Assembly (NCBI RefSeq): GCF_009936215.1
Contig: NZ_AP019551.1
Span: 62,001-126,000 of the forward strand
Source of the DNA: Athalassotoga saccharophila
GTDB taxonomy: Bacteria > Thermotogota > Thermotogae > Mesoaciditogales > Mesoaciditogaceae
Direction of reading: 5' to 3'
DNA length: 64,000 nucleotides
Of this stretch, positions 1 to 64,000 are shown in pieces. The notes below the pieces were generated by a model. That model was not told the DNA's origin and made no database searches. It saw only the letters and a program-made list of their open reading frames with translations. Made by a program: the position numbers and the translations under genes. How positions within the stretch are numbered: position 1 is the stretch's first letter; each line of letters begins with the position of its first letter.

Positions 1-118
1 TGTTGTCAATTGGCCATGCTCCCACCTCGAGCGCCTGAAATCCCTGATCTGATGCCCATTTAACTGTTTCATCAAGCCCTAAATTTCCGAGAGCAACTGT
101 TAGAAAGCCTAATTTCAC
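1..118 (-). CDS. Sugar phosphate isomerase/epimerase, partial (TIM barrel)
   Basis: Only the first 39 codons are in the window; the gene runs off the left edge. They read MKLGFLTVALGNLGL and continue through a GFQALEVGAW segment. This is the first beta strand and helix of the xylose-isomerase-like TIM-barrel family (PF01261), which isomerises or epimerises sugars and cyclitols. The start is GTG at 116-118, preceded by GGAG nine bases upstream. It is the last visible gene of a three-gene run with the next isomerase and a Gfo/Idh/MocA dehydrogenase, 14 bases after the former. The exact substrate cannot be read from this fragment. Confidence 0.75.
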   Translation of the reverse strand, partial: MKLGFLTVALGNLGLDETVKWASDQGFQALEVGAWPIDN

Positions 119-132
119 CTTTTACCACTCCT

Positions 133-870
133 TCATGAATTTATCTTTTTAAGATTTTCAAAACTTATCTTGATACTTTCGAACGGATCCCTGTTGCACT
201 TGTCCTGCTCGACTATAAGCCATTCAACATTCGATCTCTTTGACTCTGCCACTATGCCGTGAATATCCATTATACCGGTCCCGACCTCGGCAAAATCCCT
301 TCCGACTCTCTCCATGTCTTTTATGTGAATCAAAGGCATTCTACTTCCAAGTTTTTTTATGTAAGTTATGGGATCGGCTCCGGCGTATTTCAGCCAGTAG
401 ACGTCTACCTCGAAATAGACGAATTCTGGATCGGTATTTTCTATGAGCAGGTCAAAGCCATAAGTCCCATCGAACCTTTCAAATTCGTGTGCATGGTTGT
501 GATAACAAAATCTAAGTCCATTTTCCCTGCACACTTTTCCTATACCGTTAAGTTCCTTCGCAAAGGAGATGAAATCTTCCTTTCCGGAATACTTTTGCCA
601 TGGACAAACTATGAAATGATTTCCTATCTTTATATTGTAATCTATAACATCTTTGAGATCGTCGCGAAGAGTATCGATGGAGACATGACTTCCGGCCGCC
701 TTCATGTTCAATTCGTCGAGTAAGGATTTAAGATCCTCGGCCTTCATATTTCCATAACCTGCAAATTCCACTCCCTGATAGCCAATCTTTGCAACCTTTC
801 TGAGAGTGCCTGTAAAGTCCTTAGATGCGTATTCACGCAGGGTGTAAAGTTGAAGCGCTACCGGTATCAT
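133..870 (-). CDS. Sugar phosphate isomerase/epimerase (TIM barrel)
   Basis: A 245-residue protein of the AP-endonuclease-2/xylose-isomerase TIM-barrel family (PF01261). Typical landmarks are the N-terminal QLYTLREY strand, the metal-site segment YHNHAHEFE near residue 125, FEVDVYWLKYAG near 155, and the closing HIKDM and VEQD strands. Family members bind a divalent metal and isomerise or epimerise keto-sugars, inosose or hexulose derivatives. The ATG has GGAGG seven bases upstream. It lies 11 bases after the Gfo/Idh/MocA dehydrogenase gene and 14 before a second isomerase, so a short oxidation-isomerisation pathway is likely. The substrate is unknown. Confidence 0.88.
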   Translation of the reverse strand: MIPVALQLYTLREYASKDFTGTLRKVAKIGYQGVEFAGYGNMKAEDLKSLLDELNMKAAGSHVSIDTLRDDLKDVIDYNIKIGNHFIVCPWQKYSGKEDFISFAKELNGIGKVCRENGLRFCYHNHAHEFERFDGTYGFDLLIENTDPEFVYFEVDVYWLKYAGADPITYIKKLGSRMPLIHIKDMERVGRDFAEVGTGIMDIHGIVAESKRSNVEWLIVEQDKCNRDPFESIKISFENLKKINS

Positions 871-881
871 TCACGCACCTC

Positions 882-1964
882 CTAAAAATTTACCTGTTTT
901 CCGGTTCTCGCAGACTCGTATATCGCATCTAAGATCTTTGTAACGACGAAGGCTTCCTGAGGCTTCACAAGCGGATCTTTGTCATTTATGACAGCCTCTA
1001 TCCATTGCCTCGCCTCGACGTCTTGTGGTTCCAGTTTCTCTCCGGAGTAAAAATCAACTCCCTTAAGATCGACTGCCACATTTTTTACGAAAAGTCTCCC
1101 AAACTCCTCTCCATTTATCCTTAGACCATTTTGCATATCGGCGCCGCCTTCTGTACCACACAAAACGGTCTGTGCCTCTCCCACATCTAAGGTGTTAAGC
1201 GCCCAACTTGATTCCAAAATTATGGTCGATCCATCCTTCATTATTATGAAGCCAAATGCCGAATCTTCGACCGTAAACTTTTTAGGATCCCATGGTCCCC
1301 ATGCGTTGGCCGCATTCTTCTTTTTTGCAAGTTCATGGTAGGTCGTTCCAACAACGCTTTTTGGCTCGTAATTGTTCATCATCCAAAGTGTGAGATCGAG
1401 CGCGTGCGTTCCTATATCTATCAAAGGCCCTCCACCTTGTTCCTCCTCGTTAAGGAAAACGCCCCATGTTGGAACGGCCCTTCTTCTTATCGCGTGAGCC
1501 TTTGCGTAATATATCCTTCCAAGGTCTCCTCTGTCGCATATCTCCTTAAGATGCAAAGAATCGGGCCTGAATCTATTTTGATAACCTATCGTTAGTTTCA
1601 TTCCTGTTCTCTTTGCGGCCTCGACCATCTTTTCTGCGTCGATCGCATTCTTGGCCATGGGTTTTTCGCACATCACATGCTTTCCTGCCTCCATCGCCGC
1701 GATAGAGATCTCCGAATGTGATTTGTTTGGCGTGCATACATGGACTACGTCTATACTTTTATCCTTTAGCAAATCTTTGTAATCTTTGTAAACCTTTGCA
1801 TTCTTTGATCCGTATTCCTTTGCGGCCTTCGCTGCCCTCTCTTCGATAATGTCACAAAAGCCAACTATTTCAACCTCTTTAATCTTCGAAAGCGCGGGAA
1901 GATGTTTTCCATTTGCGATTCCTCCACATCCTATTATTCCAACTCTAACCTTTTCCTTTTTCAA
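882..1964 (-). CDS. Gfo/Idh/MocA family oxidoreductase
   Basis: A 360-residue NAD(P)-dependent sugar or cyclitol dehydrogenase. The N-terminal Rossmann fold has the nucleotide-binding GIIGCGGIANGKH loop (residues 9-21) and the conserved EKPMAKN segment near residue 99. The C-terminal alpha/beta domain carries the GGGPLIDIGTHALDL motif, whose Asp and His are the usual catalytic pair. The start is probably TTG at 1962-1964, with GGAGGG seven bases upstream. As first gene of a run with two TIM-barrel isomerases it probably oxidises a sugar or inositol-like substrate before isomerisation. The family assignment is firm; the substrate is not. Confidence 0.93.
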   Translation of the reverse strand: MKKEKVRVGIIGCGGIANGKHLPALSKIKEVEIVGFCDIIEERAAKAAKEYGSKNAKVYKDYKDLLKDKSIDVVHVCTPNKSHSEISIAAMEAGKHVMCEKPMAKNAIDAEKMVEAAKRTGMKLTIGYQNRFRPDSLHLKEICDRGDLGRIYYAKAHAIRRRAVPTWGVFLNEEEQGGGPLIDIGTHALDLTLWMMNNYEPKSVVGTTYHELAKKKNAANAWGPWDPKKFTVEDSAFGFIIMKDGSTIILESSWALNTLDVGEAQTVLCGTEGGADMQNGLRINGEEFGRLFVKNVAVDLKGVDFYSGEKLEPQDVEARQWIEAVINDKDPLVKPQEAFVVTKILDAIYESARTGKQVNF

Positions 1965-1994
1965 TTTTCATCCCTCCAAATTAGATATCTTCTT

Positions 1995-2000
1995 ATTATA
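1995..2000 (-). promoter_or_regulatory. -10 promoter element for the dehydrogenase-isomerase genes
   Basis: On the minus strand the hexamer TATAAT stands about 31 bases before the TTG start of the Gfo/Idh/MocA gene. No good -35 hexamer is visible 16-18 bases upstream, so this is a tentative sigma-70-type promoter. The rest of the 127-base gap shows no terminator hairpin. Confidence 0.45.
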
Positions 2001-2091
2001 CTACTTGAAGTTTGATTTAATTTGAGTTTTTACTCTACGTGCCAAATGACCCGCCGGTGCGACTATTCGGAATTTTAACTTCGTCTGGTAG

Positions 2092-3153
2092 TCATTCGTA
2101 AGATCTAAGCCATGCTTTGAAGATCGGATCTGTTATCCTGAATTCACCGTTTTTGTCAACAAGATCGATCTTTTTCAAACTTTCTAAGGCTCTGTTGACG
2201 CTACCGGCACTTAATCGGGCCGAATAAGGAGAAAGATCGCGGGATAAAATTTTTAAAACCTTCTTTTGATTTGGAGTCAGATCATCCCACAAACTTTCAA
2301 AGGCCGCCTTTTCGCCGAAGATAACCTTCTTTAAAGCGCCGTAAACATCTGACACTTCTGCTTTTTTCTTCTCCCTTACCAAAAACCAGAGATGGTAGGA
2401 TAGAGCCTGAAGGTAATAGGCATGGCCTTTTGTGATTTCGTATATTTTTTCGAAAGTTTCATCTTCGATTTCCACCCCAGAAGATCTGAACTTATCCATT
2501 ATGAATTTCTTCGATTCTTCTCCAAGATTCTGAAGTTCATAAATCTGGGAGAATCTGTAAAATGGCTTGGACGGATTCGCAAAGATTTCGCGCATTATAC
2601 TGCTTTTACTTCCTGAAAATATAAAGACCGTATTTTGAAAGAACTGGAATTTTTTTCTCAAAATCGATATGAGATCTATTTCGGTTACGTTCATTACCTC
2701 CTGAAATTCGTCTATGACTATGACGAACTTCCCGTCAATTTTTGAAGGAAGTTCTATTATCTTTTCAACATCATCGACAGCATTTGGATCAACATCTATT
2801 TCTAATTTCAAATTGCCAATGTCAAGACTTATCTTTCCGCTTATCTTTATCATCCTGTTAAGTTTGTTGATGAATTTTTTCAATCCCCCGGCCGAATTGA
2901 GTATCTCCGTGGAATATTTCTCCAAAAAGGAGTTCAAAGAAACAACAGACATAAGATCGATGTAGACCTTTTTGTACCCCTCTAAACGATCCAAAAGATT
3001 GATTATCAAAGAGGTCTTTCCGTACCTTCTCGGAGAGATCAAAGTTACGCTCATTCCGCTGTTGATAATCTGGATCAAATCGGTCATTTCTTTTTCTCTA
3101 TCACAAAAATCCGATCCCCTAACGACCATACCAAATTTAAATGGATTCTCCAT
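2092..3153 (-). CDS. Archaeal-type AAA ATPase (PF01637-like)
   Basis: A 353-residue ATPase of the archaeal_ATPase/ATPase_2 group. It has an N-terminal FCDREKEM segment, the Walker A loop SPRRYGKTSLI (about residues 40-50), the Walker B strand FVIVIDEFQEV (about 143-153) and a sensor-like VFIFSGSKSS. The C-terminal 70 residues look like the winged-helix domain typical of the family (LTPNQKKVLKILS, then RITDPIFKAWLR). The biochemical role of these STAND-like ATPases is mostly unknown. The ATG has GAGG six bases upstream, and two perfect palindromes sit between promoter and start. No partner gene is co-transcribed. Confidence 0.85.
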   Translation of the reverse strand: MENPFKFGMVVRGSDFCDREKEMTDLIQIINSGMSVTLISPRRYGKTSLIINLLDRLEGYKKVYIDLMSVVSLNSFLEKYSTEILNSAGGLKKFINKLNRMIKISGKISLDIGNLKLEIDVDPNAVDDVEKIIELPSKIDGKFVIVIDEFQEVMNVTEIDLISILRKKFQFFQNTVFIFSGSKSSIMREIFANPSKPFYRFSQIYELQNLGEESKKFIMDKFRSSGVEIEDETFEKIYEITKGHAYYLQALSYHLWFLVREKKKAEVSDVYGALKKVIFGEKAAFESLWDDLTPNQKKVLKILSRDLSPYSARLSAGSVNRALESLKKIDLVDKNGEFRITDPIFKAWLRSYE

Positions 3154-3161
3154 CTTCCACC

Positions 3162-3189
3162 TCGCAATTTGCGATATCGCATAATGCGA
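3162..3189. promoter_or_regulatory. Paired 13-bp palindromes, putative operator
   Basis: Two perfect inverted repeats, TCGCAATTTGCGA (3162-3174) and TCGCATAATGCGA (3177-3189), share the arms TCGCA/TGCGA and have centres 15 bases apart. They lie just downstream of the extended -10 element of the ATPase gene, overlapping its expected transcription start and leader. The position suits a repressor operator; as RNA the second could also form a small hairpin next to the ribosome site. No cognate regulator is identifiable here. Confidence 0.55.
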
Positions 3190-3193
3190 AGTT

Positions 3194-3202
3194 ATTATAA
3201 CA
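3194..3202 (-). promoter_or_regulatory. Extended -10 promoter for the ATPase gene
   Basis: The minus strand reads TGTTATAAT, a TGn extended -10 element, about 40 bases before the ATG at 3153. There is no strong -35 hexamer at the usual distance; extended -10 promoters often do without one. The predicted start of transcription falls inside the palindromes at 3162-3189. Confidence 0.55.
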
Positions 3203-3318
3203 CATCTTTTTTTACGATATACAAATTGTGCGAATATAAGCAGGTGGCACGTGGCTTTTTTTACACTTACTTCTTCTTATTTTCATGACTTTACAAAATA
3301 CTGATTTTAAACTGAAAA

Positions 3319-3327
3319 TGTTATAAT
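3319..3327 (+). promoter_or_regulatory. Extended -10 promoter for the Rpn-like gene
   Basis: TGTTATAAT on the plus strand is an extended -10 element 29 bases before the ATG at 3357. The -35 region is poor. It faces away from the very similar element serving the ATPase gene. Confidence 0.55.
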
Positions 3328-3356
3328 AAAGCGAAGTATTAAGAAGAAGGGCATCT

Positions 3357-4262
3357 ATGGCGTACAAAGATGTGATTTTGAAATATTTTTCTCATATTTC
3401 TCCGTATGAAATAGCAAAATTCATCGGCATAAATGACATTAATGATGTTGAAAATCTTTCTGAAGAAATAAAAGATGTAAGAATATCTGATTTTCACGCC
3501 GACTTTGTTCTGAAGGTAGATAAAGAGATTGTTCATGTTGAATTTCAACAGGAAATGACGCCCGATGATCTCAACAGATTCTTTGTTTACAATGCACTTT
3601 TAACCAGACAGTTTAAGGTGCCAGTGAAAACATACGTCATATATCTTGGCAGATCGGATGTGCCAAAACAGATAATTCAAAATGAGATGGTGAAATTCGA
3701 ACCTGGTTTTATAAAAGTTTCACAGATGGATTCAAATGTCATTTTAGAGCATGCAAAGATGAAGTCTGGAAATATGATTGAAATGATTTTAATGCCTTTG
3801 ATGAAAAATTGCAATAAAGAGTTGATAACAGAATTGATAGATGAAGAAGCAAAGATGAATGTAGATGTCAATCTGAGAAACGATCTGCTAACGTCCACGC
3901 TTGTTATAACCGCAACGGTTTACGAAAGAAGTTTTATAGAGGAATTAAAAAGGAGGCTGGTCAAGATGTACAGCGTTGATATTTTCGAAAAAGAAAGAAA
4001 AGAAGCAATAGAGCAAGGACTTCAACAAGGACTCCAGCAAGGACTCCAGCAAGGACTCCAGCAAGGATTGCAACAAGGTATTGAAGAAGGAAAACTTCAG
4101 GCAATGAAAGATTACGCGGCCAAATTGCTTATAGCCAAGTTCAAAGACAAATACACAAAAGAGTTGAAAGGCAAAATTCAAAATGCCGATCCAGCCGTGC
4201 TGGACTACATAATTTCCCACATATTCGATATAGATTTAGAAGAACTGAAGAAAATTTTATAA
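3357..4262 (+). CDS. Rpn family recombination-promoting nuclease/putative transposase-like protein
   Basis: A 301-residue member of the Rpn/YhgA-like PD-(D/E)XK nuclease superfamily. The nuclease core is in the first 150 residues: ISDFHADFVLKV, then HVEFQQEM, which fits the D...ExQ catalytic pattern. A regular run of five Q-Q-G-L units near residues 220-240 joins the core to a C-terminal helical tail (LLIAKFKDKYTKEL), a layout common in this family. Known Rpn proteins are nucleases linked to recombination and phage defence; the role here is not known. The ATG follows an AGAAGGG ribosome site. It stands alone on the plus strand. Confidence 0.85.
   Translation: MAYKDVILKYFSHISPYEIAKFIGINDINDVENLSEEIKDVRISDFHADFVLKVDKEIVHVEFQQEMTPDDLNRFFVYNALLTRQFKVPVKTYVIYLGRSDVPKQIIQNEMVKFEPGFIKVSQMDSNVILEHAKMKSGNMIEMILMPLMKNCNKELITELIDEEAKMNVDVNLRNDLLTSTLVITATVYERSFIEELKRRLVKMYSVDIFEKERKEAIEQGLQQGLQQGLQQGLQQGLQQGIEEGKLQAMKDYAAKLLIAKFKDKYTKELKGKIQNADPAVLDYIISHIFDIDLEELKKIL
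4017..4076 (+). repeat. Five tandem 12-base units in the Rpn-like gene
   Basis: Five consecutive 12-mers related to GGACTCCAGCAA. The middle three are identical and the outer two differ by synonymous changes, giving a G-L-Q-Q repeat in the protein. Copy changes would stay in frame, so the number may vary between strains. Confidence 0.95.
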
Positions 4263-4287
4263 TATCGAAACAGAGATAACACATAAA

Positions 4288-4311
4288 CACAGCGCCCGAT
4301 TGGGCGCTGTG
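4288..4311 (-). terminator. Hairpin terminator after the pullulanase gene
   Basis: A perfect 10-bp stem (CACAGCGCCC and its complement) with a four-base GATT loop begins two bases beyond the pullulanase stop codon. The following minus-strand bases are moderately T-rich. It lies between convergent genes and may also stop transcription from the Rpn-like gene. Confidence 0.75.
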
Positions 4312-4312
4312 A

Positions 4313-7300
4313 TCATTGATACATCACATATGTACTCAAAGGCTCGAGAGTGATACTTCCTGAAAGAGTTCCAACAGGCGTCTGTGATGCTACGTACGGA
4401 TTAACGACTAAGTTCCATGTGCCGGCCGGAAGTGTTACCTGCTGAGAAGTTGTATTTCCATTGAAATAGACAAGAATTTCAGACCACGAATCTCCAACTG
4501 CAGATCCATTTATCGTGTATCCAACAACTCCAGAAGGTAATGGAAGGAATGAAAGATTGTCTCTTATAGTTTGGGCTGAGTCTATCGTAAATGCCGGGTG
4601 AGATCTTCTTATTGAAATCAATCCCTGAACGTAGTTATCCACAGTTGCAAATGTTGTCAATCTCGACCAGTCGAATTCATTCGGGAACTGGACATTGTAA
4701 GAATTTCCATTTCCATATTTAGTGCGCGCGAATTCGTCTCCACCCTGCATAAAGAAAACACCCTCCGAAAGTAAAGGAATGGCAAGTCCCAATTTTTGTG
4801 CCGCTATATCCTGTGCCGTTGTCCATGAAGGCTGGGCGCCGACTATTTTGTCCCACAAAGTGTAGTTATCGTGAGAGGTTGCGTAGTTTATGGTTTCATC
4901 GGGCTCGGATGCAAAATCATTGCTAAAGTTGTTGTACGTAATACTTCCAACAATTCCTTCCATTATCTCACTTTGGTTTTGTGACGGTTGCCCATCTATA
5001 AAGCCCTGAGATGAGTAATCTGGAGCACTCCCGGTTATCGCATCCCTGAAATAACCGTTGAACATTCCCATATGCATACCGCGCTGATCTCCATAGACGA
5101 ACTGCGCACCGGAAGCGGGCCATGGCTCGCCATAAAGTAAGACACCAGGATTTATTGCAGTCAAATTAGTTATTATCTGCTGGATCGTGGCCGGATTGTA
5201 AAGGTAGAGTTGATCGAATCTGAATCCTGAAACGTGATATTGATTCATCCAGTACTTTAAGGTATCTATTATGAGTTTTGCAACCATTGTATTGCCGGTC
5301 TTCAGATCGTTACCAACGCCTGAGTAATTGGTCATCTGACCGTATTCGTTATAATTGTAATAGTAGTAAGGCACAGCCGCAGTGTAGGGCGTTGTAACGT
5401 AGGATGTGTGGCTGAATGAGATGTCAAGTACAACTCCTATACCAACAGAATGAAGAGCCATTATCATTTGTTTAACTTCTTCTATTGTATTTATGGGATT
5501 ATTCGGTGTCGTTGAATATTTTGCCTCTGGAACCATGTAAAGGTACGGAACATATCCCCAATTATATCCTGGATTTTGAGGATCCTCGTAATCTTCTATC
5601 GGAAGAAGTTGAACGTAGTTCACTCCAAGCCATGCGAGATGATCAAGCCCCGTAGGAAGTCCGTTGTAAGTCGTTCCTCTTTGGGTAAAACCAAGATATG
5701 TTCCCTGATACTGTGGAAGGACACCTGAATTTGGATTATCGGTGAAGTCCTGAACATGGACCTCGTAAATCATCGCGTCTGTCATGTCGGCAGGAAATGG
5801 AGCAACGTCTGAAGACCATCCATTTGGATTTGTCTGGGACAGATCAACAACCTCTGAAAGTGTGTTGTTGGCATTTGCGGCATACGAGTAAATATCCGGG
5901 GCCGTGACCCACTGACCGTATCTGTGATATTGATAAGCGTAATATATGCCATTAAGATTACCCGCAACACTTACAGACCAAACTCCCTGAGAATTTCTTG
6001 ACATTGGATAGGTTGCGTATGGAACCGTGCTGTTGTAGTTCGAATAAAGCAAAAGATTTACATGGTCCGATACCGGCGACCATACCCTGAAGGTAGTTTG
6101 GTAAGGAGTGTATATCGCGCCTAACTGACCCGTGTAATAAAATGCCGGATCATTTAGCGCATACCTTGCGTAAACTGTCGCTGGAGCAAATCCATTTATT
6201 GACAAAATCATAGGACTCGCAACGGCAGAAGGAGTTAGAGGCATCGAAAGATTTATCGTTATGTAATTTGTAATCCCGGACTGTCCGGTGTTCGCATTCA
6301 AGACAGATGAAATCGGTACACTTTGACCATTTACGCTGAATGAAAATTGAGAAAGATTAGACGTGTTAACGGTTGCGTTGAGGGTTGCATTTATTTGACT
6401 TAAAGAATCAAGGAATGCGATTATAACCTGATTTGTAGATGGAATATTTACACCTGTAACGCTTACCTGACTTTTGAGGACGTTGAAATATACCACAACG
6501 GTCGTTGCCTGAGGCACAAGTATTGTGCCGTTAGGAATATTATTATTTGCTTGATAAATAAGCGCTCCGTAAGATCCATTAAAGTAATATTGAACGTATG
6601 TTGAAGGAGGAGTCCACGTGTTTATTGGAAGAATTTTGTATCCATACCCTCCCGCAAAATCATTTGTCGATGGTCTTGTAATGGTCGCGGCATATGTACC
6701 GTTACCGATATAGGTCATCGTCGCTGGATTCCAGTTGTTTATGTCCGACGCGAAGTACCATCTCATCGATTCTTTTGACGTGTCTCCAACACCGATGGCA
6801 GAATTTGTGCTCGCAATCGATGGATTGAAATAGAATGTAACCGGACCTGATTTTACAGGAATATTTCCGTAATCGTTGTTGGAGCCATTACCGCCATAGT
6901 AGATAGGTTGCTGACCTCCAACGTAGACAACCTTATATACACCAGAAGATGGAAGTGTCGTTGTGAGATAATAAAGGCCTGTAGATGTCTGTGTCATTTT
7001 GTAGGATGGCTGAGGACTCCAGTTATTAAAACTCCCTTCAACGTAATATCCTATATTCGCACCGCTTACAGGCACTACACTGACAGAACTGTTGAGAACG
7101 TTGAAATACACGGCAATGACAGATGCCGGTGTTGTTAGATTTAATGTGCCATTCCCTCCATTTGCATACCAGTTACTACCATCAAAATAGTAAGGATAGT
7201 TGTTAGGCCAACCAGTTACATTCTTGATCTTATACTGTAGATTTGTAACATTGGGTATGAAGTTGCCTGTGAAAGTTGCTACGAATGTTCCGTTTCCTAT

Positions 7301-10300
7301 ATATTCCATTGGAGATGCAGACCAAGTATTTATCTGACCGCTAAAATACCACGTCATAGATTCCTTCGACGTGTCTCCTATTCCAAAAGCCGAAGAGTTC
7401 CCGCCATTATTTGTAGGATTGAAATAGAATGTGACATTCTTAGAATTAACCGGGATATTACTTCCACCATACAAGTTATTATTGTAAAGTATTTTATATC
7501 CGCCGGTAGACGGCAAGGTTGTCGTCAGATAATAAAGACCCGAGGTTGCACTGTAAGACATTTTATAAGCGGGATTTTCCTGCCATCCGTTAAAATCTCC
7601 CACAACATAACATAAAGTTGGAGTGGCAGATGTTATTTTTACCTGTGAATTTATCGTGTTGAACTGGACTACGAATGTATTTGAAGGCGTCGCAAGAGAC
7701 AATGTACCATCTGAGAGGAAATACGCGCTGTATGAGCCATTAAAGTAATAGGGCAAAAGATTCGCTGGAGAGATGCTGAATGCCGATTGTGGAGTTATTT
7801 TGAACTTGTAGGTGCCCGGTCCCAGTATTGTAGAAGTTGTCAGAGTTGCGGTAAAGATTCCGTTGTTTCCCGTCATCTGGACAAAGTTCCAGTTGCTCAT
7901 GTCTCCTGCGAAATACCATTGTTGATTTGCCTTTGAACTGTCTCCTATTCCCAAAGATGTAAATGGCTTAACCATCGAAGGATTAAAGTAAAAGGTAACA
8001 TTTCCGCTGCTTACGGGAATTGGCTGGTAGCCGTATTTTATGATCTTTCCCATATATGACTGGGCTATCATATACTCATTGACACCGTAGACCGAAGGAG
8101 AGGAAGGAATTGTCGTCGAAAGTGTGTAAGTGCGAGTGAGAGGATTGTAAGTCATTTGATAATTTGAATTCGTTGCCCAGTTTGTAAAGGTACCTATAAC
8201 GTAGGTTGGAGTTGCAACCCATCCACCGGAAACATAAAAGTTTATCGTGGGACTAAGCGATTCGAGTTTGTATGCGTTTGTGGATTTTACGGCAAGGTTG
8301 TAAGTCCCGTTTGTAAGAGGCCCTATCTTTACATTTGTTAAAGTTGTTGCGACTACGGGAACTTGATTTATATATATCGTATATGTCCCGGCAGATGAAG
8401 AAAAGTTGAGGGTGAATGTTGACGGCACTGTTAAATTATTAGATGGATATTGTATTGATGGAGCAGACGGATAAACAGGGGTAATCGTCGTGTTTGTAGA
8501 CAATATGGTAAACTGGAACAGAGGATTATTCTGGTTCATCGAAAAACTCACAAGTCCATACCCTTGAGCAAAATAAAGATTTACCGTGTATCCTCCTCCA
8601 GAAAGCGTAACAAGTAAGACATTTTTGTAGTTATTTCCGCCGATTGTTGCAGAAGGTATGTATGTTGAACTTCTTGAGTAATTGTAAGATATGGCAGTTG
8701 CTCCCGAACTCAAAAGCACAATGGCATTCGTCGCGACAGAGGTTGGATAATTTCCGTAAACGCTATCGAGAACAAGAACTGGATTTGGAGCAAAGTTCTG
8801 AAGGTATATCGCACCATTTTGATTTATAAAAGAAAGCGTTAGCGTTGAGTTCGGATATCCTCCAAAAGCGTAAGAAAGGTTTAGATTGTAATAATTCTGA
8901 GAAATTTGATACTGTAAAATCTCATTCACAGGAATTGGCTGGCTTGAAACACTCAATGGTTTAACGGCTTTCACGGTATCTATGAGTGATCTATTTTTTA
9001 CGGATTGAATTGACTGATTGGGTTGATTTCCGGGATACGTATAAACTGTGACAAAAGCATTAGATGTTGGCGTTGTGAAATAATTCTGTCCCACAAAGAT
9101 AGAAGAAGTACCTGAAAACTTTTCGCCTGACGAATTCACCGCGCTTACCATGTAGTAATACGTGTGTCCCGGCTCGACTATATCAGTGTAAGTGTTCTGA
9201 GTGCCATTCACAGTTGCGATAAGCAGATAAGCCTGCATTGGGTTTGTTGTGCGCCATATTTTAAATACGGAAACCGGAACATTCTCACTCCATTTCAAAT
9301 TAACCGAGTAAGTATTCACAGACGAAAGAGTTAATATCGGCGTAGAAGGTAAGAGTGGAGAAAGATTTATCGTCCCGATGTTGTTCATGCCTTTTGAAAG
9401 CGAGACAGATGTTGAATACGTGCTAAGGCCCGAGGCATTGACTGTGAGCGTGTAATTTCCGACTGAAACTGCTGCTATTGTAAAGACGCCGTTAGGCTTT
9501 GTGTAGGTCTTGGCAACTGTTGTTGAGGAATTCGTCAGAGAAACAGATGCCATTACAACAGGAGTCGAGTTACTCAAGACCACTCCAGTAACTGATGCCC
9601 GGACATTTTCGTTGATTGGATGGATGACGGGGTTGAATATGTATCCCTGTCCTGTTTGTTCAACTGAATTTGAAAGGTCAAAGTCGAGGTAGGTGCCATT
9701 TGATTCAAAGGCATTTATGGCCTGAATATTTATCTTCATCGTCTGCGAAGGAATTATAAGCGGATAAGAGATGCCATTTATCACAATCGTCGCCGATGTT
9801 ATGTTAAATCTGACCTGCGTGATCGTGTATGTAGATGGCACAGAAAAGTTGGCAATTTTGATTGAAGTGCCGGCAAGAGTCGTCAGATCGTACGTTCCAC
9901 TCGATGGCGATGTGTACCACGTAGATGTCGAGGCATTCGAAAGGTGTATCGATATGTCCGAGATATTAACGTAAAGGTGCTGAATTAGAGATGGAGAGAC
10001 TGGCTTATCCGTTATGTAGACGGAAAAAGTACTTTGCGGTGGAATATAGAGAGATGTCGTTGCCGTTACCGTGTTAGACGTGGCACGTCCTGATGGATTT
10101 ATCGCGACTATGAAATAACTGTAAGCAGTTGAAGGTTTAAGGCCAACTGCCGTATAAGAGGTTGCATTTCCGCTTGCGGTAGCAAGCAACAATTTAGATG
10201 GCGGATTGTAAATGTATATCACCGAGGCATTTTGGGTCTGGAATTCTAAAGTTACCGTGTTCGTCGAAACAGAAGTTACACCGAAACTTTTTATAACGGG

Positions 10301-10939
10301 AAGAACTGGTACTACCGGTGGTGTGTAAGAAAGTGTTGTTACGTTTACCGTGTTAGACGTGGCACGTCCTGATGCGTTGGTTGCAACGATGAAAAACTTA
10401 TAAGTTGTGGATGGGGCTAAATTCTTTACCGTGTAAGAGGCAGATAAACCTGAAAGAATTGCGTACTGGCTGAAATTTGTGGATGTCGATCCATACAAAA
10501 ATATTGCCGATGCGTAGGCTGTCTGCCATGATAAAGAGACAGAATTGGTCGAGACAGAAGTAACGTTCAAAACAGGAGTCGCGGGCTTTGGATATGCCAT
10601 GGTTGTAAAAGACCACACGGCGCTTGTCGCGGCCTGACCATTCACAACATTTGCAACCTTCCAGTAGTAGGTCGTCGAATAATTAAGACCACTTACCGTG
10701 TAAGATGTAGAACTGGTTGTGGCAAGATACTGAAGGTTTTTGCTTCCAAAAAAGATCTCGTACGTTGACTTTGAGCCCTTCCATACAAGATTTACACTTG
10801 TCGAAACATTCGTCGATCCATTTGCCGGAGACAAAAGTTGCGGTGCAACTGCAGATGGCTTTGGCAAAAGAAAGCATCCCGAAAGAATTAACGCGACAAA
10901 AATTACGCCTATAAAAAACATCAAATATTTTGACCTCAT
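4313..10939 (-). CDS. Giant multidomain type I pullulanase lipoprotein (GH13)
   Basis: A 2208-residue surface enzyme predicted to cleave alpha-1,6 bonds in pullulan and branched starch. A signal peptide ends in the lipobox LSG-C22. Next come three fibronectin-III-like domains (about 27-300), a DUF4382 domain (about 305-450), a carboxypeptidase-regulatory-like domain (about 455-535), another FN3 and a beta-rich region. Three tandem modules of about 190 residues follow (about 906-1495), each with a GxFNxW starch-binding-like half and a WYFxxxxNxW half. A CBM48-like TTFRVWSP domain (about 1610) precedes the GH13 barrel, with YNWGYVP, nucleophile Asp1909 in GFRFD, acid Glu1938 in GEPW and Asp2024 in SHDN. 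Conserved region I reads DISFSH, with Ser in place of the usual Asn. ATG at 10939 was preferred because GGAGGG lies just upstream. Confidence 0.93.
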   Translation of the reverse strand: MRSKYLMFFIGVIFVALILSGCFLLPKPSAVAPQLLSPANGSTNVSTSVNLVWKGSKSTYEIFFGSKNLQYLATTSSTSYTVSGLNYSTTYYWKVANVVNGQAATSAVWSFTTMAYPKPATPVLNVTSVSTNSVSLSWQTAYASAIFLYGSTSTNFSQYAILSGLSASYTVKNLAPSTTYKFFIVATNASGRATSNTVNVTTLSYTPPVVPVLPVIKSFGVTSVSTNTVTLEFQTQNASVIYIYNPPSKLLLATASGNATSYTAVGLKPSTAYSYFIVAINPSGRATSNTVTATTSLYIPPQSTFSVYITDKPVSPSLIQHLYVNISDISIHLSNASTSTWYTSPSSGTYDLTTLAGTSIKIANFSVPSTYTITQVRFNITSATIVINGISYPLIIPSQTMKINIQAINAFESNGTYLDFDLSNSVEQTGQGYIFNPVIHPINENVRASVTGVVLSNSTPVVMASVSLTNSSTTVAKTYTKPNGVFTIAAVSVGNYTLTVNASGLSTYSTSVSLSKGMNNIGTINLSPLLPSTPILTLSSVNTYSVNLKWSENVPVSVFKIWRTTNPMQAYLLIATVNGTQNTYTDIVEPGHTYYYMVSAVNSSGEKFSGTSSIFVGQNYFTTPTSNAFVTVYTYPGNQPNQSIQSVKNRSLIDTVKAVKPLSVSSQPIPVNEILQYQISQNYYNLNLSYAFGGYPNSTLTLSFINQNGAIYLQNFAPNPVLVLDSVYGNYPTSVATNAIVLLSSGATAISYNYSRSSTYIPSATIGGNNYKNVLLVTLSGGGYTVNLYFAQGYGLVSFSMNQNNPLFQFTILSTNTTITPVYPSAPSIQYPSNNLTVPSTFTLNFSSSAGTYTIYINQVPVVATTLTNVKIGPLTNGTYNLAVKSTNAYKLESLSPTINFYVSGGWVATPTYVIGTFTNWATNSNYQMTYNPLTRTYTLSTTIPSSPSVYGVNEYMIAQSYMGKIIKYGYQPIPVSSGNVTFYFNPSMVKPFTSLGIGDSSKANQQWYFAGDMSNWNFVQMTGNNGIFTATLTTSTILGPGTYKFKITPQSAFSISPANLLPYYFNGSYSAYFLSDGTLSLATPSNTFVVQFNTINSQVKITSATPTLCYVVGDFNGWQENPAYKMSYSATSGLYYLTTTLPSTGGYKILYNNNLYGGSNIPVNSKNVTFYFNPTNNGGNSSAFGIGDTSKESMTWYFSGQINTWSASPMEYIGNGTFVATFTGNFIPNVTNLQYKIKNVTGWPNNYPYYFDGSNWYANGGNGTLNLTTPASVIAVYFNVLNSSVSVVPVSGANIGYYVEGSFNNWSPQPSYKMTQTSTGLYYLTTTLPSSGVYKVVYVGGQQPIYYGGNGSNNDYGNIPVKSGPVTFYFNPSIASTNSAIGVGDTSKESMRWYFASDINNWNPATMTYIGNGTYAATITRPSTNDFAGGYGYKILPINTWTPPSTYVQYYFNGSYGALIYQANNNIPNGTILVPQATTVVVYFNVLKSQVSVTGVNIPSTNQVIIAFLDSLSQINATLNATVNTSNLSQFSFSVNGQSVPISSVLNANTGQSGITNYITINLSMPLTPSAVASPMILSINGFAPATVYARYALNDPAFYYTGQLGAIYTPYQTTFRVWSPVSDHVNLLLYSNYNSTVPYATYPMSRNSQGVWSVSVAGNLNGIYYAYQYHRYGQWVTAPDIYSYAANANNTLSEVVDLSQTNPNGWSSDVAPFPADMTDAMIYEVHVQDFTDNPNSGVLPQYQGTYLGFTQRGTTYNGLPTGLDHLAWLGVNYVQLLPIEDYEDPQNPGYNWGYVPYLYMVPEAKYSTTPNNPINTIEEVKQMIMALHSVGIGVVLDISFSHTSYVTTPYTAAVPYYYYNYNEYGQMTNYSGVGNDLKTGNTMVAKLIIDTLKYWMNQYHVSGFRFDQLYLYNPATIQQIITNLTAINPGVLLYGEPWPASGAQFVYGDQRGMHMGMFNGYFRDAITGSAPDYSSQGFIDGQPSQNQSEIMEGIVGSITYNNFSNDFASEPDETINYATSHDNYTLWDKIVGAQPSWTTAQDIAAQKLGLAIPLLSEGVFFMQGGDEFARTKYGNGNSYNVQFPNEFDWSRLTTFATVDNYVQGLISIRRSHPAFTIDSAQTIRDNLSFLPLPSGVVGYTINGSAVGDSWSEILVYFNGNTTSQQVTLPAGTWNLVVNPYVASQTPVGTLSGSITLEPLSTYVMYQ
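6454..8224 (-). repeat. Three tandem starch-binding-like modules inside the pullulanase
   Basis: At protein level three consecutive units of about 190 residues repeat the same plan: an opening strand with G-x-F-x-x-W (GTFTNW, GDFNGW, GSFNNW), a YYLTTTLPS-like strand, a VTFYFNP strand, a G(I/V)GDxSK turn, then WYF...W and GNGTF strands. The spacing and order are constant, so this is internal duplication followed by divergence. Carbohydrate binding is inferred from the link to a pullulanase and the aromatic pattern. Confidence 0.8.
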
Positions 10940-10991
10940 GACAATCCCTCCTCTTCCAGTCATCATTAAGGGTATCACTTATGTTAATCAT

Positions 10992-10997
10992 ATTATA
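10992..10997 (-). promoter_or_regulatory. -10 element upstream of the pullulanase gene
   Basis: TATAAT on the minus strand, 52 bases before the pullulanase ATG, directly follows the T-tract of the preceding terminator. No convincing -35 is present because that space is the terminator hairpin. Supported only by the hexamer and its position. Confidence 0.4.
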
Positions 10998-11001
10998 CAA
11001 A

Positions 11002-11029
11002 AAATCCAGCACCCGAAGGTGCTGGATTT
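11002..11029 (-). terminator. Intrinsic terminator after the Ig-like lipoprotein gene
   Basis: A perfect 12-bp stem (AAATCCAGCACC and its complement) closes a TTCG tetraloop in the minus-strand RNA and runs into TTTTTTG. It is 17 bases past the stop codon at 11047 and separates the two giant lipoprotein genes. Confidence 0.93.
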
Positions 11030-11046
11030 GCATTTGGCATGTTTAT

Positions 11047-14000
11047 TTATGGATTGACTGGCTTTGGAGCAGAAACATTTGTAAAGGTTACCGTCACAGG
11101 ACCTGCAACAGGGTTGCCACCGGCGCTAACGTAAGATGCACCGACGGTTATTGTTACAGTGTTACCCGCGAGCGGGAGAACATTAGTTGTCGCTCCAGAT
11201 GTTGTCTTCAAGCCCCAGATATGGAGCAGTCCGGTATGATCAGATGTTACAGGCACAAATATCTGAGATGCCGGATTAGATGTATAGGTAAGGCCGTTGG
11301 ACAACTGGAATGTCACTATACTTGCGGCAACACTCTTATTGGTAAGAGTTGCCATCTGCTCGCTGAAGCCAAGGTCGAAGTAATAGTAATTTCCAGACTT
11401 GTAAAGCGTCTTGTTGGGTTGTAATACAGGCTTTGTCACATCGTAGTAGAATGCTGTTCCTGGTGAAGTTGTACTGCCAGTATTCAAAGCGTAATCAGTT
11501 GCCTTAACTGTAAGATAGTATAGACCGGTCTGTGAAACATACGGAGTCTGATTAAGGTTCACAGTTAATGTGGCAGCCGTTATTCCGCCATTTACCAATG
11601 TCTTGCTTACAACGTTAAGTCCCGGTTGCGTTACAAATTGGCCATTGGATATGAATGGGTACGGTGTTCCATTTATGTAGAATGCGGCGCTCTGGATTGG
11701 GATGATATTAGGATCTTTTACTATTATCGTTGCATTGTAGGTTGTGTTAGAGGATGCGAGGTTAATGTAGTGATCCATATTTTTGCCATTGAGCATGTAA
11801 GGTATAGTCGAAGATCTTGTTTGCAGTGTGGCCTGAACTGTTGGAGATAGGTTTCCAATCACAACTGTTGCGGATGTTGTGTTGGAATTGTAGAGTTTGT
11901 TAAGATTATCTGTTGCAATAACACTTAATTTGTACAAGGTGTTTGTATGCGTTGCCGTAAACGATACATAAGACGCAGGAATTGATGCTGATACTGGATG
12001 CGGACTTAATTTAGTTCCACTGTTTGTATTGGCATAATATGTTGCTTTCACGGTTAGTTCATATCCGTACACAGTTGCAACTACTGTCGGAGAAGCGCTT
12101 GAATAGACATAACCGTTGAGCGGTGTTAGATAACCTTTATTACCGGATGACCCTGGATTGTAGAAACTTACGCTTATAACCGGTTTGGCCGCGTCTATCC
12201 AGACCTGAAGCGTTTTTGTAGTGACATTCCCGGCGTTATCTGTTACCGTCGCGGTGACTGTCCATGTCGCGTTGGCAGTATATGTAGGCGCGTTAAGTGT
12301 TAACGTGTAGGTCGCCGCAAGCGTTACTCCATAAGAGCCTGTAGTCTTTAATTGTTTTAACGTTGCTGGCTGGCCATTGACAACGACTGATTTGATTCCA
12401 CTAAGGTTATCAGTTGCCTTAACCGTAAATGTTACAGGCGTTCCAGCGGCCGCGACAACCTTACCGTAACTGTTGATCGTTCCGGTAGCCGCAGTTAACG
12501 TTGCGGTAGGTGCTGTGCTATCATATATGAACATGGTGGTTGTTGTGGCAACTTTACCCGCCATATCAGTTACAGTTGCTTTGTAAGTGTAGGTCCCAGA
12601 TGGACTGAATTTAAGCGTCGTGGCCTCAGTAAGAGGATAGGCCGTATAACTCAAAGAGACAAATCTTGATGTGGCACTGCTATTGCCTGAACTCTTTAAA
12701 AATCTGTAAGTCATCGTTGCCGTTATGTCAGATTCATTCTGGACTGTGAAACTGACAGCGTAAGTTGCTTTATTCGTGAATACAAGCGTTGCAGATGGTG
12801 TCCACGAAACTTTCGGTGCGCCCGCATTGTTGTTGATCACGTAAGATGTTCTGGATGCAGAGTTCCCAACTCCCGTTGTGGCGAGGAGTTTTATGTTGTA
12901 CTTTCCATCGGGAAGGGTGTTAAGGTTCTTCCACGTGAATGTGTATGTAACCTTTGTCGCGTTGTTTGTCGATGTTGAGCCTATCGTAACCCATGGACCA
13001 TTGTCAGCGCCAGTTCCACCAAGCGTCTGGTAAAGTAATGTGAGGTTTGCAATTCCGGAATACTTATCAATTGCCGTGGCATTTATCGTCACGGTTGGTG
13101 TATTAGCAGTGGCACTGGCAACCTGCACTGTTGGAATTGAACTGTCTATGTTGACAAGGTAAGATACTCCTGTTGCCCTCTGGTTGACGTTATCGATTGT
13201 GACTATCTTGTATGTACCAGAAGCATTTATCGTAAATGCATAAGAGGCAAGTCCAGGTGTGCCGGGCTTGGTTGTAGAAGCAACACCAGTTCTGTAAAGT
13301 ATAACTGTCTTTATCGCGTATACCCAGTTAGGATTGATATTTGCCGTCAATGTTGCGGCCTTGTAATATCCATTGACCGATGCGGCAGGCGTTGTTGTCA
13401 ATTTTGTCGTGAATACATTTTGATTTGGCATATAAACGTTAACTGTCGCAGGAGATGTCAATGCCGTTGCAACGTTGAGAGCAAGGTCCTGGGCGCTTAT
13501 CCATGATTTGTAAGTTCCGGGCAGCAAAAGTCCAGCGTTGATTGTTCCGGTCCACAAGCCAGTTGAACTCTTTGTAAGAGCATACATCGCCGGCGTTGCG
13601 CTATCGGTCTGGAGATTGAGCGTGACACTATTGAGATATTGGCTTGTCACACTTGCAACAACCGTTATCGTACCGGATGTCGAATATGGCACTCCGTTGT
13701 ATGTCGAAAGTCCATACAATTTGGCATATTTAATGGATGGTGCCACTGTTACACGGACAACGGTCAATTTAAGAGATGTAGAAAGATTTGCGTAGTTTGT
13801 AACCTTTGCCGTGAAGGCTTCTGTGGCGTTGTTTGTGAGACCCGAGACATCAACTGTCGCCGTTCCATTCTTTGTCAACGAGAATGGTTGTGTCCCAAGC
13901 GTTGCCGCAGAGGTCATCCAGTATGGATCGGCGGCGTAAACCTGGAATGTTGTCGGATTTATTCCAACGTAGAGAGTATTTCCGCTCGATGGAATTCCTT

Positions 14001-15081
14001 TGTAAGATGCTCTCAAAACAGGTGCAGATTTTACGACAACGTAGGTCTGAGAGGCGACGACCGTATTTCCGCCTATCGAGACATCTTTGAACATGAAGGT
14101 TGTCGATCCGGCAGATGTAAGAGCGCTAACTGGCACGGTGATCGGATAGGACGCGTTAAGCACCTTGACTGCCGTCGCAACGTTTACAAATGTCGCGAAT
14201 GGCGTGCCATTTATCAAGAAGCCTTCGTATTGCGATGTGTAATCTGTCGCATTTGCCGTGAAGGACACATTACCGCTGACACCGTTTATATACTTCGTAT
14301 TATAAAGCGGTGTGGCGCTGCTTAATGTTACCTTTTGTGCGCCAGGATATGTTATGTAGAAGTACCCGGTCGTTGATGTTGCCACCGGCGTGTTGCCATT
14401 TCCGTAGAAGACCACGTAATAGGTATGAGGTCCGGCATGGCTTGCCGTTATGTAATAATTGGCAACGTAACTCTTTTCAATCACAAGAAGCGTACTTCCA
14501 ACGCTTGCCTTTGCAAGAGTTACCGGAGCACTCGTTGGAGTGGCGGGTATTGGCTGGCCATCGACGTAGACGTTAACGCCTTTTAAGAGACTATTGCCTT
14601 TGAAGACATTTATCGTGAATATAACCGCGCCATTCTCTGCAGGGCCAACTGGATAAAGATAAATTCCATTGGCGTTGTTCAACTGAACCGCGTAAGTTAC
14701 GGTACCGGTAGTCACTGGATAAACATTCACCGGAACATTTATTTCGGTCATCAGATGGGAGGAACTGTTATCGTAGACTTTAACGTTAATGAAATATTGG
14801 GCCGCTTGAGTAACAACTGGCGCCGTAAATGTGAAGGTTGCAGGACTTGAGGTTTTGATGGTAGTACTCGCCAAGAATGTAGCGACTATTTGTGAGATAC
14901 CGCTGCTACTCTGGGCATTCACTGTGAAGGTAAATGGTAACCCCGAATATGCGGTTATTTGTGCCGGTGAAGGAGTTACTGTAGGAGGCACTTTAGGCTG
15001 TGGTAAGAAACAACTCGACAGCACAAGTGCCACGACCACCACCGACATTAAGAGCAAACCCAGTTTCCCCTTTTTACTCAT
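11047..15081 (-). CDS. Large Ig-like repeat surface lipoprotein
   Basis: A 1344-residue Ser/Thr-rich secreted protein of unknown function. The signal peptide ends in the lipobox LSS-C24 followed by FLP, much like the neighbouring pullulanase. The rest is a series of beta-sandwich Ig-like domains of roughly 90-100 residues, recognisable from repeated strands such as NNAGAPKVSWTPSATLVF, IYDSTAPTATLTAATG and IDAAKPVISVSF. No catalytic motif is seen, so a structural, adhesive or carbohydrate-holding role is likely. ATG at 15081 is preferred; an in-frame TTG two codons upstream with GGAG nine bases before it is an alternative. A consensus promoter and strong terminator make it a single-gene unit, probably highly expressed. 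Confidence 0.8.
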   Translation of the reverse strand: MSKKGKLGLLLMSVVVVALVLSSCFLPQPKVPPTVTPSPAQITAYSGLPFTFTVNAQSSSGISQIVATFLASTTIKTSSPATFTFTAPVVTQAAQYFINVKVYDNSSSHLMTEINVPVNVYPVTTGTVTYAVQLNNANGIYLYPVGPAENGAVIFTINVFKGNSLLKGVNVYVDGQPIPATPTSAPVTLAKASVGSTLLVIEKSYVANYYITASHAGPHTYYVVFYGNGNTPVATSTTGYFYITYPGAQKVTLSSATPLYNTKYINGVSGNVSFTANATDYTSQYEGFLINGTPFATFVNVATAVKVLNASYPITVPVSALTSAGSTTFMFKDVSIGGNTVVASQTYVVVKSAPVLRASYKGIPSSGNTLYVGINPTTFQVYAADPYWMTSAATLGTQPFSLTKNGTATVDVSGLTNNATEAFTAKVTNYANLSTSLKLTVVRVTVAPSIKYAKLYGLSTYNGVPYSTSGTITVVASVTSQYLNSVTLNLQTDSATPAMYALTKSSTGLWTGTINAGLLLPGTYKSWISAQDLALNVATALTSPATVNVYMPNQNVFTTKLTTTPAASVNGYYKAATLTANINPNWVYAIKTVILYRTGVASTTKPGTPGLASYAFTINASGTYKIVTIDNVNQRATGVSYLVNIDSSIPTVQVASATANTPTVTINATAIDKYSGIANLTLLYQTLGGTGADNGPWVTIGSTSTNNATKVTYTFTWKNLNTLPDGKYNIKLLATTGVGNSASRTSYVINNNAGAPKVSWTPSATLVFTNKATYAVSFTVQNESDITATMTYRFLKSSGNSSATSRFVSLSYTAYPLTEATTLKFSPSGTYTYKATVTDMAGKVATTTTMFIYDSTAPTATLTAATGTINSYGKVVAAAGTPVTFTVKATDNLSGIKSVVVNGQPATLKQLKTTGSYGVTLAATYTLTLNAPTYTANATWTVTATVTDNAGNVTTKTLQVWIDAAKPVISVSFYNPGSSGNKGYLTPLNGYVYSSASPTVVATVYGYELTVKATYYANTNSGTKLSPHPVSASIPASYVSFTATHTNTLYKLSVIATDNLNKLYNSNTTSATVVIGNLSPTVQATLQTRSSTIPYMLNGKNMDHYINLASSNTTYNATIIVKDPNIIPIQSAAFYINGTPYPFISNGQFVTQPGLNVVSKTLVNGGITAATLTVNLNQTPYVSQTGLYYLTVKATDYALNTGSTTSPGTAFYYDVTKPVLQPNKTLYKSGNYYYFDLGFSEQMATLTNKSVAASIVTFQLSNGLTYTSNPASQIFVPVTSDHTGLLHIWGLKTTSGATTNVLPLAGNTVTITVGASYVSAGGNPVAGPVTVTFTNVSAPKPVNP

Positions 15082-15192
15082 GGGCAATCCTGGTTACTCC
15101 TTGAGCACCAGGAAACACCTCCTTTACAAAGATTTTATACTTTCAAAAACTCACTCCCCCCTGCGGGCGAGACAGAGGATCGATTATTGAAA

Positions 15193-15221
15193 ATTATACT
15201 ATTCAAAGTCAAGAATGTCAA
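15193..15221 (-). promoter_or_regulatory. Perfect consensus sigma-70 promoter for the Ig-like lipoprotein
   Basis: The minus strand has TTGACA, exactly 17 bases, then TATAAT, matching the bacterial consensus at all twelve positions. The -35 hexamer sits immediately beyond the rho stop codon. The predicted leader is about 100 bases and includes AAGGAGG plus a small inverted repeat. Confidence 0.9.
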
Positions 15222-15222
15222 G

Positions 15223-16545
15223 TTATTTCACAGCGTCTTTCTCGTTTTTGAGCAGCGCAAAAAAGTCCTCGTTACTTTTTGTCTCCTTTAACTTCGAGAT
15301 CATAAGGGTTATTGCCTCTTCGGGATTCATCGAACTTATGAACCTTCTCAAAAGCCAGACATTTTTGAGCGTTTTTTCGTCGAAGAGCAATTCTTCTTTT
15401 CTTGTTCCAGAAAGGTTAAGATCGATTGCGGGGAAGATCCTTTTATTCGCAAGTTGCCTTGACAGGACAAGTTCCATGTTTCCTGTGCCTTTGAACTCTT
15501 CGAATATGACATCGTCCATCTTGGATCCCGTTTCAACAAGCGCGGTTGCTATTATCGTAAGGCTTCCTCCCTCTTCTATGTTTCTCGCGGCGCCGAAGAA
15601 ATGTTTTGGCTTGTAAAGCGCCGATGCGTCGACACCACCCGAGAGGAGTTTACCCGAAGGCGGAAGGTAAAGGTTGTAAGCCCGAGCAAGTCTTGTTATG
15701 CTGTCGAGGAGTATTACGACATCGTATTTGTATTCTACAAGTCTTTTTGCCTTTTCGAGCGCAAGTTCGGCTATTTCTATTTGTTTTTCCGATGGCATGT
15801 CAAATGGGGCCGCTATAACTTCGGCATCGACAGATCTTTGCATGTCCGTTACCTCTTCGGGACGCTCGTCTATTAAAAGCACCATTCTTTTCGTATTCGG
15901 ATGATTCGCGGCGATTCCATTGGCTATGTGCTTGAGAATGGTCGTCTTTCCTGCCTTTGGAGGAGAGACTATGAGCCCTCTTTGACCTTTACCTATGGGA
16001 GCGAAGATATCTATAAGGCGGGTATCTAAATACTGAGGTTCGGTCTCTAATATAAACCTTTCATTAGGATAGAGCGCCGTCAGATCTTCGAAATTCACCC
16101 TTTCGTTGGAAAGGGAGATGTCTTTGTAATTTATGGCCTCTATCTTCAAAAGCGCAAAGTACTTTTCTCCTTCTTTTGGCGGCCTCGTCTGGCCAGATAC
16201 AGTATCTCCGTCTAAAAGCCCAAATTTTTTTATCTGTGATGGCGAGACGTATATATCATTCGGGCTTGGAAGGTAACTGTCAACCCTTAAAAGGCCGTAT
16301 CCCCCCTCTTGAATTTTGAGGACGCCTTCTTTGAATTTGTATCCTTTAGATTCTGCCTGTATTTTGAGGATTTCGGAGATGAGATCGTCTTTTCTGTACT
16401 GCGCTACCCTTTGGATTCCAAGGTTTCTTGCTATTTCGTAAAGTTCTTTTATTCTTAACTCCTGCAACTTTTTTATGTCTAAATCTTCCAGGATCTTTTT
16501 ACTGGCCTGTTCTTCTTCAGCCACGAAGGTCTCCTTTCCTTTCAT
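15223..16545 (-). CDS. rho: Transcription termination factor Rho
   Basis: A 440-residue RNA-dependent helicase that ends transcripts. An N-terminal helical Rho_N segment ([23 protein letters not shown], about 35-60) is followed by the RNA-binding cold-shock-like domain (about 75-150). The ATPase domain has Walker [10 protein letters not shown], the [14 protein letters not shown] strand and the Q-loop region DMPSEKQIE. Length is close to the family norm. Its ATG overlaps the transaldolase stop codon as ATGA, indicating translational coupling. It ends a short run DUF1294-tal-rho just after the ribosomal supercluster. Confidence 0.98.
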
Positions 16546-17198
16546 TTCAAATTTTCCTGATACTTTTTCCAGTCTTTCAAAAATCTTTCTAATCCGACGT
16601 CTGTAAGGGTGTGTTTAAACATCTGTTTTATTATTTCGAATGGAATTGTCGCTATGTGAGCACCCATCAAAGCGGCAATTCTTACGTGTTCCGGGCTTCT
16701 TATGCTCGCGGCTATAACCTCTGTTTCGAATCCGTATATCGAATAGATGTTCAATATGTCGCTTAAGACATTCATTCCATTGTTGCCTATATCATCCAAC
16801 CTTCCTATGAACGGACTTACAAAGGTTGCTCCCGCTTTTGCCGCGAGTAATGCCTGATTTGCGCTGAATACGAGCGTAACATTCGTTTTTATCCCTATCT
16901 GTGAGAGAGTTCTGACGGCCTTTATTCCGTCTTCCGTCATCGGGATCTTTATGGTAACGTTGTCGGCGATTTTTGAAAGGTCTTTTGCCTCTCTTACCAT
17001 CCCATCGTAATCCGTCGAGACTACCTCGGCACTGACTGGCCCTTTTACTATGCTGCATATTTCGGCTATTCTCGTTTTAAAGTCTATCTTCCCTTCCTTG
17101 GAGACAAGCGTTGGATTTGTGGTAACGCCATCCAAAATTCCCCACGATGCTGCCGTTTTTATCTCTTCGATATTGGCAGTGTCGATGAATATTTTCAT
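16542..17198 (-). CDS. tal: Transaldolase, short (TalC/Fsa-like) type
   Basis: A 218-residue class I aldolase of the small transaldolase subfamily, which transfers dihydroxyacetone units in the non-oxidative pentose phosphate pathway. It begins [13 protein letters not shown], has the substrate loop GVTTNPTLV, the Schiff-base lysine in NVTIKIPMT (about residue 85) and the closing TLVFSANQA and [11 protein letters not shown] strands. The ATG has GAGG eight bases upstream. Its stop overlaps the rho start by four bases. Transaldolase and fructose-6-phosphate aldolase activity cannot be told apart by eye. Confidence 0.95.
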
Positions 17199-17212
17199 TC
17201 AAATCACCTCTT

Positions 17213-17482
17213 TTATCGGTTTGCAACGTGAATCGCAAGTTCGTAAAGCAATATGTAAATTCCAATATTTTCAAGTATGATAAGAGTTAGAAAGATCGGT
17301 TTGTAATTTTTCTGCTTTGTGATGAAAGAAAAAAGGAGAATACCAAAAGCCCCTCCGAAGAAAGTGTAGAGTATTTGGTTGAATTTGCTAACTTTTAAAG
17401 ACATTTCTCTGGTCTTCGACCAAGTCATGAATGAAGAAATAACGTTAACAACAATGAAGAAAGTTATAGTTTGCCACATCAT
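17213..17482 (-). CDS. DUF1294-like small membrane protein
   Basis: An 89-residue protein with three hydrophobic segments (about residues 3-20, 37-53 and 63-83) and the family pattern R-E-x-S near the first loop, followed by FFGGAFGILLFSF and a short basic K-x-K-x-Y-K-P-I-F turn. This resembles DUF1294 membrane proteins of unknown function. The start ATG at 17482 has no clear ribosome site and is only two bases beyond the T-tract of the terminator at 17484-17512, so how it is transcribed and translated is unclear. It lies 14 bases before tal. Confidence 0.7.
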   Translation of the reverse strand: MMWQTITFFIVVNVISSFMTWSKTREMSLKVSKFNQILYTFFGGAFGILLFSFITKQKNYKPIFLTLIILENIGIYILLYELAIHVANR

Positions 17483-17483
17483 C

Positions 17484-17512
17484 GTAAAAAGACTACCCTA
17501 CAGGGTAGTCTT
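17484..17512 (-). terminator. Intrinsic terminator ending the ribosomal supercluster
   Basis: A perfect 10-bp stem AAGACTACCC/GGGTAGTCTT with loop TGTA is followed by TTTTTA in minus-strand RNA. It begins one base after the rplQ stop codon and ends two bases before the DUF1294 ATG. Because DUF1294, tal and rho continue on the same strand it may act as an attenuator with partial read-through. Confidence 0.9.
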
Positions 17513-17513
17513 A

Positions 17514-17873
17514 TCATTCTTCTTTTACAAGTTGAAAGATGGCCAATTCTGCGTTGTCACCATTTCTTTTTTTCATCTTTATTATGCGGGTATATCCGCC
17601 TTTCCTGCCGGTAAATTTTGGCGCTATTTCGTCAACGACTTTGTTTGTCAATTTTTCATCGTTAAGAAATGCATTCACATATCTTCTGGCAGAAAGGTCT
17701 TTGGCCATTGCGCGGGTTATTATCCTTTCAGCGAATTCGGAAGCAGCCTTTGCCTTTTGCGTGGTCGTAACTATCGTTCCATGAATGAACAATTCACGGA
17801 CAAGACTGCGCATTAAAGCCTTTCTTTCATCGCTTGGCCTCGAAAGTGCATGCAATTTAACTCTATGTCTCAT
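17514..17873 (-). CDS. rplQ: Ribosomal protein L17
   Basis: A 119-residue large-subunit protein found near the peptide exit tunnel. It opens MRHRVKLHALSRPSDERKAL, followed by RSLVRELFIHGTIVTTTQKAK, the signature of bL17. It is the last gene of the alpha operon part, 14 bases after rpoA, and is directly followed by a strong terminator. Confidence 0.98.
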   Translation of the reverse strand: MRHRVKLHALSRPSDERKALMRSLVRELFIHGTIVTTTQKAKAASEFAERIITRAMAKDLSARRYVNAFLNDEKLTNKVVDEIAPKFTGRKGGYTRIIKMKKRNGDNAELAIFQLVKEE

Positions 17874-17887
17874 AAGTATTCCTCCAT

Positions 17888-18889
17888 TTATTCGGCTTTG
17901 AGTTTAAGACCGAGTTTCCCAAGTTTTTCGTTTATCTCTTCGAGAGATTTTGTTCCAAAGTTCTTTATTTTCAGAAGGGATTTTTCATCTCTTCTCAAAA
18001 GTTCTCCCACCGTCTCTATTTTACCACGTTTCAAAGAATTAAGTGCTCTTACGGAAAGTTCAAGATCTTCTATCTTCATTTTATCATAAATGGCCATCGC
18101 ATCATCGCTTTGCGATTTTGATTCTTCTTTAACTTTATTCTCCTCTTCTTTTTTCTCCAGGACGGGAGGATTCTCTTTTTGGTCGATGGGCAGGTTGGAT
18201 CTCAAAAATTCGAAATGCTCTATCAATATGTTGAGCGCGTCTCTTAATGCCACTGTTGGCTCGACCGATTTTTTCGTCCATATCTCGAGTATGAGTTTAT
18301 CGTAATCTATCTTCTTTCCAACTCTGAAATCTTCCGTTCTAAAGTTAACTCTGACAACGGGCGTAAAGATTCCGTCCACCGGGAGTATTTGAATGTCATT
18401 TCCTATTTCCATCTCTGAGACCGGGAGGTACCCCTTCCCTTTTTCGGCAAAGAGTTCCATGTAAAAGTCCGCATCTTCATTCAACGTGGCTATCTTCAGA
18501 TCTGGATTTGCTATCTTAACCTCGAGGGGGCATTTTATGTCTTTCGCCTTTAGAATACCGGCACCTTTCTTTTGAAGCGTCATGACGACCGGCTCTTCGG
18601 TAACGGGAACATTCTCTTTTACCTGAATTTGTTTAACGTTAAGGAGGATCTGGAGGACATCTTCTTTAACACCTTTTACGGCATCATATTCGTGATAGAC
18701 ATCCTTTATCTTGACGCGCGTGATCGCTATTGACGGAATGGAAGACAAAAGTATGCGCCTTAGGGCATTACCGATCATAACGCCGTAGCCGCGTTCAAGA
18801 GGATAAATGGAATATTTCGCGTAAAGGTATCCACCGTCTTCTTTTTCCTCCTCAACTGTAAACCTTTCAGGTTTAACGTAATTTATCAT
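17888..18889 (-). CDS. rpoA: RNA polymerase alpha subunit
   Basis: A 333-residue subunit that dimerises to start polymerase assembly. The N-terminal domain has the YGVMIGNALRRILLSSIPS segment (about 34-52) and ends near residue 225. An acidic, lysine-rich linker (about 228-258) joins the C-terminal domain, which shows LELSVRALNSLKR, TVGELL and the helix-hairpin-helix NFGTKSLEEI that contacts UP elements and activators. It lies between rpsD and rplQ, the usual alpha-operon place. Confidence 0.98.
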   Translation of the reverse strand: MINYVKPERFTVEEEKEDGGYLYAKYSIYPLERGYGVMIGNALRRILLSSIPSIAITRVKIKDVYHEYDAVKGVKEDVLQILLNVKQIQVKENVPVTEEPVVMTLQKKGAGILKAKDIKCPLEVKIANPDLKIATLNEDADFYMELFAEKGKGYLPVSEMEIGNDIQILPVDGIFTPVVRVNFRTEDFRVGKKIDYDKLILEIWTKKSVEPTVALRDALNILIEHFEFLRSNLPIDQKENPPVLEKKEEENKVKEESKSQSDDAMAIYDKMKIEDLELSVRALNSLKRGKIETVGELLRRDEKSLLKIKNFGTKSLEEINEKLGKLGLKLKAE

Positions 18890-18910
18890 TAAACCACCTC
18901 ACGTGATTTT

Positions 18911-19537
18911 TCACTTAGAATACAACTCGACGATATCCTGAACATCGAGAGGAAGTTCTAACTCTTCTCTATCGGGCATTCTCACAAACTTGCCTTTGAA
19001 CAGATCGTAATTGACTTCAAGCCACGGGGAAACGCTGCCTGAAGTTCTTGATTCGATCGCCTTTTTGACGTCTGTGTTGCTTCTAATCTTTTCGTGAAGT
19101 TCTATTTCATCTCCGGGCCTTAACTCGTATGAGGGTATATCAATTCTTCTTCCATTGACCAAAATATGGCCATGGTTGACAAGTTGGCGCGCGTGAGATC
19201 TCGATATCGCGAACCCAAGTCTGAAGACAACGTTGTCGAGCCTTGATTCGACCTTTCTTATGAGCATTGTGCCAGTAACACCTTTAGTTTTGACGGCTTC
19301 GGCAAAATACCTTCTGAACTGGCGCTCGAGCACACCATAGGTTCTTTTCATCGTTTGTTTCGATCTTAATTGCCTTGCGTACTGTGTCATCTTAAGTCTG
19401 TCTTTTCCGTGCTGGCCCGGAGCATACGGTCTCTTTTCAACTGGGCATTTCGGAGAATAACATTTTTCTCCTTTCAAAAAGAGTTTTTTGCCCTCCCGCC
19501 TGCACAATTTGCAGACAGGGTCTGTATACCTTGCCAT
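18911..19537 (-). CDS. rpsD: Ribosomal protein S4 (zinc-binding form)
   Basis: A 208-residue primary 16S rRNA-binding protein. The N-terminus holds four cysteines (CKLCRREG... then CYSPKCPVEKRPYAPGQHG), marking the zinc-binding C+ form. The S4 RNA-binding fold follows (SRLDNVVFRLGFA, then SHARQLVNHGHILVNGRRIDIPSY). In many bacteria S4 represses the alpha operon; no leader element for this is visible here. It lies 14 bases after rpsK. Confidence 0.98.
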   Translation of the reverse strand: MARYTDPVCKLCRREGKKLFLKGEKCYSPKCPVEKRPYAPGQHGKDRLKMTQYARQLRSKQTMKRTYGVLERQFRRYFAEAVKTKGVTGTMLIRKVESRLDNVVFRLGFAISRSHARQLVNHGHILVNGRRIDIPSYELRPGDEIELHEKIRSNTDVKKAIESRTSGSVSPWLEVNYDLFKGKFVRMPDREELELPLDVQDIVELYSK

Positions 19538-19551
19538 TTATTCAAACCTCC

Positions 19552-19941
19552 TTACATTCTTCTCTTCTTTTTGGGGCGGCAACCGTTGTGTGGAATTGGA
19601 GTTATATCTTTTATGCTCTGAACGTCGAGACCGGCAGCCTGAAGCGCTCTTACGGCCGATTCACGTCCGGGACCTGGACCGCTAACGAGTACGTCAACCT
19701 TTTTTATTCCAAGGCTAATGGATTCCTTTGCCGCCTTGTCGGCCGCCATTTGAGCCGCGAATGGCGTTGATTTTCTCGATCCTGAAAATCCAACGTCTCC
19801 TCCGCTTGACCATGTTACAACGTTGCCATCTTTGTCAGTTATGGTTATTATGGTGTTGTTGAAACTCGAAAGCACGTGGGCAACACCGTAATCAAAATGT
19901 ATTTTTCTTTTTGAAGATGTCTTTTTCTTCTTTTCAGCCAT
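19552..19941 (-). CDS. rpsK: Ribosomal protein S11
   Basis: A 129-residue small-subunit protein of the platform. It shows [18 protein letters not shown], the [18 protein letters not shown] loop and the C-terminal [10 protein letters not shown] tail typical of uS11. The N-terminus is short and lysine-rich. It lies between rpsM and rpsD in the alpha-operon order. Confidence 0.98.
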
Positions 19942-19957
19942 TTATCTTATCTCTCCT

Positions 19958-20326
19958 TTAAGATTTTTTGGCGCCCACGCCGTGGGAAGGACCTTTTCTC
20001 GTTCGCGCGTTGGTCCTTGTCCTTTGGCCTCTTACGGGCAAGCCAAGTCTGTGCCTTAATCCTCTGTAAGATCCCGTCTCGATAAGGCGCTTTATGTTTC
20101 TTTGAATTTCCATTTTTAGATCACCCTCGACCTTGTAATGTTCGTTTATGTACTGGGTGATCTTCCTTATCTCATCATCGGTGAGATCTTTGATCTTTTT
20201 GTTGAGAGGTATGCCGGTTGCGTTCAAAATCTCTATAGCCCTCGTTCGGCCTATGCCATAAAGATAGGTCAGTCCTATAAATGCGTGCTTTTCATTCGGT
20301 AAATCTACACCAAGAATACGAGCCAT
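19958..20326 (-). CDS. rpsM: Ribosomal protein S13
   Basis: A 122-residue protein of the 30S head that contacts tRNA and L5. It starts [20 protein letters not shown], has the helix-turn segment [12 protein letters not shown], and ends in the basic [19 protein letters not shown] tail. It follows rpmJ and precedes rpsK. Confidence 0.98.
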
Positions 20327-20344
20327 TTATCCTTCGACCCCTCC

Positions 20345-20461
20345 TTATCCCTGTCTTTGATTGTGTTTGGGGTTTTTGGAGCAAATAACCCTCACGACAC
20401 CATTTCTTTTTACAATTCTACAAGCGTCACAGCGCTTCTTGACCGAAGCTTGAACTTTCAT
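20345..20461 (-). CDS. rpmJ: Ribosomal protein L36 (zinc-binding form)
   Basis: A 38-residue protein reading [17 protein letters not shown], then [14 protein letters not shown]. The C-x2-C pair at residues 11 and 14, Cys27 and His33 form the zinc site of the C+ type bL36. The ATG has GGAGG eight bases upstream. It sits in the normal place between infA and rpsM. Confidence 0.97.
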
Positions 20462-20476
20462 ATTTTTGAACCTCCT

Positions 20477-20698
20477 TTATTTTTTCCTGTAAACTATTCT
20501 TCCCTTTTTCAAATCGTAAGGAGATAACTCAACTACAACTTTGTCTCCTGGTACGATCTTTATGAAGTTCTGTCTCATCTTACCGGAAATGTGTGCGAGT
20601 ATCTCAAGATCGTTGTCTAACATCACCTTAAAGGTCGTGTTGGGCAGAGCATCTATAACCCGCCCTTCTATTCTTATCATGTCTTTTTCTTCAGGCAT
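20477..20698 (-). CDS. infA: Translation initiation factor IF-1
   Basis: A 73-residue OB-fold protein that binds the 30S A site during initiation. It has the family strands [31 protein letters not shown] and [14 protein letters not shown]. Its ATG overlaps the end of map by eight bases, so the two are likely translationally coupled. Confidence 0.97.
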
Positions 20699-21455
20699 TA
20701 ATTCCCTCCGGGATCGTCAATATTTCAACCTCCCCTTTATGTAAAACCACCGTGTTCTCATAATGGGCGCTCGGAAGACCATCGATGGTAACAACTCCCC
20801 ACCCATCTTCGAGCACTCTTACCTTCCAATCTCCCATGCTCACCATTGGCTCTATCGCAAGAACTAACCCTTCCATCAAAGGAATTCCCCTTGACGGTTT
20901 GCCAAAGTTTGGAACTTGAGGATCTTCGTGAAGAGCCTGACCTATGCCATGGCCAACGTAATCTCTTATGACAGAAAAGCCGTTAGATTCGACAAGAGTT
21001 TGTATGGCATAGGATATATCTCCCAGTTTCTTTCCAGTTCTAAACTGGCCTATTCCGGCAAAAAATGAATCACGCGTTACGTCTATTAATTTTTGCTTTT
21101 TTTCGTCTATCTGACCCACCGCATAGGTCCTTGCCCCATCACCATACCATCCATTGTAAATCGTTCCAACGTCTATCGAGACTATGTCTCCATTCTTTAA
21201 GACGATCTTTTTGGAAGGTATTCCATGGACCACAACTTCATTCGGACTTATGCAAGAGGCAGCCGGATAACCTTGATAGCCTTTAAAGGCCGGTATGACA
21301 TGTTTCTTTTCAAAAAACTCTTCTATTATTCTATCAAGATCGTAGGTAGTAACTCCATCTTTAATGTAGTCCTTGATGTATTCAAGAACCTCTCCAACGA
21401 CTCTGTTTGGATATCTCATTGCATCGATCTCTGCTTCCGATTTCAATTTTACCAT
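20691..21455 (-). CDS. map: Methionine aminopeptidase, type I
   Basis: A 254-residue dinuclear metalloprotease that removes the initiator methionine from new proteins. The five metal ligands are visible: Asp in SIDVGTIY, Asp in [10 protein letters not shown], His in [14 protein letters not shown], Glu in LAIEPMVS and Glu in HYENTVVL. The substrate-site NEVVVHGIP segment is also present. Its ATG overlaps the adk stop codon as TAATG. The location adk-map-infA is standard for the spc/alpha junction. Confidence 0.98.
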
Positions 21456-22105
21456 TATTTTTTGCCTTCGATCATCTTTATCAAAATTTCCTCTACTTCC
21501 CTTACCGGTAATGTCCCATCTACGGTAAAGAGAAGTTTTTTCGCGGAATAGTAATCTATGACAGGCTTTGTCAATTCGAGATAAACTTTGTATCTGTTTC
21601 TTACCGTCTCCGGTTTATCATCATCGCGCGTTATCAAAGGAACATGGCAATCATCGCAAAGTTCATCTTCCTTCGGTGGATCGGTTATCATGTTGTAATT
21701 TCTGCCGCACTTAGGGCACATTCTCCTCGCCGATAACCTCTCGACGATGACCTTCTCTGGAACATCCACGTATATGACATGATCGAGTTTCTTTCCGATC
21801 GAAGAAAGTATCTCATCGAGAGCCTTCGCCTGATTAAGAGTCCTTGGAAATCCATCGAGTATAAACCCGTTTTTTGTGTCTGGCTTTGAGAGCCTTTCTT
21901 TCACTATTTGATTCATCACGGCATCGTCAACGAGTTTTCCCGAGTTTATTATGTCTCTGACTTTTTTTCCAAGTTCACTTCCAGATTCCATCTCATTTCT
22001 TAACATATCTCCGGTAGAGATGTGCGGAATTTTGAAAGTTTTAGATATAACCTGCGCCTGAGTTCCCTTTCCGGCTCCGGGGGGACCTACGAAGATTATA
22101 TTCAT
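21455..22105 (-). CDS. adk: Adenylate kinase (zinc-containing lid)
   Basis: A 216-residue enzyme converting ATP and AMP to two ADP. It has the P-loop GPPGAGKGTQA (residues 7-17), the AMP-binding STGDMLRNE and DGFPRTLNQA segments, and a long lid. The lid carries CPKCGRNYN and LCDDC, four cysteines that form a structural zinc site typical of Gram-positive and thermophile enzymes. It overlaps secY by four bases. Confidence 0.98.
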   Translation of the reverse strand: MNIIFVGPPGAGKGTQAQVISKTFKIPHISTGDMLRNEMESGSELGKKVRDIINSGKLVDDAVMNQIVKERLSKPDTKNGFILDGFPRTLNQAKALDEILSSIGKKLDHVIYVDVPEKVIVERLSARRMCPKCGRNYNMITDPPKEDELCDDCHVPLITRDDDKPETVRNRYKVYLELTKPVIDYYSAKKLLFTVDGTLPVREVEEILIKMIEGKK

Positions 22106-23391
22106 ATTCTCCCCTTCAATTTGCCACGTTTTATGAATCCTTCATAATGGCGCATGATGAGATGGGCTTCCATCTGCTGGACAACGTCAAGTGCGACACC
22201 GACCGCTATCATCATTCCCACACCACCGACTATTTGACCGGAGTTGCTTCCAACTATTGTAGCAGAAATGTTCGGTAAAAGCGCTATCACGACAAGAGCA
22301 ATGGCACCCAAAAAGGTGATGCGGCTCAAAACTTTTGCCAAATATTGCTCTGTCGGAACTCCCGGACGGATACCCGGTATGAATCCTCCATATTCTTTTA
22401 TGTTGTCCGAGACATCGTGAACATCAAAGGTTATTGCACTGTAGAAATATGTAAAGAAGAAGACGAGCAGAGCGTAAACTACGATGTAAAATACCGAATT
22501 AAATCCGAAAATGCTTTGCAATGTGTAATTGTGCGTGAATTGAGCGATCATCGATGGAATCATCAATATAGCGACGGCAAAGATTATAGGCAGAACTCCA
22601 CCTTGGTTTACCTTCATTGGAATGTAACTCGATTGACCACCGTACATGCGTCTTCCCACTACTTTTTTAGCGTACTGGACTGTTATTCTTCTTTCGCCCT
22701 GCATTATGTATATAAGGCCGAAGATCGTGACGACGAAAATGAGGAAGAACAAAGCCCACGAAGTTATAGAAAGATTTGAAATGATCATCTGGCCAAGATA
22801 GAATGGATATGTCGCGACAACTCCTGCGAAGATGATTATAGATATACCATTTCCTATTCCCTTGTCAGTTATCATCTCGCCAATCCACTGTAAGAACATG
22901 CTACCTGCCATGAGGGAGATCGAAGAAAGTATTATGAACGCAACTTTGTTAAGCCCGGGAGTCGCATGAGGCATGACAACGACTATCGTTAAAGCGACTG
23001 CTTCGACAGCGGCAAGTAAAAGTGTGAGTTCGCGGGTATACTTTTCTATCTTTTGTCTTCCCTGTTCTCCTTCTTTTGCGAGTTCCTTCAAACTCGGAAC
23101 AACGGCCATCAAAAGTTGAAGGATAATGGAGGCATTTATGTAAGGAGTGACGCTCATTGCAAATATAGACATATTGCTCAGCGCACCGCCGGCAAAAGCG
23201 TTAAGTAAGGTAAAAAATCCTCCACCTGCTCCTGCGGAAACGCCGTTAAAAAAATTCGCCCAACTTGCAAGGCTTATGCCGGGTACAGGTATGTAAACAC
23301 CCAGCCTGAATACGGCAAGCATCAAAAAAGTAAAGATTATTCTGCTCCTTAACTCGGGAATTTTGAATGAGTTCCTAATTGCCTCCCACAC
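22102..23391 (-). CDS. secY: Preprotein translocase subunit SecY
   Basis: A 429-residue protein of ten membrane helices forming the Sec channel. Landmarks are the N-terminal RSRIIFTFLMLAVFRLGVYIPVPG, the plug region after it, ALSNMSIFAMSVTPYINASIILQ, the cytoplasmic loop with GERRITVQYAKK, and the late FIPGIRPGVPTEQYL loop. Its stop codon is immediately before adk, with an ATGA overlap, and its start is one base after the rplO stop. Confidence 0.98.
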   Translation of the reverse strand: MWEAIRNSFKIPELRSRIIFTFLMLAVFRLGVYIPVPGISLASWANFFNGVSAGAGGGFFTLLNAFAGGALSNMSIFAMSVTPYINASIILQLLMAVVPSLKELAKEGEQGRQKIEKYTRELTLLLAAVEAVALTIVVVMPHATPGLNKVAFIILSSISLMAGSMFLQWIGEMITDKGIGNGISIIIFAGVVATYPFYLGQMIISNLSITSWALFFLIFVVTIFGLIYIMQGERRITVQYAKKVVGRRMYGGQSSYIPMKVNQGGVLPIIFAVAILMIPSMIAQFTHNYTLQSIFGFNSVFYIVVYALLVFFFTYFYSAITFDVHDVSDNIKEYGGFIPGIRPGVPTEQYLAKVLSRITFLGAIALVVIALLPNISATIVGSNSGQIVGGVGMMIAVGVALDVVQQMEAHLIMRHYEGFIKRGKLKGRI

Positions 23392-23832
23392 TCATATCAC
23401 CTCTATTTGCCCGCCGGCAGATTCTATCTTCTCCTTTGCCGAAGCACTAAAGGCATTCGCACTTACTTTTAAGGATTTTTTCAATTCTCCGTTTCCGAGA
23501 ATTTTCACCCCATCCTTTATCTGTCTTACAAGGCCGCTTTTTATGAGAAGATCAAGGGTAACATGGGTATTGTTCTCAAAATCATTGAGATCCCCAACAT
23601 TGACAGGCACGTACTCTTTATGATTTACGTTTTTAAATCCACCTTTAGGTAATCTTCTGTAAAGTGGAGTCTGTCCACCTTCAAATCCAGTTCTCACATT
23701 TCCGCTCTTTCTCGATCCCTGACCATTCATACCGCGGGTGGAGGTTTTTCCATGACCTGAACTTCTTCCTCTTCCGAGGAGTTTCGATCTTCTTCTCGAT
23801 CCCGGCGTTGGAGTTATATCTTCAAGTTTCAT
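23392..23832 (-). CDS. rplO: Ribosomal protein L15
   Basis: A 146-residue 23S rRNA-binding protein. The glycine- and arginine-rich N-terminus ([28 protein letters not shown]) and [18 protein letters not shown] are diagnostic of uL15. It precedes secY in the spc-operon order. Confidence 0.98.
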
Positions 23833-23844
23833 TCGAATTCCTCC

Positions 23845-24024
23845 TTATTGTACTTGTTCAACCCTGACAAGATGGGAAATCTTTCTTACCATTCCAAGAA
23901 TTTGAGGAGTTTGTTCTACCACAACGACATCATGCATCTTCCTAAGTCCCAAAGCCTTGGCAGTTTGGCGCTGATCGTATTTGTAGCCAATGGGACTTTT
24001 AACAAGTTCTATTCTGACCTTCAT
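23845..24024 (-). CDS. rpmD: Ribosomal protein L30
   Basis: A 59-residue protein reading [21 protein letters not shown], then [16 protein letters not shown] and [14 protein letters not shown], the bacterial uL30 pattern. Its ATG overlaps the rpsE stop codon as ATGA. It stands between rpsE and rplO as expected. Confidence 0.96.
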
Positions 24025-24599
24025 TGTTTTGTAACCTCCTCGCCATGGAACAATTGCCTTAAAGATATCCCGCGCAATTTGGCGTAATATTCGGGTGGTT
24101 TTATCTCGTCAAAGGCTTTAAAAACGGCTCTCAAAATGCTAAGAGGCGTATTGGATCCGAGAGATTTGCAAAGCACATTCTTTATACCCGCAAGTTCCAA
24201 GGCAGGCCTTGCCGTATTGCTCGCTATTATACCGGTTCCGGGTGCGGCCGGCTTTAGAAGCAATCTTGCGGAATCGAATTTGACCTCGACGGCATGAGGA
24301 ATGGTGTCATTCACAACGTTTACGTCTATCATATTTCTCTTGGCAAGGTTCGAAGCCTTTCTTATTGCATCGACAACTTCGCGGCCACTCGCAACGCCAA
24401 GACCGACCTTCCCATTCCTGTTTCCGACGACCACAATGGCCCTGAAACTTAAATTTTTACCACCCTTCACAACTTTGGCAACTCTTCTTACCTCTACGAC
24501 ATTCTCTTCGAATTCCGTCTCCGACTCCTGAATTGTTTCCAGTGGCCTTCTTCTTAATTCTCTATCTTCATCGTCTTTCTGAAGATCGCGTGGCATCAT
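24021..24599 (-). CDS. rpsE: Ribosomal protein S5
   Basis: A 192-residue protein of the 30S body involved in decoding accuracy. It has the double-stranded-RNA-binding-like [18 protein letters not shown] segment, [17 protein letters not shown] and the C-terminal [20 protein letters not shown]. The N-terminal 25 residues are acidic and charged, a little longer than average. It is followed by rpmD with a four-base overlap. Confidence 0.98.
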
Positions 24600-24607
24600 T
24601 TACCTCC

Positions 24608-24979
24608 TTAAAATTTCAATCCGCTCTCTCGAGCACCGTCGGCGATTTCCTTTATTCTTCCATGGTAACGAAAACCGCTTCTGTCAAAAACAACCTCTTT
24701 GATTCCGGCCTCGATCGCACGGGCACCTATTTCCTTCCCAACAAGGCGCGCGGCTGCCTTATTCCATGTTTTATTCTTAAGCGCTTCTCTCAAACTCTTT
24801 TGCAGAGTCGAAGCGCTAACCAACGTTTTAGCGCTGTCGTCATCTATTATCTGGGCATAGGCATGCTTATCGCTTACAAAAACAGAAAGTCTCGGAACAT
24901 CATGGGTACCATGAATTCTTCTTCTTATCGCAAGATGTCTTTTTATTCTTTTTGCTTTTCTGTCAAATGGCTGGATCAC
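24608..24979 (-). CDS. rplR: Ribosomal protein L18
   Basis: A 123-residue 5S rRNA-binding protein. It has RRIHGTHDVPRLSVFVSDKHAYAQIIDD and ends KEIADGARESGLKF, the standard bacterial uL18 tail. It lies 12 bases after rplF. Confidence 0.97.
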   Translation of the reverse strand: MIQPFDRKAKRIKRHLAIRRRIHGTHDVPRLSVFVSDKHAYAQIIDDDSAKTLVSASTLQKSLREALKNKTWNKAAARLVGKEIGARAIEAGIKEVVFDRSGFRYHGRIKEIADGARESGLKF

Positions 24980-24991
24980 AGTATTACCTCC

Positions 24992-25546
24992 TTAAACTTT
25001 CTTTACTTCTTTGAGCCTTATCGCTTCTCCGGCGTATCTTACACCCTTACCCTTCGCAAAGACCATAGGCTCACGCGTCTTTCTTATCTTCGCCGCGAAT
25101 TGACCAACCAATTCTTTGTCTATTCCTTTGACTATTACCTGGTTCGGCTTCGGTACTTCTATGGTTATTCCCTTCGGGGGATCGAGTTTAACGGGCTGGA
25201 TATAACCAAGGTTGAGGATCAAAGACTTACCCTGAAGTTGGGCTCTGTATCCAACACCTTCAACTTCGAGTTCTTTTTGGAATCCCTTGGTTACTCCCTC
25301 GATCATGTTTTTAAGAAGTGCCCATCTCGTTCCAATTATGGCCCTGTTCTTCTTCATGACCCTTGGGGGCAGATCAAGGTTTTCCTTTTGTGAAACCCAT
25401 ATTTTGTTTCCGTCTATTTTGAAATCAACGAAAAGATAATTCATGGAAAGTTGGCCGAGAGGTCCCTTAACGGTTATGGTATTTGGATCTATCTTTACCT
25501 CGACACCTTTTGGAATTTCTATAGGTTTTCTTATAAGTCTCGACAT
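24992..25546 (-). CDS. rplF: Ribosomal protein L6
   Basis: A 184-residue protein with the two duplicated L6 domains. It opens MSRLIRKPIEIPKGVEV, contains TRWALLKNMIEGVTKGF between the domains and PNQVIVKGIDKELVGQFAAKIR, then the RNA-binding KGKGVRYAGEAI. It sits in spc order between rpsH and rplR. Confidence 0.98.
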   Translation of the reverse strand: MSRLIRKPIEIPKGVEVKIDPNTITVKGPLGQLSMNYLFVDFKIDGNKIWVSQKENLDLPPRVMKKNRAIIGTRWALLKNMIEGVTKGFQKELEVEGVGYRAQLQGKSLILNLGYIQPVKLDPPKGITIEVPKPNQVIVKGIDKELVGQFAAKIRKTREPMVFAKGKGVRYAGEAIRLKEVKKV

Positions 25547-25559
25547 TTCACACCTCCGC

Positions 25560-25973
25560 TTACCATACGTAAGCTATGACTTCTCCACCTATTCCGAGAG
25601 CGCGCGCTTCTTTGTCTGTGATAATGGGCTTTTCCGGATTAGAAGTGGAGATTATCGCTATTCCAAGGCCACTGTTGACCACTGGCAATTTGTCCTTTGA
25701 GACGTATATCCTTCTTCCGGCGTGAGAAACTCTCACTATCGAGTTTATCGTCCTTATCTTCGTTCTTTTTTGGCCGGAATATTTCATGAAGATTCTCAAT
25801 ACGCCCTGTTTGCCATCCTCTATGTATTTGTAATCTTTTATGAAGCCTTCTCTTTTAAGAATGTCGAGTATGGCCTTTTTTATATTAGAGGCCGGCACAT
25901 CTACAACCTCTTTGTAGACCATATTCGCATTTCTTATTCTTGTAAGCATATCGGCTATAGTATCTGTATACAT
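25560..25973 (-). CDS. rpsH: Ribosomal protein S8
   Basis: A 137-residue 16S rRNA-binding protein. It starts [19 protein letters not shown], has [17 protein letters not shown]-like strands near the middle, and ends with the diagnostic [10 protein letters not shown] and [14 protein letters not shown]8 is a translational repressor of the spc operon in E. coli; no target site is evident here. Confidence 0.97.
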
Positions 25974-25985
25974 CTTATCACATCC

Positions 25986-26171
25986 TTACCAACTGGCTTT
26001 TTTAATTCCAGGAAGTTTTCCCTCTAAGGCTAATTTCCTGAAGCAAAGCCTGCAAATGCCCAATTCTCTCGAGACAGAATGGGGCCTTCCACATATCTTG
26101 CATCTCGTGTACTGGCGAGTCTTGTACTTAGGCTTTGCGTTTGCTTTATTTATAAGCGCTTTGCGGGCCAT
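25986..26171 (-). CDS. rpsN: Ribosomal protein S14, type Z (zinc-binding)
   Basis: A 61-residue protein starting [20 protein letters not shown]. Two C-x2-C pairs (CKICGRPH and ICRLCFRK) bind zinc, which marks the short type Z S14. The reading frame is open upstream, but ATG at 26171 is chosen because GGAG lies ten bases before it and the family always starts this way. The upstream codons overlap the end of rplE. Confidence 0.97.
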
Positions 26172-26184
26172 TTCATCACTCTCC

Positions 26185-26730
26185 TTAAGAATTCTTGCTA
26201 AACGGCATGCCAAGTTTTTCCAAAAGATATCTCGCTTCTCGATCTGTTTTTGCCGTCGTAACTATAATTACGTCCATTCCCTGAATTCTCGAAATTTCAC
26301 CTGTTATTTCGGGAAAGATAGTCTGCTCTGACAAGCCCATCGAGAAGTTTCCCCTTCCATCGAAGGAGTTCGGATTGACCCCTTTGAAGTCACGGATCTT
26401 TGGCATCGCGATGTTGAAAAATTTGTAGAGAAAGTTGTACATTCTCTCTCCTCTTAGGGTAACCTTTATTCCGACGGGCATACCCTGTCTTATCTTGAAG
26501 TTGGAAACGCTTTTCTTTGCCTTTGTGACGACTGCTTTCTGTCCGGCGATATTCGTGAGTTCCTGAAGATGTTTATCGATTATTGCCTGATTTCGCGATC
26601 CCTCGCCGATACCCATATTCAATACAACTTTGCTTACTCTCGGAACTGCGAGTTTGTTCTTGTATCCAAGTTCTTTCATGAAAAAGGGTACAACCTCTTT
26701 TTCATATATCTCTTTCAAAGCAACAGACAT
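26185..26730 (-). CDS. rplE: Ribosomal protein L5
   Basis: A 181-residue 5S rRNA-binding protein of the central protuberance. It shows [44 protein letters not shown] and the [11 protein letters not shown] segment, all typical of uL5. It lies between rplX and rpsN. Confidence 0.98.
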
Positions 26731-26748
26731 TTTATTCCTCCTCTCGCA

Positions 26749-27081
26749 TCAGATCTTATCGATGCTTTCTCCACACTTTTTGCAGATTCTTATGTTCATT
26801 CCATCTTCGGTCTTCTTGTGTGAGATGCGTGTGGGAGAACCACAGTTAGGGCAAACTACCATCAATTTGGATTCATAGATAGGGGCTTCTCTTTCAACGA
26901 TTCCTCCCTCTCTAACTGATGCGGTAGGCCTTTGGTGTTTCTTTATCATATGGACTCCCTGAACTATGACCTTCCCCTGATCAGGAAGTACCTTTATAAC
27001 TTTTCCTCTTTTTCCCTTATCTTCGCCGCTCAAGACCACAACGGTGTCATCTTTTCGTATATTCAGAGTGTGTCTTTTCAT
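26749..27081 (-). CDS. rplX: Ribosomal protein L24
   Basis: A 110-residue assembly-initiator protein. The KOW motif is visible (DDTVVVLSGEDKGKRGKVIKV), followed by GVHMIKKHQRP. The C-terminus carries CPNCGSPTRI and CKKCGESI, a zinc-ribbon-like pair of C-x2-C motifs seen in L24 of many thermophiles and Gram-positives. Confidence 0.97.
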   Translation of the reverse strand: MKRHTLNIRKDDTVVVLSGEDKGKRGKVIKVLPDQGKVIVQGVHMIKKHQRPTASVREGGIVEREAPIYESKLMVVCPNCGSPTRISHKKTEDGMNIRICKKCGESIDKI

Positions 27082-27090
27082 ATTTCCACC

Positions 27091-27459
27091 TCACAACACT
27101 TCGGGAGCAAGGGATACGATCTTCATATACCCTTTTTCCCTTAATTCTCTGGCCACAGGACCAAAGATTCTTGTTCCCCGTGGTTCATTTTCCTTATCTA
27201 TCAAAACTGCGGCGTTGTCATCGAATCTTATGAATGATCCGTCCGGCCTTCTTATTTCTTTTCTTGTCCTCACTATGACGGCCCTTACTATTTCGCTTTT
27301 CTTTATGTCGGTGTGTGGAACGGCCTCTTTAACAGTCCCTATGACGACATCTCCAACAGTACCTCTTTTTCTGTTAGGACCACCAAGTACTCTTATGACA
27401 AGGATTTTTCTTGCACCAGAATTGTCTGCGATGTTCAATATGCTCTCTTGCTGAATCAC
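27091..27459 (-). CDS. rplN: Ribosomal protein L14
   Basis: A 122-residue protein starting [27 protein letters not shown], the classic uL14 signature. It ends [20 protein letters not shown]. It overlaps the end of rpsQ by four bases. Confidence 0.98.
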
Positions 27460-27746
27460 TGGGAAACACCTTCTTCCTTGCTTATCTGTGTCTCTTCAAC
27501 CTTTAGAGTATTTTTCTTGACTATTGAGATGACCTTCCAGTTCTTTTCTTTGCTAAGAGGTCTCGTTTCTTCTATCTCTACTACGTCTCCTATATTACAT
27601 TCGTTATTCTCATCATGAGCCTTGTATTTTGATGTCTTGACAATGGTTTTTCCGAATCTCGGATCCCTTCCGGTCTCTTTTACAAGTACAACCACGGTTT
27701 TTTGCATTTTGTTACTTACAACTTCACCGATTAGATGTTTTTTCAT
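27456..27746 (-). CDS. rpsQ: Ribosomal protein S17
   Basis: A 96-residue OB-fold protein of the 30S body. It has [24 protein letters not shown], the [15 protein letters not shown] loop and [12 protein letters not shown] charged C-terminal tail of about 15 residues goes beyond the core. It overlaps both rpmC and rplN by four bases. Confidence 0.97.
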
Positions 27747-27973
27747 TTCTGGTTCCCCTTCTTATTCGAATTAACGGGAGTCAAACCGAGTTCTCTTTCT
27801 CTTATAAGCGTTTTTATTCTTGCTATATCTCTTTTTGTTTGTTTTATTTGCGACGTATCTTGAAGTTGGGAAAGTTCGAGTTGAAACCTCAATTTGTAAA
27901 GTTTCTCTTTCTGATCCTTTTCAAGAGCCGTTAATTCGTCTATGGTCATTTCTCTTAAATCCTTAGCCTTCAT
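27743..27973 (-). CDS. rpmC: Ribosomal protein L29
   Basis: A 76-residue helical-hairpin protein near the exit tunnel. It begins [20 protein letters not shown] and has the [17 protein letters not shown] and [13 protein letters not shown] segments of uL29. A short C-terminal extension ([14 protein letters not shown]) exceeds the usual length slightly. Overlaps of four bases link it to rplP and rpsQ. Confidence 0.96.
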
Positions 27974-28398
27974 AGCGATTCACCTCCAAAGGAAGTCCTC
28001 TGGACGATCTTCGTCTTTATGGGCAACTTTGAAGATGCTAACCTTAAGGCTTCTTCGGCAACCTCTTTGTTGACTCCTCCTATTTCAAACATGATCTTTC
28101 CCGGTTTAACAACACATACCCATTTTTCCGGGTTTCCCTTTCCGCGTCCCATTCTGCTTTCGGCAGGATGAACGGAGACAGGTTTATCTGGGAAGATCTT
28201 TATCCACAGCATGCCAGATTTTTTAAGGCTTCTCATTATAGCAACACGGCACGCTTCTATTTGTTTGTTCGTTATCCATGCAGGCTCAAGTGCTTTTAGA
28301 CCCCATTCTCCAAAATTTATCTCCGTGCCACCTTTGGCAAAGCCTCTCATTCTTCCGCGCTGCTGTTTTCTATATTTAACCCTTTTAGGGATAAGCAT
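27970..28398 (-). CDS. rplP: Ribosomal protein L16
   Basis: A 142-residue protein of the 50S A-site region. It starts [19 protein letters not shown] and contains [21 protein letters not shown] and [19 protein letters not shown] at 28398 is chosen because AAGGAGG lies nine bases upstream; the open frame seven codons further up covers that ribosome site. Confidence 0.98.
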
Positions 28399-28423
28399 CT
28401 TTGCAAACCTCCTTATCAACGAA

Positions 28424-29068
28424 TCAGGCTGATTTCACCGGCGAATTTTCTTTGGTAAATATCCAAACCTTGACTCCGAGCACTCCGTATTTCGTCTTGG
28501 CTATCGCAAATCCGTAATCCACATGTGCCCTCAAAGTTTGGAGAGGAACTCTTCCCTCCCTGTACCATTCGCTTCTGGCTATTTCAGCACCGTTTATTCT
28601 TCCACCAACCATCGTCTTAACACCAAGGGCTCCCTTTTTAAGGGCAAATTGAATGCTTCTTTTCATCGTTCTTTTGTAAGAAGCCCTCTTCTCAATTCTA
28701 CCGGCAATGAATTCCGCTGTTAATTGTGCATCTAACTCGGGCGTTTTAACTTCTTCAATACTTATTGAAACCTCTCTTTCTGGAGAGACAACTGATTTAA
28801 CGAGATTTTTTATGTTGTTTATTTCGGCGCCTTTCTTTCCGATAAGTATGCCCGGTCTACCCGTTACTATTATCACATTTACCCTGTTTCCGGACCTTTC
28901 TATTTTTATCTTCGATATGCCGGCATGGTAATATTCTTTCTTTACCTTTTTTCTTATTGCCTCGTCTTCGAGTAAATATTCAGAGTAATGTTTTTCGCTA
29001 AACCATTTTGCCTGCCAATCGTGAGAAATCCCAAGCCTAAAACCTATTGGATGTGTTTTCTGACCCAT
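28424..29068 (-). CDS. rpsC: Ribosomal protein S3
   Basis: A 214-residue protein at the mRNA entry channel. It begins [22 protein letters not shown], has the KH domain signature [16 protein letters not shown] (about 65-80) and the C-terminal [19 protein letters not shown]. Organisation and length are normal. It lies one base after rplV. Confidence 0.98.
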
Positions 29069-29069
29069 A

Positions 29070-29552
29070 TCATTGCACCTCGCTCTCAGTCGCAGGTTGA
29101 ACTTTAGGTGATTTCAATTCCGCTTCTTTTGATCTATCTCTTACCACAATCGTTATGTGAGAAAGCCTTTTGAGCATCATCGAAGCGCGTCCTCTTGCCA
29201 TCGGATTTAGTCTTTTCAATCTCGGAGCATCATCAGCCATGCATCTTGCAACGTAGAGCGAGTCAACGTCAAGTTTGAAATTATTTTGGGCATTCGCTAT
29301 GGCACTGTTGAGAATTTTTTGGACAAGTTTTGCGCTTTTTGTATTGGCAAACTCAAGTATTTGCAATGCCTGGCTTACATTCTTACCTCGTATGGTGTTC
29401 AATATGGATCTCACCTTGTACGGACTTATTCTAAGGTATCTTCCGCGAGCAATGGCTTCTATTGGCTCGGGAGCAGATGCTTTTCTTTCTCTGTGGAAAA
29501 CAGATCTCTTAACTCTTTTTTTATCTTCGGCCATCGATTTCACCTCTGTCAT
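29070..29552 (-). CDS. rplV: Ribosomal protein L22
   Basis: A 160-residue protein lining the peptide tunnel. The core has [42 protein letters not shown] and HITIVVRDR. It has an N-terminal charged extension of about 25 residues and a 20-residue tail. The first ATG overlaps the rpsS stop as ATGA; a second in-frame ATG at 29534 with GAGG eight bases upstream may be the true start. Confidence 0.96.
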
Positions 29553-29836
29553 TTCTTAACTTCTCCCTTTATAGCCTTCTTCTCCGTGTGACCTCCAAAA
29601 CGTCTTGTCGGAGAAAATTCACCCAATCTATGTCCCACCATTGCTTCGGTTATGTAAACAGGTATATGTTTTCTTCCATTGTGAACTGCTATGGTATGTC
29701 CTATCATGTCTGGCAATATCATCGAAGCCCTCGACCATGTCTTTATGACGCGTTTCTGGCCGGCTTCATTTAGACTCTGTATTTTTTTCATGAGTTTCGC
29801 ATCTACAAATGGGCCTTTTTTAGTTGAACGACTCAC
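29549..29836 (-). CDS. rpsS: Ribosomal protein S19
   Basis: A 95-residue protein of the 30S head. It reads [19 protein letters not shown], then [32 protein letters not shown] and [13 protein letters not shown], diagnostic of uS19. It lies between rplB and rplV. Confidence 0.98.
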
Positions 29837-29854
29837 TCAATCTTCCTCCTTTCG

Positions 29855-30694
29855 CTACTGCGCCTTGACATCATTTCTTCTTCTTACTATGAATCTGTCA
29901 GATCTTCTCTTGCCACGGCGGGTTTTGTACCCTTTGGCCGGTGTGCCCCATGGACTTTGCGGGATATTTCCACCCTTTGTTCTTCCTTCTCCACCACCCA
30001 TTGGGTGATCGACGGCATTCATAGTCATACCTCTTACGGTAGGCCTTATTCCCATCCATCTGCTTCTACCAGCCTTACCAGAAGACTCATTCATGTGTTG
30101 CTCATTTCCGACGATTCCTATTGTGGCCATGCAGGTCTCTCTAACCCTTCTCAATTCTCCAGAGGGCATCCTCAAAAGCGCGTACCCAGATTCCCTTGCC
30201 ATAAGTTGAGCGGAGTTTCCTGCACTTCTCGCTATTTTACCACCAGCGCCCGGGACAAATTCTATGTTATGGACAAAGGTTCCAACCGGGATCTTCGATA
30301 ACGGTAGCGCATTTCCCGGCTTTATATCTGCATCAGGGCCGGATACCACAGTGTCTCCAACGTTTAATCCCTGCGGGGCTATTATATACCTTTTTTCTCC
30401 ATCAACGTAATGAAGAAGTGCTATTCTCGCGCTTCTATTCGGATCGTATTCGATCGAAAAGACCTTCGCCGGTATTCCTATTTTATCTCTTCTGAAGTCT
30501 ATGATTCTGTATTTGTTTTTGTTTCCGCTCCCATGATGACGGGTTGTTATTCTACCGTAGGAATTCCTTCCGGCCGTAGACTTTTTACCAACCGTCAAAG
30601 ATTTCTCCGGCTTTTCCTTTGTTATCTCGGAGAAATCAGATCTTATCATGTGCCTGACTCCAGGAGAGGTAGGTCTAAAACTTTTAAGTCCCAT
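29855..30694 (-). CDS. rplB: Ribosomal protein L2
   Basis: A 279-residue core protein of the peptidyl transferase region. Landmarks are [21 protein letters not shown], the SH3-like [19 protein letters not shown], and the C-terminal [17 protein letters not shown] that contacts 23S rRNA near the catalytic site. Length and order are normal. Confidence 0.98.
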
Positions 30695-30717
30695 ATCAAA
30701 TTGCTCCTTTCAGTTGA

Positions 30718-31020
30718 TCAGATTAGACCCTCAAGTTCCTGGATCTTGAATCCTTCTTTTAACTGGACGATTGCCTTTTTATAGGATCTCGAATATCCTT
30801 CGGATCTGCCATATCTTTTCGGCTTTCCCTTGACATTCATTATCCTGACATCGGCAACCTGAACGTTGTAAAGCCTTTCAACGGCATTTCTGACAGTATG
30901 CTTATTGGCCCTCAAATCAACTTCAAAAGAATAAGTCGCATTCTTTACACCGGACAACGCTTTTTCAGTTATCAACGGCCTGATAAGCACATCATGAGGT
31001 GTTATATCACCTAACGGCAT
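30718..31020 (-). CDS. rplW: Ribosomal protein L23
   Basis: A 100-residue exit-tunnel protein that docks SRP and trigger factor. It begins MPLGDITPHDVLIRPLITEKA and has NKHTVRNAVERLYNVQVADV and a basic GKPKRYGRSEGYSRSYKKA stretch. ATG at 31020 is chosen because GGAGG is nine bases upstream; an ATG two codons earlier is too close to it. The start overlaps rplD by 14 bases. Confidence 0.97.
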   Translation of the reverse strand: MPLGDITPHDVLIRPLITEKALSGVKNATYSFEVDLRANKHTVRNAVERLYNVQVADVRIMNVKGKPKRYGRSEGYSRSYKKAIVQLKEGFKIQELEGLI

Positions 31021-31681
31021 TTCCATACACCTCCGATATCTTTTCGACGGTGCGCCTTGTAAGGACAACCCAGTCGAATTTTATCAAATCGTAAACGTTC
31101 AATCCATCTACGTTGGTCGTGTTTTTGCCGGGATTATCCGCAATTATAACTTTCGCATCCTTCAGATTTCTCGAAGAAAGTTTCACGTTGATCTGCTTAT
31201 CATTTTTCGTGTCCAAGACTATAACGGCATTTGAAGATGGAACGATCCTTCTCAAAGCGCTAACGAATTCTTTCGACTTTGGAGCATCCATCTCGAATTT
31301 ATCGACAACGAGTAATTTACCATCCTTGAATTTTGCGGATAAAGCCGATCTTATCGCTCCGGCTTTCATCTTTTTGTTTAATCCTTCCGACCAGTCTCTC
31401 GGACGGGGTCCAAAGACGACGGCACCATGTCTCCAAAGAGGCGATCTTATCGAACCTGCTCTCGCGCGGCCAGTGTGCTTTTGAGCCCATGGCTTTCTTC
31501 CACCACCCGAGACCTCTCCTCTGAGTTTGGTCGAAGCAGTTCCAGATCTTCTATCTGCAAGTTGTTTATGGATATACCTAAAAAGCAGATCTTTATTTGG
31601 CTCTATTTCGAATATCTCTGGCTTCAAAGAAATCGTTCCAACTTCTTTCCCTTCCAAGTTCAAAACCTTAACTTCTGCCAT
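31007..31681 (-). CDS. rplD: Ribosomal protein L4
   Basis: A 224-residue protein whose loop reaches the peptide tunnel. It starts MAEVKVLNLEGKEVG and has the tunnel-loop region GRKPWAQKHTGRARAGSIRSPLWRHG, then DVYDLIKFDWVVLT-like strands near the end. The ATG at 31681 has AAGG ten bases upstream; ATG at 31687, overlapping the rplC stop as ATGA, is an alternative. L4 regulates the S10 operon in E. coli; nothing shows this here. Confidence 0.96.
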   Translation of the reverse strand: MAEVKVLNLEGKEVGTISLKPEIFEIEPNKDLLFRYIHKQLADRRSGTASTKLRGEVSGGGRKPWAQKHTGRARAGSIRSPLWRHGAVVFGPRPRDWSEGLNKKMKAGAIRSALSAKFKDGKLLVVDKFEMDAPKSKEFVSALRRIVPSSNAVIVLDTKNDKQINVKLSSRNLKDAKVIIADNPGKNTTNVDGLNVYDLIKFDWVVLTRRTVEKISEVYGNAVR

Positions 31682-31683
31682 GA

Positions 31684-32313
31684 TCATTTCACCTTCCAAT
31701 TTTTGGCAGAACGTATGTAGACAACAGAACCACGAGCGCCAGGGATTGATCCCTTTATCGCTATAGTTGAGTTGTCTTTGTCTATTCTGACAATTTGAAG
31801 ATTCTTTATCGTTCTGTTTACATCTCCCATGTGTCCGGCCATATGGGTTCCTTTCAAAACTTTTGCAGGTTCAGTGTGCATTCCTGTGGATCCATGTTTG
31901 GGAAATTTCGTTCCGTGTGTTTTATCATGACCGCCAAAATTCCACCTTTTGACTGCGCCCTGAAAACCTTTTCCCTTTGTTCTACCGGAAATATCGACAT
32001 GATCTCCTTCTGCGAAGATAGATGCATCTAAACTCTGACCGATTTGATAACTTTCGATATCTTCAGTTCTGATTTCGGCAAGATGCCTCATGGGAGGTAC
32101 ATTTGCCTTTTTAAAATGACCCATCATTGGCTTTGAAGCCTTTTTTTCGGGAATAGTTTCAAAACCTATCTGAACTGAATTGTATCCGTCATTTTCAACA
32201 GTTTTCTTCTGAACTACAACGCACGGACCGGCCTTTAAGACCGTTACGGGAATGGCCTGGCCATCTTTGAATATTGTAGTCATACCTATTTTTTTACCGA
32301 GTAAAGCCTTCAT
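31684..32313 (-). CDS. rplC: Ribosomal protein L3
   Basis: A 209-residue assembly-initiator protein. It opens MKALLGKKIGMTTIFKDGQAIPVTVL and contains TKGKGFQGAVKRWNFGGHDKTHG and STGMHTEPAKVLKGTHMAGHMG, the uL3 signature. ATG at 32313 is chosen, with GGAGG seven bases upstream; the preceding TTG codon is in frame. Confidence 0.98.
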   Translation of the reverse strand: MKALLGKKIGMTTIFKDGQAIPVTVLKAGPCVVVQKKTVENDGYNSVQIGFETIPEKKASKPMMGHFKKANVPPMRHLAEIRTEDIESYQIGQSLDASIFAEGDHVDISGRTKGKGFQGAVKRWNFGGHDKTHGTKFPKHGSTGMHTEPAKVLKGTHMAGHMGDVNRTIKNLQIVRIDKDNSTIAIKGSIPGARGSVVYIRSAKNWKVK

Positions 32314-32332
32314 CAAGACACCTCCAGCCGCT

Positions 32333-32641
32333 TCACAGTTTCAATTCTACTTCCACACCGGCCGGAAGATCCATCTTCATCAGAGACTCAACTGTCTGAG
32401 GCTGAACTTCCAATATGTCTATGAGTCTTTTGTGAACGACCTTTTCGAACTGCTCTCTTGAGTCTTTGTCCGTGTGTGGAGACCTCAAAACGCAATAGAC
32501 TGTTCTTTCGGTCGGAAGCGGTATAGGTCCTGAAACTTTAGCGCTTGTTTTTTTCACAGTTTCGACGATCTTTCTGGCCGATTGATCTAAAAGTTCGTAA
32601 TCATACGCTTTCAATTTTATTCTTATTTTCGACTTTGCCAT
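32333..32641 (-). CDS. rpsJ: Ribosomal protein S10
   Basis: A 102-residue protein of the 30S head, also the NusE antitermination partner. It has [48 protein letters not shown] and the C-terminal [19 protein letters not shown] lies nine bases before the ATG. It is first of the S10 part of the cluster, after a hairpin that separates it from tuf. Confidence 0.98.
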
Positions 32642-32663
32642 CCGAAAAAACCTCCTTCAAAAT

Positions 32664-32687
32664 CCAGAGGGGATTTATCCCCTCCAG
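32664..32687 (-). terminator. Hairpin between tuf and rpsJ
   Basis: The minus-strand RNA can fold CTGGAGGGGAT with ATCCCCTCTGG around a small loop directly after the tuf stop codon, followed by TTTTG. The U-tract is short, so it may be a partial terminator or an RNA-processing or stability hairpin setting tuf apart from the S10 genes. Confidence 0.5.
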
Positions 32688-32689
32688 AA

Positions 32690-33886
32690 TCACTCAAGTA
32701 TCTTGGAAACAACGCCAGCGCCAACTGTTTTTCCACCTTCACGAATGGCAAATCTCATACTTTCCTCGAGCGCGACTGGTTTTATAAGTTCAACTGTCAT
32801 GACCGTGTTGTCTCCAGGCATGACCATTTCGACGCCTTCTGGCAATTTGACTATCGTTCCGGTGACATCCGCAGTTCTTATAAAGAATTGAGGTCTATAT
32901 CCCGGAACAAAAGCAGTGTGGCGTCCTCCCTCTTCCTTTTTAAGAACGTAAACGTTCGCTTCGAACTTTGTGTGAGGTGTTATCGTACCGGGTTTGGCAA
33001 GCACCTGTCCCCTTTCAACCTCTTCTTTTTTGATTCCTCTCAAAAGACATCCGATGTTATCGCCGGCTATACCTTCATCCAACAATTTTCTAAACATTTC
33101 AACACCGGTTACAACTGTCTTTTGAGTCGGTCTTAAACCTACGAGTTCGACTTCATCGTTGACGTGTATCTTTCCACGTTCAACTCTTCCCGTGACAACT
33201 GTTCCTCGTCCGGTTATAGTAAAGATATCCTCAACCGGCATAAGGAATGGTTTGTCGACCTCTCTCTTCGGTTCTGGTATGTAGGTATCAGCCGCGTTCA
33301 TAAGATCAAGGATCTTTTGAGCCCAAGGATCATCGAGACTTGTCGCTTCAAGTGCTTTTAAAGCGCTTCCGCGTATAACCGGAATCTCATCGCCCGGATA
33401 CTGGTATTTCGTGAGTAACTCTCTTACTTCCATCTCTACGAGATCAACGAGTTCTGGATCATCGACGGCATCGACTTTATTTAAAAACACGATCATCGCC
33501 GGAACGTTGACCTGTCTGGCAAGCAATATGTGTTCTCTCGTTTGTGGCATTGGACCATCGACTGCAGAAACGACAAGGATGGCACCATCCATCTGGGCCG
33601 CTCCAGTTATCATGTTCTTTATGTAGTCAGCATGGCCCGGGCAGTCAATATGGGCGTAATGCCTTTTGTCCGTTTCATACTCAACGTGAGAAACGTTAAT
33701 CGTTATACCCCTTGCCTTCTCTTCTGGAGCCTTATCGATCTGATCGAATGGAACGAATTCCGCTTCTCCCTTCATGGAAAGAACTTTGGTTATCGCCGCT
33801 GTGAGAGTTGTCTTACCATGATCTATATGTCCTATCGTTCCGATGTTAAGATGTGGTTTGTTTCTTACAAATTTCTCCTTTGCCAT
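32690..33886 (-). CDS. tuf: Elongation factor Tu
   Basis: A 398-residue GTPase that delivers aminoacyl-tRNA to the ribosome. G motifs are GHIDHGKTT (residues 18-26), the switch [23 protein letters not shown] and NKVD; domains 2 and 3 follow with [13 protein letters not shown] and [10 protein letters not shown]. Preceded by AAGGAGG. Located after fusA as in the classic str operon, and the only tuf copy in the window. Confidence 0.99.
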
Positions 33887-33908
33887 TTAAATTCTACCTC
33901 CTTGAAAA

Positions 33909-35996
33909 TTATTTAACTTTTATTATCTTATCGACAAAATTTTGAGGAACTTCAGCGTAATGAGAAAATTTCATAGTGTAAACAGCCCTTCCCTGGCTTA
34001 AAGATCTCAAAACCGTTGCATAACCAAAAAGTTCTCCAAGAGGGACAAGCGCTTTTATTATTCTCGCATTACCTCTCGTGTCAAATCCTGTTATCTGCGC
34101 TCTTTTTGAATTAAGATCCGCAACAACATCTCCCATATATTCGGTAGGAGTTGTTATTTCGAGTTCCATTATCGGTTCCATCAATTTTGGTTTTCCCTTG
34201 GCCAGGGCCTCTTTTGTAGCAAGAGAACCGGCTATCTTAAAGGCTATTTCGGATGAATCTACCTCGTGATAGGATCCATCGTATAGCGAGGCCTTTATAT
34301 CAACAACCGGATATCCTCCCAAACTACCCGAAGAAAGTGCTTCTTTGACGCCTTCTTCAACCGCGGGAATGTATTCCTTCGGAATTATACCACCAACTAT
34401 TTTATTTTCAAAAACGAATCCCTTTCCTCTTTCAAGAGGCTCGAACTTTATTCTCACGTGACCGTACTGACCTCTTCCACCGCTCTGCCTTATGTACTTT
34501 CCTTCGGCGTCTACGGGGACAGAGATCGTCTCACGGTAGGCAACCTGTGGCTTTCCAATCTGGGTCTTAACGTTGAATTCACGCAACAATCTGTCTATTA
34601 TTATTTCAAGGTGGAGTTCTCCCATTCCTGCAAGAATTGTCTCTCCACTTTCCTGATCGACTGAAACTCTGAATGTCGGGTCTTCATCCATTAACCTCGC
34701 AAGGGCATCCTTCAATTTTTGCTCATCATCCTTGCTCTGAGGCTCAACCGCTATGGATATAACCGGATCCGGAACATCGAGAGATTCCAAAACTATAGGA
34801 TGTGCCTCATCGCAAAGCGTATGGCCGGTAGTCGTGACCCTAAGACCTATACATGCAACTATATCACCAGGGCCTGCGTAATCGAGATCTTCTCTTTTGT
34901 CCGCGAACATTTGAAGAAGCCTCGATATCCTCTCTTTCGTTCTTTTGGTGGAGTTGTAAACGTAACTTCCCTTCTCGAGCACTCCCGAGTATATCCTCAA
35001 ATAAGTGAGTTTCCCAACGTACGGATCGGAGAGTATCTTGAACGCAAGCGCTGTAAAAGGTTCGTCCGGAGATGGGAATCTTACGACATCATTTCCGTCG
35101 AGGTCCTTTCCAGAAACAGGGGGAAGGTCAAGGGGAGACGGAAGGTAATCCATCGCGGCGTCTATTAAAGGTTGAACGCCTTTATTTCTGAAAGAAGATC
35201 CGCAAAGCACCGGAAAGAACTTAGTTTCTATCGTGCCTTTTCTTATAACGGCCTTTATCTTTTCGACAGGTATAGTCTCTCCATCAAGGTACATCTGAAG
35301 AATTTCATCATCTATGTCTGCAAGTTGGTTCATAAGTTCGTCTCTTAACTCTTCAACCCTGTCGAGAAGGTTTGGAGGAACTTCGGAATATTCCATCTTT
35401 GTGCCAAGTTCATCCACCCATCTTATGGCCTTCATGTTTATTATATCGACAACGCCTTCGAATGAACTTTCCGATCCTATCGGATATTGAATGACAAGAG
35501 GTTTTGCACCTAATTTGTCGATCATGGATTTGACGGCCATGTCAAAATCGGCGCCAATCTTGTCCATCTTGTTCATAAAGGCAATTCTTGGGACTTTGTA
35601 TTTTGAAGCCTGACGCCAGACCGTTTCAGATTGAGGCTCAACTCCAGCCGATGCGTCAAAGACGGCAATGGCACCGTCAAGCACCCTCAAAGACCGTTCT
35701 ACCTCAATTGTGAAGTCCACGTGCCCGGGCGTATCAATGAGGTTAAAATGATGACCCTTCCAGTCGAATGAAATAGATGCCGAAGTTATAGTTATACCAC
35801 GTTCTCTTTCTTGGACCATCCAGTCCGTCGTGGTATTCCCATCATCGACATTTCCCATGGCATGCTTTTTGCCAGAATAAAAAAGTATTCTTTCTGTAGT
35901 AGTTGTTTTTCCGGCATCTATGTGTGCCATTATCCCTATATTTCTTAATTTTTCAAGTTGTAAAACTTTTTCAGGCATTTTTAAAACCATCACCAT
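33909..35996 (-). CDS. fusA: Elongation factor G
   Basis: A 695-residue GTPase that drives translocation. G motifs are [15 protein letters not shown] (about 22-36), [26 protein letters not shown] and FMNKMDKIG. Later domains show [15 protein letters not shown] and [19 protein letters not shown]. The most upstream ATG overlaps rpsG by seven bases but lacks a clear ribosome site; in-frame ATGs two and six codons later are possible starts. Position rpsG-fusA-tuf is standard. Confidence 0.99.
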
Positions 35997-36457
35997 CTAT
36001 AATGAGCAAAGGCTCTATTTGCTTCTGCCATCTTTTGAACGTCTTCACGTTTTTTGACGGCAATTCCTGTATTTGAATAAGCATTGAGAATTTCTTCAGC
36101 CAATTTCTCGCTTATAGGCCTTCCTTTTTTCGATCTTGCAGCCTCGACTATCCACCTTACGGCAAGAGAAGTCCTTCTCGGTTCCTGCACCTCGACTGGA
36201 ACCTGATATGTTGCTCCTCCGACTCTTCTCGGTTTTACTTCAAGAACCGGTGCAACGTTCTCAAAGGCCTTTTTCAAAACTTCTAACGGTTCTTTTCCAC
36301 TTTTTTCTCTTACAATCTCAAGAGCGTTATAGAAATTCTTCTGGGCAACGCTTCTTTTCCCATCCCACATTATCTTGTTAATGAATCTTGTTACAAGTTC
36401 ATCGTGATAAACTGGATCGGGTAAAACCTTTCTTACTTCAGCCCTTCTCCTTCTCAT
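35990..36457 (-). CDS. rpsG: Ribosomal protein S7
   Basis: A 155-residue protein that nucleates 30S head assembly. It starts [30 protein letters not shown] and has [28 protein letters not shown] and ending HYRW. It lies between rpsL and fusA. Confidence 0.98.
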
Positions 36458-36473
36458 CGTTTACCTCCAAAGA

Positions 36474-36857
36474 TCAAGCAGTTTGCTTTTTCGGGCGTTT
36501 GACACCGTAACGGCTTCTCGCCTTTTTCCTGTTCTCAACGCCTTGGGCATCCAAAGCGCCTCTTATTATCTTGTATCTTATTCCAGGCAGGTCCTTAACC
36601 CTTCCTCCCCTTACAAGCACGACGGAGTGTTCCTGAAGGTTATGCCCTTCACCCGGGATGTAAGAAGTTACTTCTGCCCCGTTGGTTAACCTTACCCTTG
36701 CTATTTTTCTGAGAGCAGAATTTGGTTTTTTCGGCGTCATCGTGGAAACACGAATACAAACTCCTCTTTTCTGAGGATTCCCGCCAAGCGCTGGTGATTT
36801 ACTTTTGCTCTTTAATCTCTCTCTTCCTTTTCTAATCAACTGATTAATCGTAGGCAT
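36474..36857 (-). CDS. rpsL: Ribosomal protein S12
   Basis: A 127-residue decoding-centre protein starting [24 protein letters not shown]. It has [32 protein letters not shown] and [22 protein letters not shown] at 36857 is the family start; GGAGG lies 14 bases upstream, a little far. The longer open frame starts with TTG inside that ribosome site and is rejected. First gene of the str part, with its own promoter. Confidence 0.98.
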
Positions 36858-36903
36858 TTGATGACTCTTTGCCTCCTTCAATTAAATTTTATTAACACTT
36901 GGT

Positions 36904-36933
36904 ATTCTACAACATAAATGTATTTTTAGTCAA
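36904..36933 (-). promoter_or_regulatory. Promoter of the str-S10-spc-alpha supercluster
   Basis: On the minus strand TTGACT and TAGAAT are separated by 18 bases, each differing from consensus at one position. The -35 overlaps the stop codon of the upstream glycosyltransferase gene. The leader to rpsL is about 40 bases, with no large secondary structure seen. Confidence 0.75.
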
Positions 36934-37948
36934 GCAAAAATAGAGAATCATAAAGTTCTTCCCACATTCTTAAAACATTTTTCTCGGAATAGAAGTCTGC
37001 TATCTTTCTCGATCGCCCGATGTACTCATTTCGAAAAGCCTCTTGCTCTCTCAACCTTTTGATGAGAGAAGCGAAACCATTTGCATCATTTGAGGACAGA
37101 TAACCATCGAAGAGTATTTCTTTGTAAAGTGGGATATCCCTTAGGACAAGAGGCAGTCCACACTGTGTCGCTTCGAGAACGGTCATTGGAAAAAGTTCTT
37201 GATAAGATGGTAAGAAAAGCACATCGCAAGATTGAAAATATTTTGCGACCTCCGAACGATCCAAAATGCCCGTGAAAATAAGATTCGAAGGTGGACTTTT
37301 CATTATTTCTTTGTACCTTTCATACCCATCCGTTATTTTACCAAAAGAGAATCCGCCGATCCATACGAAAAGAAAGTCTGGAAGCAATTTTGCCGTCTCA
37401 ACAAAATCATCTATTCCTTTGCGCTTCTGAACCTGACCCGCACCGACTATCACGAATTTGTCTTGAGGTATATTTAGACTTTTCCTTAATTCGGACTTTT
37501 GTGTCTTATCAACGAGATGAAATAATTCATCCGAAACGTAATTTGGAACGTAAACTATTTTGTCAGGATCCAGACCATCCTTTACAAGTTCATCCTTGTA
37601 AAAAGGATTTACAACAACGAGTCTGTCTGCCTGCTTGTAAAAATGTATTATGTATTTCACGATGATCGGAAATAAGATCTTCGGAATTTTTAAACTTCCC
37701 TTAAGAGAATCTGGCATAACGTGACAACTTATGACTATTTTTTTGTGATGATGTCTGTATTTTTTTATCAAAAAGTAAGAACCTATATCAAATGTGTGAA
37801 CGTGCAAAATGTCAAATAAGTCTTTGGAATTGACAAAAACGTTGAACTTCTTTGATTTTTTTAACAACTTCGAATGTTCTTTGAAAGCCGAATCAACACC
37901 CTGACCTTTAACCCTGTCCGAAATAGAGCGTATGTTTATCGATCTCAT
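36926..37948 (-). CDS. Glycosyltransferase family 4 (GT-B)
   Basis: A 340-residue GT-B glycosyltransferase. The N-terminal half has ILHVHTFDIGSYFL and a short membrane-associating basic stretch. The C-terminal GT1/4 domain has VGAGQVQKRKGIDDF, LIFTGILDRSEVAKYFQSCDVLFLPS and the donor-binding QELFPMTVLEATQCGLP (E-x7-E pattern). Such enzymes add sugars to lipids or polysaccharides; relatives make glucosyl-diacylglycerol, but the acceptor here is unknown. The start at 37948 was chosen because GGAAGG lies seven bases upstream. It follows a family 2 enzyme, so the two may act in one pathway. Confidence 0.9.
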   Translation of the reverse strand: MRSINIRSISDRVKGQGVDSAFKEHSKLLKKSKKFNVFVNSKDLFDILHVHTFDIGSYFLIKKYRHHHKKIVISCHVMPDSLKGSLKIPKILFPIIVKYIIHFYKQADRLVVVNPFYKDELVKDGLDPDKIVYVPNYVSDELFHLVDKTQKSELRKSLNIPQDKFVIVGAGQVQKRKGIDDFVETAKLLPDFLFVWIGGFSFGKITDGYERYKEIMKSPPSNLIFTGILDRSEVAKYFQSCDVLFLPSYQELFPMTVLEATQCGLPLVLRDIPLYKEILFDGYLSSNDANGFASLIKRLREQEAFRNEYIGRSRKIADFYSEKNVLRMWEELYDSLFLLD

Positions 37949-37967
37949 GAATTCACCTTCCGATGTA

Positions 37968-39146
37968 TCAAGATGCGTTTTTGACGAATTTGACACTTCT
38001 CCAAGGACTCGAAAAGAATAAGACCGGATATATAAAAGCAAATGTCACATACTCAACCGCTATATATATAAAGGTGTCAAAAACACTTTGCAAAAAAGAT
38101 TTCTTACCGACGATTTTTAACGTTGTAAAGACAAGACCAAAGATGAAACCTCCCAGGCCAATTACAATCAAAGATGGAATGGAATAGATGAAAATAGGTA
38201 GATAGGTGAAAGACGCAAAAACAAAATTTCCGATCAAGACCGCGATCTTTTCCTCTTTGAGATAATGAGGAATGCCCATCTTCAGCCAGTTGATTCTCTG
38301 CTTGAAAGACTTCCCAAGGGTTGATGGCGCTCTTTCGTGAACTGGAAGGGTTATAAAATATTCTATTTTATATCCATTTCTGCGCAGGTATTTTCCCATC
38401 TCTGTGTCTTCGCTAAAAACGTCCTTTTCATAACTGAATTTTTTTGCGACTTCGCCTTTTATGAAAAATCCAGAGCCAGAAAAGACCCATGGAATTAAGT
38501 TTATGATTTTCATTCCAGTCATCATGAGTTCATCTGCATCACCGATTCTGTATCCTACATTATTGGCCGTATCGTTACGCCTTGTCAGATGAACCACATC
38601 TATATTTTGATTTTTGGCAGCAAAAAGTCCTTTTTTAAAATCCTCAAAAGAAACTCTCGAGTCTGCATCTATGATAAAAAAGTAATCCGACTCAATAGAA
38701 TGGAAAGCATCCTCAATTCCCCTTCCCTTTGGATGGATAACTCTGTCTGCCTTTTTGAGCCTGACGATATCAATTCTACCGGGGTATTCTTTAGACTTTT
38801 CGATCAATTTTTCGTAAGTGCCATCTGTTGAATTGTCATCGTAGATGCGCATTTTGACATTGTCTGGAAAAGAAAGATAATGATCAACTGCGTCGAATAT
38901 TACCGCTCCTTCATTTTTTTCAACTACAATTATAAATACATTTAAATTTTCCCATTTAACGTCCTTGTATGTTTTTTCTTCGTGCCAAATCCGGGAAAGT
39001 AAATGCTTTAGGACAAAAAAGGATGAAAAAATCATCAATGCAAAAAAACTCGCCAAAATTACCCATAAAGGAACAAAGGAAGTGTAAAGGCCTATCAAAA
39101 AAACGAGTAAGTATACACAAATAGAGCATACCCATGTAATCTTCAT
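37968..39146 (-). CDS. Membrane glycosyltransferase family 2
   Basis: A 392-residue processive-type GT2 enzyme. Two N-terminal membrane helices (about 3-50) precede the GT-A domain, with VFIIVVEKNEG, RIYDDNSTDGTYEKL (UDP-sugar site), the metal-binding DAD in FFIIDADSR, a SEDTEMGKYLRRNG acceptor-site segment and QRINWLKMG in the place of the usual QxxRW. Two or three membrane helices close the protein (about 300-380). Likely substrates are a nucleotide sugar and a lipid or glycan acceptor. AAAGGGGA precedes the ATG. It is 19 bases upstream of the family 4 gene. Confidence 0.9.
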   Translation of the reverse strand: MKITWVCSICVYLLVFLIGLYTSFVPLWVILASFFALMIFSSFFVLKHLLSRIWHEEKTYKDVKWENLNVFIIVVEKNEGAVIFDAVDHYLSFPDNVKMRIYDDNSTDGTYEKLIEKSKEYPGRIDIVRLKKADRVIHPKGRGIEDAFHSIESDYFFIIDADSRVSFEDFKKGLFAAKNQNIDVVHLTRRNDTANNVGYRIGDADELMMTGMKIINLIPWVFSGSGFFIKGEVAKKFSYEKDVFSEDTEMGKYLRRNGYKIEYFITLPVHERAPSTLGKSFKQRINWLKMGIPHYLKEEKIAVLIGNFVFASFTYLPIFIYSIPSLIVIGLGGFIFGLVFTTLKIVGKKSFLQSVFDTFIYIAVEYVTFAFIYPVLFFSSPWRSVKFVKNAS

Positions 39147-39264
39147 ATTTGTCCCCTTTAATTAACTACATGACACATAGCGCATGCTTGTGCACGTAGT
39201 AATCAATTAGCATTTCATACCCAATCACAGATTTTATCACGGATCTTAATTTAAGTCCAAAAGT

Positions 39265-39273
39265 TGCTATAAT
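39265..39273 (+). promoter_or_regulatory. Extended -10 promoter for the aminopeptidase-like gene
   Basis: TGCTATAAT on the plus strand is an extended -10 element 20 bases before the ATG at 39294; the -35 area is weak. The rest of the 147-base divergent gap shows no clear promoter for the GT2 gene. Confidence 0.55.
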
Positions 39274-39293
39274 CTTTAAAAGAAGGTGATGGA

Positions 39294-40991
39294 ATGAAGG
39301 AAGAATTTCTAAAAGAATTTTTTCCGCAAAATGCGTTCGATTTAGAATGGGAACTTTCAAGATTTCACAGATCAAAGGGTGGTGATGGGGTTTCGAGGGC
39401 GGTGAATTTGATTCAGAATTTCATCGGAGAATCAAGGGTTTTGAAATACCCTCTTGAGAGAACTTACGAAACATGGCGCACGCCAAGGGGTTGGAATCTT
39501 AAAGATGGATTTTTAAAGATCGTAAATGGGAAATACATAGCAGGATCTCTCGCACTCTCTCCGATAAATGCCATCTTCCTTTCTGGAAAGACAAACGGAG
39601 TCGAAAGGCTCAAGGTTGTCGATGTGGGAGATGGAGAAAATGAAAAGGACTACAAAAAGGACGTTCGTGGTAAGGCGATCCTTGCAAGTGGTAATCCCTC
39701 AAGGGTTTACAGAATGGCAAAGAAGTTCGGTGCAAGGTGTGTTTTATCTTATTTTATGAGGGCACAGGATCCTTATATAAAAAGGAGTCCAGAATTGATT
39801 CCAGATGCCGTTAACTACACTGCATTTCCAGTCGATAGCGATGAAAGTATATTTGGTTTTGCGCTCTCTTACAATCAGTACGTTGATTTAAAAACTCTTG
39901 CAAAGAAAAATTTAGAAATAGAATCTTTCATGGATGTTGATTCCGGCACGAATCAACTTGAGATTTTGGAAGCGAGAATTGGAAAGCAGGGAAAAGAAAA
40001 GCCGATAATTTTGACTGCCCATCTATGCCATCCAAAGCCCGGAGCAAATGACAACGCAAGTGGTTCCGCCTTACTTGCAGAAATAGTAAGGGTATTGAAA
40101 AAGTTCGAGATAAACAGAGAAATAATAGCCCTATGGATACCAGAAATGTACGGTACCATCGCCTACCTTACAGATCATGATCACGATTTTGAATTCAACA
40201 TAAATCTTGACATGGTCGGCGAGGATCAAGACATCACTGGATCCACTCTCGATCTTTCGTCAACACCGTGGTCTCTACCATCTTTTATAAATGAATTGAT
40301 GGCAGTCCATCTCCAAAATCCACGCTTTCGAATGAAAGAGGGAAGTTATTCCGGAGGATCGGACCATTACATCTTCGTAGATTCCTCTATCGGTGTTCAG
40401 GCAGTATCCCTTACCCAGTGGCCAGACAGATATTACCACACAAGTGAGGATACCCCTGATAAGGCAAGTGTTCGATCTTTTGATTGGATAGGAAGGGCGA
40501 CACTCGAGAGTCTTGGAGATATAATCGATGGTATTTCAAAAGAAATTGCCCAAGCGACGGCCAGCCGTATTTTTGATCGTTTCATGAAATACGATAAAGA
40601 TCCTCTGGTCAAAAACTGGATCGCATTCAGAACCTACAAAAGTTTAGAAGCCTTCTCAAAATATGCCGATGTCAAAAATCTTATGAATTACGTCAAAAAA
40701 GAGATAAACCTTGATCTTAGATCAAAAGGTGTAAAAAGATTTAAAGGTCCTCTCGGTGACTCGTGGATGAATGAAAAGGACGAAGAATGGGAATTTGAAA
40801 CTCTAAAAAAATATCCCGCTTTCAGAGATTACAAAGACGAACTTCTCAATTTTCTTGATCTCGGCTTTAATTTCAAAGAGGCCGTCAAAATAGCCTCGGA
40901 AGAGTTCAGGATAGAGAACCTTCACGATTCGGAATATCTTGTAAAGAGACTTGAGGAAGAGGGATTAATCAAAAGCGTGAATTTCAGATGA
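39294..40991 (+). CDS. M28-like aminopeptidase (DUF4910/DUF2172 type)
   Basis: A 565-residue protein with a zinc peptidase fold of the M28 type. Metal-site segments are HLCHPKPGANDNASG (His243, His246, Asp253), then PEMYGTIAYL with the general-base Glu, NLDMVGEDQD and GGSDHYIF. An inserted PA-like domain lies before them (about 100-190), and the last 90 residues resemble the winged-helix tail of DUF4910 proteins. Family members have unproven substrates and often lie in surface-polysaccharide loci. AAGGTGATGGA precedes the ATG. It is divergent from the two glycosyltransferase genes, which hints at a glycan link. Its end overlaps convergent cheB by eight bases. Confidence 0.85.
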   Translation: MKEEFLKEFFPQNAFDLEWELSRFHRSKGGDGVSRAVNLIQNFIGESRVLKYPLERTYETWRTPRGWNLKDGFLKIVNGKYIAGSLALSPINAIFLSGKTNGVERLKVVDVGDGENEKDYKKDVRGKAILASGNPSRVYRMAKKFGARCVLSYFMRAQDPYIKRSPELIPDAVNYTAFPVDSDESIFGFALSYNQYVDLKTLAKKNLEIESFMDVDSGTNQLEILEARIGKQGKEKPIILTAHLCHPKPGANDNASGSALLAEIVRVLKKFEINREIIALWIPEMYGTIAYLTDHDHDFEFNINLDMVGEDQDITGSTLDLSSTPWSLPSFINELMAVHLQNPRFRMKEGSYSGGSDHYIFVDSSIGVQAVSLTQWPDRYYHTSEDTPDKASVRSFDWIGRATLESLGDIIDGISKEIAQATASRIFDRFMKYDKDPLVKNWIAFRTYKSLEAFSKYADVKNLMNYVKKEINLDLRSKGVKRFKGPLGDSWMNEKDEEWEFETLKKYPAFRDYKDELLNFLDLGFNFKEAVKIASEEFRIENLHDSEYLVKRLEEEGLIKSVNFR

Positions 40992-41997
40992 GTTCTATTA
41001 TTTTATCTGGTATCTTGTCGAGATCGAGGACGTAATCGGCAAGGCCCGCATTTACGACGGCACGTGGCATTCCGTAAACTACGGCCGTCTTTTCGGACTC
41101 AACTATCGTTGTGAAGTTTTCTCTCTTCATGAGTTTTAGTCCTTCAGTTCCATCTTTTCCCATCCCTGTAAGGATGACACACAAAATCTTCAAATTGGCC
41201 TTTGCTATGGTTGAAAGTGTGAAATCTATGGCCGGCTTTACCCCATTTATCTTGGGACCATCTGAAGGTCTTAAATTTATCCCATCGTTCACGGTAACCT
41301 CCAAGTGTGAATCTCCTTTTGCAACATAACCCGTCGAAGGCATCGCTTTGATCTGAGAATTAACTTCGTAAACTCTTATTTTTGATTCTTCTGAAAGTCT
41401 ATCTGCAAGGGTCTTTGTGAAATTCGCCGGCATATGTTGAACTATCACAATTGGAACTGGAAAGTCTTTTGGAAGGTTTGGAATCAAATAATCCAAAGCC
41501 CTCGGTCCGCCCGTCGAAGATCCTATAAAAAGCATATCGTACAACCCACGTGGATGGATCGTTTTACTTACTTTGGGTTGGGAAATCTTCGGAGATATCT
41601 TTGCCTTGCTCGCGAGGATCAATTTCTCTGTGAGTTCATCTATTATCTCGTTTAAATCAAATGTTATGGCCCCACCCGGTTTCGCCACGAAATCGAAAGC
41701 ACCACTTTTTAGTGCCTCTATGGTGATTTCCGCATCTTTGACGGTCAGGCTACTTACCATTATCACGGGCATTGGAGAATTACTCATAATAGCCTTTAGG
41801 GCGCTCAAACCATCCAAAACTGGCATTTGAACGTCTAAGGTCATAACGTCCGCTATTCCCTTTGACGCTATTTCCACAGCATCCTGACCATTTCTCCCGA
41901 TCGCTACAATTTCAAATCCGCGCGATTGCAAAGAGTCTCGCATTATCTTTCTCATAAATGCCGAATCATCAACTATTGCCACTTTAATTTTTTCCAT
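40984..41997 (-). CDS. cheB: CheB-type protein-glutamate methylesterase
   Basis: A 337-residue chemotaxis response regulator that removes methyl groups from, or deamidates, chemoreceptors. The receiver domain has VDDSAFMRKIM and phospho-acceptor Asp55 in LDVQMPVLDG. The esterase domain has the catalytic triad Ser161 in GSSTGG, His188 in QHMP and Asp282 in GMGKDG. ATG at 41997 is chosen, five bases after AGGTGG; the upstream GTG lies inside that ribosome site. No other chemotaxis gene is nearby. It is last in the tsaE-lon-engB-korBC-dgkA run and overlaps dgkA. Confidence 0.95.
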   Translation of the reverse strand: MEKIKVAIVDDSAFMRKIMRDSLQSRGFEIVAIGRNGQDAVEIASKGIADVMTLDVQMPVLDGLSALKAIMSNSPMPVIMVSSLTVKDAEITIEALKSGAFDFVAKPGGAITFDLNEIIDELTEKLILASKAKISPKISQPKVSKTIHPRGLYDMLFIGSSTGGPRALDYLIPNLPKDFPVPIVIVQHMPANFTKTLADRLSEESKIRVYEVNSQIKAMPSTGYVAKGDSHLEVTVNDGINLRPSDGPKINGVKPAIDFTLSTIAKANLKILCVILTGMGKDGTEGLKLMKRENFTTIVESEKTAVVYGMPRAVVNAGLADYVLDLDKIPDKIIELI

Positions 41998-42430
41998 TTT
42001 TTCCACCTTTAAAAAAGATTATGAATATGTAAAAAAGATAGGCAAATAAAACCAAACTCGCGTAAAGTGCCAAATTTATCCCAAATCTCTTTCCGAATAT
42101 TATTATTGCAACAGTTACCGCGAAGATGGCGGCCGTCAGAACACCGCCAGCCGCCATGTCTTTCATGTGCTTTACCTTCTCACTGTATTGAGGGTTTACA
42201 AAATCAAGAAACTCTTCAAAAAAAGAGTTGAATGTCTCAGAAAGCAGGACAAGCGTTATTGCAAGGAAGATCCACAAAAACTCGTCTGCTTCTAATTTCA
42301 AAATCAAAGAAACAATGATTACGGCTGCTGCGCTTGCAAAATGTATCTTCATATTTCTTTGGGTGCTTAGCGCATGTGCCATTCCGTTAAATGCGTATTT
42401 AAAACTATTTATCAAAGTTCTTCTTTTCAT
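41984..42430 (-). CDS. dgkA: Diacylglycerol/undecaprenol kinase family protein
   Basis: A 148-residue DgkA-family membrane kinase that phosphorylates lipid alcohols, in most Gram-positive-type relatives undecaprenol. The amphipathic N-terminus (FKYAFNGMAHALSTQRNMKIH) is typical, as are SETFNSFFEEFLDFV and the KDMAAGGVLTAA active-site helix. Three core membrane helices are followed by a fourth hydrophobic stretch (LALYASLVLFAYLFYIFII) not found in the shortest relatives. ATGA overlap with korC. Confidence 0.9.
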   Translation of the reverse strand: MKRRTLINSFKYAFNGMAHALSTQRNMKIHFASAAAVIIVSLILKLEADEFLWIFLAITLVLLSETFNSFFEEFLDFVNPQYSEKVKHMKDMAAGGVLTAAIFAVTVAIIIFGKRFGINLALYASLVLFAYLFYIFIIFFKGGKNGKN

Positions 42431-43068
42431 TCAAAGTTTATATTAGTACCTTTTGAATATGGCATCTTGAGATCTTTTCTTATTTGGAAAACCTTTGTCG
42501 ACAATTTGTACCCTTCATCAAGCGCTTTGAGATTTTCATCTATGTACTTTTGTGGAACATTTTCCTTTATCGCATCTTCAAGCGCTTCATGACCGACTAT
42601 ACGTGTAGTTGCCGCGATAAGCCCCAAACTTATCGCATTGGCAAAAACGTGCCTGCCAAAGATCTCTTCGGCCTTTTGGGTTATTGGGACAGAGACGATC
42701 TTTTTTGTTATCACCATAACAGATGAAGGTATATCCGAGCACATCGATGAGTCAACGAATATTATCCCGTTATTTTTTAGATATTTAAAATGGGCCTTAA
42801 GTCCTATATCGTGCATTGCAAAAAAGATGTCGAAAGTCTTTACCTGAGGAAAATCTATTGGCTCATCGAAGAACAAAACGTCGCAATTAGTAAGGCCTCC
42901 TCTTACCTGCGCTCCATAGGACTGTGTCTGAACTACCCACTTTCCTTCCTTCGCGAGAGCGTCAGAAAGGATAGTGCCCAAGAGCACATTTCCCTGACCA
43001 CCTATACCAGAAATCCTTATGCTAAATGGGATCTCCGTTGATTTTGAAGTGTAGAGATTTTGACTCAT
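42427..43068 (-). CDS. 2-oxoacid:ferredoxin oxidoreductase, gamma subunit
   Basis: A 213-residue gamma subunit of a pyruvate/2-oxoglutarate-type ferredoxin oxidoreductase. The start IRISGIGGQGNVLLGTILSDAL and QTQSYGAQVRGGLTNCDVL are diagnostic of the POR gamma domain. The CoA-binding or structural role fits oxidative decarboxylation of a 2-oxoacid. The ATG overlaps the beta-subunit stop as ATGA. The alpha subunit is not next to it. The 2-oxoglutarate (KorC) type is favoured over pyruvate by similarity of pattern only. Confidence 0.9.
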   Translation of the reverse strand: MSQNLYTSKSTEIPFSIRISGIGGQGNVLLGTILSDALAKEGKWVVQTQSYGAQVRGGLTNCDVLFFDEPIDFPQVKTFDIFFAMHDIGLKAHFKYLKNNGIIFVDSSMCSDIPSSVMVITKKIVSVPITQKAEEIFGRHVFANAISLGLIAATTRIVGHEALEDAIKENVPQKYIDENLKALDEGYKLSTKVFQIRKDLKMPYSKGTNINFE

Positions 43069-43886
43069 GATCCCACCTTCAATCTTTCGCGCAATTTAGC
43101 GTATTCAGAGACATACCCGCTCTTTTGAACTTCTACAAATTCTCCTATGATAATTTTTCCTGCCAGTTCTTCCTGCGAAAGCGTCTTTGCCTTTTCAACG
43201 TTGATAGAATTGTCTTTGAAATATTGCATCATTCCCGGCGCGTCAGATGATTTGTTGTATCTTCCATAATACGTTGGACACTGAGTAATGGCATCGATGA
43301 CCGAGGTCCCTTCATGGGCTATTGCCTTTTGAATGTACTTTACCATTAACATGTAATGATAAGTTGTGGCGCGCGCAATGTATGTCGCGCCTGCCGTTTT
43401 AGCCATTTCAACGATGTCGAAAGGTTTTTCAAGGTTTCCATAAGGTGCCGTTGTTGCCTTGTCACCGAATGGCGTGGTCGGAGAGTACTGACCACCTGTC
43501 ATCCCATATATGTTGTTGTTGTAAACTATTATCGTTAAGTCCATATTTCTTCTGCACGCATGGATGAAATGATTTCCTCCTATGGCCATAGCGTCACCGT
43601 CTCCGGTTATAACGATAACTTTCAAATCAGGCCTTGCGAGTTTAACGCCGGTTGCAAATGCGATTGCCCTTCCGTGAAGGGTGTGCATCGTGTTAAAATC
43701 TATGTACCCCGTGGCTCTTGAGGAACATCCTATTCCCGATACAACGGCGATGTTGCTCTTTTGTAGTCCAAGATTTTTTATCGCCTCAAGCATTGCCTTT
43801 AGAACTATTCCATTTCCACATCCCGGACACCATACCGTTGGCAAATGACCTATCCTTAAATACTCAAGTGCTTCATCCTTGTTCAA
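43065..43886 (-). CDS. 2-oxoacid:ferredoxin oxidoreductase, beta subunit (TPP-binding)
   Basis: A 273-residue beta subunit carrying thiamine diphosphate. It has VWCPGCGNGIVLKA, GIGCSSRATGYIDFNTMHTLHGRA and the TPP motif GDGDAMAIGGNHFIHACRRN, then NNNIYGMTGGQYSPTTP. This layout matches KorB of two-oxoacid oxidoreductases. TTG at 43886 is the preferred start, with GAGG eight bases upstream in the last codons of engB; GTG three codons earlier overlaps the ribosome site. Only beta and gamma are present here, so the complex must use an alpha subunit encoded elsewhere. Confidence 0.92.
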   Translation of the reverse strand: MNKDEALEYLRIGHLPTVWCPGCGNGIVLKAMLEAIKNLGLQKSNIAVVSGIGCSSRATGYIDFNTMHTLHGRAIAFATGVKLARPDLKVIVITGDGDAMAIGGNHFIHACRRNMDLTIIVYNNNIYGMTGGQYSPTTPFGDKATTAPYGNLEKPFDIVEMAKTAGATYIARATTYHYMLMVKYIQKAIAHEGTSVIDAITQCPTYYGRYNKSSDAPGMMQYFKDNSINVEKAKTLSQEELAGKIIIGEFVEVQKSGYVSEYAKLRERLKVGS

Positions 43887-43891
43887 AAACG

Positions 43892-44467
43892 TCACCTCGT
43901 TTTCAAAATTTCTCTTAATATTTTTTCTGTCTCTAACAGCCCGGCTCTATTAACAGATGAAAATAAAATTACGCTCTTTGCTTCTTTGAATGTACCTTCA
44001 ACTTCGGATATCTTTTCATTTATCTTAGATTTCGAAAGTCTGTCGATCTTCGTAAGAACAAGAAAGGTGTCTGAAAAATTTTTAAAAAACTCAAAAGCCT
44101 CTATATCAGATCTTTGGTTTGGAATCATGGAATCTATCAGCATGAATATGCCAGACGGCCTTCTCATTTTAAAATAAGCGTTGACAAGTAATTGAAACTT
44201 TTCTCTTTCCGCCTTCGAGGTTTTTGCATAACCGTAACCGGGAAAGTCAACGAAGTAATATTCGTCGTTGACTTTAAAGAAGATCAAAGATTTAGTTTTG
44301 CCAGGTATTGAACTTGTCCTGGCAAGTTTTTTCCCAAAAATGACGTTAAGCATCGAAGACTTGCCGACATTGGATCTGCCCACGAAGATCACCTCTCCAC
44401 TTAAAAACTCGGGAAAATCCGAGGGTTGGTGGGCATCAACGCTCAATTCGACCTTCTCAACGAACAT
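43892..44467 (-). CDS. engB: Ribosome biogenesis GTPase EngB/YsxC
   Basis: A 191-residue TrmE-Era-EngA-EngB GTPase needed for late 50S assembly. G1 is GRSNVGKSSMLN, G2 includes RTSSIPGKTKSL, G3 is DFPGYGYAKTS, and G4 is LTKIDRLSKS. ATG at 44467 has GAGG six bases upstream. It overlaps lon by 11 bases, a neighbour pairing common in bacteria. Confidence 0.97.
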   Translation of the reverse strand: MFVEKVELSVDAHQPSDFPEFLSGEVIFVGRSNVGKSSMLNVIFGKKLARTSSIPGKTKSLIFFKVNDEYYFVDFPGYGYAKTSKAEREKFQLLVNAYFKMRRPSGIFMLIDSMIPNQRSDIEAFEFFKNFSDTFLVLTKIDRLSKSKINEKISEVEGTFKEAKSVILFSSVNRAGLLETEKILREILKTR

Positions 44468-46802
44468 CAAAGACCTCTTCTAAGACTTCCTTCACATCTT
44501 CAACGTAATGGATCTTTATACCGGAGGTTACATCTTCTTTCATTTTTCTGACCATAGGTTCATTCAATTTTGGAATTATCACTTCTTTTATTCCAAATCT
44601 TTTTGCGGCAAGTATCTTTTCTCGAAGACCGCCTATGGCTAACACCTTACCGTTTAACGTTATCTCTCCGGTCATTGCAATATCATTTCTAACAGCCTTT
44701 CCCATTACGACCGAACACAAAGAAGTAAGTATCGCGATTCCGGCTGACGGTCCGTCTTTGGGTATTGCGCCCTCTGGAGCGTGAATATGAAAATCATGGG
44801 TTTTAAAGAATTCGTACTTGTCATCGCATAAACTTTTGCATAATGTCATCGCGATCGTAACGGATTCTTTCATAACATTTCCGAGGTTACCCGTTATTAA
44901 GGTCTGGGAATTTCCAACAGTTGCCGTTGCCTCTATGACAAGCACCTCTCCACCCGTTGGAGTCCATGCAAGGCCTATTGTTTCACCAATCGATGGTTTA
45001 GAAGGAATCTGAGATCTGACAAGCATAGGCGCACCCAACAATTCTTCCACAGATTTTACCGTAATAGCGTTTTCATGATTTTTGACGATATTCCTTGCCA
45101 TCTTCCTTAAAAGTTTTGACAAAGTCCTTTCGAGATTTCTTACTCCCGATTCGAGGGTGTAATCTTCTATTATTTTTCCAATCGCCTCATCTGTGATCCT
45201 GATCTTTATCTTTTCCATTCCATACTCACGAATCAATTTGGGAATTAAGAACCTTTTCGCTATTTCCACTTTTTCCTGAAAGGTGTACCCGGGTATCTCT
45301 ATAACCTCCATCCTGTCTAAAAGGGCAGGAGGTATAGATTCGACCGTATTTGCGGTTGTGACGAAGACAACACCCGAGAGATCGAATGGGATTTCTATGT
45401 AATTATCGACAAAGCGAGAATTTTGTTCTGGATCGAGCACTTCAAGAAGCGCCGCGGCAGGATCTCCCTGAAAAGAGATCCCCATTTTGTCTATTTCGTC
45501 AAGCAATATGACCGGGTTATTCACTCCAACTTTGACGAGTGTCTGGATTATTCGACCGGGCAGTGCTCCAACGTAAGTTCTTCTATGGCCTCTTATTTCC
45601 GCTTCATCTCTCATACCACCGAGGGTTATCTGACCGAATTTCCTGTTAAGTGCTCTCGCCAAAGACATGCCGAGAGAGGTTTTTCCAACTCCCGGAGGGC
45701 CGACAAGACAGAGTATTGGAGATTTTGCGTTTTCATTCAACTGCTTGACCGCTATGTAATCTAAAATCCTGTCTTTCACATCTTCAAGTCCATAATGATC
45801 TGCTTCGAGAATTTTTGAGGCCCTTTCAACATTTACGTCCTCTTTCGTCTTTGAATACCAGGGTATATCAAAAAGCCAGTCTATGTAATTCCTCGATACC
45901 GTCGCCTCGGGTGAAGATGGGTACATCTTTTCGAATCTCTCTATCTCCTTTTCTATAGTTCTCCTTACTTCTTGAGGATAATGCCCTTTTTTCAATTTTT
46001 CCTTTAATTCGTCTGTTTCTGAAGTATCATCGCCAAGTTCATTCTTTATCGTCTCGATCTTCTCTCTAAGGTAGAATTCTTTTTGGCCTTTATCTATCTT
46101 TTCCTTGACTTTGTCATCTATCTCTGCCTCTATCTTTAGAAGTTCTATCTCTGAATTCAGATATTTAAGAAATTCAATGATCCTTGTTTTTGGATCTATG
46201 ATCTCAAGAAATTTCTGCTTGTTTTCAAGACTAAGTTCTGTAAAAGAGATTATCGTGTCGACGAGTTTGTCAGGATCGTCTATCAAAGAAAGTTCAGAAA
46301 AGGCATCTTCTGGCAACCTTTTTGTCATTTCAAAGTACTTCAACGCTTTACTTTTCAAAAGTCTCATTACGGCAACAAGATCTTTGGATTTCCTTACTCT
46401 CTTCTCGAGTGCTTCGTATTTGCAAAGAAGGAAAGGTTCTTTTTGAGTGTATTCCGTGATCTTAACGCGAATTATTCCTTCCGCAAGTGCCCTTATGCTA
46501 CCGTCAGGAAGTTTTACAAGTTGCAAAAGACGCGAAAATGTCCCGATCTCGTAAAGGTCGGCCGAATCGGGAATTTCAACATTTTGATTTTTCTGAGAAA
46601 CAAGAATAAGATATCTTTCACTGTTTTCAACAACCTTATCGAGAGCCTTTATGGCAGATTCACGTTCAACATGAAATGGGATCAATGCCGTCGGAAAGGC
46701 AACATCTCCGCCTTTAAGCGGAACGCAGGGCAATTCTTCCGGAGGCATTGCAACTTTTTCTCTTTGCTTTTGTATATTTTCTATTTTTCTATTTCTTGGC
46801 AA
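44457..46802 (-). CDS. lon: ATP-dependent protease Lon
   Basis: A 781-residue AAA+ serine protease that degrades damaged and regulatory proteins. The N-terminal LAN domain (about 20-215) begins VPLKGGDVAFPTALIPF. The ATPase has Walker A GPPGVGKTSLG, Walker B VILLDEIDKMG and DRMEVIEIPGYTFQEK. The protease domain has the catalytic Ser in PKDGPSAGIAI and Lys in GGLREKILAAKR. TTG at 46802 is the likely start, with AGAGG eight bases upstream; the GTG three codons earlier overlaps that site. It follows tsaE by 11 bases. Confidence 0.97.
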   Translation of the reverse strand: MPRNRKIENIQKQREKVAMPPEELPCVPLKGGDVAFPTALIPFHVERESAIKALDKVVENSERYLILVSQKNQNVEIPDSADLYEIGTFSRLLQLVKLPDGSIRALAEGIIRVKITEYTQKEPFLLCKYEALEKRVRKSKDLVAVMRLLKSKALKYFEMTKRLPEDAFSELSLIDDPDKLVDTIISFTELSLENKQKFLEIIDPKTRIIEFLKYLNSEIELLKIEAEIDDKVKEKIDKGQKEFYLREKIETIKNELGDDTSETDELKEKLKKGHYPQEVRRTIEKEIERFEKMYPSSPEATVSRNYIDWLFDIPWYSKTKEDVNVERASKILEADHYGLEDVKDRILDYIAVKQLNENAKSPILCLVGPPGVGKTSLGMSLARALNRKFGQITLGGMRDEAEIRGHRRTYVGALPGRIIQTLVKVGVNNPVILLDEIDKMGISFQGDPAAALLEVLDPEQNSRFVDNYIEIPFDLSGVVFVTTANTVESIPPALLDRMEVIEIPGYTFQEKVEIAKRFLIPKLIREYGMEKIKIRITDEAIGKIIEDYTLESGVRNLERTLSKLLRKMARNIVKNHENAITVKSVEELLGAPMLVRSQIPSKPSIGETIGLAWTPTGGEVLVIEATATVGNSQTLITGNLGNVMKESVTIAMTLCKSLCDDKYEFFKTHDFHIHAPEGAIPKDGPSAGIAILTSLCSVVMGKAVRNDIAMTGEITLNGKVLAIGGLREKILAAKRFGIKEVIIPKLNEPMVRKMKEDVTSGIKIHYVEDVKEVLEEVFDVR

Positions 46803-46813
46803 AAAAATCACCT

Positions 46814-47248
46814 CTAAAATCTTGAAGGATCGTTTTTTGAAGATATCTTGATATTTCTGTGGTTTTCATCCACGAACTCAAATTCGATCTTAAAATATTC
46901 TTCCGGTACATGATTTCCAAGTTTTTCTGGCCATTCGATAAGGGTTATACCGTCGGGATCAAGATAATCTTCAATTGGAAGTTCTTCAACTTCCCACTCG
47001 TTGAGCCTGAAGAGATCAACGTGATATACTTTCAAATGCGCATCGTATTCATTGACAATGGTAAAGGTTGGGCTTGTAACCATTCGAGGATTCCCTCCGA
47101 GCGCTTCGACAAGATACCTTACGAAGGTGGTTTTTCCGGCACCCAGATCTCCCTGAAGGAGTACAACGCTGCCCTTAGAAATCATTGCGGCAAATTCCTT
47201 AGAAATATCCCTGATTTTCTTCTCGTCCACATTTTTAAACACAGTCAT
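46814..47248 (-). CDS. tsaE: tRNA threonylcarbamoyladenosine biosynthesis ATPase TsaE
   Basis: A 144-residue P-loop ATPase that works with TsaB and TsaD in making the t6A base of tRNA. The P-loop GDLGAGKTTFVRYL (about residues 35-48), SPTFTIVNEY, VYHVDLFRL and LIEWPEKL are all family signatures. First gene of a seven-gene operon. An extended -10 element ends seven bases before the ATG, so the mRNA probably starts at or within a base of the start codon; no ribosome site is present. Confidence 0.96.
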   Translation of the reverse strand: MTVFKNVDEKKIRDISKEFAAMISKGSVVLLQGDLGAGKTTFVRYLVEALGGNPRMVTSPTFTIVNEYDAHLKVYHVDLFRLNEWEVEELPIEDYLDPDGITLIEWPEKLGNHVPEEYFKIEFEFVDENHRNIKISSKNDPSRF

Positions 47249-47255
47249 CTTCTAT

Positions 47256-47264
47256 ATTATACCA
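47256..47264 (-). promoter_or_regulatory. Extended -10 promoter giving a leaderless tsaE operon
   Basis: The minus strand reads TGGTATAAT followed by only seven bases and then the tsaE ATG, so the predicted transcription start coincides with the start codon. No -35 consensus is seen at 16-18 bases, as is usual for TGn promoters. Confidence 0.65.
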
Positions 47265-47293
47265 GATATATTTCAAAAGCCGAATGGGTGGCA

Positions 47294-47299
47294 TATAAT
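47294..47299 (+). promoter_or_regulatory. -10 element for the hydrolase-kinase genes
   Basis: TATAAT on the plus strand with a weak TTTCAA 17 bases upstream, 73 bases before the hydrolase ATG. It is divergent from and close to the tsaE promoter. The leader contains a GGTGGC-rich stretch. Confidence 0.45.
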
Positions 47300-47372
47300 T
47301 GGGATGTAGCAGGTGACGGGTGGCTTGTGGCATGCGGGAAAAGTCTTTAATGACAAAGGAAAGGAGAAATTC

Positions 47373-48659
47373 ATGAGAAAATTCATTTTGATTTCAACTG
47401 GCATTGCTTTTTTACTCACAGATCTTTTCGCTGACAATTTGGACATCGTCAAAGGATTAATTCAGGACTTCGTGTCTGGAAACTTCACAATTGCGGAATC
47501 TCTTTTTACAGATCAAATGAAGCAGGCATTGCCTCCTTCGAAGATGAAAGAAGTGTGGAATCAGATCGAGAATCAATTTGGACAATTTGAATCAATAGAA
47601 GGAATAAAGATCTCGCAAAGTGGAGAGTACACGGTCTTTGATCTATTCTCAAAATTTCAAAAATCCTATCTTGATATCCTTGTAACTGTCGACAAAAATT
47701 CAAAGGTAGCCGGCCTTTTCTTCAGACCAGCCTCAAGATTTTACGAGATTCCACCTTACGCGATTACTTCCAAATTTGAAATAAAAAAGATAGAAATAGG
47801 AAATGAATACAAGGTGCCGGCCGAACTTACAATACCAAATGGCAAGGGTCCATTTCCAGCCGTTATCTTAATAGCCGGATCTGGCCCCGAAGATATGAAT
47901 GAATCGATAGGACCCAACAGACCATTTGAAGATATAGCGTATGGTCTCTCGTCGAATGGAATAGTCGTTTTAAGATTCGACAAAAGCACTTACGTTTATG
48001 CGAAAGAATTTGAAAGTGGACAGATCAAGACAGATCTCGAAAATGAATATTTCAAAGACGCTTTAGATGGAATAGAATTTTTGAAATCTCAAAGTTATGT
48101 GAAGAACGTATTCATCCTTGGCCACAGCGAGGGCGGATACCTTGATCCAGCCATTGCGAAAATGTCAGACAAGGCATCGGGAATAATCTTGCTTGCAGCG
48201 CCGGCAAGAAATTTGGAAGATGTAATGATAGATCAGTTTGATTACCTTATCTCTATAACTAAAGATTCAACCGAGACACAACAGATGAAAGTCATGATAT
48301 CACAACTTGAAGAAATAAAAGCACATAAACTCAAAGATTCTACCATCGTTATGGGGGCGCCTGCGAGTTATTACTACGAAGTGGACAGTTATAACCCGAT
48401 CGATATTCTCAAAACCTTGAAAATGCCTGTTCTTGTAATGCAGGGGGGAAAGGATTACCAGGTAACAAAGAAGGATTACGACATTTTCAAAGAGAACTTT
48501 GGATCAGATGACAACTTCACATTCAAATGGTTTGAGGATCTCGATCATATTTTCATGAAATGGGAAGGAATTCCATCTCCGGATCAATACCTTGTTTCAG
48601 GTCATGTAAGCGATGACGTCATAAAAGAGATCGTCAAATGGATAAACTCAAACTCATGA
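47373..48659 (+). CDS. Secreted alpha/beta hydrolase with DUF3887 domain
   Basis: A 428-residue exported esterase-like protein. A signal peptide (about residues 1-20, ending LLTDLFA-D) has no lipobox cysteine. A DUF3887 domain (about 22-120) precedes the alpha/beta hydrolase domain. The latter has the oxyanion strand ILIAGSGPEDMNE, the nucleophile elbow GHSEGG, an acid in VMQGGKDYQV and the catalytic His in DLDHIF. The substrate is unknown; relatives are annotated as acetyl-esterase or peptidase-like. AAAGGAG precedes the ATG at 47373. Its end overlaps the FGGY kinase. Confidence 0.9.
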   Translation: MRKFILISTGIAFLLTDLFADNLDIVKGLIQDFVSGNFTIAESLFTDQMKQALPPSKMKEVWNQIENQFGQFESIEGIKISQSGEYTVFDLFSKFQKSYLDILVTVDKNSKVAGLFFRPASRFYEIPPYAITSKFEIKKIEIGNEYKVPAELTIPNGKGPFPAVILIAGSGPEDMNESIGPNRPFEDIAYGLSSNGIVVLRFDKSTYVYAKEFESGQIKTDLENEYFKDALDGIEFLKSQSYVKNVFILGHSEGGYLDPAIAKMSDKASGIILLAAPARNLEDVMIDQFDYLISITKDSTETQQMKVMISQLEEIKAHKLKDSTIVMGAPASYYYEVDSYNPIDILKTLKMPVLVMQGGKDYQVTKKDYDIFKENFGSDDNFTFKWFEDLDHIFMKWEGIPSPDQYLVSGHVSDDVIKEIVKWINSNS

Positions 48660-50056
48660 GATGCTTAATAGGAGTTGACATTGGGACAACAAGGACAAAG
48701 GTCGTCGCCTACGATTTGGAAGGCCGTAGAATAGCGGATGCCGAATCACGATACACGGTAAGGATACCTCAAAAAGGATGGGCCGAGGAGGATCCTGATC
48801 TTATATTTCGTGCCATTTTGAAAAACTTAAAGAAGGTCATCGAAATTGTCGGAAATCCCGAAGGCATCTCTTTCAGTTGTGCAATGCATAGCCTCATACC
48901 CATTGATGATAGAGGAGAGAAATTATCAAACGCGATCATATGGATGGACAACAGAGGATCGAAAATCTCTGCGAATCTAAAGAACACGCAAATGGGAATG
49001 GAGATATACAAAAGAACTGGAACTCCGATTCATCCGATGTCTCCTCTTTTAAAGATTCTCTACATGAGAGAAAGAGAAAGGGAAACCTTCGAAAAAACAT
49101 TCAAATTCATATCGTTAAAGGAGTACATATTTCACAAATTTTTTGGATCCTATTTGGTTGATCAATCCATCGCGTCTTCGACAGGGCTTTTTAACATACG
49201 GCACAGGAAATGGGACATGGACGTACTTGATTTTGCAGGCATAAGAGAAGATCAACTTTCATACGTTGTGCCGACAAATTACATTTTGAAAGGCAATTTA
49301 TACGCAAAAAAGATCGGGATAGACCCGCAAATTCCATTTGTGATAGGAGGCGCGGATGGACCTCTTTCGAATCTTGGATCTAACGCAATAGACCCGGGAA
49401 TTGCCGCTTTGAATGCCGGCACAAGTGGGGCATTGAGAGTTGTATCTTCCTCTCCATTTATCGATCCCAAGATGAGACTTTTTACCTACATTTTGGATGA
49501 AAAAAACTTTGTAATAGGTGGAGCAGTTAACAACGTTGGAGTGGCCTTGGACTGGTTTGTCAGGACTTTTGGTGGCAAGATCGAGAATCTCGAACGGATG
49601 GCGGAGAAAATTCCTGCCGGATCCAACGGTCTTATCTTTTTGCCGCACATAACCGGCGAGAGAACTCCTTACTGGAACTCTGAAATGAATGGAAGTTTTC
49701 TTGGAATAAGAATAGATCACAAAAGATCAGATTTTTTCAGGGCTGTGCTTGAAGGAATAGCCTTCAGCCTTTACGAGATCAAAGAAACTATGGAAGAGAA
49801 TGGAATCGAGATAAAAGAGGTTCATCTGAGCGGAGGAATGTCGTCGTCAAAATTGTTCATGGAAATACTTGGGAATCTTTTCAAAAAAATCTATATCTTC
49901 AAAGAGGATTCCTCAACCTTTGGCGCATTTCTTATCGGTGCAAAAGCGCTCGGGATAGATCAAAAAGATCTTTTCAGATACGAAGAATTCGTACCTGAAA
50001 AGGCAGAAGATTATTCGCGATTTTTTCAAATTTACAAAAAAAACCATCAAAACTAA
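48638..50056 (+). CDS. FGGY-family carbohydrate kinase, probably gluconokinase
   Basis: A 472-residue ATP-dependent sugar kinase of the FGGY family. It has the phosphate-1 loop IGVDIGTTRTKVV, the substrate-side GWAEEDPDL and WMDNRG segments, GGADGPLSNLGSNAIDPG, the ATP-site NAGTSGALRV, and AVNNVGVALDWF. The pattern around GADGPLSNLG and TSGALRV is closest to gluconate kinases. Two starts are possible: ATG at 48638, used here, and ATG at 48656, which overlaps the hydrolase stop as ATGA; neither has a good ribosome site. Substrate is inferred. Confidence 0.88.
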   Translation: MDKLKLMRCLIGVDIGTTRTKVVAYDLEGRRIADAESRYTVRIPQKGWAEEDPDLIFRAILKNLKKVIEIVGNPEGISFSCAMHSLIPIDDRGEKLSNAIIWMDNRGSKISANLKNTQMGMEIYKRTGTPIHPMSPLLKILYMRERERETFEKTFKFISLKEYIFHKFFGSYLVDQSIASSTGLFNIRHRKWDMDVLDFAGIREDQLSYVVPTNYILKGNLYAKKIGIDPQIPFVIGGADGPLSNLGSNAIDPGIAALNAGTSGALRVVSSSPFIDPKMRLFTYILDEKNFVIGGAVNNVGVALDWFVRTFGGKIENLERMAEKIPAGSNGLIFLPHITGERTPYWNSEMNGSFLGIRIDHKRSDFFRAVLEGIAFSLYEIKETMEENGIEIKEVHLSGGMSSSKLFMEILGNLFKKIYIFKEDSSTFGAFLIGAKALGIDQKDLFRYEEFVPEKAEDYSRFFQIYKKNHQN

Positions 50057-50982
50057 GTTTTTTCTTCCCTTGAATAAGGTACGCCAAGAGCCGATGGAGC
50101 ACCAAAGAGTTTTTTTATCCTGTTGCTTGAGGCAAAAAGCATTACAAACACCGTAAAGATGTACGGGAACATGTTCATTATGTTCACAGGTATTGGTACC
50201 TGAAGTATTTGAAAACTGAATTGCAAAACGCTTATCCCGCCGAATGCGTAGGCACCGATAAGCGCTATGACCGGATCCCAGATTGCAAATATAACGAGTG
50301 CAACGGCTATCCAGCCACGTCCTGCCGTCATATTTTGAACCCACATTGGCGTGTAAGCGAGAGAAATGTAGGCGCCGGCAAGGCCGCTAAAAAATCCACC
50401 TATAATCGTGTAAAGATATCTTGTGAGTATGACATTTATGCCTCTCGCATCGGCCGCATCAGGCGCTTCTCCAACGGCTCTTAGATTCATTCCGGCAGTC
50501 GTTTTGTAAAGAAACCACCATATTACAGGTACAGATATATAACCTATGTAAACGAGTATGTCCCTGTTAAAAACGATAGGCCCTATGTAAGGAATATCTC
50601 CGAGAAGAGGTATTTTGAGATTTTGAAAACTATTTGCCTGCATTCCAACATAGGCGTTGCCCCAAAAACCGCTCAATCCTTGTCCGAGAAAAACAAGCGC
50701 AAGGCCGCTTACGACTTGATTTATCCTCAAAGTTATTGACATAAAGGCATGCAAGGAGGCCATAAGTCCACCAACCAAAATGGCCGCAAGTACGGCAAGC
50801 CATAGATTTCCAGTGATGTATGATATGCTAAAACCAGTAAAGGCACCCATTAGCATCATTCCTTCGAGACCGAGATTTAAAACTCCAGATCTTTCGGCGA
50901 GTATCTCTCCAAGGGTCGCAAAAAGCAGAGGCGTTCCCGCCCTTATTGCGCCGGCAAAGGTCGATATCACAATGTCGTTCAT
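50053..50982 (-). CDS. ABC importer permease, nucleoside type (second)
   Basis: A 309-residue permease of the BPD_transp_2 family with about nine membrane helices. It starts with the family-typical TFAGAIRAGTPLLFATLGEILAERSGVLNLGLEGMMLMGA and has LRAVGEAPDAADARGINV in a cytoplasmic loop that contacts the ATPase. It pairs with the next permease as a heterodimer. Start overlaps the first permease stop as ATGA; its stop overlaps the convergent kinase by four bases. The riboswitch on this operon suggests a purine nucleoside substrate. Confidence 0.93.
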   Translation of the reverse strand: MNDIVISTFAGAIRAGTPLLFATLGEILAERSGVLNLGLEGMMLMGAFTGFSISYITGNLWLAVLAAILVGGLMASLHAFMSITLRINQVVSGLALVFLGQGLSGFWGNAYVGMQANSFQNLKIPLLGDIPYIGPIVFNRDILVYIGYISVPVIWWFLYKTTAGMNLRAVGEAPDAADARGINVILTRYLYTIIGGFFSGLAGAYISLAYTPMWVQNMTAGRGWIAVALVIFAIWDPVIALIGAYAFGGISVLQFSFQILQVPIPVNIMNMFPYIFTVFVMLFASSNRIKKLFGAPSALGVPYSREEKT

Positions 50983-52046
50983 GATCTCACCACCTTTATC
51001 CTGTATCTCATGAATACTTCAGACGCAAGAAGAGAAAAGAGCAATATCCCGTTGAATGCATTTATCAAAGAAGATGGGATCTGCATGAAAAGTTGAAGTT
51101 GCTGGCTTCCGACAAGCAACACACCAAAAAAGAAAGATACGACAATCGTCGCGATTGGATCGAGACGGGCAAGCCACGCTATGATGACGGCCGTATAACC
51201 GTAACCCGGAGAAAAATTAGGCTGCAACCTGAAAAGCACCCCGCTCATTTCGGCCATTCCACCGATGCCGGAGATCGCTCCGCCTATTACCATCGCAAGG
51301 ATTATAAGTTTTTTAACATTTACGCCCGCATATTCTCCGGCACGCAAATTATCACCGGCGATTTCGAGATGAAAGCCGAACTTCGTGTACTTGACAAGAT
51401 AAAGCACAAAAAATGCCATGATTATAGAGATTATTATGCCAAAGTTAAGCCCCCCAGAACCATACTGGGGAAGGATCGCCGATTGAGGAAATTTTGCAGT
51501 TATGGGGAAGTTATAACTTCCCGGTCCCTTCCACGGACCATATGTAAGATAATTGACCCAGTATATCGCAACGTAATTGAGCATCAATGTGCTCAATATC
51601 TCATTTACACCGAGATATGCTCTCATGATACCGGGAAGGAATCCCCAAAAGGCACCGAACGCGGCTCCAAGAATCATGAGAAGTGGTATCATCACCCATG
51701 GATTGTGAATGTTTGGAAATAGGTACAAAGCACCCCATGTGGCTGCAAAGGCTCCCATCTGAAATTGTCCTTCTGCACCTATATTCCACAATTTCATTTT
51801 AAAAGCGATCAAAACCCCGAGAGAGGTAAAGAGTAAAGGCATCATTGAAACAAGGCTTTGAATAAGGCCTGGGACCGTTCCCATCGCCCATGAAACAAGT
51901 TGCCAGTAGGCTTCGAATGGATCATCTCCGAGAGAAAGAATTATAAATCCGAGAAAGACAAGCGCTATTAAAATAGAAATCAGAGAAGATAGAAATATAG
52001 ATACTTTTGAAGGTTTTGTGCTTTTCTTTTCAAATTTTATCTTCAT
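50979..52046 (-). CDS. ABC importer permease, nucleoside type (first)
   Basis: A 355-residue BPD_transp_2 permease with an N-terminal helix followed by the core. Landmarks are LLFTSLGVLIAFKMKLWNIGAEGQFQMGA, NEILSTLMLNYVAIYWVNYL and the coupling-loop IAGDNLRAGEYAGVNVKKLI, typical of YufP/NupP-like subunits. It overlaps the ATPase gene by 17 bases and is followed by a second, diverged permease. Confidence 0.93.
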   Translation of the reverse strand: MKIKFEKKSTKPSKVSIFLSSLISILIALVFLGFIILSLGDDPFEAYWQLVSWAMGTVPGLIQSLVSMMPLLFTSLGVLIAFKMKLWNIGAEGQFQMGAFAATWGALYLFPNIHNPWVMIPLLMILGAAFGAFWGFLPGIMRAYLGVNEILSTLMLNYVAIYWVNYLTYGPWKGPGSYNFPITAKFPQSAILPQYGSGGLNFGIIISIIMAFFVLYLVKYTKFGFHLEIAGDNLRAGEYAGVNVKKLIILAMVIGGAISGIGGMAEMSGVLFRLQPNFSPGYGYTAVIIAWLARLDPIATIVVSFFFGVLLVGSQQLQLFMQIPSSLINAFNGILLFSLLASEVFMRYRIKVVRS

Positions 52047-53550
52047 TTTTCACACCTGCCATCATAAGCCCAATCTCTTCGATGTGTGATTCGTCAGGTT
52101 CGCTGTATCCGATTATCTGACCTTCGTAAAGCACACCAACACGATCGGATAAATTAAATATTTCATAGAGATCTCCCGCTATCAAAAGTATCGCAGTCCC
52201 CCTTTCTTTTTGGGCAAGCAAGACGTTGTAGACGAATTCCTCCGCTCCAACGTCAAGACCCCTCGTCGGATGAACCGCTATTATGAGTTTCGGCTCACTT
52301 TCTATCTCTCTTGCAAGGACTACCTTTTGCATATTTCCACCCGAGAGAAATTTCACTTCCTGATCTACAGAGGAAGTTGAAATTGAAAATTCCTTTACCA
52401 GTTTTTCAGCAGGTTTTCTCAATTTTTCTGGATAGAACAAGTAGGGGTTGAATGAAAAAACAGGAGAGGAAAAGGCCTTGATGAATAAATTCTTGTACAC
52501 GGGCAATCCACCGCACAGGGCATCCGCTTTTCTGTCCTGTGGAATGTAAGCAACATGATTTTTTATTCTCTCGAGGACATCTCCCGACCTGACTTTAGAA
52601 CCATTTATAAAGATATTGCCGGTGTAATTTCTCAATCCATAGATGGCCTCTCCCAATTCTCTTTGACCATTTCCTTCGACACCGGCTATCCCTAAAATTT
52701 CTCCTCCTTTTACTTCCAAACTTACTCCCTTGACGGCCTCTATTCCTTTGTCCCCGATAACGTGTAAATTTTCTATTTTGAGAATCGGTTTTGAAGGGTG
52801 CGACGGCTTTTTGTCTATTTTTAGAACGACGTCGCGGCCGACCATCATTCTCGCAAGATCATTTTCATTCGATCCTTTCGTCTCGACAGTTCCAATAACC
52901 TTTCCGTGTCTTAGCACTGTCACTCTGTCAGATATCTCCAAAACTTCCTTTAATTTGTGACTTATGAATATAACCGAGGCTCCGTTGGCCGTCATTTCCC
53001 TTATCGTCTCAAAAAGGCCCTTTGCTTCTTGCGGGGTTAATATGGCTGTAGGCTCATCGAGTATCATTATTTTTGATTTAACGTAAAGTAATTTTATGAT
53101 CTCAACTCTTTGTTGTTCACCGGCCGAAAGTTGCCATATCTTTGCACCTGGATCTACATTGATCTTGTATCTATTTGACAATTCGACGATCCTTTTTCTA
53201 ACTTTTGAAAGGTCTGGAATTATTCCCAATTCTTTAAGACCTAAAGCAACGTTTTGGACAACGCTAAATGAAGGAACAAGACTGAAATGTTGCTGGATCA
53301 TTCCTATCCCATTCTCTATTGCATCGCGCGGAGAAGAAATATCTATTTTCTTTCCTTCTAAAAATATCTCTCCCGCGTCTGGCTTGTATATTCCGTAAAG
53401 AATATTCATGAGCGTGGTCTTTCCGGCCCCATTTTCACCGAGAAGGGCGTGGACCTCGCCCTTTTTAAGGTCAAAGTCCACGCCGTCATTTGCAATCAAA
53501 TTGGAGAAAGACTTGGAGATATTTTTGAGTTCGAGAATTTTTTCGGACAT
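52030..53550 (-). CDS. ABC importer ATPase, nucleoside type (two domains)
   Basis: A 506-residue protein with two fused nucleotide-binding domains. Domain 1 has Walker A LLGENGAGKTT (about 33-43), the signature QLSAGEQQRVEI and Walker B IMILDEPTAIL. Domain 2 is degenerate, as is usual for sugar and nucleoside importers: its P-loop reads GVEGNGQREL and its signature FLSGGNMQKVVLAR, with LIIAVHPTRGLDVG. It powers the two downstream permeases and follows the two binding-protein genes. Confidence 0.95.
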   Translation of the reverse strand: MSEKILELKNISKSFSNLIANDGVDFDLKKGEVHALLGENGAGKTTLMNILYGIYKPDAGEIFLEGKKIDISSPRDAIENGIGMIQQHFSLVPSFSVVQNVALGLKELGIIPDLSKVRKRIVELSNRYKINVDPGAKIWQLSAGEQQRVEIIKLLYVKSKIMILDEPTAILTPQEAKGLFETIREMTANGASVIFISHKLKEVLEISDRVTVLRHGKVIGTVETKGSNENDLARMMVGRDVVLKIDKKPSHPSKPILKIENLHVIGDKGIEAVKGVSLEVKGGEILGIAGVEGNGQRELGEAIYGLRNYTGNIFINGSKVRSGDVLERIKNHVAYIPQDRKADALCGGLPVYKNLFIKAFSSPVFSFNPYLFYPEKLRKPAEKLVKEFSISTSSVDQEVKFLSGGNMQKVVLAREIESEPKLIIAVHPTRGLDVGAEEFVYNVLLAQKERGTAILLIAGDLYEIFNLSDRVGVLYEGQIIGYSEPDESHIEEIGLMMAGVKNEDKI

Positions 53551-53554
53551 ATCT

Positions 53555-54622
53555 TTACTTTTTAATGCTGCCTATTACGCCCTGAACAAACCACTGGATC
53601 GATAGCAACTGATCCAAGGTTGCACGCTGGCCGGCCGGTATCATTAATTTTCCAGATTGATCGTATATGGGGCCTTCGAATGGATCAAAATTGCCGGACT
53701 TTATCTCATTTTCCATAGCGTTTACGAGTTTTTGCACCTGAGGTGGAACGAGGTTACTCATCGGGGCAAGTTCAACAAGACCATCTGCCATATTTCCATA
53801 GTAGAAGGTAGGCTTCCATGTGCCATCGAGGACAGATTTAACATTTGGAACGTAGAATGCGGCCCAGTTCCAAATCGGAGCGGTTAAATAAGAATGGGGT
53901 CCGAACTGACCCATATTTGGAGAATCATATCCTATCGCGTAGACGCCTTTTTCTTCGGCCGCCTGTATAGTCGCTGGCGAATCTTGGTGCTGTGCGAGAA
54001 CATCACAGCCAGCGTTTATTAAACTCAACGCGGCCTCTTTCTCAGTCGGAGGATCGTACCATGTGTATGTCCATACAACCTGAACTGTTGCGTAAGGGTT
54101 GACAGATCTTACGCCTAAAGTAAATGCGTCTATTCCCCTTACAACCTCAGGCGTTGGGTATGCCGCAACGTATCCTATTTTATTGGTCTTTGTCATAGAT
54201 CCGGCTATCAACCCTGAAAGGTACCTTGCCTCTTCCATTGCGCCAAAATATTCGCCTAAATTCGTCGATGTCGCATATCCCGAGCACATTTCAAAGATGG
54301 TGTTTGGAAATTCCTTTGCGGCTTGAATAACCTGATCCATGTATCCGAAACTTGTAGCGTATATCAACTTGTATCCCTGAGACGCGAGAGCCCTTAGAAC
54401 GCTAAGAGATTGAGAACCTTCCGGCACATTCTCTATGTATTTTATCTGGACCTGATTTCCAAAGGCTTTTTGAATCGCAAGCACTCCTCCGTCGTAATGG
54501 GCCTGTGTCCAGCCGTTGTCATTTATCGGTCCTACAAAGATGAATGCTATTTTCAGTGGAGCCGCGAGTGATAACGTAAATATTCCCACAAGCAAAAGCA
54601 CAAAAAGGAATTTACTTTTCAT
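53555..54622 (-). CDS. BMP-family solute-binding protein (second copy)
   Basis: A 355-residue periplasmic binding protein of the basic membrane protein/PnrA family, whose characterised members bind purine nucleosides. It begins with a signal peptide without a lipobox (TLSLAAPLKIAF), unlike most lipoprotein relatives. Landmarks are FVGPINDNGWTQAHYDG, YATSFGYMDQVIQAA, SGLIAGSMTKTNKIGYVAAYPTPEVVRGIDAF and GCDVLAQHQDSPAT. ATG at 54622 follows GGGGGAG. It is clearly a duplicate of the next gene; the last 60 residues are nearly the same. Confidence 0.95.
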   Translation of the reverse strand: MKSKFLFVLLLVGIFTLSLAAPLKIAFIFVGPINDNGWTQAHYDGGVLAIQKAFGNQVQIKYIENVPEGSQSLSVLRALASQGYKLIYATSFGYMDQVIQAAKEFPNTIFEMCSGYATSTNLGEYFGAMEEARYLSGLIAGSMTKTNKIGYVAAYPTPEVVRGIDAFTLGVRSVNPYATVQVVWTYTWYDPPTEKEAALSLINAGCDVLAQHQDSPATIQAAEEKGVYAIGYDSPNMGQFGPHSYLTAPIWNWAAFYVPNVKSVLDGTWKPTFYYGNMADGLVELAPMSNLVPPQVQKLVNAMENEIKSGNFDPFEGPIYDQSGKLMIPAGQRATLDQLLSIQWFVQGVIGSIKK

Positions 54623-54634
54623 CTTCACTCCCCC

Positions 54635-55690
54635 TTATTTTGAAATACTTCCGATAACTCCCTTTACAAACCAGTTCATCGAAAGCAAATCCTGATCGGA
54701 TAAACTTTGACCCGCCGGGATCATCAATTTTCCGGATTGATCGTATATCGGGCCAGAGAAAGGATTGAAAGAATGGGTCTTTATTGCATTTTCCATCGCA
54801 TTTACGAGGTTTTGAACCTGAGGCGGAACGAGGTTACTCATCGGGGCAAGACCGACAACGCCACTGTCAAGTCCTCCCCAGAAGTTGTGCGTTTTCCATT
54901 TTCCATCGAGTATCGCCTGAATATCATCTTTGTAATATGTTCCCCAGTTGAAAACTGAAGCCGTCAAAAAAGTTTTGGGAGCGTAAGAACTTTGATCCGT
55001 GTTGTATCCTATGCAATACACGCCTTTACTCTCGGCGGCCTGAAGTGGGGCTGGAGAATCAGTTTCGGATTTTATAACATCACAACCGGCACTTATCAGA
55101 GAAAGAGCGGCTTCTTTTTCATTTGGAGGATTGTACCAGTCATTAACCCATACAACCTGAACGGTGGCTTTGGGATTGACGCTTTGAACCCCGAGTGCAA
55201 AGGCATTTATCCCTCTTATAACCTCAGGAGTCGGAAAGGCGGCAACATAACCTATTTTGTCCGTTTTTGTCATAGACCCTGCTATAAGACCTGTAAGATA
55301 TTCTGCCTCTTCGATTCTGCCGAAGTAAACGGCCATATTTGGTCCCGTAAGATAACCCGAGCAATTTTCAAAGATAACATTTGGAAAGAGTTTTGCAACT
55401 TCTGCAGTTTGATCCATGTAACTAAAACTCGTGGTGTATATCACGTTGTAGCCATTCAGCGCTAATTGCTTTAAAACATTCACGGCATTTGCGGTAGGAA
55501 CACTTTCTATGTAGGTCGTTTGAATCTTGTCTCCAAAGTAATTTTGAACATACAATCTGCCAAGGTTTTGTGCATAAGTCCATCCATCGTCACCAACAGG
55601 TCCGACATAAATGAAGGCAACTTTTAGAGGGGCAGCAAAGACGTAGAGGCCAATTAACGTAAGCAAAATCAGGAAAAGATATTTTTTCAT
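54635..55690 (-). CDS. BMP-family solute-binding protein (first copy)
   Basis: A 351-residue BMP/PnrA-like binding protein, first gene of the importer operon. The signal peptide (LTLIGLYVFAAPLK) lacks a lipobox. Family segments are YVGPVGDDGWTYAQNLG, TTSFSYMDQTAEVA, GLIAGSMTKTDKIGYVAAFPTPEVIRGINAF and GCDVIKSETDSPAP. Relative to the second copy, GCDVLAQHQDSP has become GCDVIKSETDSP, so the ligand site may differ. AAGGAGG sits seven bases before the ATG. The leader holds a guanine-class riboswitch. Confidence 0.95.
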   Translation of the reverse strand: MKKYLFLILLTLIGLYVFAAPLKVAFIYVGPVGDDGWTYAQNLGRLYVQNYFGDKIQTTYIESVPTANAVNVLKQLALNGYNVIYTTSFSYMDQTAEVAKLFPNVIFENCSGYLTGPNMAVYFGRIEEAEYLTGLIAGSMTKTDKIGYVAAFPTPEVIRGINAFALGVQSVNPKATVQVVWVNDWYNPPNEKEAALSLISAGCDVIKSETDSPAPLQAAESKGVYCIGYNTDQSSYAPKTFLTASVFNWGTYYKDDIQAILDGKWKTHNFWGGLDSGVVGLAPMSNLVPPQVQNLVNAMENAIKTHSFNPFSGPIYDQSGKLMIPAGQSLSDQDLLSMNWFVKGVIGSISK

Positions 55691-55716
55691 AGTTCTTCCT
55701 CCTTAAATTTAATTTG

Positions 55717-55736
55717 AAATCACCCGAAGGTGATTT
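55717..55736 (-). promoter_or_regulatory. TTCG-loop hairpin in the riboswitch expression platform
   Basis: The minus-strand RNA forms an 8-bp stem AAATCACC/GGTGATTT closed by a TTCG loop, five bases after the end of the aptamer and about 20 before the AAGGAGG ribosome site. It lacks a proper U-tract (CAAATTAAATTT follows), so whether it terminates transcription, protects or exposes the ribosome site, or acts otherwise is not clear. Confidence 0.6.
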
Positions 55737-55740
55737 ATAT

Positions 55741-55808
55741 CTTTGTAGTCAGACGATTAAGGTCGTCTGGTAGAAACTTTCGAGCCCAATTCCCGAAATT
55801 ATACAAAG
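55741..55808 (-). promoter_or_regulatory. Purine riboswitch aptamer, guanine class
   Basis: All conserved parts of the purine aptamer are present in order: P1 CTTTGTA with TACAAAG, the J1/2 TATAAT, a P2 stem with GG in loop 2, J2/3 TTTCTACC, P3 AGACGA/TCGTCT with loop CCTTAA offering the two C bases for the loop-loop contact, and J3/1 GACTAC. The specificity base (position 74 in the usual numbering) is C, which pairs guanine or hypoxanthine. It controls the two BMP proteins, ATPase and permeases, supporting purine nucleoside import. Confidence 0.96.
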
Positions 55809-55846
55809 GTCTTATTCGACATTCGTTGGAGGAATTATTTTTGAAG

Positions 55847-55875
55847 ATTATATCACTTTATTTTGAAAAAATCAA
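55847..55875 (-). promoter_or_regulatory. Promoter of the riboswitch-controlled importer operon
   Basis: On the minus strand TTGATT, 17 bases, TATAAT. The -10 ends next to the stop codon of the upstream acyltransferase-fusion gene (55853), and the -35 lies inside its coding region. The predicted start leaves about 30 bases before the aptamer. Confidence 0.85.
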
Positions 55876-57286
55876 AGTATTCTTTCCACATTAAAGGCGA
55901 TGTTTTTAAAGGTTTTACAATAAAAAGTTCATTTGTGAATATGTAGATGTGCTTGCTTGATTCCGTTAAAAAACTTTGAACTTCACATAAATTAAAGGTA
56001 AGATCTCCCAATTCTATATTGTTTTTATCCATTCTAAATTTTGATCTTTTTCCATTTATTATGGCTTCATCCTCGAGAAGAATTTCCTTCGATAAAGAGA
56101 TCGAATCATGTAATTTTCTTACTTCTTCAACTGTCGGCTTTATCCATTTTGAGCCACAATTTTTGCATTCGAAACCTTTTTTGTAACCTTTTACACTTCC
56201 GATATTTTCACATTTGGGACACTGCCACAAATATGCCTCTATGCCTCTGTAATCGGCGTAAGTTTTAGATTTAAATGTATCTAAAAATATAAAATCGAAT
56301 GCTTTTTGGTAATCTTGAGGATTTACAGGATCGCCGATCTTAACCTTCACAACTCCTTTACTCAATTTCTTTGCCCATCTTGGCCATAAGAGATGAATAT
56401 CTTCTATTCTTACCGGCAGGATAGGATTGGGAGACATCTTTAACAATCTTATTACTCCCTCCTGTACTTCAAGATGTCTTCCGTCCCAGTTCCTTTCTCC
56501 CTCGGGAAAGATACCTATTATTCCTCCACTTTTCATGGTCTTTGTGAATTTCATTATGGCATGCACATCTACCGTGTATCTTTTTATCGGAAAAATTCCG
56601 ACAAGTTCGTAAAACCATGAGAATCTTTTGTAATGTGCGCTTGTGATTGGAAATCTAACGTAAGAATTGAGTATGTCTATGACGAAAAGTGGATCGGGAT
56701 AAGATGCATGGTTTGCGATCACAACGTAAGGGCCATTTGGAATCTTTTCTTTTCCTTCCATTCTTACATCGTAGAAGAAAGGCACTATGAACTTTCCGAT
56801 AAGAAACATAAAAGCGTAAAGAAAAGGAGGCTCAACAACAGGATCAACTCTCCATTTTTTCAAAGGAAGAATCAATGGAAGATGAATTTCTCTCGCCTGT
56901 GGAAATCTTTTAAAAAGCGATCTGTTCTCCAAGATCGCGAGTATCAAAATAATTACCAGACCTGCTAACCACGCCCACAAAATGTGAAGATTAAACAATA
57001 GCGCTACTCCGAGGGTGTAAAGGAGATATCCAAAGTATATTGGATGTCTGCTCATCGAGTAAGGACCAGACTTAACAAATCTTTTAGTTTCAATCTCTTT
57101 AAAAGGAGAACCATGACCATCCAATATCAGATATGCGGCAGAAATTCCAGCCCAGAATATTCCAAATATAATCAAGAAAATACCCCACATCAAGCCTTCT
57201 GATGGCCATAAAGAAAAAATTCCAGCGATTCCAAACGGAATTAAAATCCAATAAAGGATGATTTTAAGAAAGATTTTCAGGTACAT
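55853..57286 (-). CDS. Fused PEMT-like methyltransferase, PlsC-like acyltransferase and zinc ribbon
   Basis: A 477-residue membrane protein joining three modules. Residues 1-140 are hydrophobic, with FVKSGPYSMSRHPIYFGYLLYTLG (70-93), the S-adenosylmethionine-site motif of the PEMT/isoprenylcysteine methyltransferase family. Residues about 160-345 form a lysophosphatidate acyltransferase domain, with the catalytic NHASYPD (His193, Asp198) and FPEGERNWDG (260-269). A four-cysteine zinc ribbon (Cys356, 359, 374, 377) precedes a 100-residue tail. GGAAGGAG precedes ATG at 57286. This may be a multifunctional membrane-lipid enzyme; the acyl acceptor and methyl acceptor are unknown. Its stop overlaps the promoter of the downstream importer operon. 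Confidence 0.85.
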   Translation of the reverse strand: MYLKIFLKIILYWILIPFGIAGIFSLWPSEGLMWGIFLIIFGIFWAGISAAYLILDGHGSPFKEIETKRFVKSGPYSMSRHPIYFGYLLYTLGVALLFNLHILWAWLAGLVIILILAILENRSLFKRFPQAREIHLPLILPLKKWRVDPVVEPPFLYAFMFLIGKFIVPFFYDVRMEGKEKIPNGPYVVIANHASYPDPLFVIDILNSYVRFPITSAHYKRFSWFYELVGIFPIKRYTVDVHAIMKFTKTMKSGGIIGIFPEGERNWDGRHLEVQEGVIRLLKMSPNPILPVRIEDIHLLWPRWAKKLSKGVVKVKIGDPVNPQDYQKAFDFIFLDTFKSKTYADYRGIEAYLWQCPKCENIGSVKGYKKGFECKNCGSKWIKPTVEEVRKLHDSISLSKEILLEDEAIINGKRSKFRMDKNNIELGDLTFNLCEVQSFLTESSKHIYIFTNELFIVKPLKTSPLMWKEYFDFFKIK

Positions 57287-57367
57287 ATATTCTCCTTCCA
57301 CCTTTTATTTCCTATATTATTACATACTTTATATGAACTTGTTCTTCGTGTATGTAAACGGTAAGAA

Positions 57368-57402
57368 GTGATCGGTAAAAGGCTTTGCCGATTATAGATC
57401 AC
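57368..57402. repeat. Inverted repeat between divergent lipid and phoH genes
   Basis: GTGATC and GATCAC flank a 9-bp inner stem, ATCGGTAAA with TTTGCCGAT (one G-T pair). It lies 35 bases before the -10 element of phoH and about 80 bases from the divergent fusion gene. It could be a protein-binding site or a terminator-like hairpin; no T-run follows. Confidence 0.5.
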
Positions 57403-57431
57403 GCGTTCTTGGTAATTTGAAATCCATTTGG

Positions 57432-57439
57432 TATATAAT
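57432..57439 (+). promoter_or_regulatory. -10 element for phoH-pgpH-ybeY
   Basis: TATATAAT with TGG directly before it, 36 bases upstream of the proposed phoH start. TTGGTA, 19 bases upstream of TATAAT, is the nearest -35 candidate and is poor. Confidence 0.45.
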
Positions 57440-57474
57440 ATCAATGATAGGGAAGAAAATGGAGGTGTTTATCG

Positions 57475-58389
57475 CTGGAGACTATTTCAAGATTTAAGAT
57501 ACCTGAATCCGTCAACATAGTTTCTTTTCTTGGAGAGTACGATTCCAATCTTAAGGCAATAAAAAAATATTTTGATGTTGGCGTAACTTTAATGGATTCT
57601 GAATTGTGGATAAAAGGTGAAGAAGAAAAGGTAAAACACGTTAACGGTGTCCTTGAAAAGATGGTCAAAATAGTTTTAAAGGAAGGGAGTGTTGACATAA
57701 GAGATCTTCTAAATACGAAAGAAAGAACCTCTTCAAAGATAGAAGGAGTTGGTGTATTTCCAAAGACCAAGGGTCAACAAAAGTACATAGATGCGATGAA
57801 GGAAAATGACATAGTCTTTTCCATAGGCCCTGCTGGAACGGGAAAAACGTATTTAGCCGTCGCAATGGCTGTCGAGCAACTTAGAAGCGGTCAAATACAA
57901 AGAATAGTTCTCACAAGACCCGCAGTCGAAGCCGGAGAAAAACTTGGCTTTTTGCCGGGAGACATGATAGAGAAGGTTGATCCCTACCTGAGGCCTCTTT
58001 ATGACGCACTCTTTGATATGATGAGTCCCGAAAGGTTCAATTATTACAGGGAAAAAGGCATCATCGAGGTTGCTCCTTTGGCTTACATGAGGGGAAGAAC
58101 GTTAAACAATGCTTTTATGATCCTTGATGAGGCGCAAAATACAACTCACGGCCAATTGAAGATGTTTTTGACAAGAATGGGGTTTGGATCAAAGGTCGTT
58201 GTCACGGGAGACATAACCCAAATAGACCTTGAAAATAAATCTGATTCGGGACTTTTGGAAGTTCAGAAGATATTGAAAGAGATCAAAGGTGTCGCTTTCG
58301 TTTATTTGGAAGAAGAGGATGTCGTAAGAAATCCGATAGTAAAGAGGATAATAAAAGCCTATGAATCTTTTGAAGAAAATTCAAAGTAA
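57475..58389 (+). CDS. phoH: PhoH-like ATPase (probable CTG start)
   Basis: A 304-residue PhoH-family protein: an N-terminal KH-like domain followed by a P-loop ATPase/helicase-type domain involved in RNA metabolism. The ATPase has Walker A GPAGTGKTYLA, VVTRPAVEAGE-like and GFLPGD segments, and Walker B ILDEAQNTT. The N-terminal 39 codons upstream of the first ATG (57592) encode LETISRFKIPESVNIVSFLGEYD, which matches the family start. The best signal is CTG at 57475, with GGAGG nine bases upstream; no ATG, GTG or TTG is available in frame. If CTG is not used, the protein would begin at 57592 and lose the first KH half. Confidence 0.9.
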   Translation: METISRFKIPESVNIVSFLGEYDSNLKAIKKYFDVGVTLMDSELWIKGEEEKVKHVNGVLEKMVKIVLKEGSVDIRDLLNTKERTSSKIEGVGVFPKTKGQQKYIDAMKENDIVFSIGPAGTGKTYLAVAMAVEQLRSGQIQRIVLTRPAVEAGEKLGFLPGDMIEKVDPYLRPLYDALFDMMSPERFNYYREKGIIEVAPLAYMRGRTLNNAFMILDEAQNTTHGQLKMFLTRMGFGSKVVVTGDITQIDLENKSDSGLLEVQKILKEIKGVAFVYLEEEDVVRNPIVKRIIKAYESFEENSK

Positions 58390-59740
58390 AAAGTTTTACA
58401 CTTATTTCTATTACATTGCCGCACCTTTAATAATGGTTATTCTCGCGAATTTCTCCATACGTCCAAAGTTGGAATGGATAAGCGAGTACATGATAATAGG
58501 AAGTGTCAATTTTCTTACCTTTAAATGGATAGGTGATCATGTAAAATTCTTTAAAATTCATGACCAATATTTCTGGACCTATGCATCTTTAATATTTGTA
58601 ACTATTCTATTTTTCCCAATTGGTGCTTACTTTTTTGGTCCATATGGAATACCCGTATGGTTGGGTGTCATACTCATAACTGCTTTGATGGGCACTGAAA
58701 GTGGAATTGCGTCTGCCTTTACACTCTCAACAGTTGCAACTGTCATTTCTTTTTACGACTTCAAAGTTTTTGCGATTTACATGATCAGTTCTGTTGGTGC
58801 CATATACCTTGTGAGGAATTTCAACAAGAGAACGGACATGACCAAGATGACTTTTTATTCGGCCGTAATAGGTATTGGGATTTTTTTGGTCATGAACCTT
58901 AACTTGAACATTCTTAACAGTAAAGATATTTTAATTCTTTTCTTTAATCCATTCATCTCGATGATTTTAGCCTTTGGAATTATGCCCTATGTCGAATATA
59001 TTTCGAGGATATATTCGAATATCGGTTTACTTGAACTTGGCGGATTGAGCCACCCACTTTTGAAAGAACTCTCGATGCAGGCACCCGGTACATATTTTCA
59101 CAGTGTCGAACTTGCCAATATGTGTGAAATGGCCGCAAGCAGAATAAACGCAAATTACACTCTCGCAAGGGTTGGCGCTTATTTTCACGATATAGGAAAG
59201 ATGAAAAGGCCCGAATTCTTTACAGAAAATCAAAAGGGCCCTAATCCACACGATAAGATGTCACCTATAATGAATTATTTAGTCATCACCTCTCACGTCA
59301 AATACGGTGTGAAGATGGCCCAAGAATACAGGCTTCCATTGCTTGTTGAGGACATAATAAGAGAACATCATGGCACAAGAATGGCATCTTTTTTCTACCA
59401 GAAGGCATTATCAGAGAATCTCAATGTTAGTCCGGACGATTTCAGATACCCCGGTCCAAAGCCACGTACAAAAGAGGCCGGCATTGTTATGCTTGCCGAT
59501 TCTTGCGAGGCGACTTTTAAATCAATGAAGGAAATAAATCCTTCCAAAATACAAAACATCGTCGAAGAGATAGTAAATAAAGTCTACAATGAAAGACAAC
59601 TTGACGACTCCGGCTTGTCTCTGAGAGACCTTGATGAGATATCACAAGAATTTTCAAAGATACTTTCTATGAGGTTGAAAACACGTATTTCCTATCCTTC
59701 AAAAGAAGAGGTCGAAAAGGTGATAAGAATTGCCAATTGA
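58361..59740 (+). CDS. Membrane HD-domain phosphodiesterase, PgpH-like (short form)
   Basis: A 459-residue protein with about seven membrane helices (residues about 15-225) and a cytoplasmic HD hydrolase domain. The domain has HSVELANM, the HD pair in YFHDIGKMKRP, SHVKYG, REHHGTRM and ADSCEATF. This matches PgpH-type cyclic-di-AMP phosphodiesterases, usually 650-850 residues with a large extracellular domain at the N-terminus that is missing here. It overlaps phoH by 29 bases. The order phoH-pgpH-ybeY is typical. Cyclic-di-AMP breakdown is inferred from the family. Confidence 0.88.
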   Translation: MNLLKKIQSKKFYTYFYYIAAPLIMVILANFSIRPKLEWISEYMIIGSVNFLTFKWIGDHVKFFKIHDQYFWTYASLIFVTILFFPIGAYFFGPYGIPVWLGVILITALMGTESGIASAFTLSTVATVISFYDFKVFAIYMISSVGAIYLVRNFNKRTDMTKMTFYSAVIGIGIFLVMNLNLNILNSKDILILFFNPFISMILAFGIMPYVEYISRIYSNIGLLELGGLSHPLLKELSMQAPGTYFHSVELANMCEMAASRINANYTLARVGAYFHDIGKMKRPEFFTENQKGPNPHDKMSPIMNYLVITSHVKYGVKMAQEYRLPLLVEDIIREHHGTRMASFFYQKALSENLNVSPDDFRYPGPKPRTKEAGIVMLADSCEATFKSMKEINPSKIQNIVEEIVNKVYNERQLDDSGLSLRDLDEISQEFSKILSMRLKTRISYPSKEEVEKVIRIAN

Positions 59741-60155
59741 GATTTTTAACGAACAGGAGATCGATATAAATATCGACCTTATTAAATCTATCCTCAATGA
59801 GGTCTTAAGGAGAGAGGAAGAAAATGGAAATATAGTGCTCGCCTTCGTCGATGAAAAAGAGATAACAAGACTTAACGCCTATAGAAATTCAAATGGACCT
59901 ACCGATGTACTTTCTTTCAATTACGATCTTCCTCAATTAAAGGGAGAGATATACGTATGTCCTTCTTACGTTAAAGAGAATGCGAACGAATTCAAAGTCT
60001 CTTTCAACGAAGAGATACTAAGGGTTTGCATTCACGGCATACTGCATATATGCGGCTACGATCACGAAAATGACAAAATTAAGGCCAAAGCAATGTTTGA
60101 GAGACAGGAAGGTTATTTGTCAGATTTTTCGGAATCCTTGGACAAAATTTCTTGA
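59730..60155 (+). CDS. ybeY: Endoribonuclease YbeY, rRNA maturation factor
   Basis: A 141-residue zinc endoribonuclease for 16S rRNA maturation. The metal motif is complete: HGILHICGYDHENDK with three histidines. RLNAYRNSNGPTDVLSF is also typical. The start is TTG at 59730 with AAAGG nine bases upstream; the gene overlaps pgpH by 11 bases. Its last 43 bases overlap the 3' end of the opposite-strand TPR gene. Confidence 0.95.
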   Translation: MPIEIFNEQEIDINIDLIKSILNEVLRREEENGNIVLAFVDEKEITRLNAYRNSNGPTDVLSFNYDLPQLKGEIYVCPSYVKENANEFKVSFNEEILRVCIHGILHICGYDHENDKIKAKAMFERQEGYLSDFSESLDKIS

Positions 60156-60916
60156 ATTGCCTGTGCAAGCGCTGCCAGTTCTTCCTCTGAAGGGTCTTGA
60201 CTTACCTGCTTGATCACTTTGTCTGGCTCCTGAACTATGACTGTTTTCTTTTCTTCTGCCTTTTCTTTGTCTGCATTCAAGGCTTTTTTTAGTCGTTCTT
60301 CTATTTCTTCGTCACTTATTATATTCGTATCGTAAGAGAGAGCCTTCTGCTCATTTCCTATCAAAATATCTTTCATTTCGTCTTCAACGTTCTCTTCATT
60401 TTCTTCTACCTTAAGAGAAGACGCTTTTATGATATTTTTCTTTCTTCTAAATATTATGTACAAAGTCGCCAACGTGGCCATACTTGCAAAGAGAAGAATA
60501 AAGATGAGAAAAATCTCAACTATGGAGAGAGATTTGGGCTTTGTATTGCTTTGGTACGAAGAGAGTAATGGGTTGCTTTCCCAGTGGGCTATTTGATTTA
60601 TAAGATTGGTTGTATTCTCAATAGATGTACCCTTAGCCGTCGTAAGGAAATTTTCTGGAAGGTATGCCCTCGCCGTTACCATATCTCCAGAATAGAGTGC
60701 GCTTAATCCTATAAGTGTCTTTATATTCGAAGTATTCTCGAGAGAAGGATCAAGGGTAAGAGCCTTTTTCAAATATTCCTCTGCCATTTTGTAATTCCCA
60801 ACGTTAAAATACATTACTCCCTGAGAATAATAAACGTTTAAATTCTGGGCGAAAGATAGAATCGGAAAGATGACAAGAATCGATATGATGCTAATTTTGA
60901 TAAACCTCAATTTCAT
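60113..60916 (-). CDS. Exported TPR protein with membrane anchor
   Basis: A 267-residue protein with a signal peptide (residues about 1-24, ending ILSFA-Q), two TPR-like helix pairs (about 25-110, YYSQGVMYFNVGNYKMAEEYLKKAL and LIGLSALYSGDMVTARAYL), a single membrane helix near 140-165 (IFLIFILLFASMATLATLYIIF) and an acidic, lysine-rich cytoplasmic tail of about 100 residues. The topology suggests an outside protein-interaction domain. ATG at 60916 with GGAGG five bases upstream is preferred. It overlaps the end of the lipase-like gene by 26 bases. Confidence 0.75.
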   Translation of the reverse strand: MKLRFIKISIISILVIFPILSFAQNLNVYYSQGVMYFNVGNYKMAEEYLKKALTLDPSLENTSNIKTLIGLSALYSGDMVTARAYLPENFLTTAKGTSIENTTNLINQIAHWESNPLLSSYQSNTKPKSLSIVEIFLIFILLFASMATLATLYIIFRRKKNIIKASSLKVEENEENVEDEMKDILIGNEQKALSYDTNIISDEEIEERLKKALNADKEKAEEKKTVIVQEPDKVIKQVSQDPSEEELAALAQAIQEILSKDSEKSDK

Positions 60917-63245
60917 AGACACCTCCTTTCACGGTGATCATGTAGAGGTAAGAATTATACGTTGTGGCATCTATTACTTGAGAGTTTACAACCTGATACA
61001 CCGGAACTTTTACACGATTTACCATATCGTAAAAGTTAAGGGTATGATCTCCGGTAACGATAAAATAATTTCCGTAAGGCAGTATTTTACCGTTTCCCAC
61101 ATCTCCATTACCTATTATCTGAACACCCTTTTGAACCATATCGATCGCAAGCAACATGTAATTTGAGGAAAGCAAATACATCGTCTTTCCAGAGACAAAA
61201 ACAGAATTAAATGGAAAGAGAGTTTGATCTGATTTCATGTCGATCTTTTTCATCAGATCGTCTATCGGCTCAAAAAAGGTGGCGGTCATGCTGTTAAGAT
61301 CGTACAGGGATATGTAAGATGTAGATATAACAACAAAAGAGTTAATCGATGGCATGTACCACATACGTCCGCTAATGCCTGGCACTGTCAGAAGTACCTT
61401 ACCGTTTTCGGATAAAAAAGTCGATGTGGAATTCTGTGAAAGAGTATAGATATTGTTGCCCATTACGAAGACATTTCTGTAATTTAAGGCAGTGATGGTT
61501 CCTTGAAAGGTTGCCAAGGTGCCATCGAATTTCAAAATTTGCCAGTTATCAGTGATAAGATAAAGATTGCCATTGTAAAGATTTGAAAATCTTACATTTC
61601 CAGAATATACCTTCGCACTTCCTCCAAGAGAGAGATAATACACATCATTCGAAGAGATAATGTACGTTCCGTTAGATGCTACCTCCAGTTTTCCTACTTT
61701 TGGCACAGAAACAGAGTATATTTTTTTGAGAAAGATTCCAGGCGAGGCTTTTTTGATTATATAATCTCCCTCCGAAAGATATTTGTAAGTCATAACCCGT
61801 GTACTTACAGTTGATATCTTCGTTGTGGTCGATTGGATAGTTTGAGGGAAGTTGTCCGATTTGAAAGTTAATGTCGATGAGGTCGTTGTCGAGACGAGAT
61901 TTGTTAGTAATTTTATGACATTGCTATGAATGAAAATGTCAGAAAAAGAATATGGAAAGGTGAATTTTTGATTTCCAAAGGCTGTCGCACTTTTTACAGA
62001 AACAAAACCGTCTCCCAAATTAGTTACGAGTTCTGGAAAGGTAGAGGTAAGAGATCCGAAATTGCTGTTTGCGATCCCCGGATTGGTTCCCGCTATCGTT
62101 ATGAAGGTTATTCCGGGTGGAACGGTCATTTTGTTCAATCTCTGTAAAAAAGATGAATTGGGCGAAAGATCTTTTGCAAAAAAATTGAGACTGTAAAGGT
62201 AAGAAATCGCCGTGCTAAGTATGTATTTGACGGAGTTAACAGACAGTCCGAATTCACGGCTTACAAATTCATCGCCGGCATTGTAAAGATTACTTATCGT
62301 GTAAGCAGAAGCAAGATTTGTTCCATCATTTGGTGTATCGAAGAGTACAACTTTTTTAACATTTCCGGCAGAAGGATTTGATTCAACAGCGTAACGGGCT
62401 ATCAACCCACCAATGCCTTGGGCAAAGATGTAGGTGTTTCCCTGAAGCGTCCCGAGAAGACTGGAAAGCAAATTACCAACGTACTGGGTATAACTGTCAT
62501 ATCCAGAAGATCCAAAGTAAGATATCATCTGAGAGGTGAACGAAGAGTCACGATAGGTGGTCAATGGATAGGAAAAAAGATATACGTTGTAATTGGGAAA
62601 GTCCTGGACCCAAAAATTGAATGAGAAATTTGGCAATATACCTGAAAAATTCGCGTTTTCTCCCGGAACAATGACAATGTTACTTTGAAGGTTTGAAATT
62701 TTGTTAAGAGGTATAAGGCCGTAAGATACATTGTATGTTTTCAATCTCAGCGCTATTATGCCAGGGAAATAAGTCATGGCCGTTAGATATGGTTTACCAT
62801 TTATCTCACTTATCTGGCCTCCATACAAACTCTGAACCGTTCCATCTTGGAAAACCTCAAAGGCCTCAAGATTGGACTGATTGAGGCCGAGATAATATTC
62901 AGAGGGAATTGGAATCGAAATGATGACAGGCGATCTTGTCATTGAATTCGTGCCACTTTTCCATTTTAATACGTAAGGCGTCCCAACAAAACTCGATATG
63001 GCAGTAAGGGTAGTGTATTGAGTAGAATCTTTAGTGATGGGAGATGATATGGGATAATTTCCGGGATCAAAGGCTCCTTCTTGAAAAGATATCTCGACAC
63101 TTTCGACGTTTTTACTCTTTTGTGGCAAAGAAGAAATAGCAAAAACAATTACCAAAAAAACGATGATAACTCCTGCAACAGACGAAACGATGATCAATCT
63201 TTTTTTTGAAGAAAATAATTTTTTAAACAGATCAAAGATCTTCAC
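60891..63245 (-). CDS. Membrane-anchored lipase-like protein lacking the catalytic serine
   Basis: A 784-residue protein with a short cytoplasmic N-terminus, a membrane helix (about 19-38) and a large outside part. Residues about 175-455 follow the alpha/beta-hydrolase lipase (PGAP1/triacylglycerol lipase-like) plan. The nucleophile elbow reads AQGIGGLIARY, with Gly277 where the lipase serine should be. The other two triad places look kept: Asp412 in LGDGFVSV and His440 in IHSNV. Residues about 480-784 are beta-rich with repeated short strand pairs (NGTYIISS, NGNLYLIT, NNIYTLSQ), possibly a beta-propeller. So it is probably a binding or structural protein. It follows the prenyltransferase by ATGA overlap. 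Confidence 0.75.
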   Translation of the reverse strand: MKIFDLFKKLFSSKKRLIIVSSVAGVIIVFLVIVFAISSLPQKSKNVESVEISFQEGAFDPGNYPISSPITKDSTQYTTLTAISSFVGTPYVLKWKSGTNSMTRSPVIISIPIPSEYYLGLNQSNLEAFEVFQDGTVQSLYGGQISEINGKPYLTAMTYFPGIIALRLKTYNVSYGLIPLNKISNLQSNIVIVPGENANFSGILPNFSFNFWVQDFPNYNVYLFSYPLTTYRDSSFTSQMISYFGSSGYDSYTQYVGNLLSSLLGTLQGNTYIFAQGIGGLIARYAVESNPSAGNVKKVVLFDTPNDGTNLASAYTISNLYNAGDEFVSREFGLSVNSVKYILSTAISYLYSLNFFAKDLSPNSSFLQRLNKMTVPPGITFITIAGTNPGIANSNFGSLTSTFPELVTNLGDGFVSVKSATAFGNQKFTFPYSFSDIFIHSNVIKLLTNLVSTTTSSTLTFKSDNFPQTIQSTTTKISTVSTRVMTYKYLSEGDYIIKKASPGIFLKKIYSVSVPKVGKLEVASNGTYIISSNDVYYLSLGGSAKVYSGNVRFSNLYNGNLYLITDNWQILKFDGTLATFQGTITALNYRNVFVMGNNIYTLSQNSTSTFLSENGKVLLTVPGISGRMWYMPSINSFVVISTSYISLYDLNSMTATFFEPIDDLMKKIDMKSDQTLFPFNSVFVSGKTMYLLSSNYMLLAIDMVQKGVQIIGNGDVGNGKILPYGNYFIVTGDHTLNFYDMVNRVKVPVYQVVNSQVIDATTYNSYLYMITVKGGVYEIEVYQN

Positions 63246-64000
63246 CCAAGGATCTCCTTTACAGTTTTGTAAAGATGCCCGTTCCCTATCTTCGAAAGAA
63301 TCTCTCCATGAAGATTATCGGCAAATTTTCTGGCTTCTTCAACGCCCATGACCTTTACGAGAGTGGCTTTGTTTTCCTCTACGTCCTTTCGTGGGGTTTT
63401 TCCAATCTGTTCAAATGTGGCCGTAAGGTCCATTATGTCATCGAGAATTTGAAAGTAGATACCAAAATTATATCCCGCCTCCGCGTAGGGAGTTGAATCC
63501 TCGCCTGCCATAAGAGATCCAAAAGAAAATGCAAAAGCAAAAAGAGCACCAGTCTTGCCTTTGTACATTTCAAGAACTTCTTCCTTAGACGGAAATTCAT
63601 GACTTTTTGCCATGAGTATATCCATCGTTTCACCATTTACAAGTTCTATGAGAGTTCTTGTGAAGGCCTTTATCACATCGTTGTTTTTAGATTCTGTACA
63701 CGTGTGCCCCGCTATCGAAAAAAGCAAATCTCCGGCCATTATCGCAATGTCTTCTCCGAATTTCACATGATTCGATGGCATCCCCCTTCTGTACGAGTCG
63801 TTATCGATTGCCGGCAGATCATCGTGAATCAAGGATCCAGCGTGCATCATTTCGGTAGCACACGCAACTTTCATCGCGATTTCTTCATCAACATCAAAAT
63901 CCCGGGCACTTGCAAGAACGAATTTGGGTCTTAAACGTTTTCCCGGCAATTTTAAAGTGTAGAGCGCTGCTTCTTCGAGCCGAGGCGACAAATTAAAACT
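63242..64000 (-). CDS. Polyprenyl (farnesyl/geranylgeranyl-type) diphosphate synthase, partial
   Basis: The C-terminal 252 residues of a trans-isoprenyl diphosphate synthase; the N-terminus runs off the right edge. Motifs are GKRLRP, the first Asp-rich motif HDDLPAIDNDSYRRG, LVNGETMDIL, the KTGALFAFA helix and the second Asp-rich motif QILDDIMDL. It condenses isopentenyl diphosphate with allylic diphosphates to make prenyl chains for lipids or quinones. The short chain type with two extra residues in the first motif (D-D-x4-D) fits bacterial farnesyl/geranylgeranyl synthases. Its stop overlaps the lipase-like gene start by four bases. Confidence 0.95.
   Translation of the reverse strand, partial: SFNLSPRLEEAALYTLKLPGKRLRPKFVLASARDFDVDEEIAMKVACATEMMHAGSLIHDDLPAIDNDSYRRGMPSNHVKFGEDIAIMAGDLLFSIAGHTCTESKNNDVIKAFTRTLIELVNGETMDILMAKSHEFPSKEEVLEMYKGKTGALFAFAFSFGSLMAGEDSTPYAEAGYNFGIYFQILDDIMDLTATFEQIGKTPRKDVEENKATLVKVMGVEEARKFADNLHGEILSKIGNGHLYKTVKEILG

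Follow-up and report, generated by a model that had tools for sequence, protein, structure and literature searches.

The importer operon of Athalassotoga saccharophila NAS-01 that encodes two BMP-type substrate-binding proteins is headed by a guanine-I riboswitch aptamer, and we consider it very probable that this aptamer exerts OFF control over an importer of purine nucleobases. The strain has a closed genome with two plasmids and was cultivated at 55 C and pH 6 (PMC7163026); the locus lies within a stretch of 64 kb, which was analyzed as a whole and is called the window here. The riboswitch itself is of an ordinary, well-known kind, and it is the wiring to this importer, together with a probable block at the level of translation, that is slightly unusual. 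The literature search brought up no paper that places a guanine riboswitch before a BMP importer of the Thermotogae, although regulon databases, which lay outside this search, may hold such an annotation.

The first-pass annotation had described a complete guanine-class aptamer, without giving its strand, and had proposed a covariance-model search as a check. This search (cmscan, whole window) returned a significant, full-length match to the Purine family RF00167 on the minus strand (75.3 bits, E = 1.4e-11, gathering score 37), whose core coincides with the annotated aptamer and carries a C at the specificity base. No second Rfam match above the gathering score was found in the window, and a permissive scan of it added nothing further. 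On the minus strand, P1 is formed by CCTTTGTA/TACAAAGA (55809-55802/55747-55740), P2 by TTTCGGG/CTCGAAA around the loop AATTGGG, and P3 by CAGACGA/TCGTCTG around CCTTAA; J2/3 reads TTTCTACC in DNA letters (UUUCUACC in RNA), has no insertion and contains U51. All pocket bases are thus canonical for the guanine-I class, and an aptamer of this sequence would be expected to bind guanine. Two features of the loops depart from the usual form: L3 is one base short, and L2 has a U where other Thermotogota aptamers have an A, a combination that among 53 Thermotogota matches is confined to this switch and the orthologous one in Mesoaciditoga. Kissing loops of 7 nt each are usual for guanine riboswitches but do not define them. 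Because the GG in L2 and the CC in L3 are kept, so that two G-C loop-loop pairs can still form, these changes are a deviation and not a disqualification, although they could weaken the aptamer. Variant classes described for other ligands have a different J2/3 (PMC9295807), and the adenine, xanthine-II and guanine-II classes were ruled out, as both J2/3 and J3/1 are of the guanine-I type.

Features of the riboswitch leader and the importer operon of A. saccharophila; all positions are those of the window
Feature	Position	Strand	Basis or remark
Putative promoter TTGATT-17-TATAAT	55847..55875	minus	10/12 consensus matches, TG before -10
Putative anti-SD UUCCUCC, 5' leader upstream of aptamer	55828..55834	minus	perfect 7-nt complement of GGAGGAA (55702-55696)
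Purine (guanine-class) riboswitch aptamer, RF00167	55726..55826 (core 55808-55741)	minus	cmscan
L3 loop CCUUAA	55757..55762	minus	6 nt, usual 7; alignment
Specificity base C (position 74, xpt numbering)	55748	minus	cmscan alignment, GACUAC in J3/1
Hairpin AAAUCACC-UUCG-GGUGAUUU	55717..55736	minus	directly after P1, no U-tract; kept in Mesoaciditoga
Shine-Dalgarno AAGGAGGAA of BMP-1	55696..55704	minus	5 bases before ATG 55690
BMP-1, substrate-binding, 351 aa	54635..55690	minus	AtzT/3S99 type, pocket W,S,F,E,W,E,D
BMP-2, substrate-binding, 357 aa	53555..54628	minus	AtzT/3S99 type, pocket W,S,F,E,W,H,D as in 3S99
ABC ATPase, 506 aa	52030..53550	minus	two ABC domains
Permease 1, 355 aa	50979..52046	minus	BPD_transp_2
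Permease 2, 309 aa	50053..50982	minus	BPD_transp_2

The gene content reported downstream of the aptamer was likewise confirmed, with 50 nt between the end of the core and the start codon of BMP-1, two proteins of the Bmp family PF02608 (200 and 205 bits), and the ATPase and both permeases following in this order with short gaps or overlaps. The putative promoter, assigned by consensus match in a region where chance alone should give 1.5 promoter-like sites in the scan, lies where the acyltransferase gene upstream ends, and it overlaps the stop codon of that gene (ending at 55853); it is kept in the Mesoaciditoga orthologue and would place the transcription start near 55840. At the other end of the operon, an FGGY kinase gene on the plus strand (48638-50056) overlaps the last permease gene tail to tail by 4 bases (50053-50056).

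That this complete importer is purine-related, as had been proposed, is well supported, yet the riboswitch cannot serve as direct evidence for its cargo, because it shows what regulates the operon and not what is carried. Nor is the importer otherwise generic: sequence alone groups both BMPs with the guanine-binding AtzT (6pi5; 47% identity, E about 1e-100) and with Brucella 3s99, in which adenine was modelled (43-46% identity, E 1e-95 and 1e-86). AtzT was purified with guanine bound and has a Kd of 0.11 uM for guanine and 2.5 uM for adenine (PMC6834077). To map the pocket, the printed AtzT chain was aligned with an offset of 5, at which every residue named in that paper falls on the right letter. 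Of the AtzT residues reported to contact guanine, both BMPs keep the stacking aromatic (Trp for Tyr45), Ser97, Phe98 with its backbone site, Glu165 and Trp194. Asn220 is replaced by Asp in both proteins, as in 3s99, while Asn218 of AtzT corresponds to His in BMP-2 and 3s99 and to Glu in BMP-1; BMP-2 has the 3s99 residues at all nine mapped positions. Among 127 homologues, nearly all have these residue states. In contrast to AtzT and 3s99, the A. saccharophila proteins are two tandem paralogues, and they are not linked to atrazine. The NCBIfam 'putative B6' transporter names were rejected for the importer, with all scores far below the cut-offs.

The first-pass annotation had also allowed for nucleosides as cargo, in which case guanine would be a regulatory signal only and the importer would be of the PnrA or Nup type. 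PF02608 is indeed named after PnrA, and nucleoside transporters under the control of guanine riboswitches are known, for instance Bacillus subtilis yxjA (PMC9756952). However, while the matches of the BMPs to AtzT and 3s99 range from E 1e-86 to 1e-101, PnrA (2fqw) is matched by BMP-2 at E 4e-4 only and by BMP-1 not at all. The genome's other two BMPs are PnrA/BmpD-like (2fqw, E 1e-39 to 1e-41) and neither has a guanine riboswitch, as the only two purine riboswitch matches of the genome lie elsewhere. One of these two other BMPs belongs to a nucleoside-type importer operon (L184:524-7613, minus strand), which encodes a BMP, an ATPase, two permeases, an HD protein, DeoC, an FTCD-like protein and Xpt and likewise lacks a guanine riboswitch. 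AtzT-type importers, moreover, share operons with xpt in other genomes. We therefore regard nucleosides as an improbable cargo. Since the BMPs are of the AtzT/3s99 type and separate PnrA-type BMPs without riboswitch are present in the same genome, the importer likely carries purine nucleobases, guanine among them and probably also hypoxanthine, xanthine or adenine.

As to the mode of regulation, plentiful cytoplasmic guanine would bind the aptamer and turn the importer down, and the importer would be made when guanine is scarce. We infer both this direction and a control that probably, if by a modest margin of confidence, acts on translation. In this model the transcript carries, at its 5' end, an anti-SD that would pair with the Shine-Dalgarno sequence of BMP-1 and block translation, and the folded aptamer between the two would bring them together, shortening the loop closed by the aSD:SD helix. 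Complementarity of 7 bp was found in 213 of 20000 dinucleotide-shuffled leaders, which corresponds to a chance of about 1%. The anti-SD is kept in Mesoaciditoga though neighbouring leader bases and lengths differ, and in both species its pairing with the SD is part of the predicted minimum-energy structure at 37 and at 60 C, worth 2.4-4.1 kcal/mol. Two congeners, whose leaders have no aptamer, lack the complementarity. Support for the anti-SD comes from only two closely related species, and an invariant SD permits no covariation. In the folding model, the mean unpaired probability of the A. saccharophila SD is 0.24 at 37 C and 0.28 at 60 C, in each case both with and without P1; the model ignores loop length and ligand and predicts the SD to be paired whether or not P1 forms, and the switching step is therefore one that we infer. 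The full layout, in which the anti-SD stands 5' of the aptamer, the aSD:SD helix encloses both the aptamer and a former terminator hairpin, and L2 and L3 have changed as well, is offered tentatively. If true, it would represent the re-tasking of a guanine riboswitch from purine synthesis to import after loss of the synthesis genes.

Guanine riboswitches usually act by termination, and a transcriptional OFF switch, in which guanine stabilises P1 and the hairpin behind it acts as terminator, would be the conventional reading of this leader. The second copy in the genome (L047) and those of relatives have clear terminators, whose 5' arm can pair with the 3' strand of P1, and the hairpin at 55736-55717 resembles a terminator stem. 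But this hairpin has no U-tract, being followed directly by UUUCAAAUUAAAUUU, a scan of the minus strand shows no terminator-like site, and its 5' arm shows no complementarity to the P1 3' strand, which leaves nothing to switch the hairpin. Because the U-tract and the pairing with P1 are both missing, the logic of a terminator is missing too, and control by termination at this hairpin, which does not overlap P1, was judged unlikely. Far less probable still is an ON switch, in which L3 (CCUUAA) would pair with the SD bases UUAAGG without ligand and guanine-driven L2-L3 kissing would free them. The complementarity of the unusual L3 to the SD is perfect over 6 nt, yet the pairing costs 9-12 kcal/mol over the ensemble, CCUUAAA loops also occur in relatives with terminators, and induction of an importer by the very ligand that it brings in would run counter to what the other members of the class do. 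Two further pairings were rejected: an anti-P1 helix in the leader (ACGAA/UUUGU), predicted at 37 C for A. saccharophila, is neither kept in Mesoaciditoga nor favoured at 60 C, and a pairing between the anti-SD and L2/P2 (AAUUCC/GGAAUU), made possible by the U of L2, is 7-11 kcal/mol worse than the free ensemble in the full leader and appears in short nascent transcripts only. The preferred reading thus remains a translational one.

Compared with the guanine-I riboswitches of B. subtilis (xpt-pbuX, yxjA), the switch described here is alike in its three-way junction, pocket bases, C at position 74, L2-L3 kissing bases and its site upstream of a purine uptake operon; it differs in controlling an AtzT-type ABC importer, in its loops, and in lacking a downstream terminator, with a probably translational mode of action. 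Among 80 GTDB loci with AtzT-type BMPs, RF00167 was found upstream in six, which belong to Mesoaciditoga ARK-11, four Clostridia-group genomes and one Bacillota genome. The layout in Mesoaciditoga is the same as in A. saccharophila. In the four Clostridia-group loci (L113, L123, L143, L153) a guanine riboswitch also heads the operon of an AtzT-type BMP importer, with the order xpt, BMP, ATPase, permease; xpt is thus the first gene there, whereas in A. saccharophila it lies elsewhere, beside the nucleoside-type importer. The riboswitch stands directly before the BMP gene in the Bacillota locus (L137) and in a Thermotogota genome (G012), the latter with a clear terminator. The association between riboswitch and AtzT-type importer thus recurs in unrelated bacteria, having been acquired or retained in several lineages, and is not one of chance neighbours here. 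Two congeners, whose BMP-1 is 80-83% identical, have the same operon without the aptamer, which indicates that the link is recent or was lost in these two.

Two side observations were made in this survey. Mesoaciditoga sp. ARK-11 contains a further purine-aptamer-like match (L052:2622-2723, 67.9 bits) with an A in place of C or U at the specificity base and a terminator, close downstream of which there is no gene in sense orientation; it is probably a decaying copy. In one Thermotogota family (f7; L078-L085), the AtzT-type BMP domain occurs behind about 300 N-terminal residues in open frames of 627-660 aa, and this fusion protein is possibly a cytoplasmic regulator that senses purines through its BMP domain.

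The second guanine riboswitch of A. saccharophila (L047:7192-10601, minus strand, at about 1.580-1.584 Mb of the same chromosome; 84.6 bits) is of the same class and also heads an importer, but differs from the BMP-1 leader in its classic terminator/antiterminator arrangement and in the type of transporter. Downstream lies an ECF transporter composed of a fused double ATPase, a CbiQ-like T component and, in the S position, a 214-aa hydrophobic protein. The S-position protein has no match in Pfam, NCBIfam or PDB; of 103 Thermotogota genomes, 3 carry its gene, all of them in this genus, and in all 3 a guanine riboswitch immediately precedes it. On these grounds the transporter is a candidate ECF purine importer, a function for which our literature search found no precedent.

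The physiological context of both switches is set by the purine genes of the genus. In all four of its genomes, one of which is closed, purC is absent, purD has nothing above cut-off, and purE has no genuine match, only a homologue of 58 bits and about 250 aa, the size of LarB, which is also present in several purE-bearing relatives. A normal purH is absent from the four genomes as well, the only candidate being a divergent paralogue of 440 aa that scores far below the NCBIfam cut-off. All four genes were found in control genomes and in some members of the family. The salvage genes hpt, apt and xpt are present, and no NCS2 permease was found. De novo purine synthesis therefore seems to be beyond the genus; this gene content reads most naturally as purine auxotrophy, and these bacteria should depend on purine import. 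In relatives with pur genes, the same aptamer precedes purC, purE, guaA, NCS2 permeases or xpt, with gene names taken from the N-terminal residues of the open frames and, for purC and purE, confirmed by Pfam position.

In summary, our analysis adds to the aptamer a cargo narrowed to nucleobases, the context of a purine auxotroph, and possibly an unusual expression platform. A likely cargo and a regulator can thereby be assigned to an importer family that Pfam names after nucleoside receptors and that matches the NCBIfam 'putative B6' models only below their cut-offs, and nucleobase-type and nucleoside-type BMP importers can be distinguished within one genome. As purine synthesis has apparently been lost, the switch would govern the supply of purines and not their synthesis. 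With guanine riboswitches on pur genes in purine-makers and on importers in a lineage without pur genes, A. saccharophila would thus provide a small but clear case of riboswitch re-tasking.
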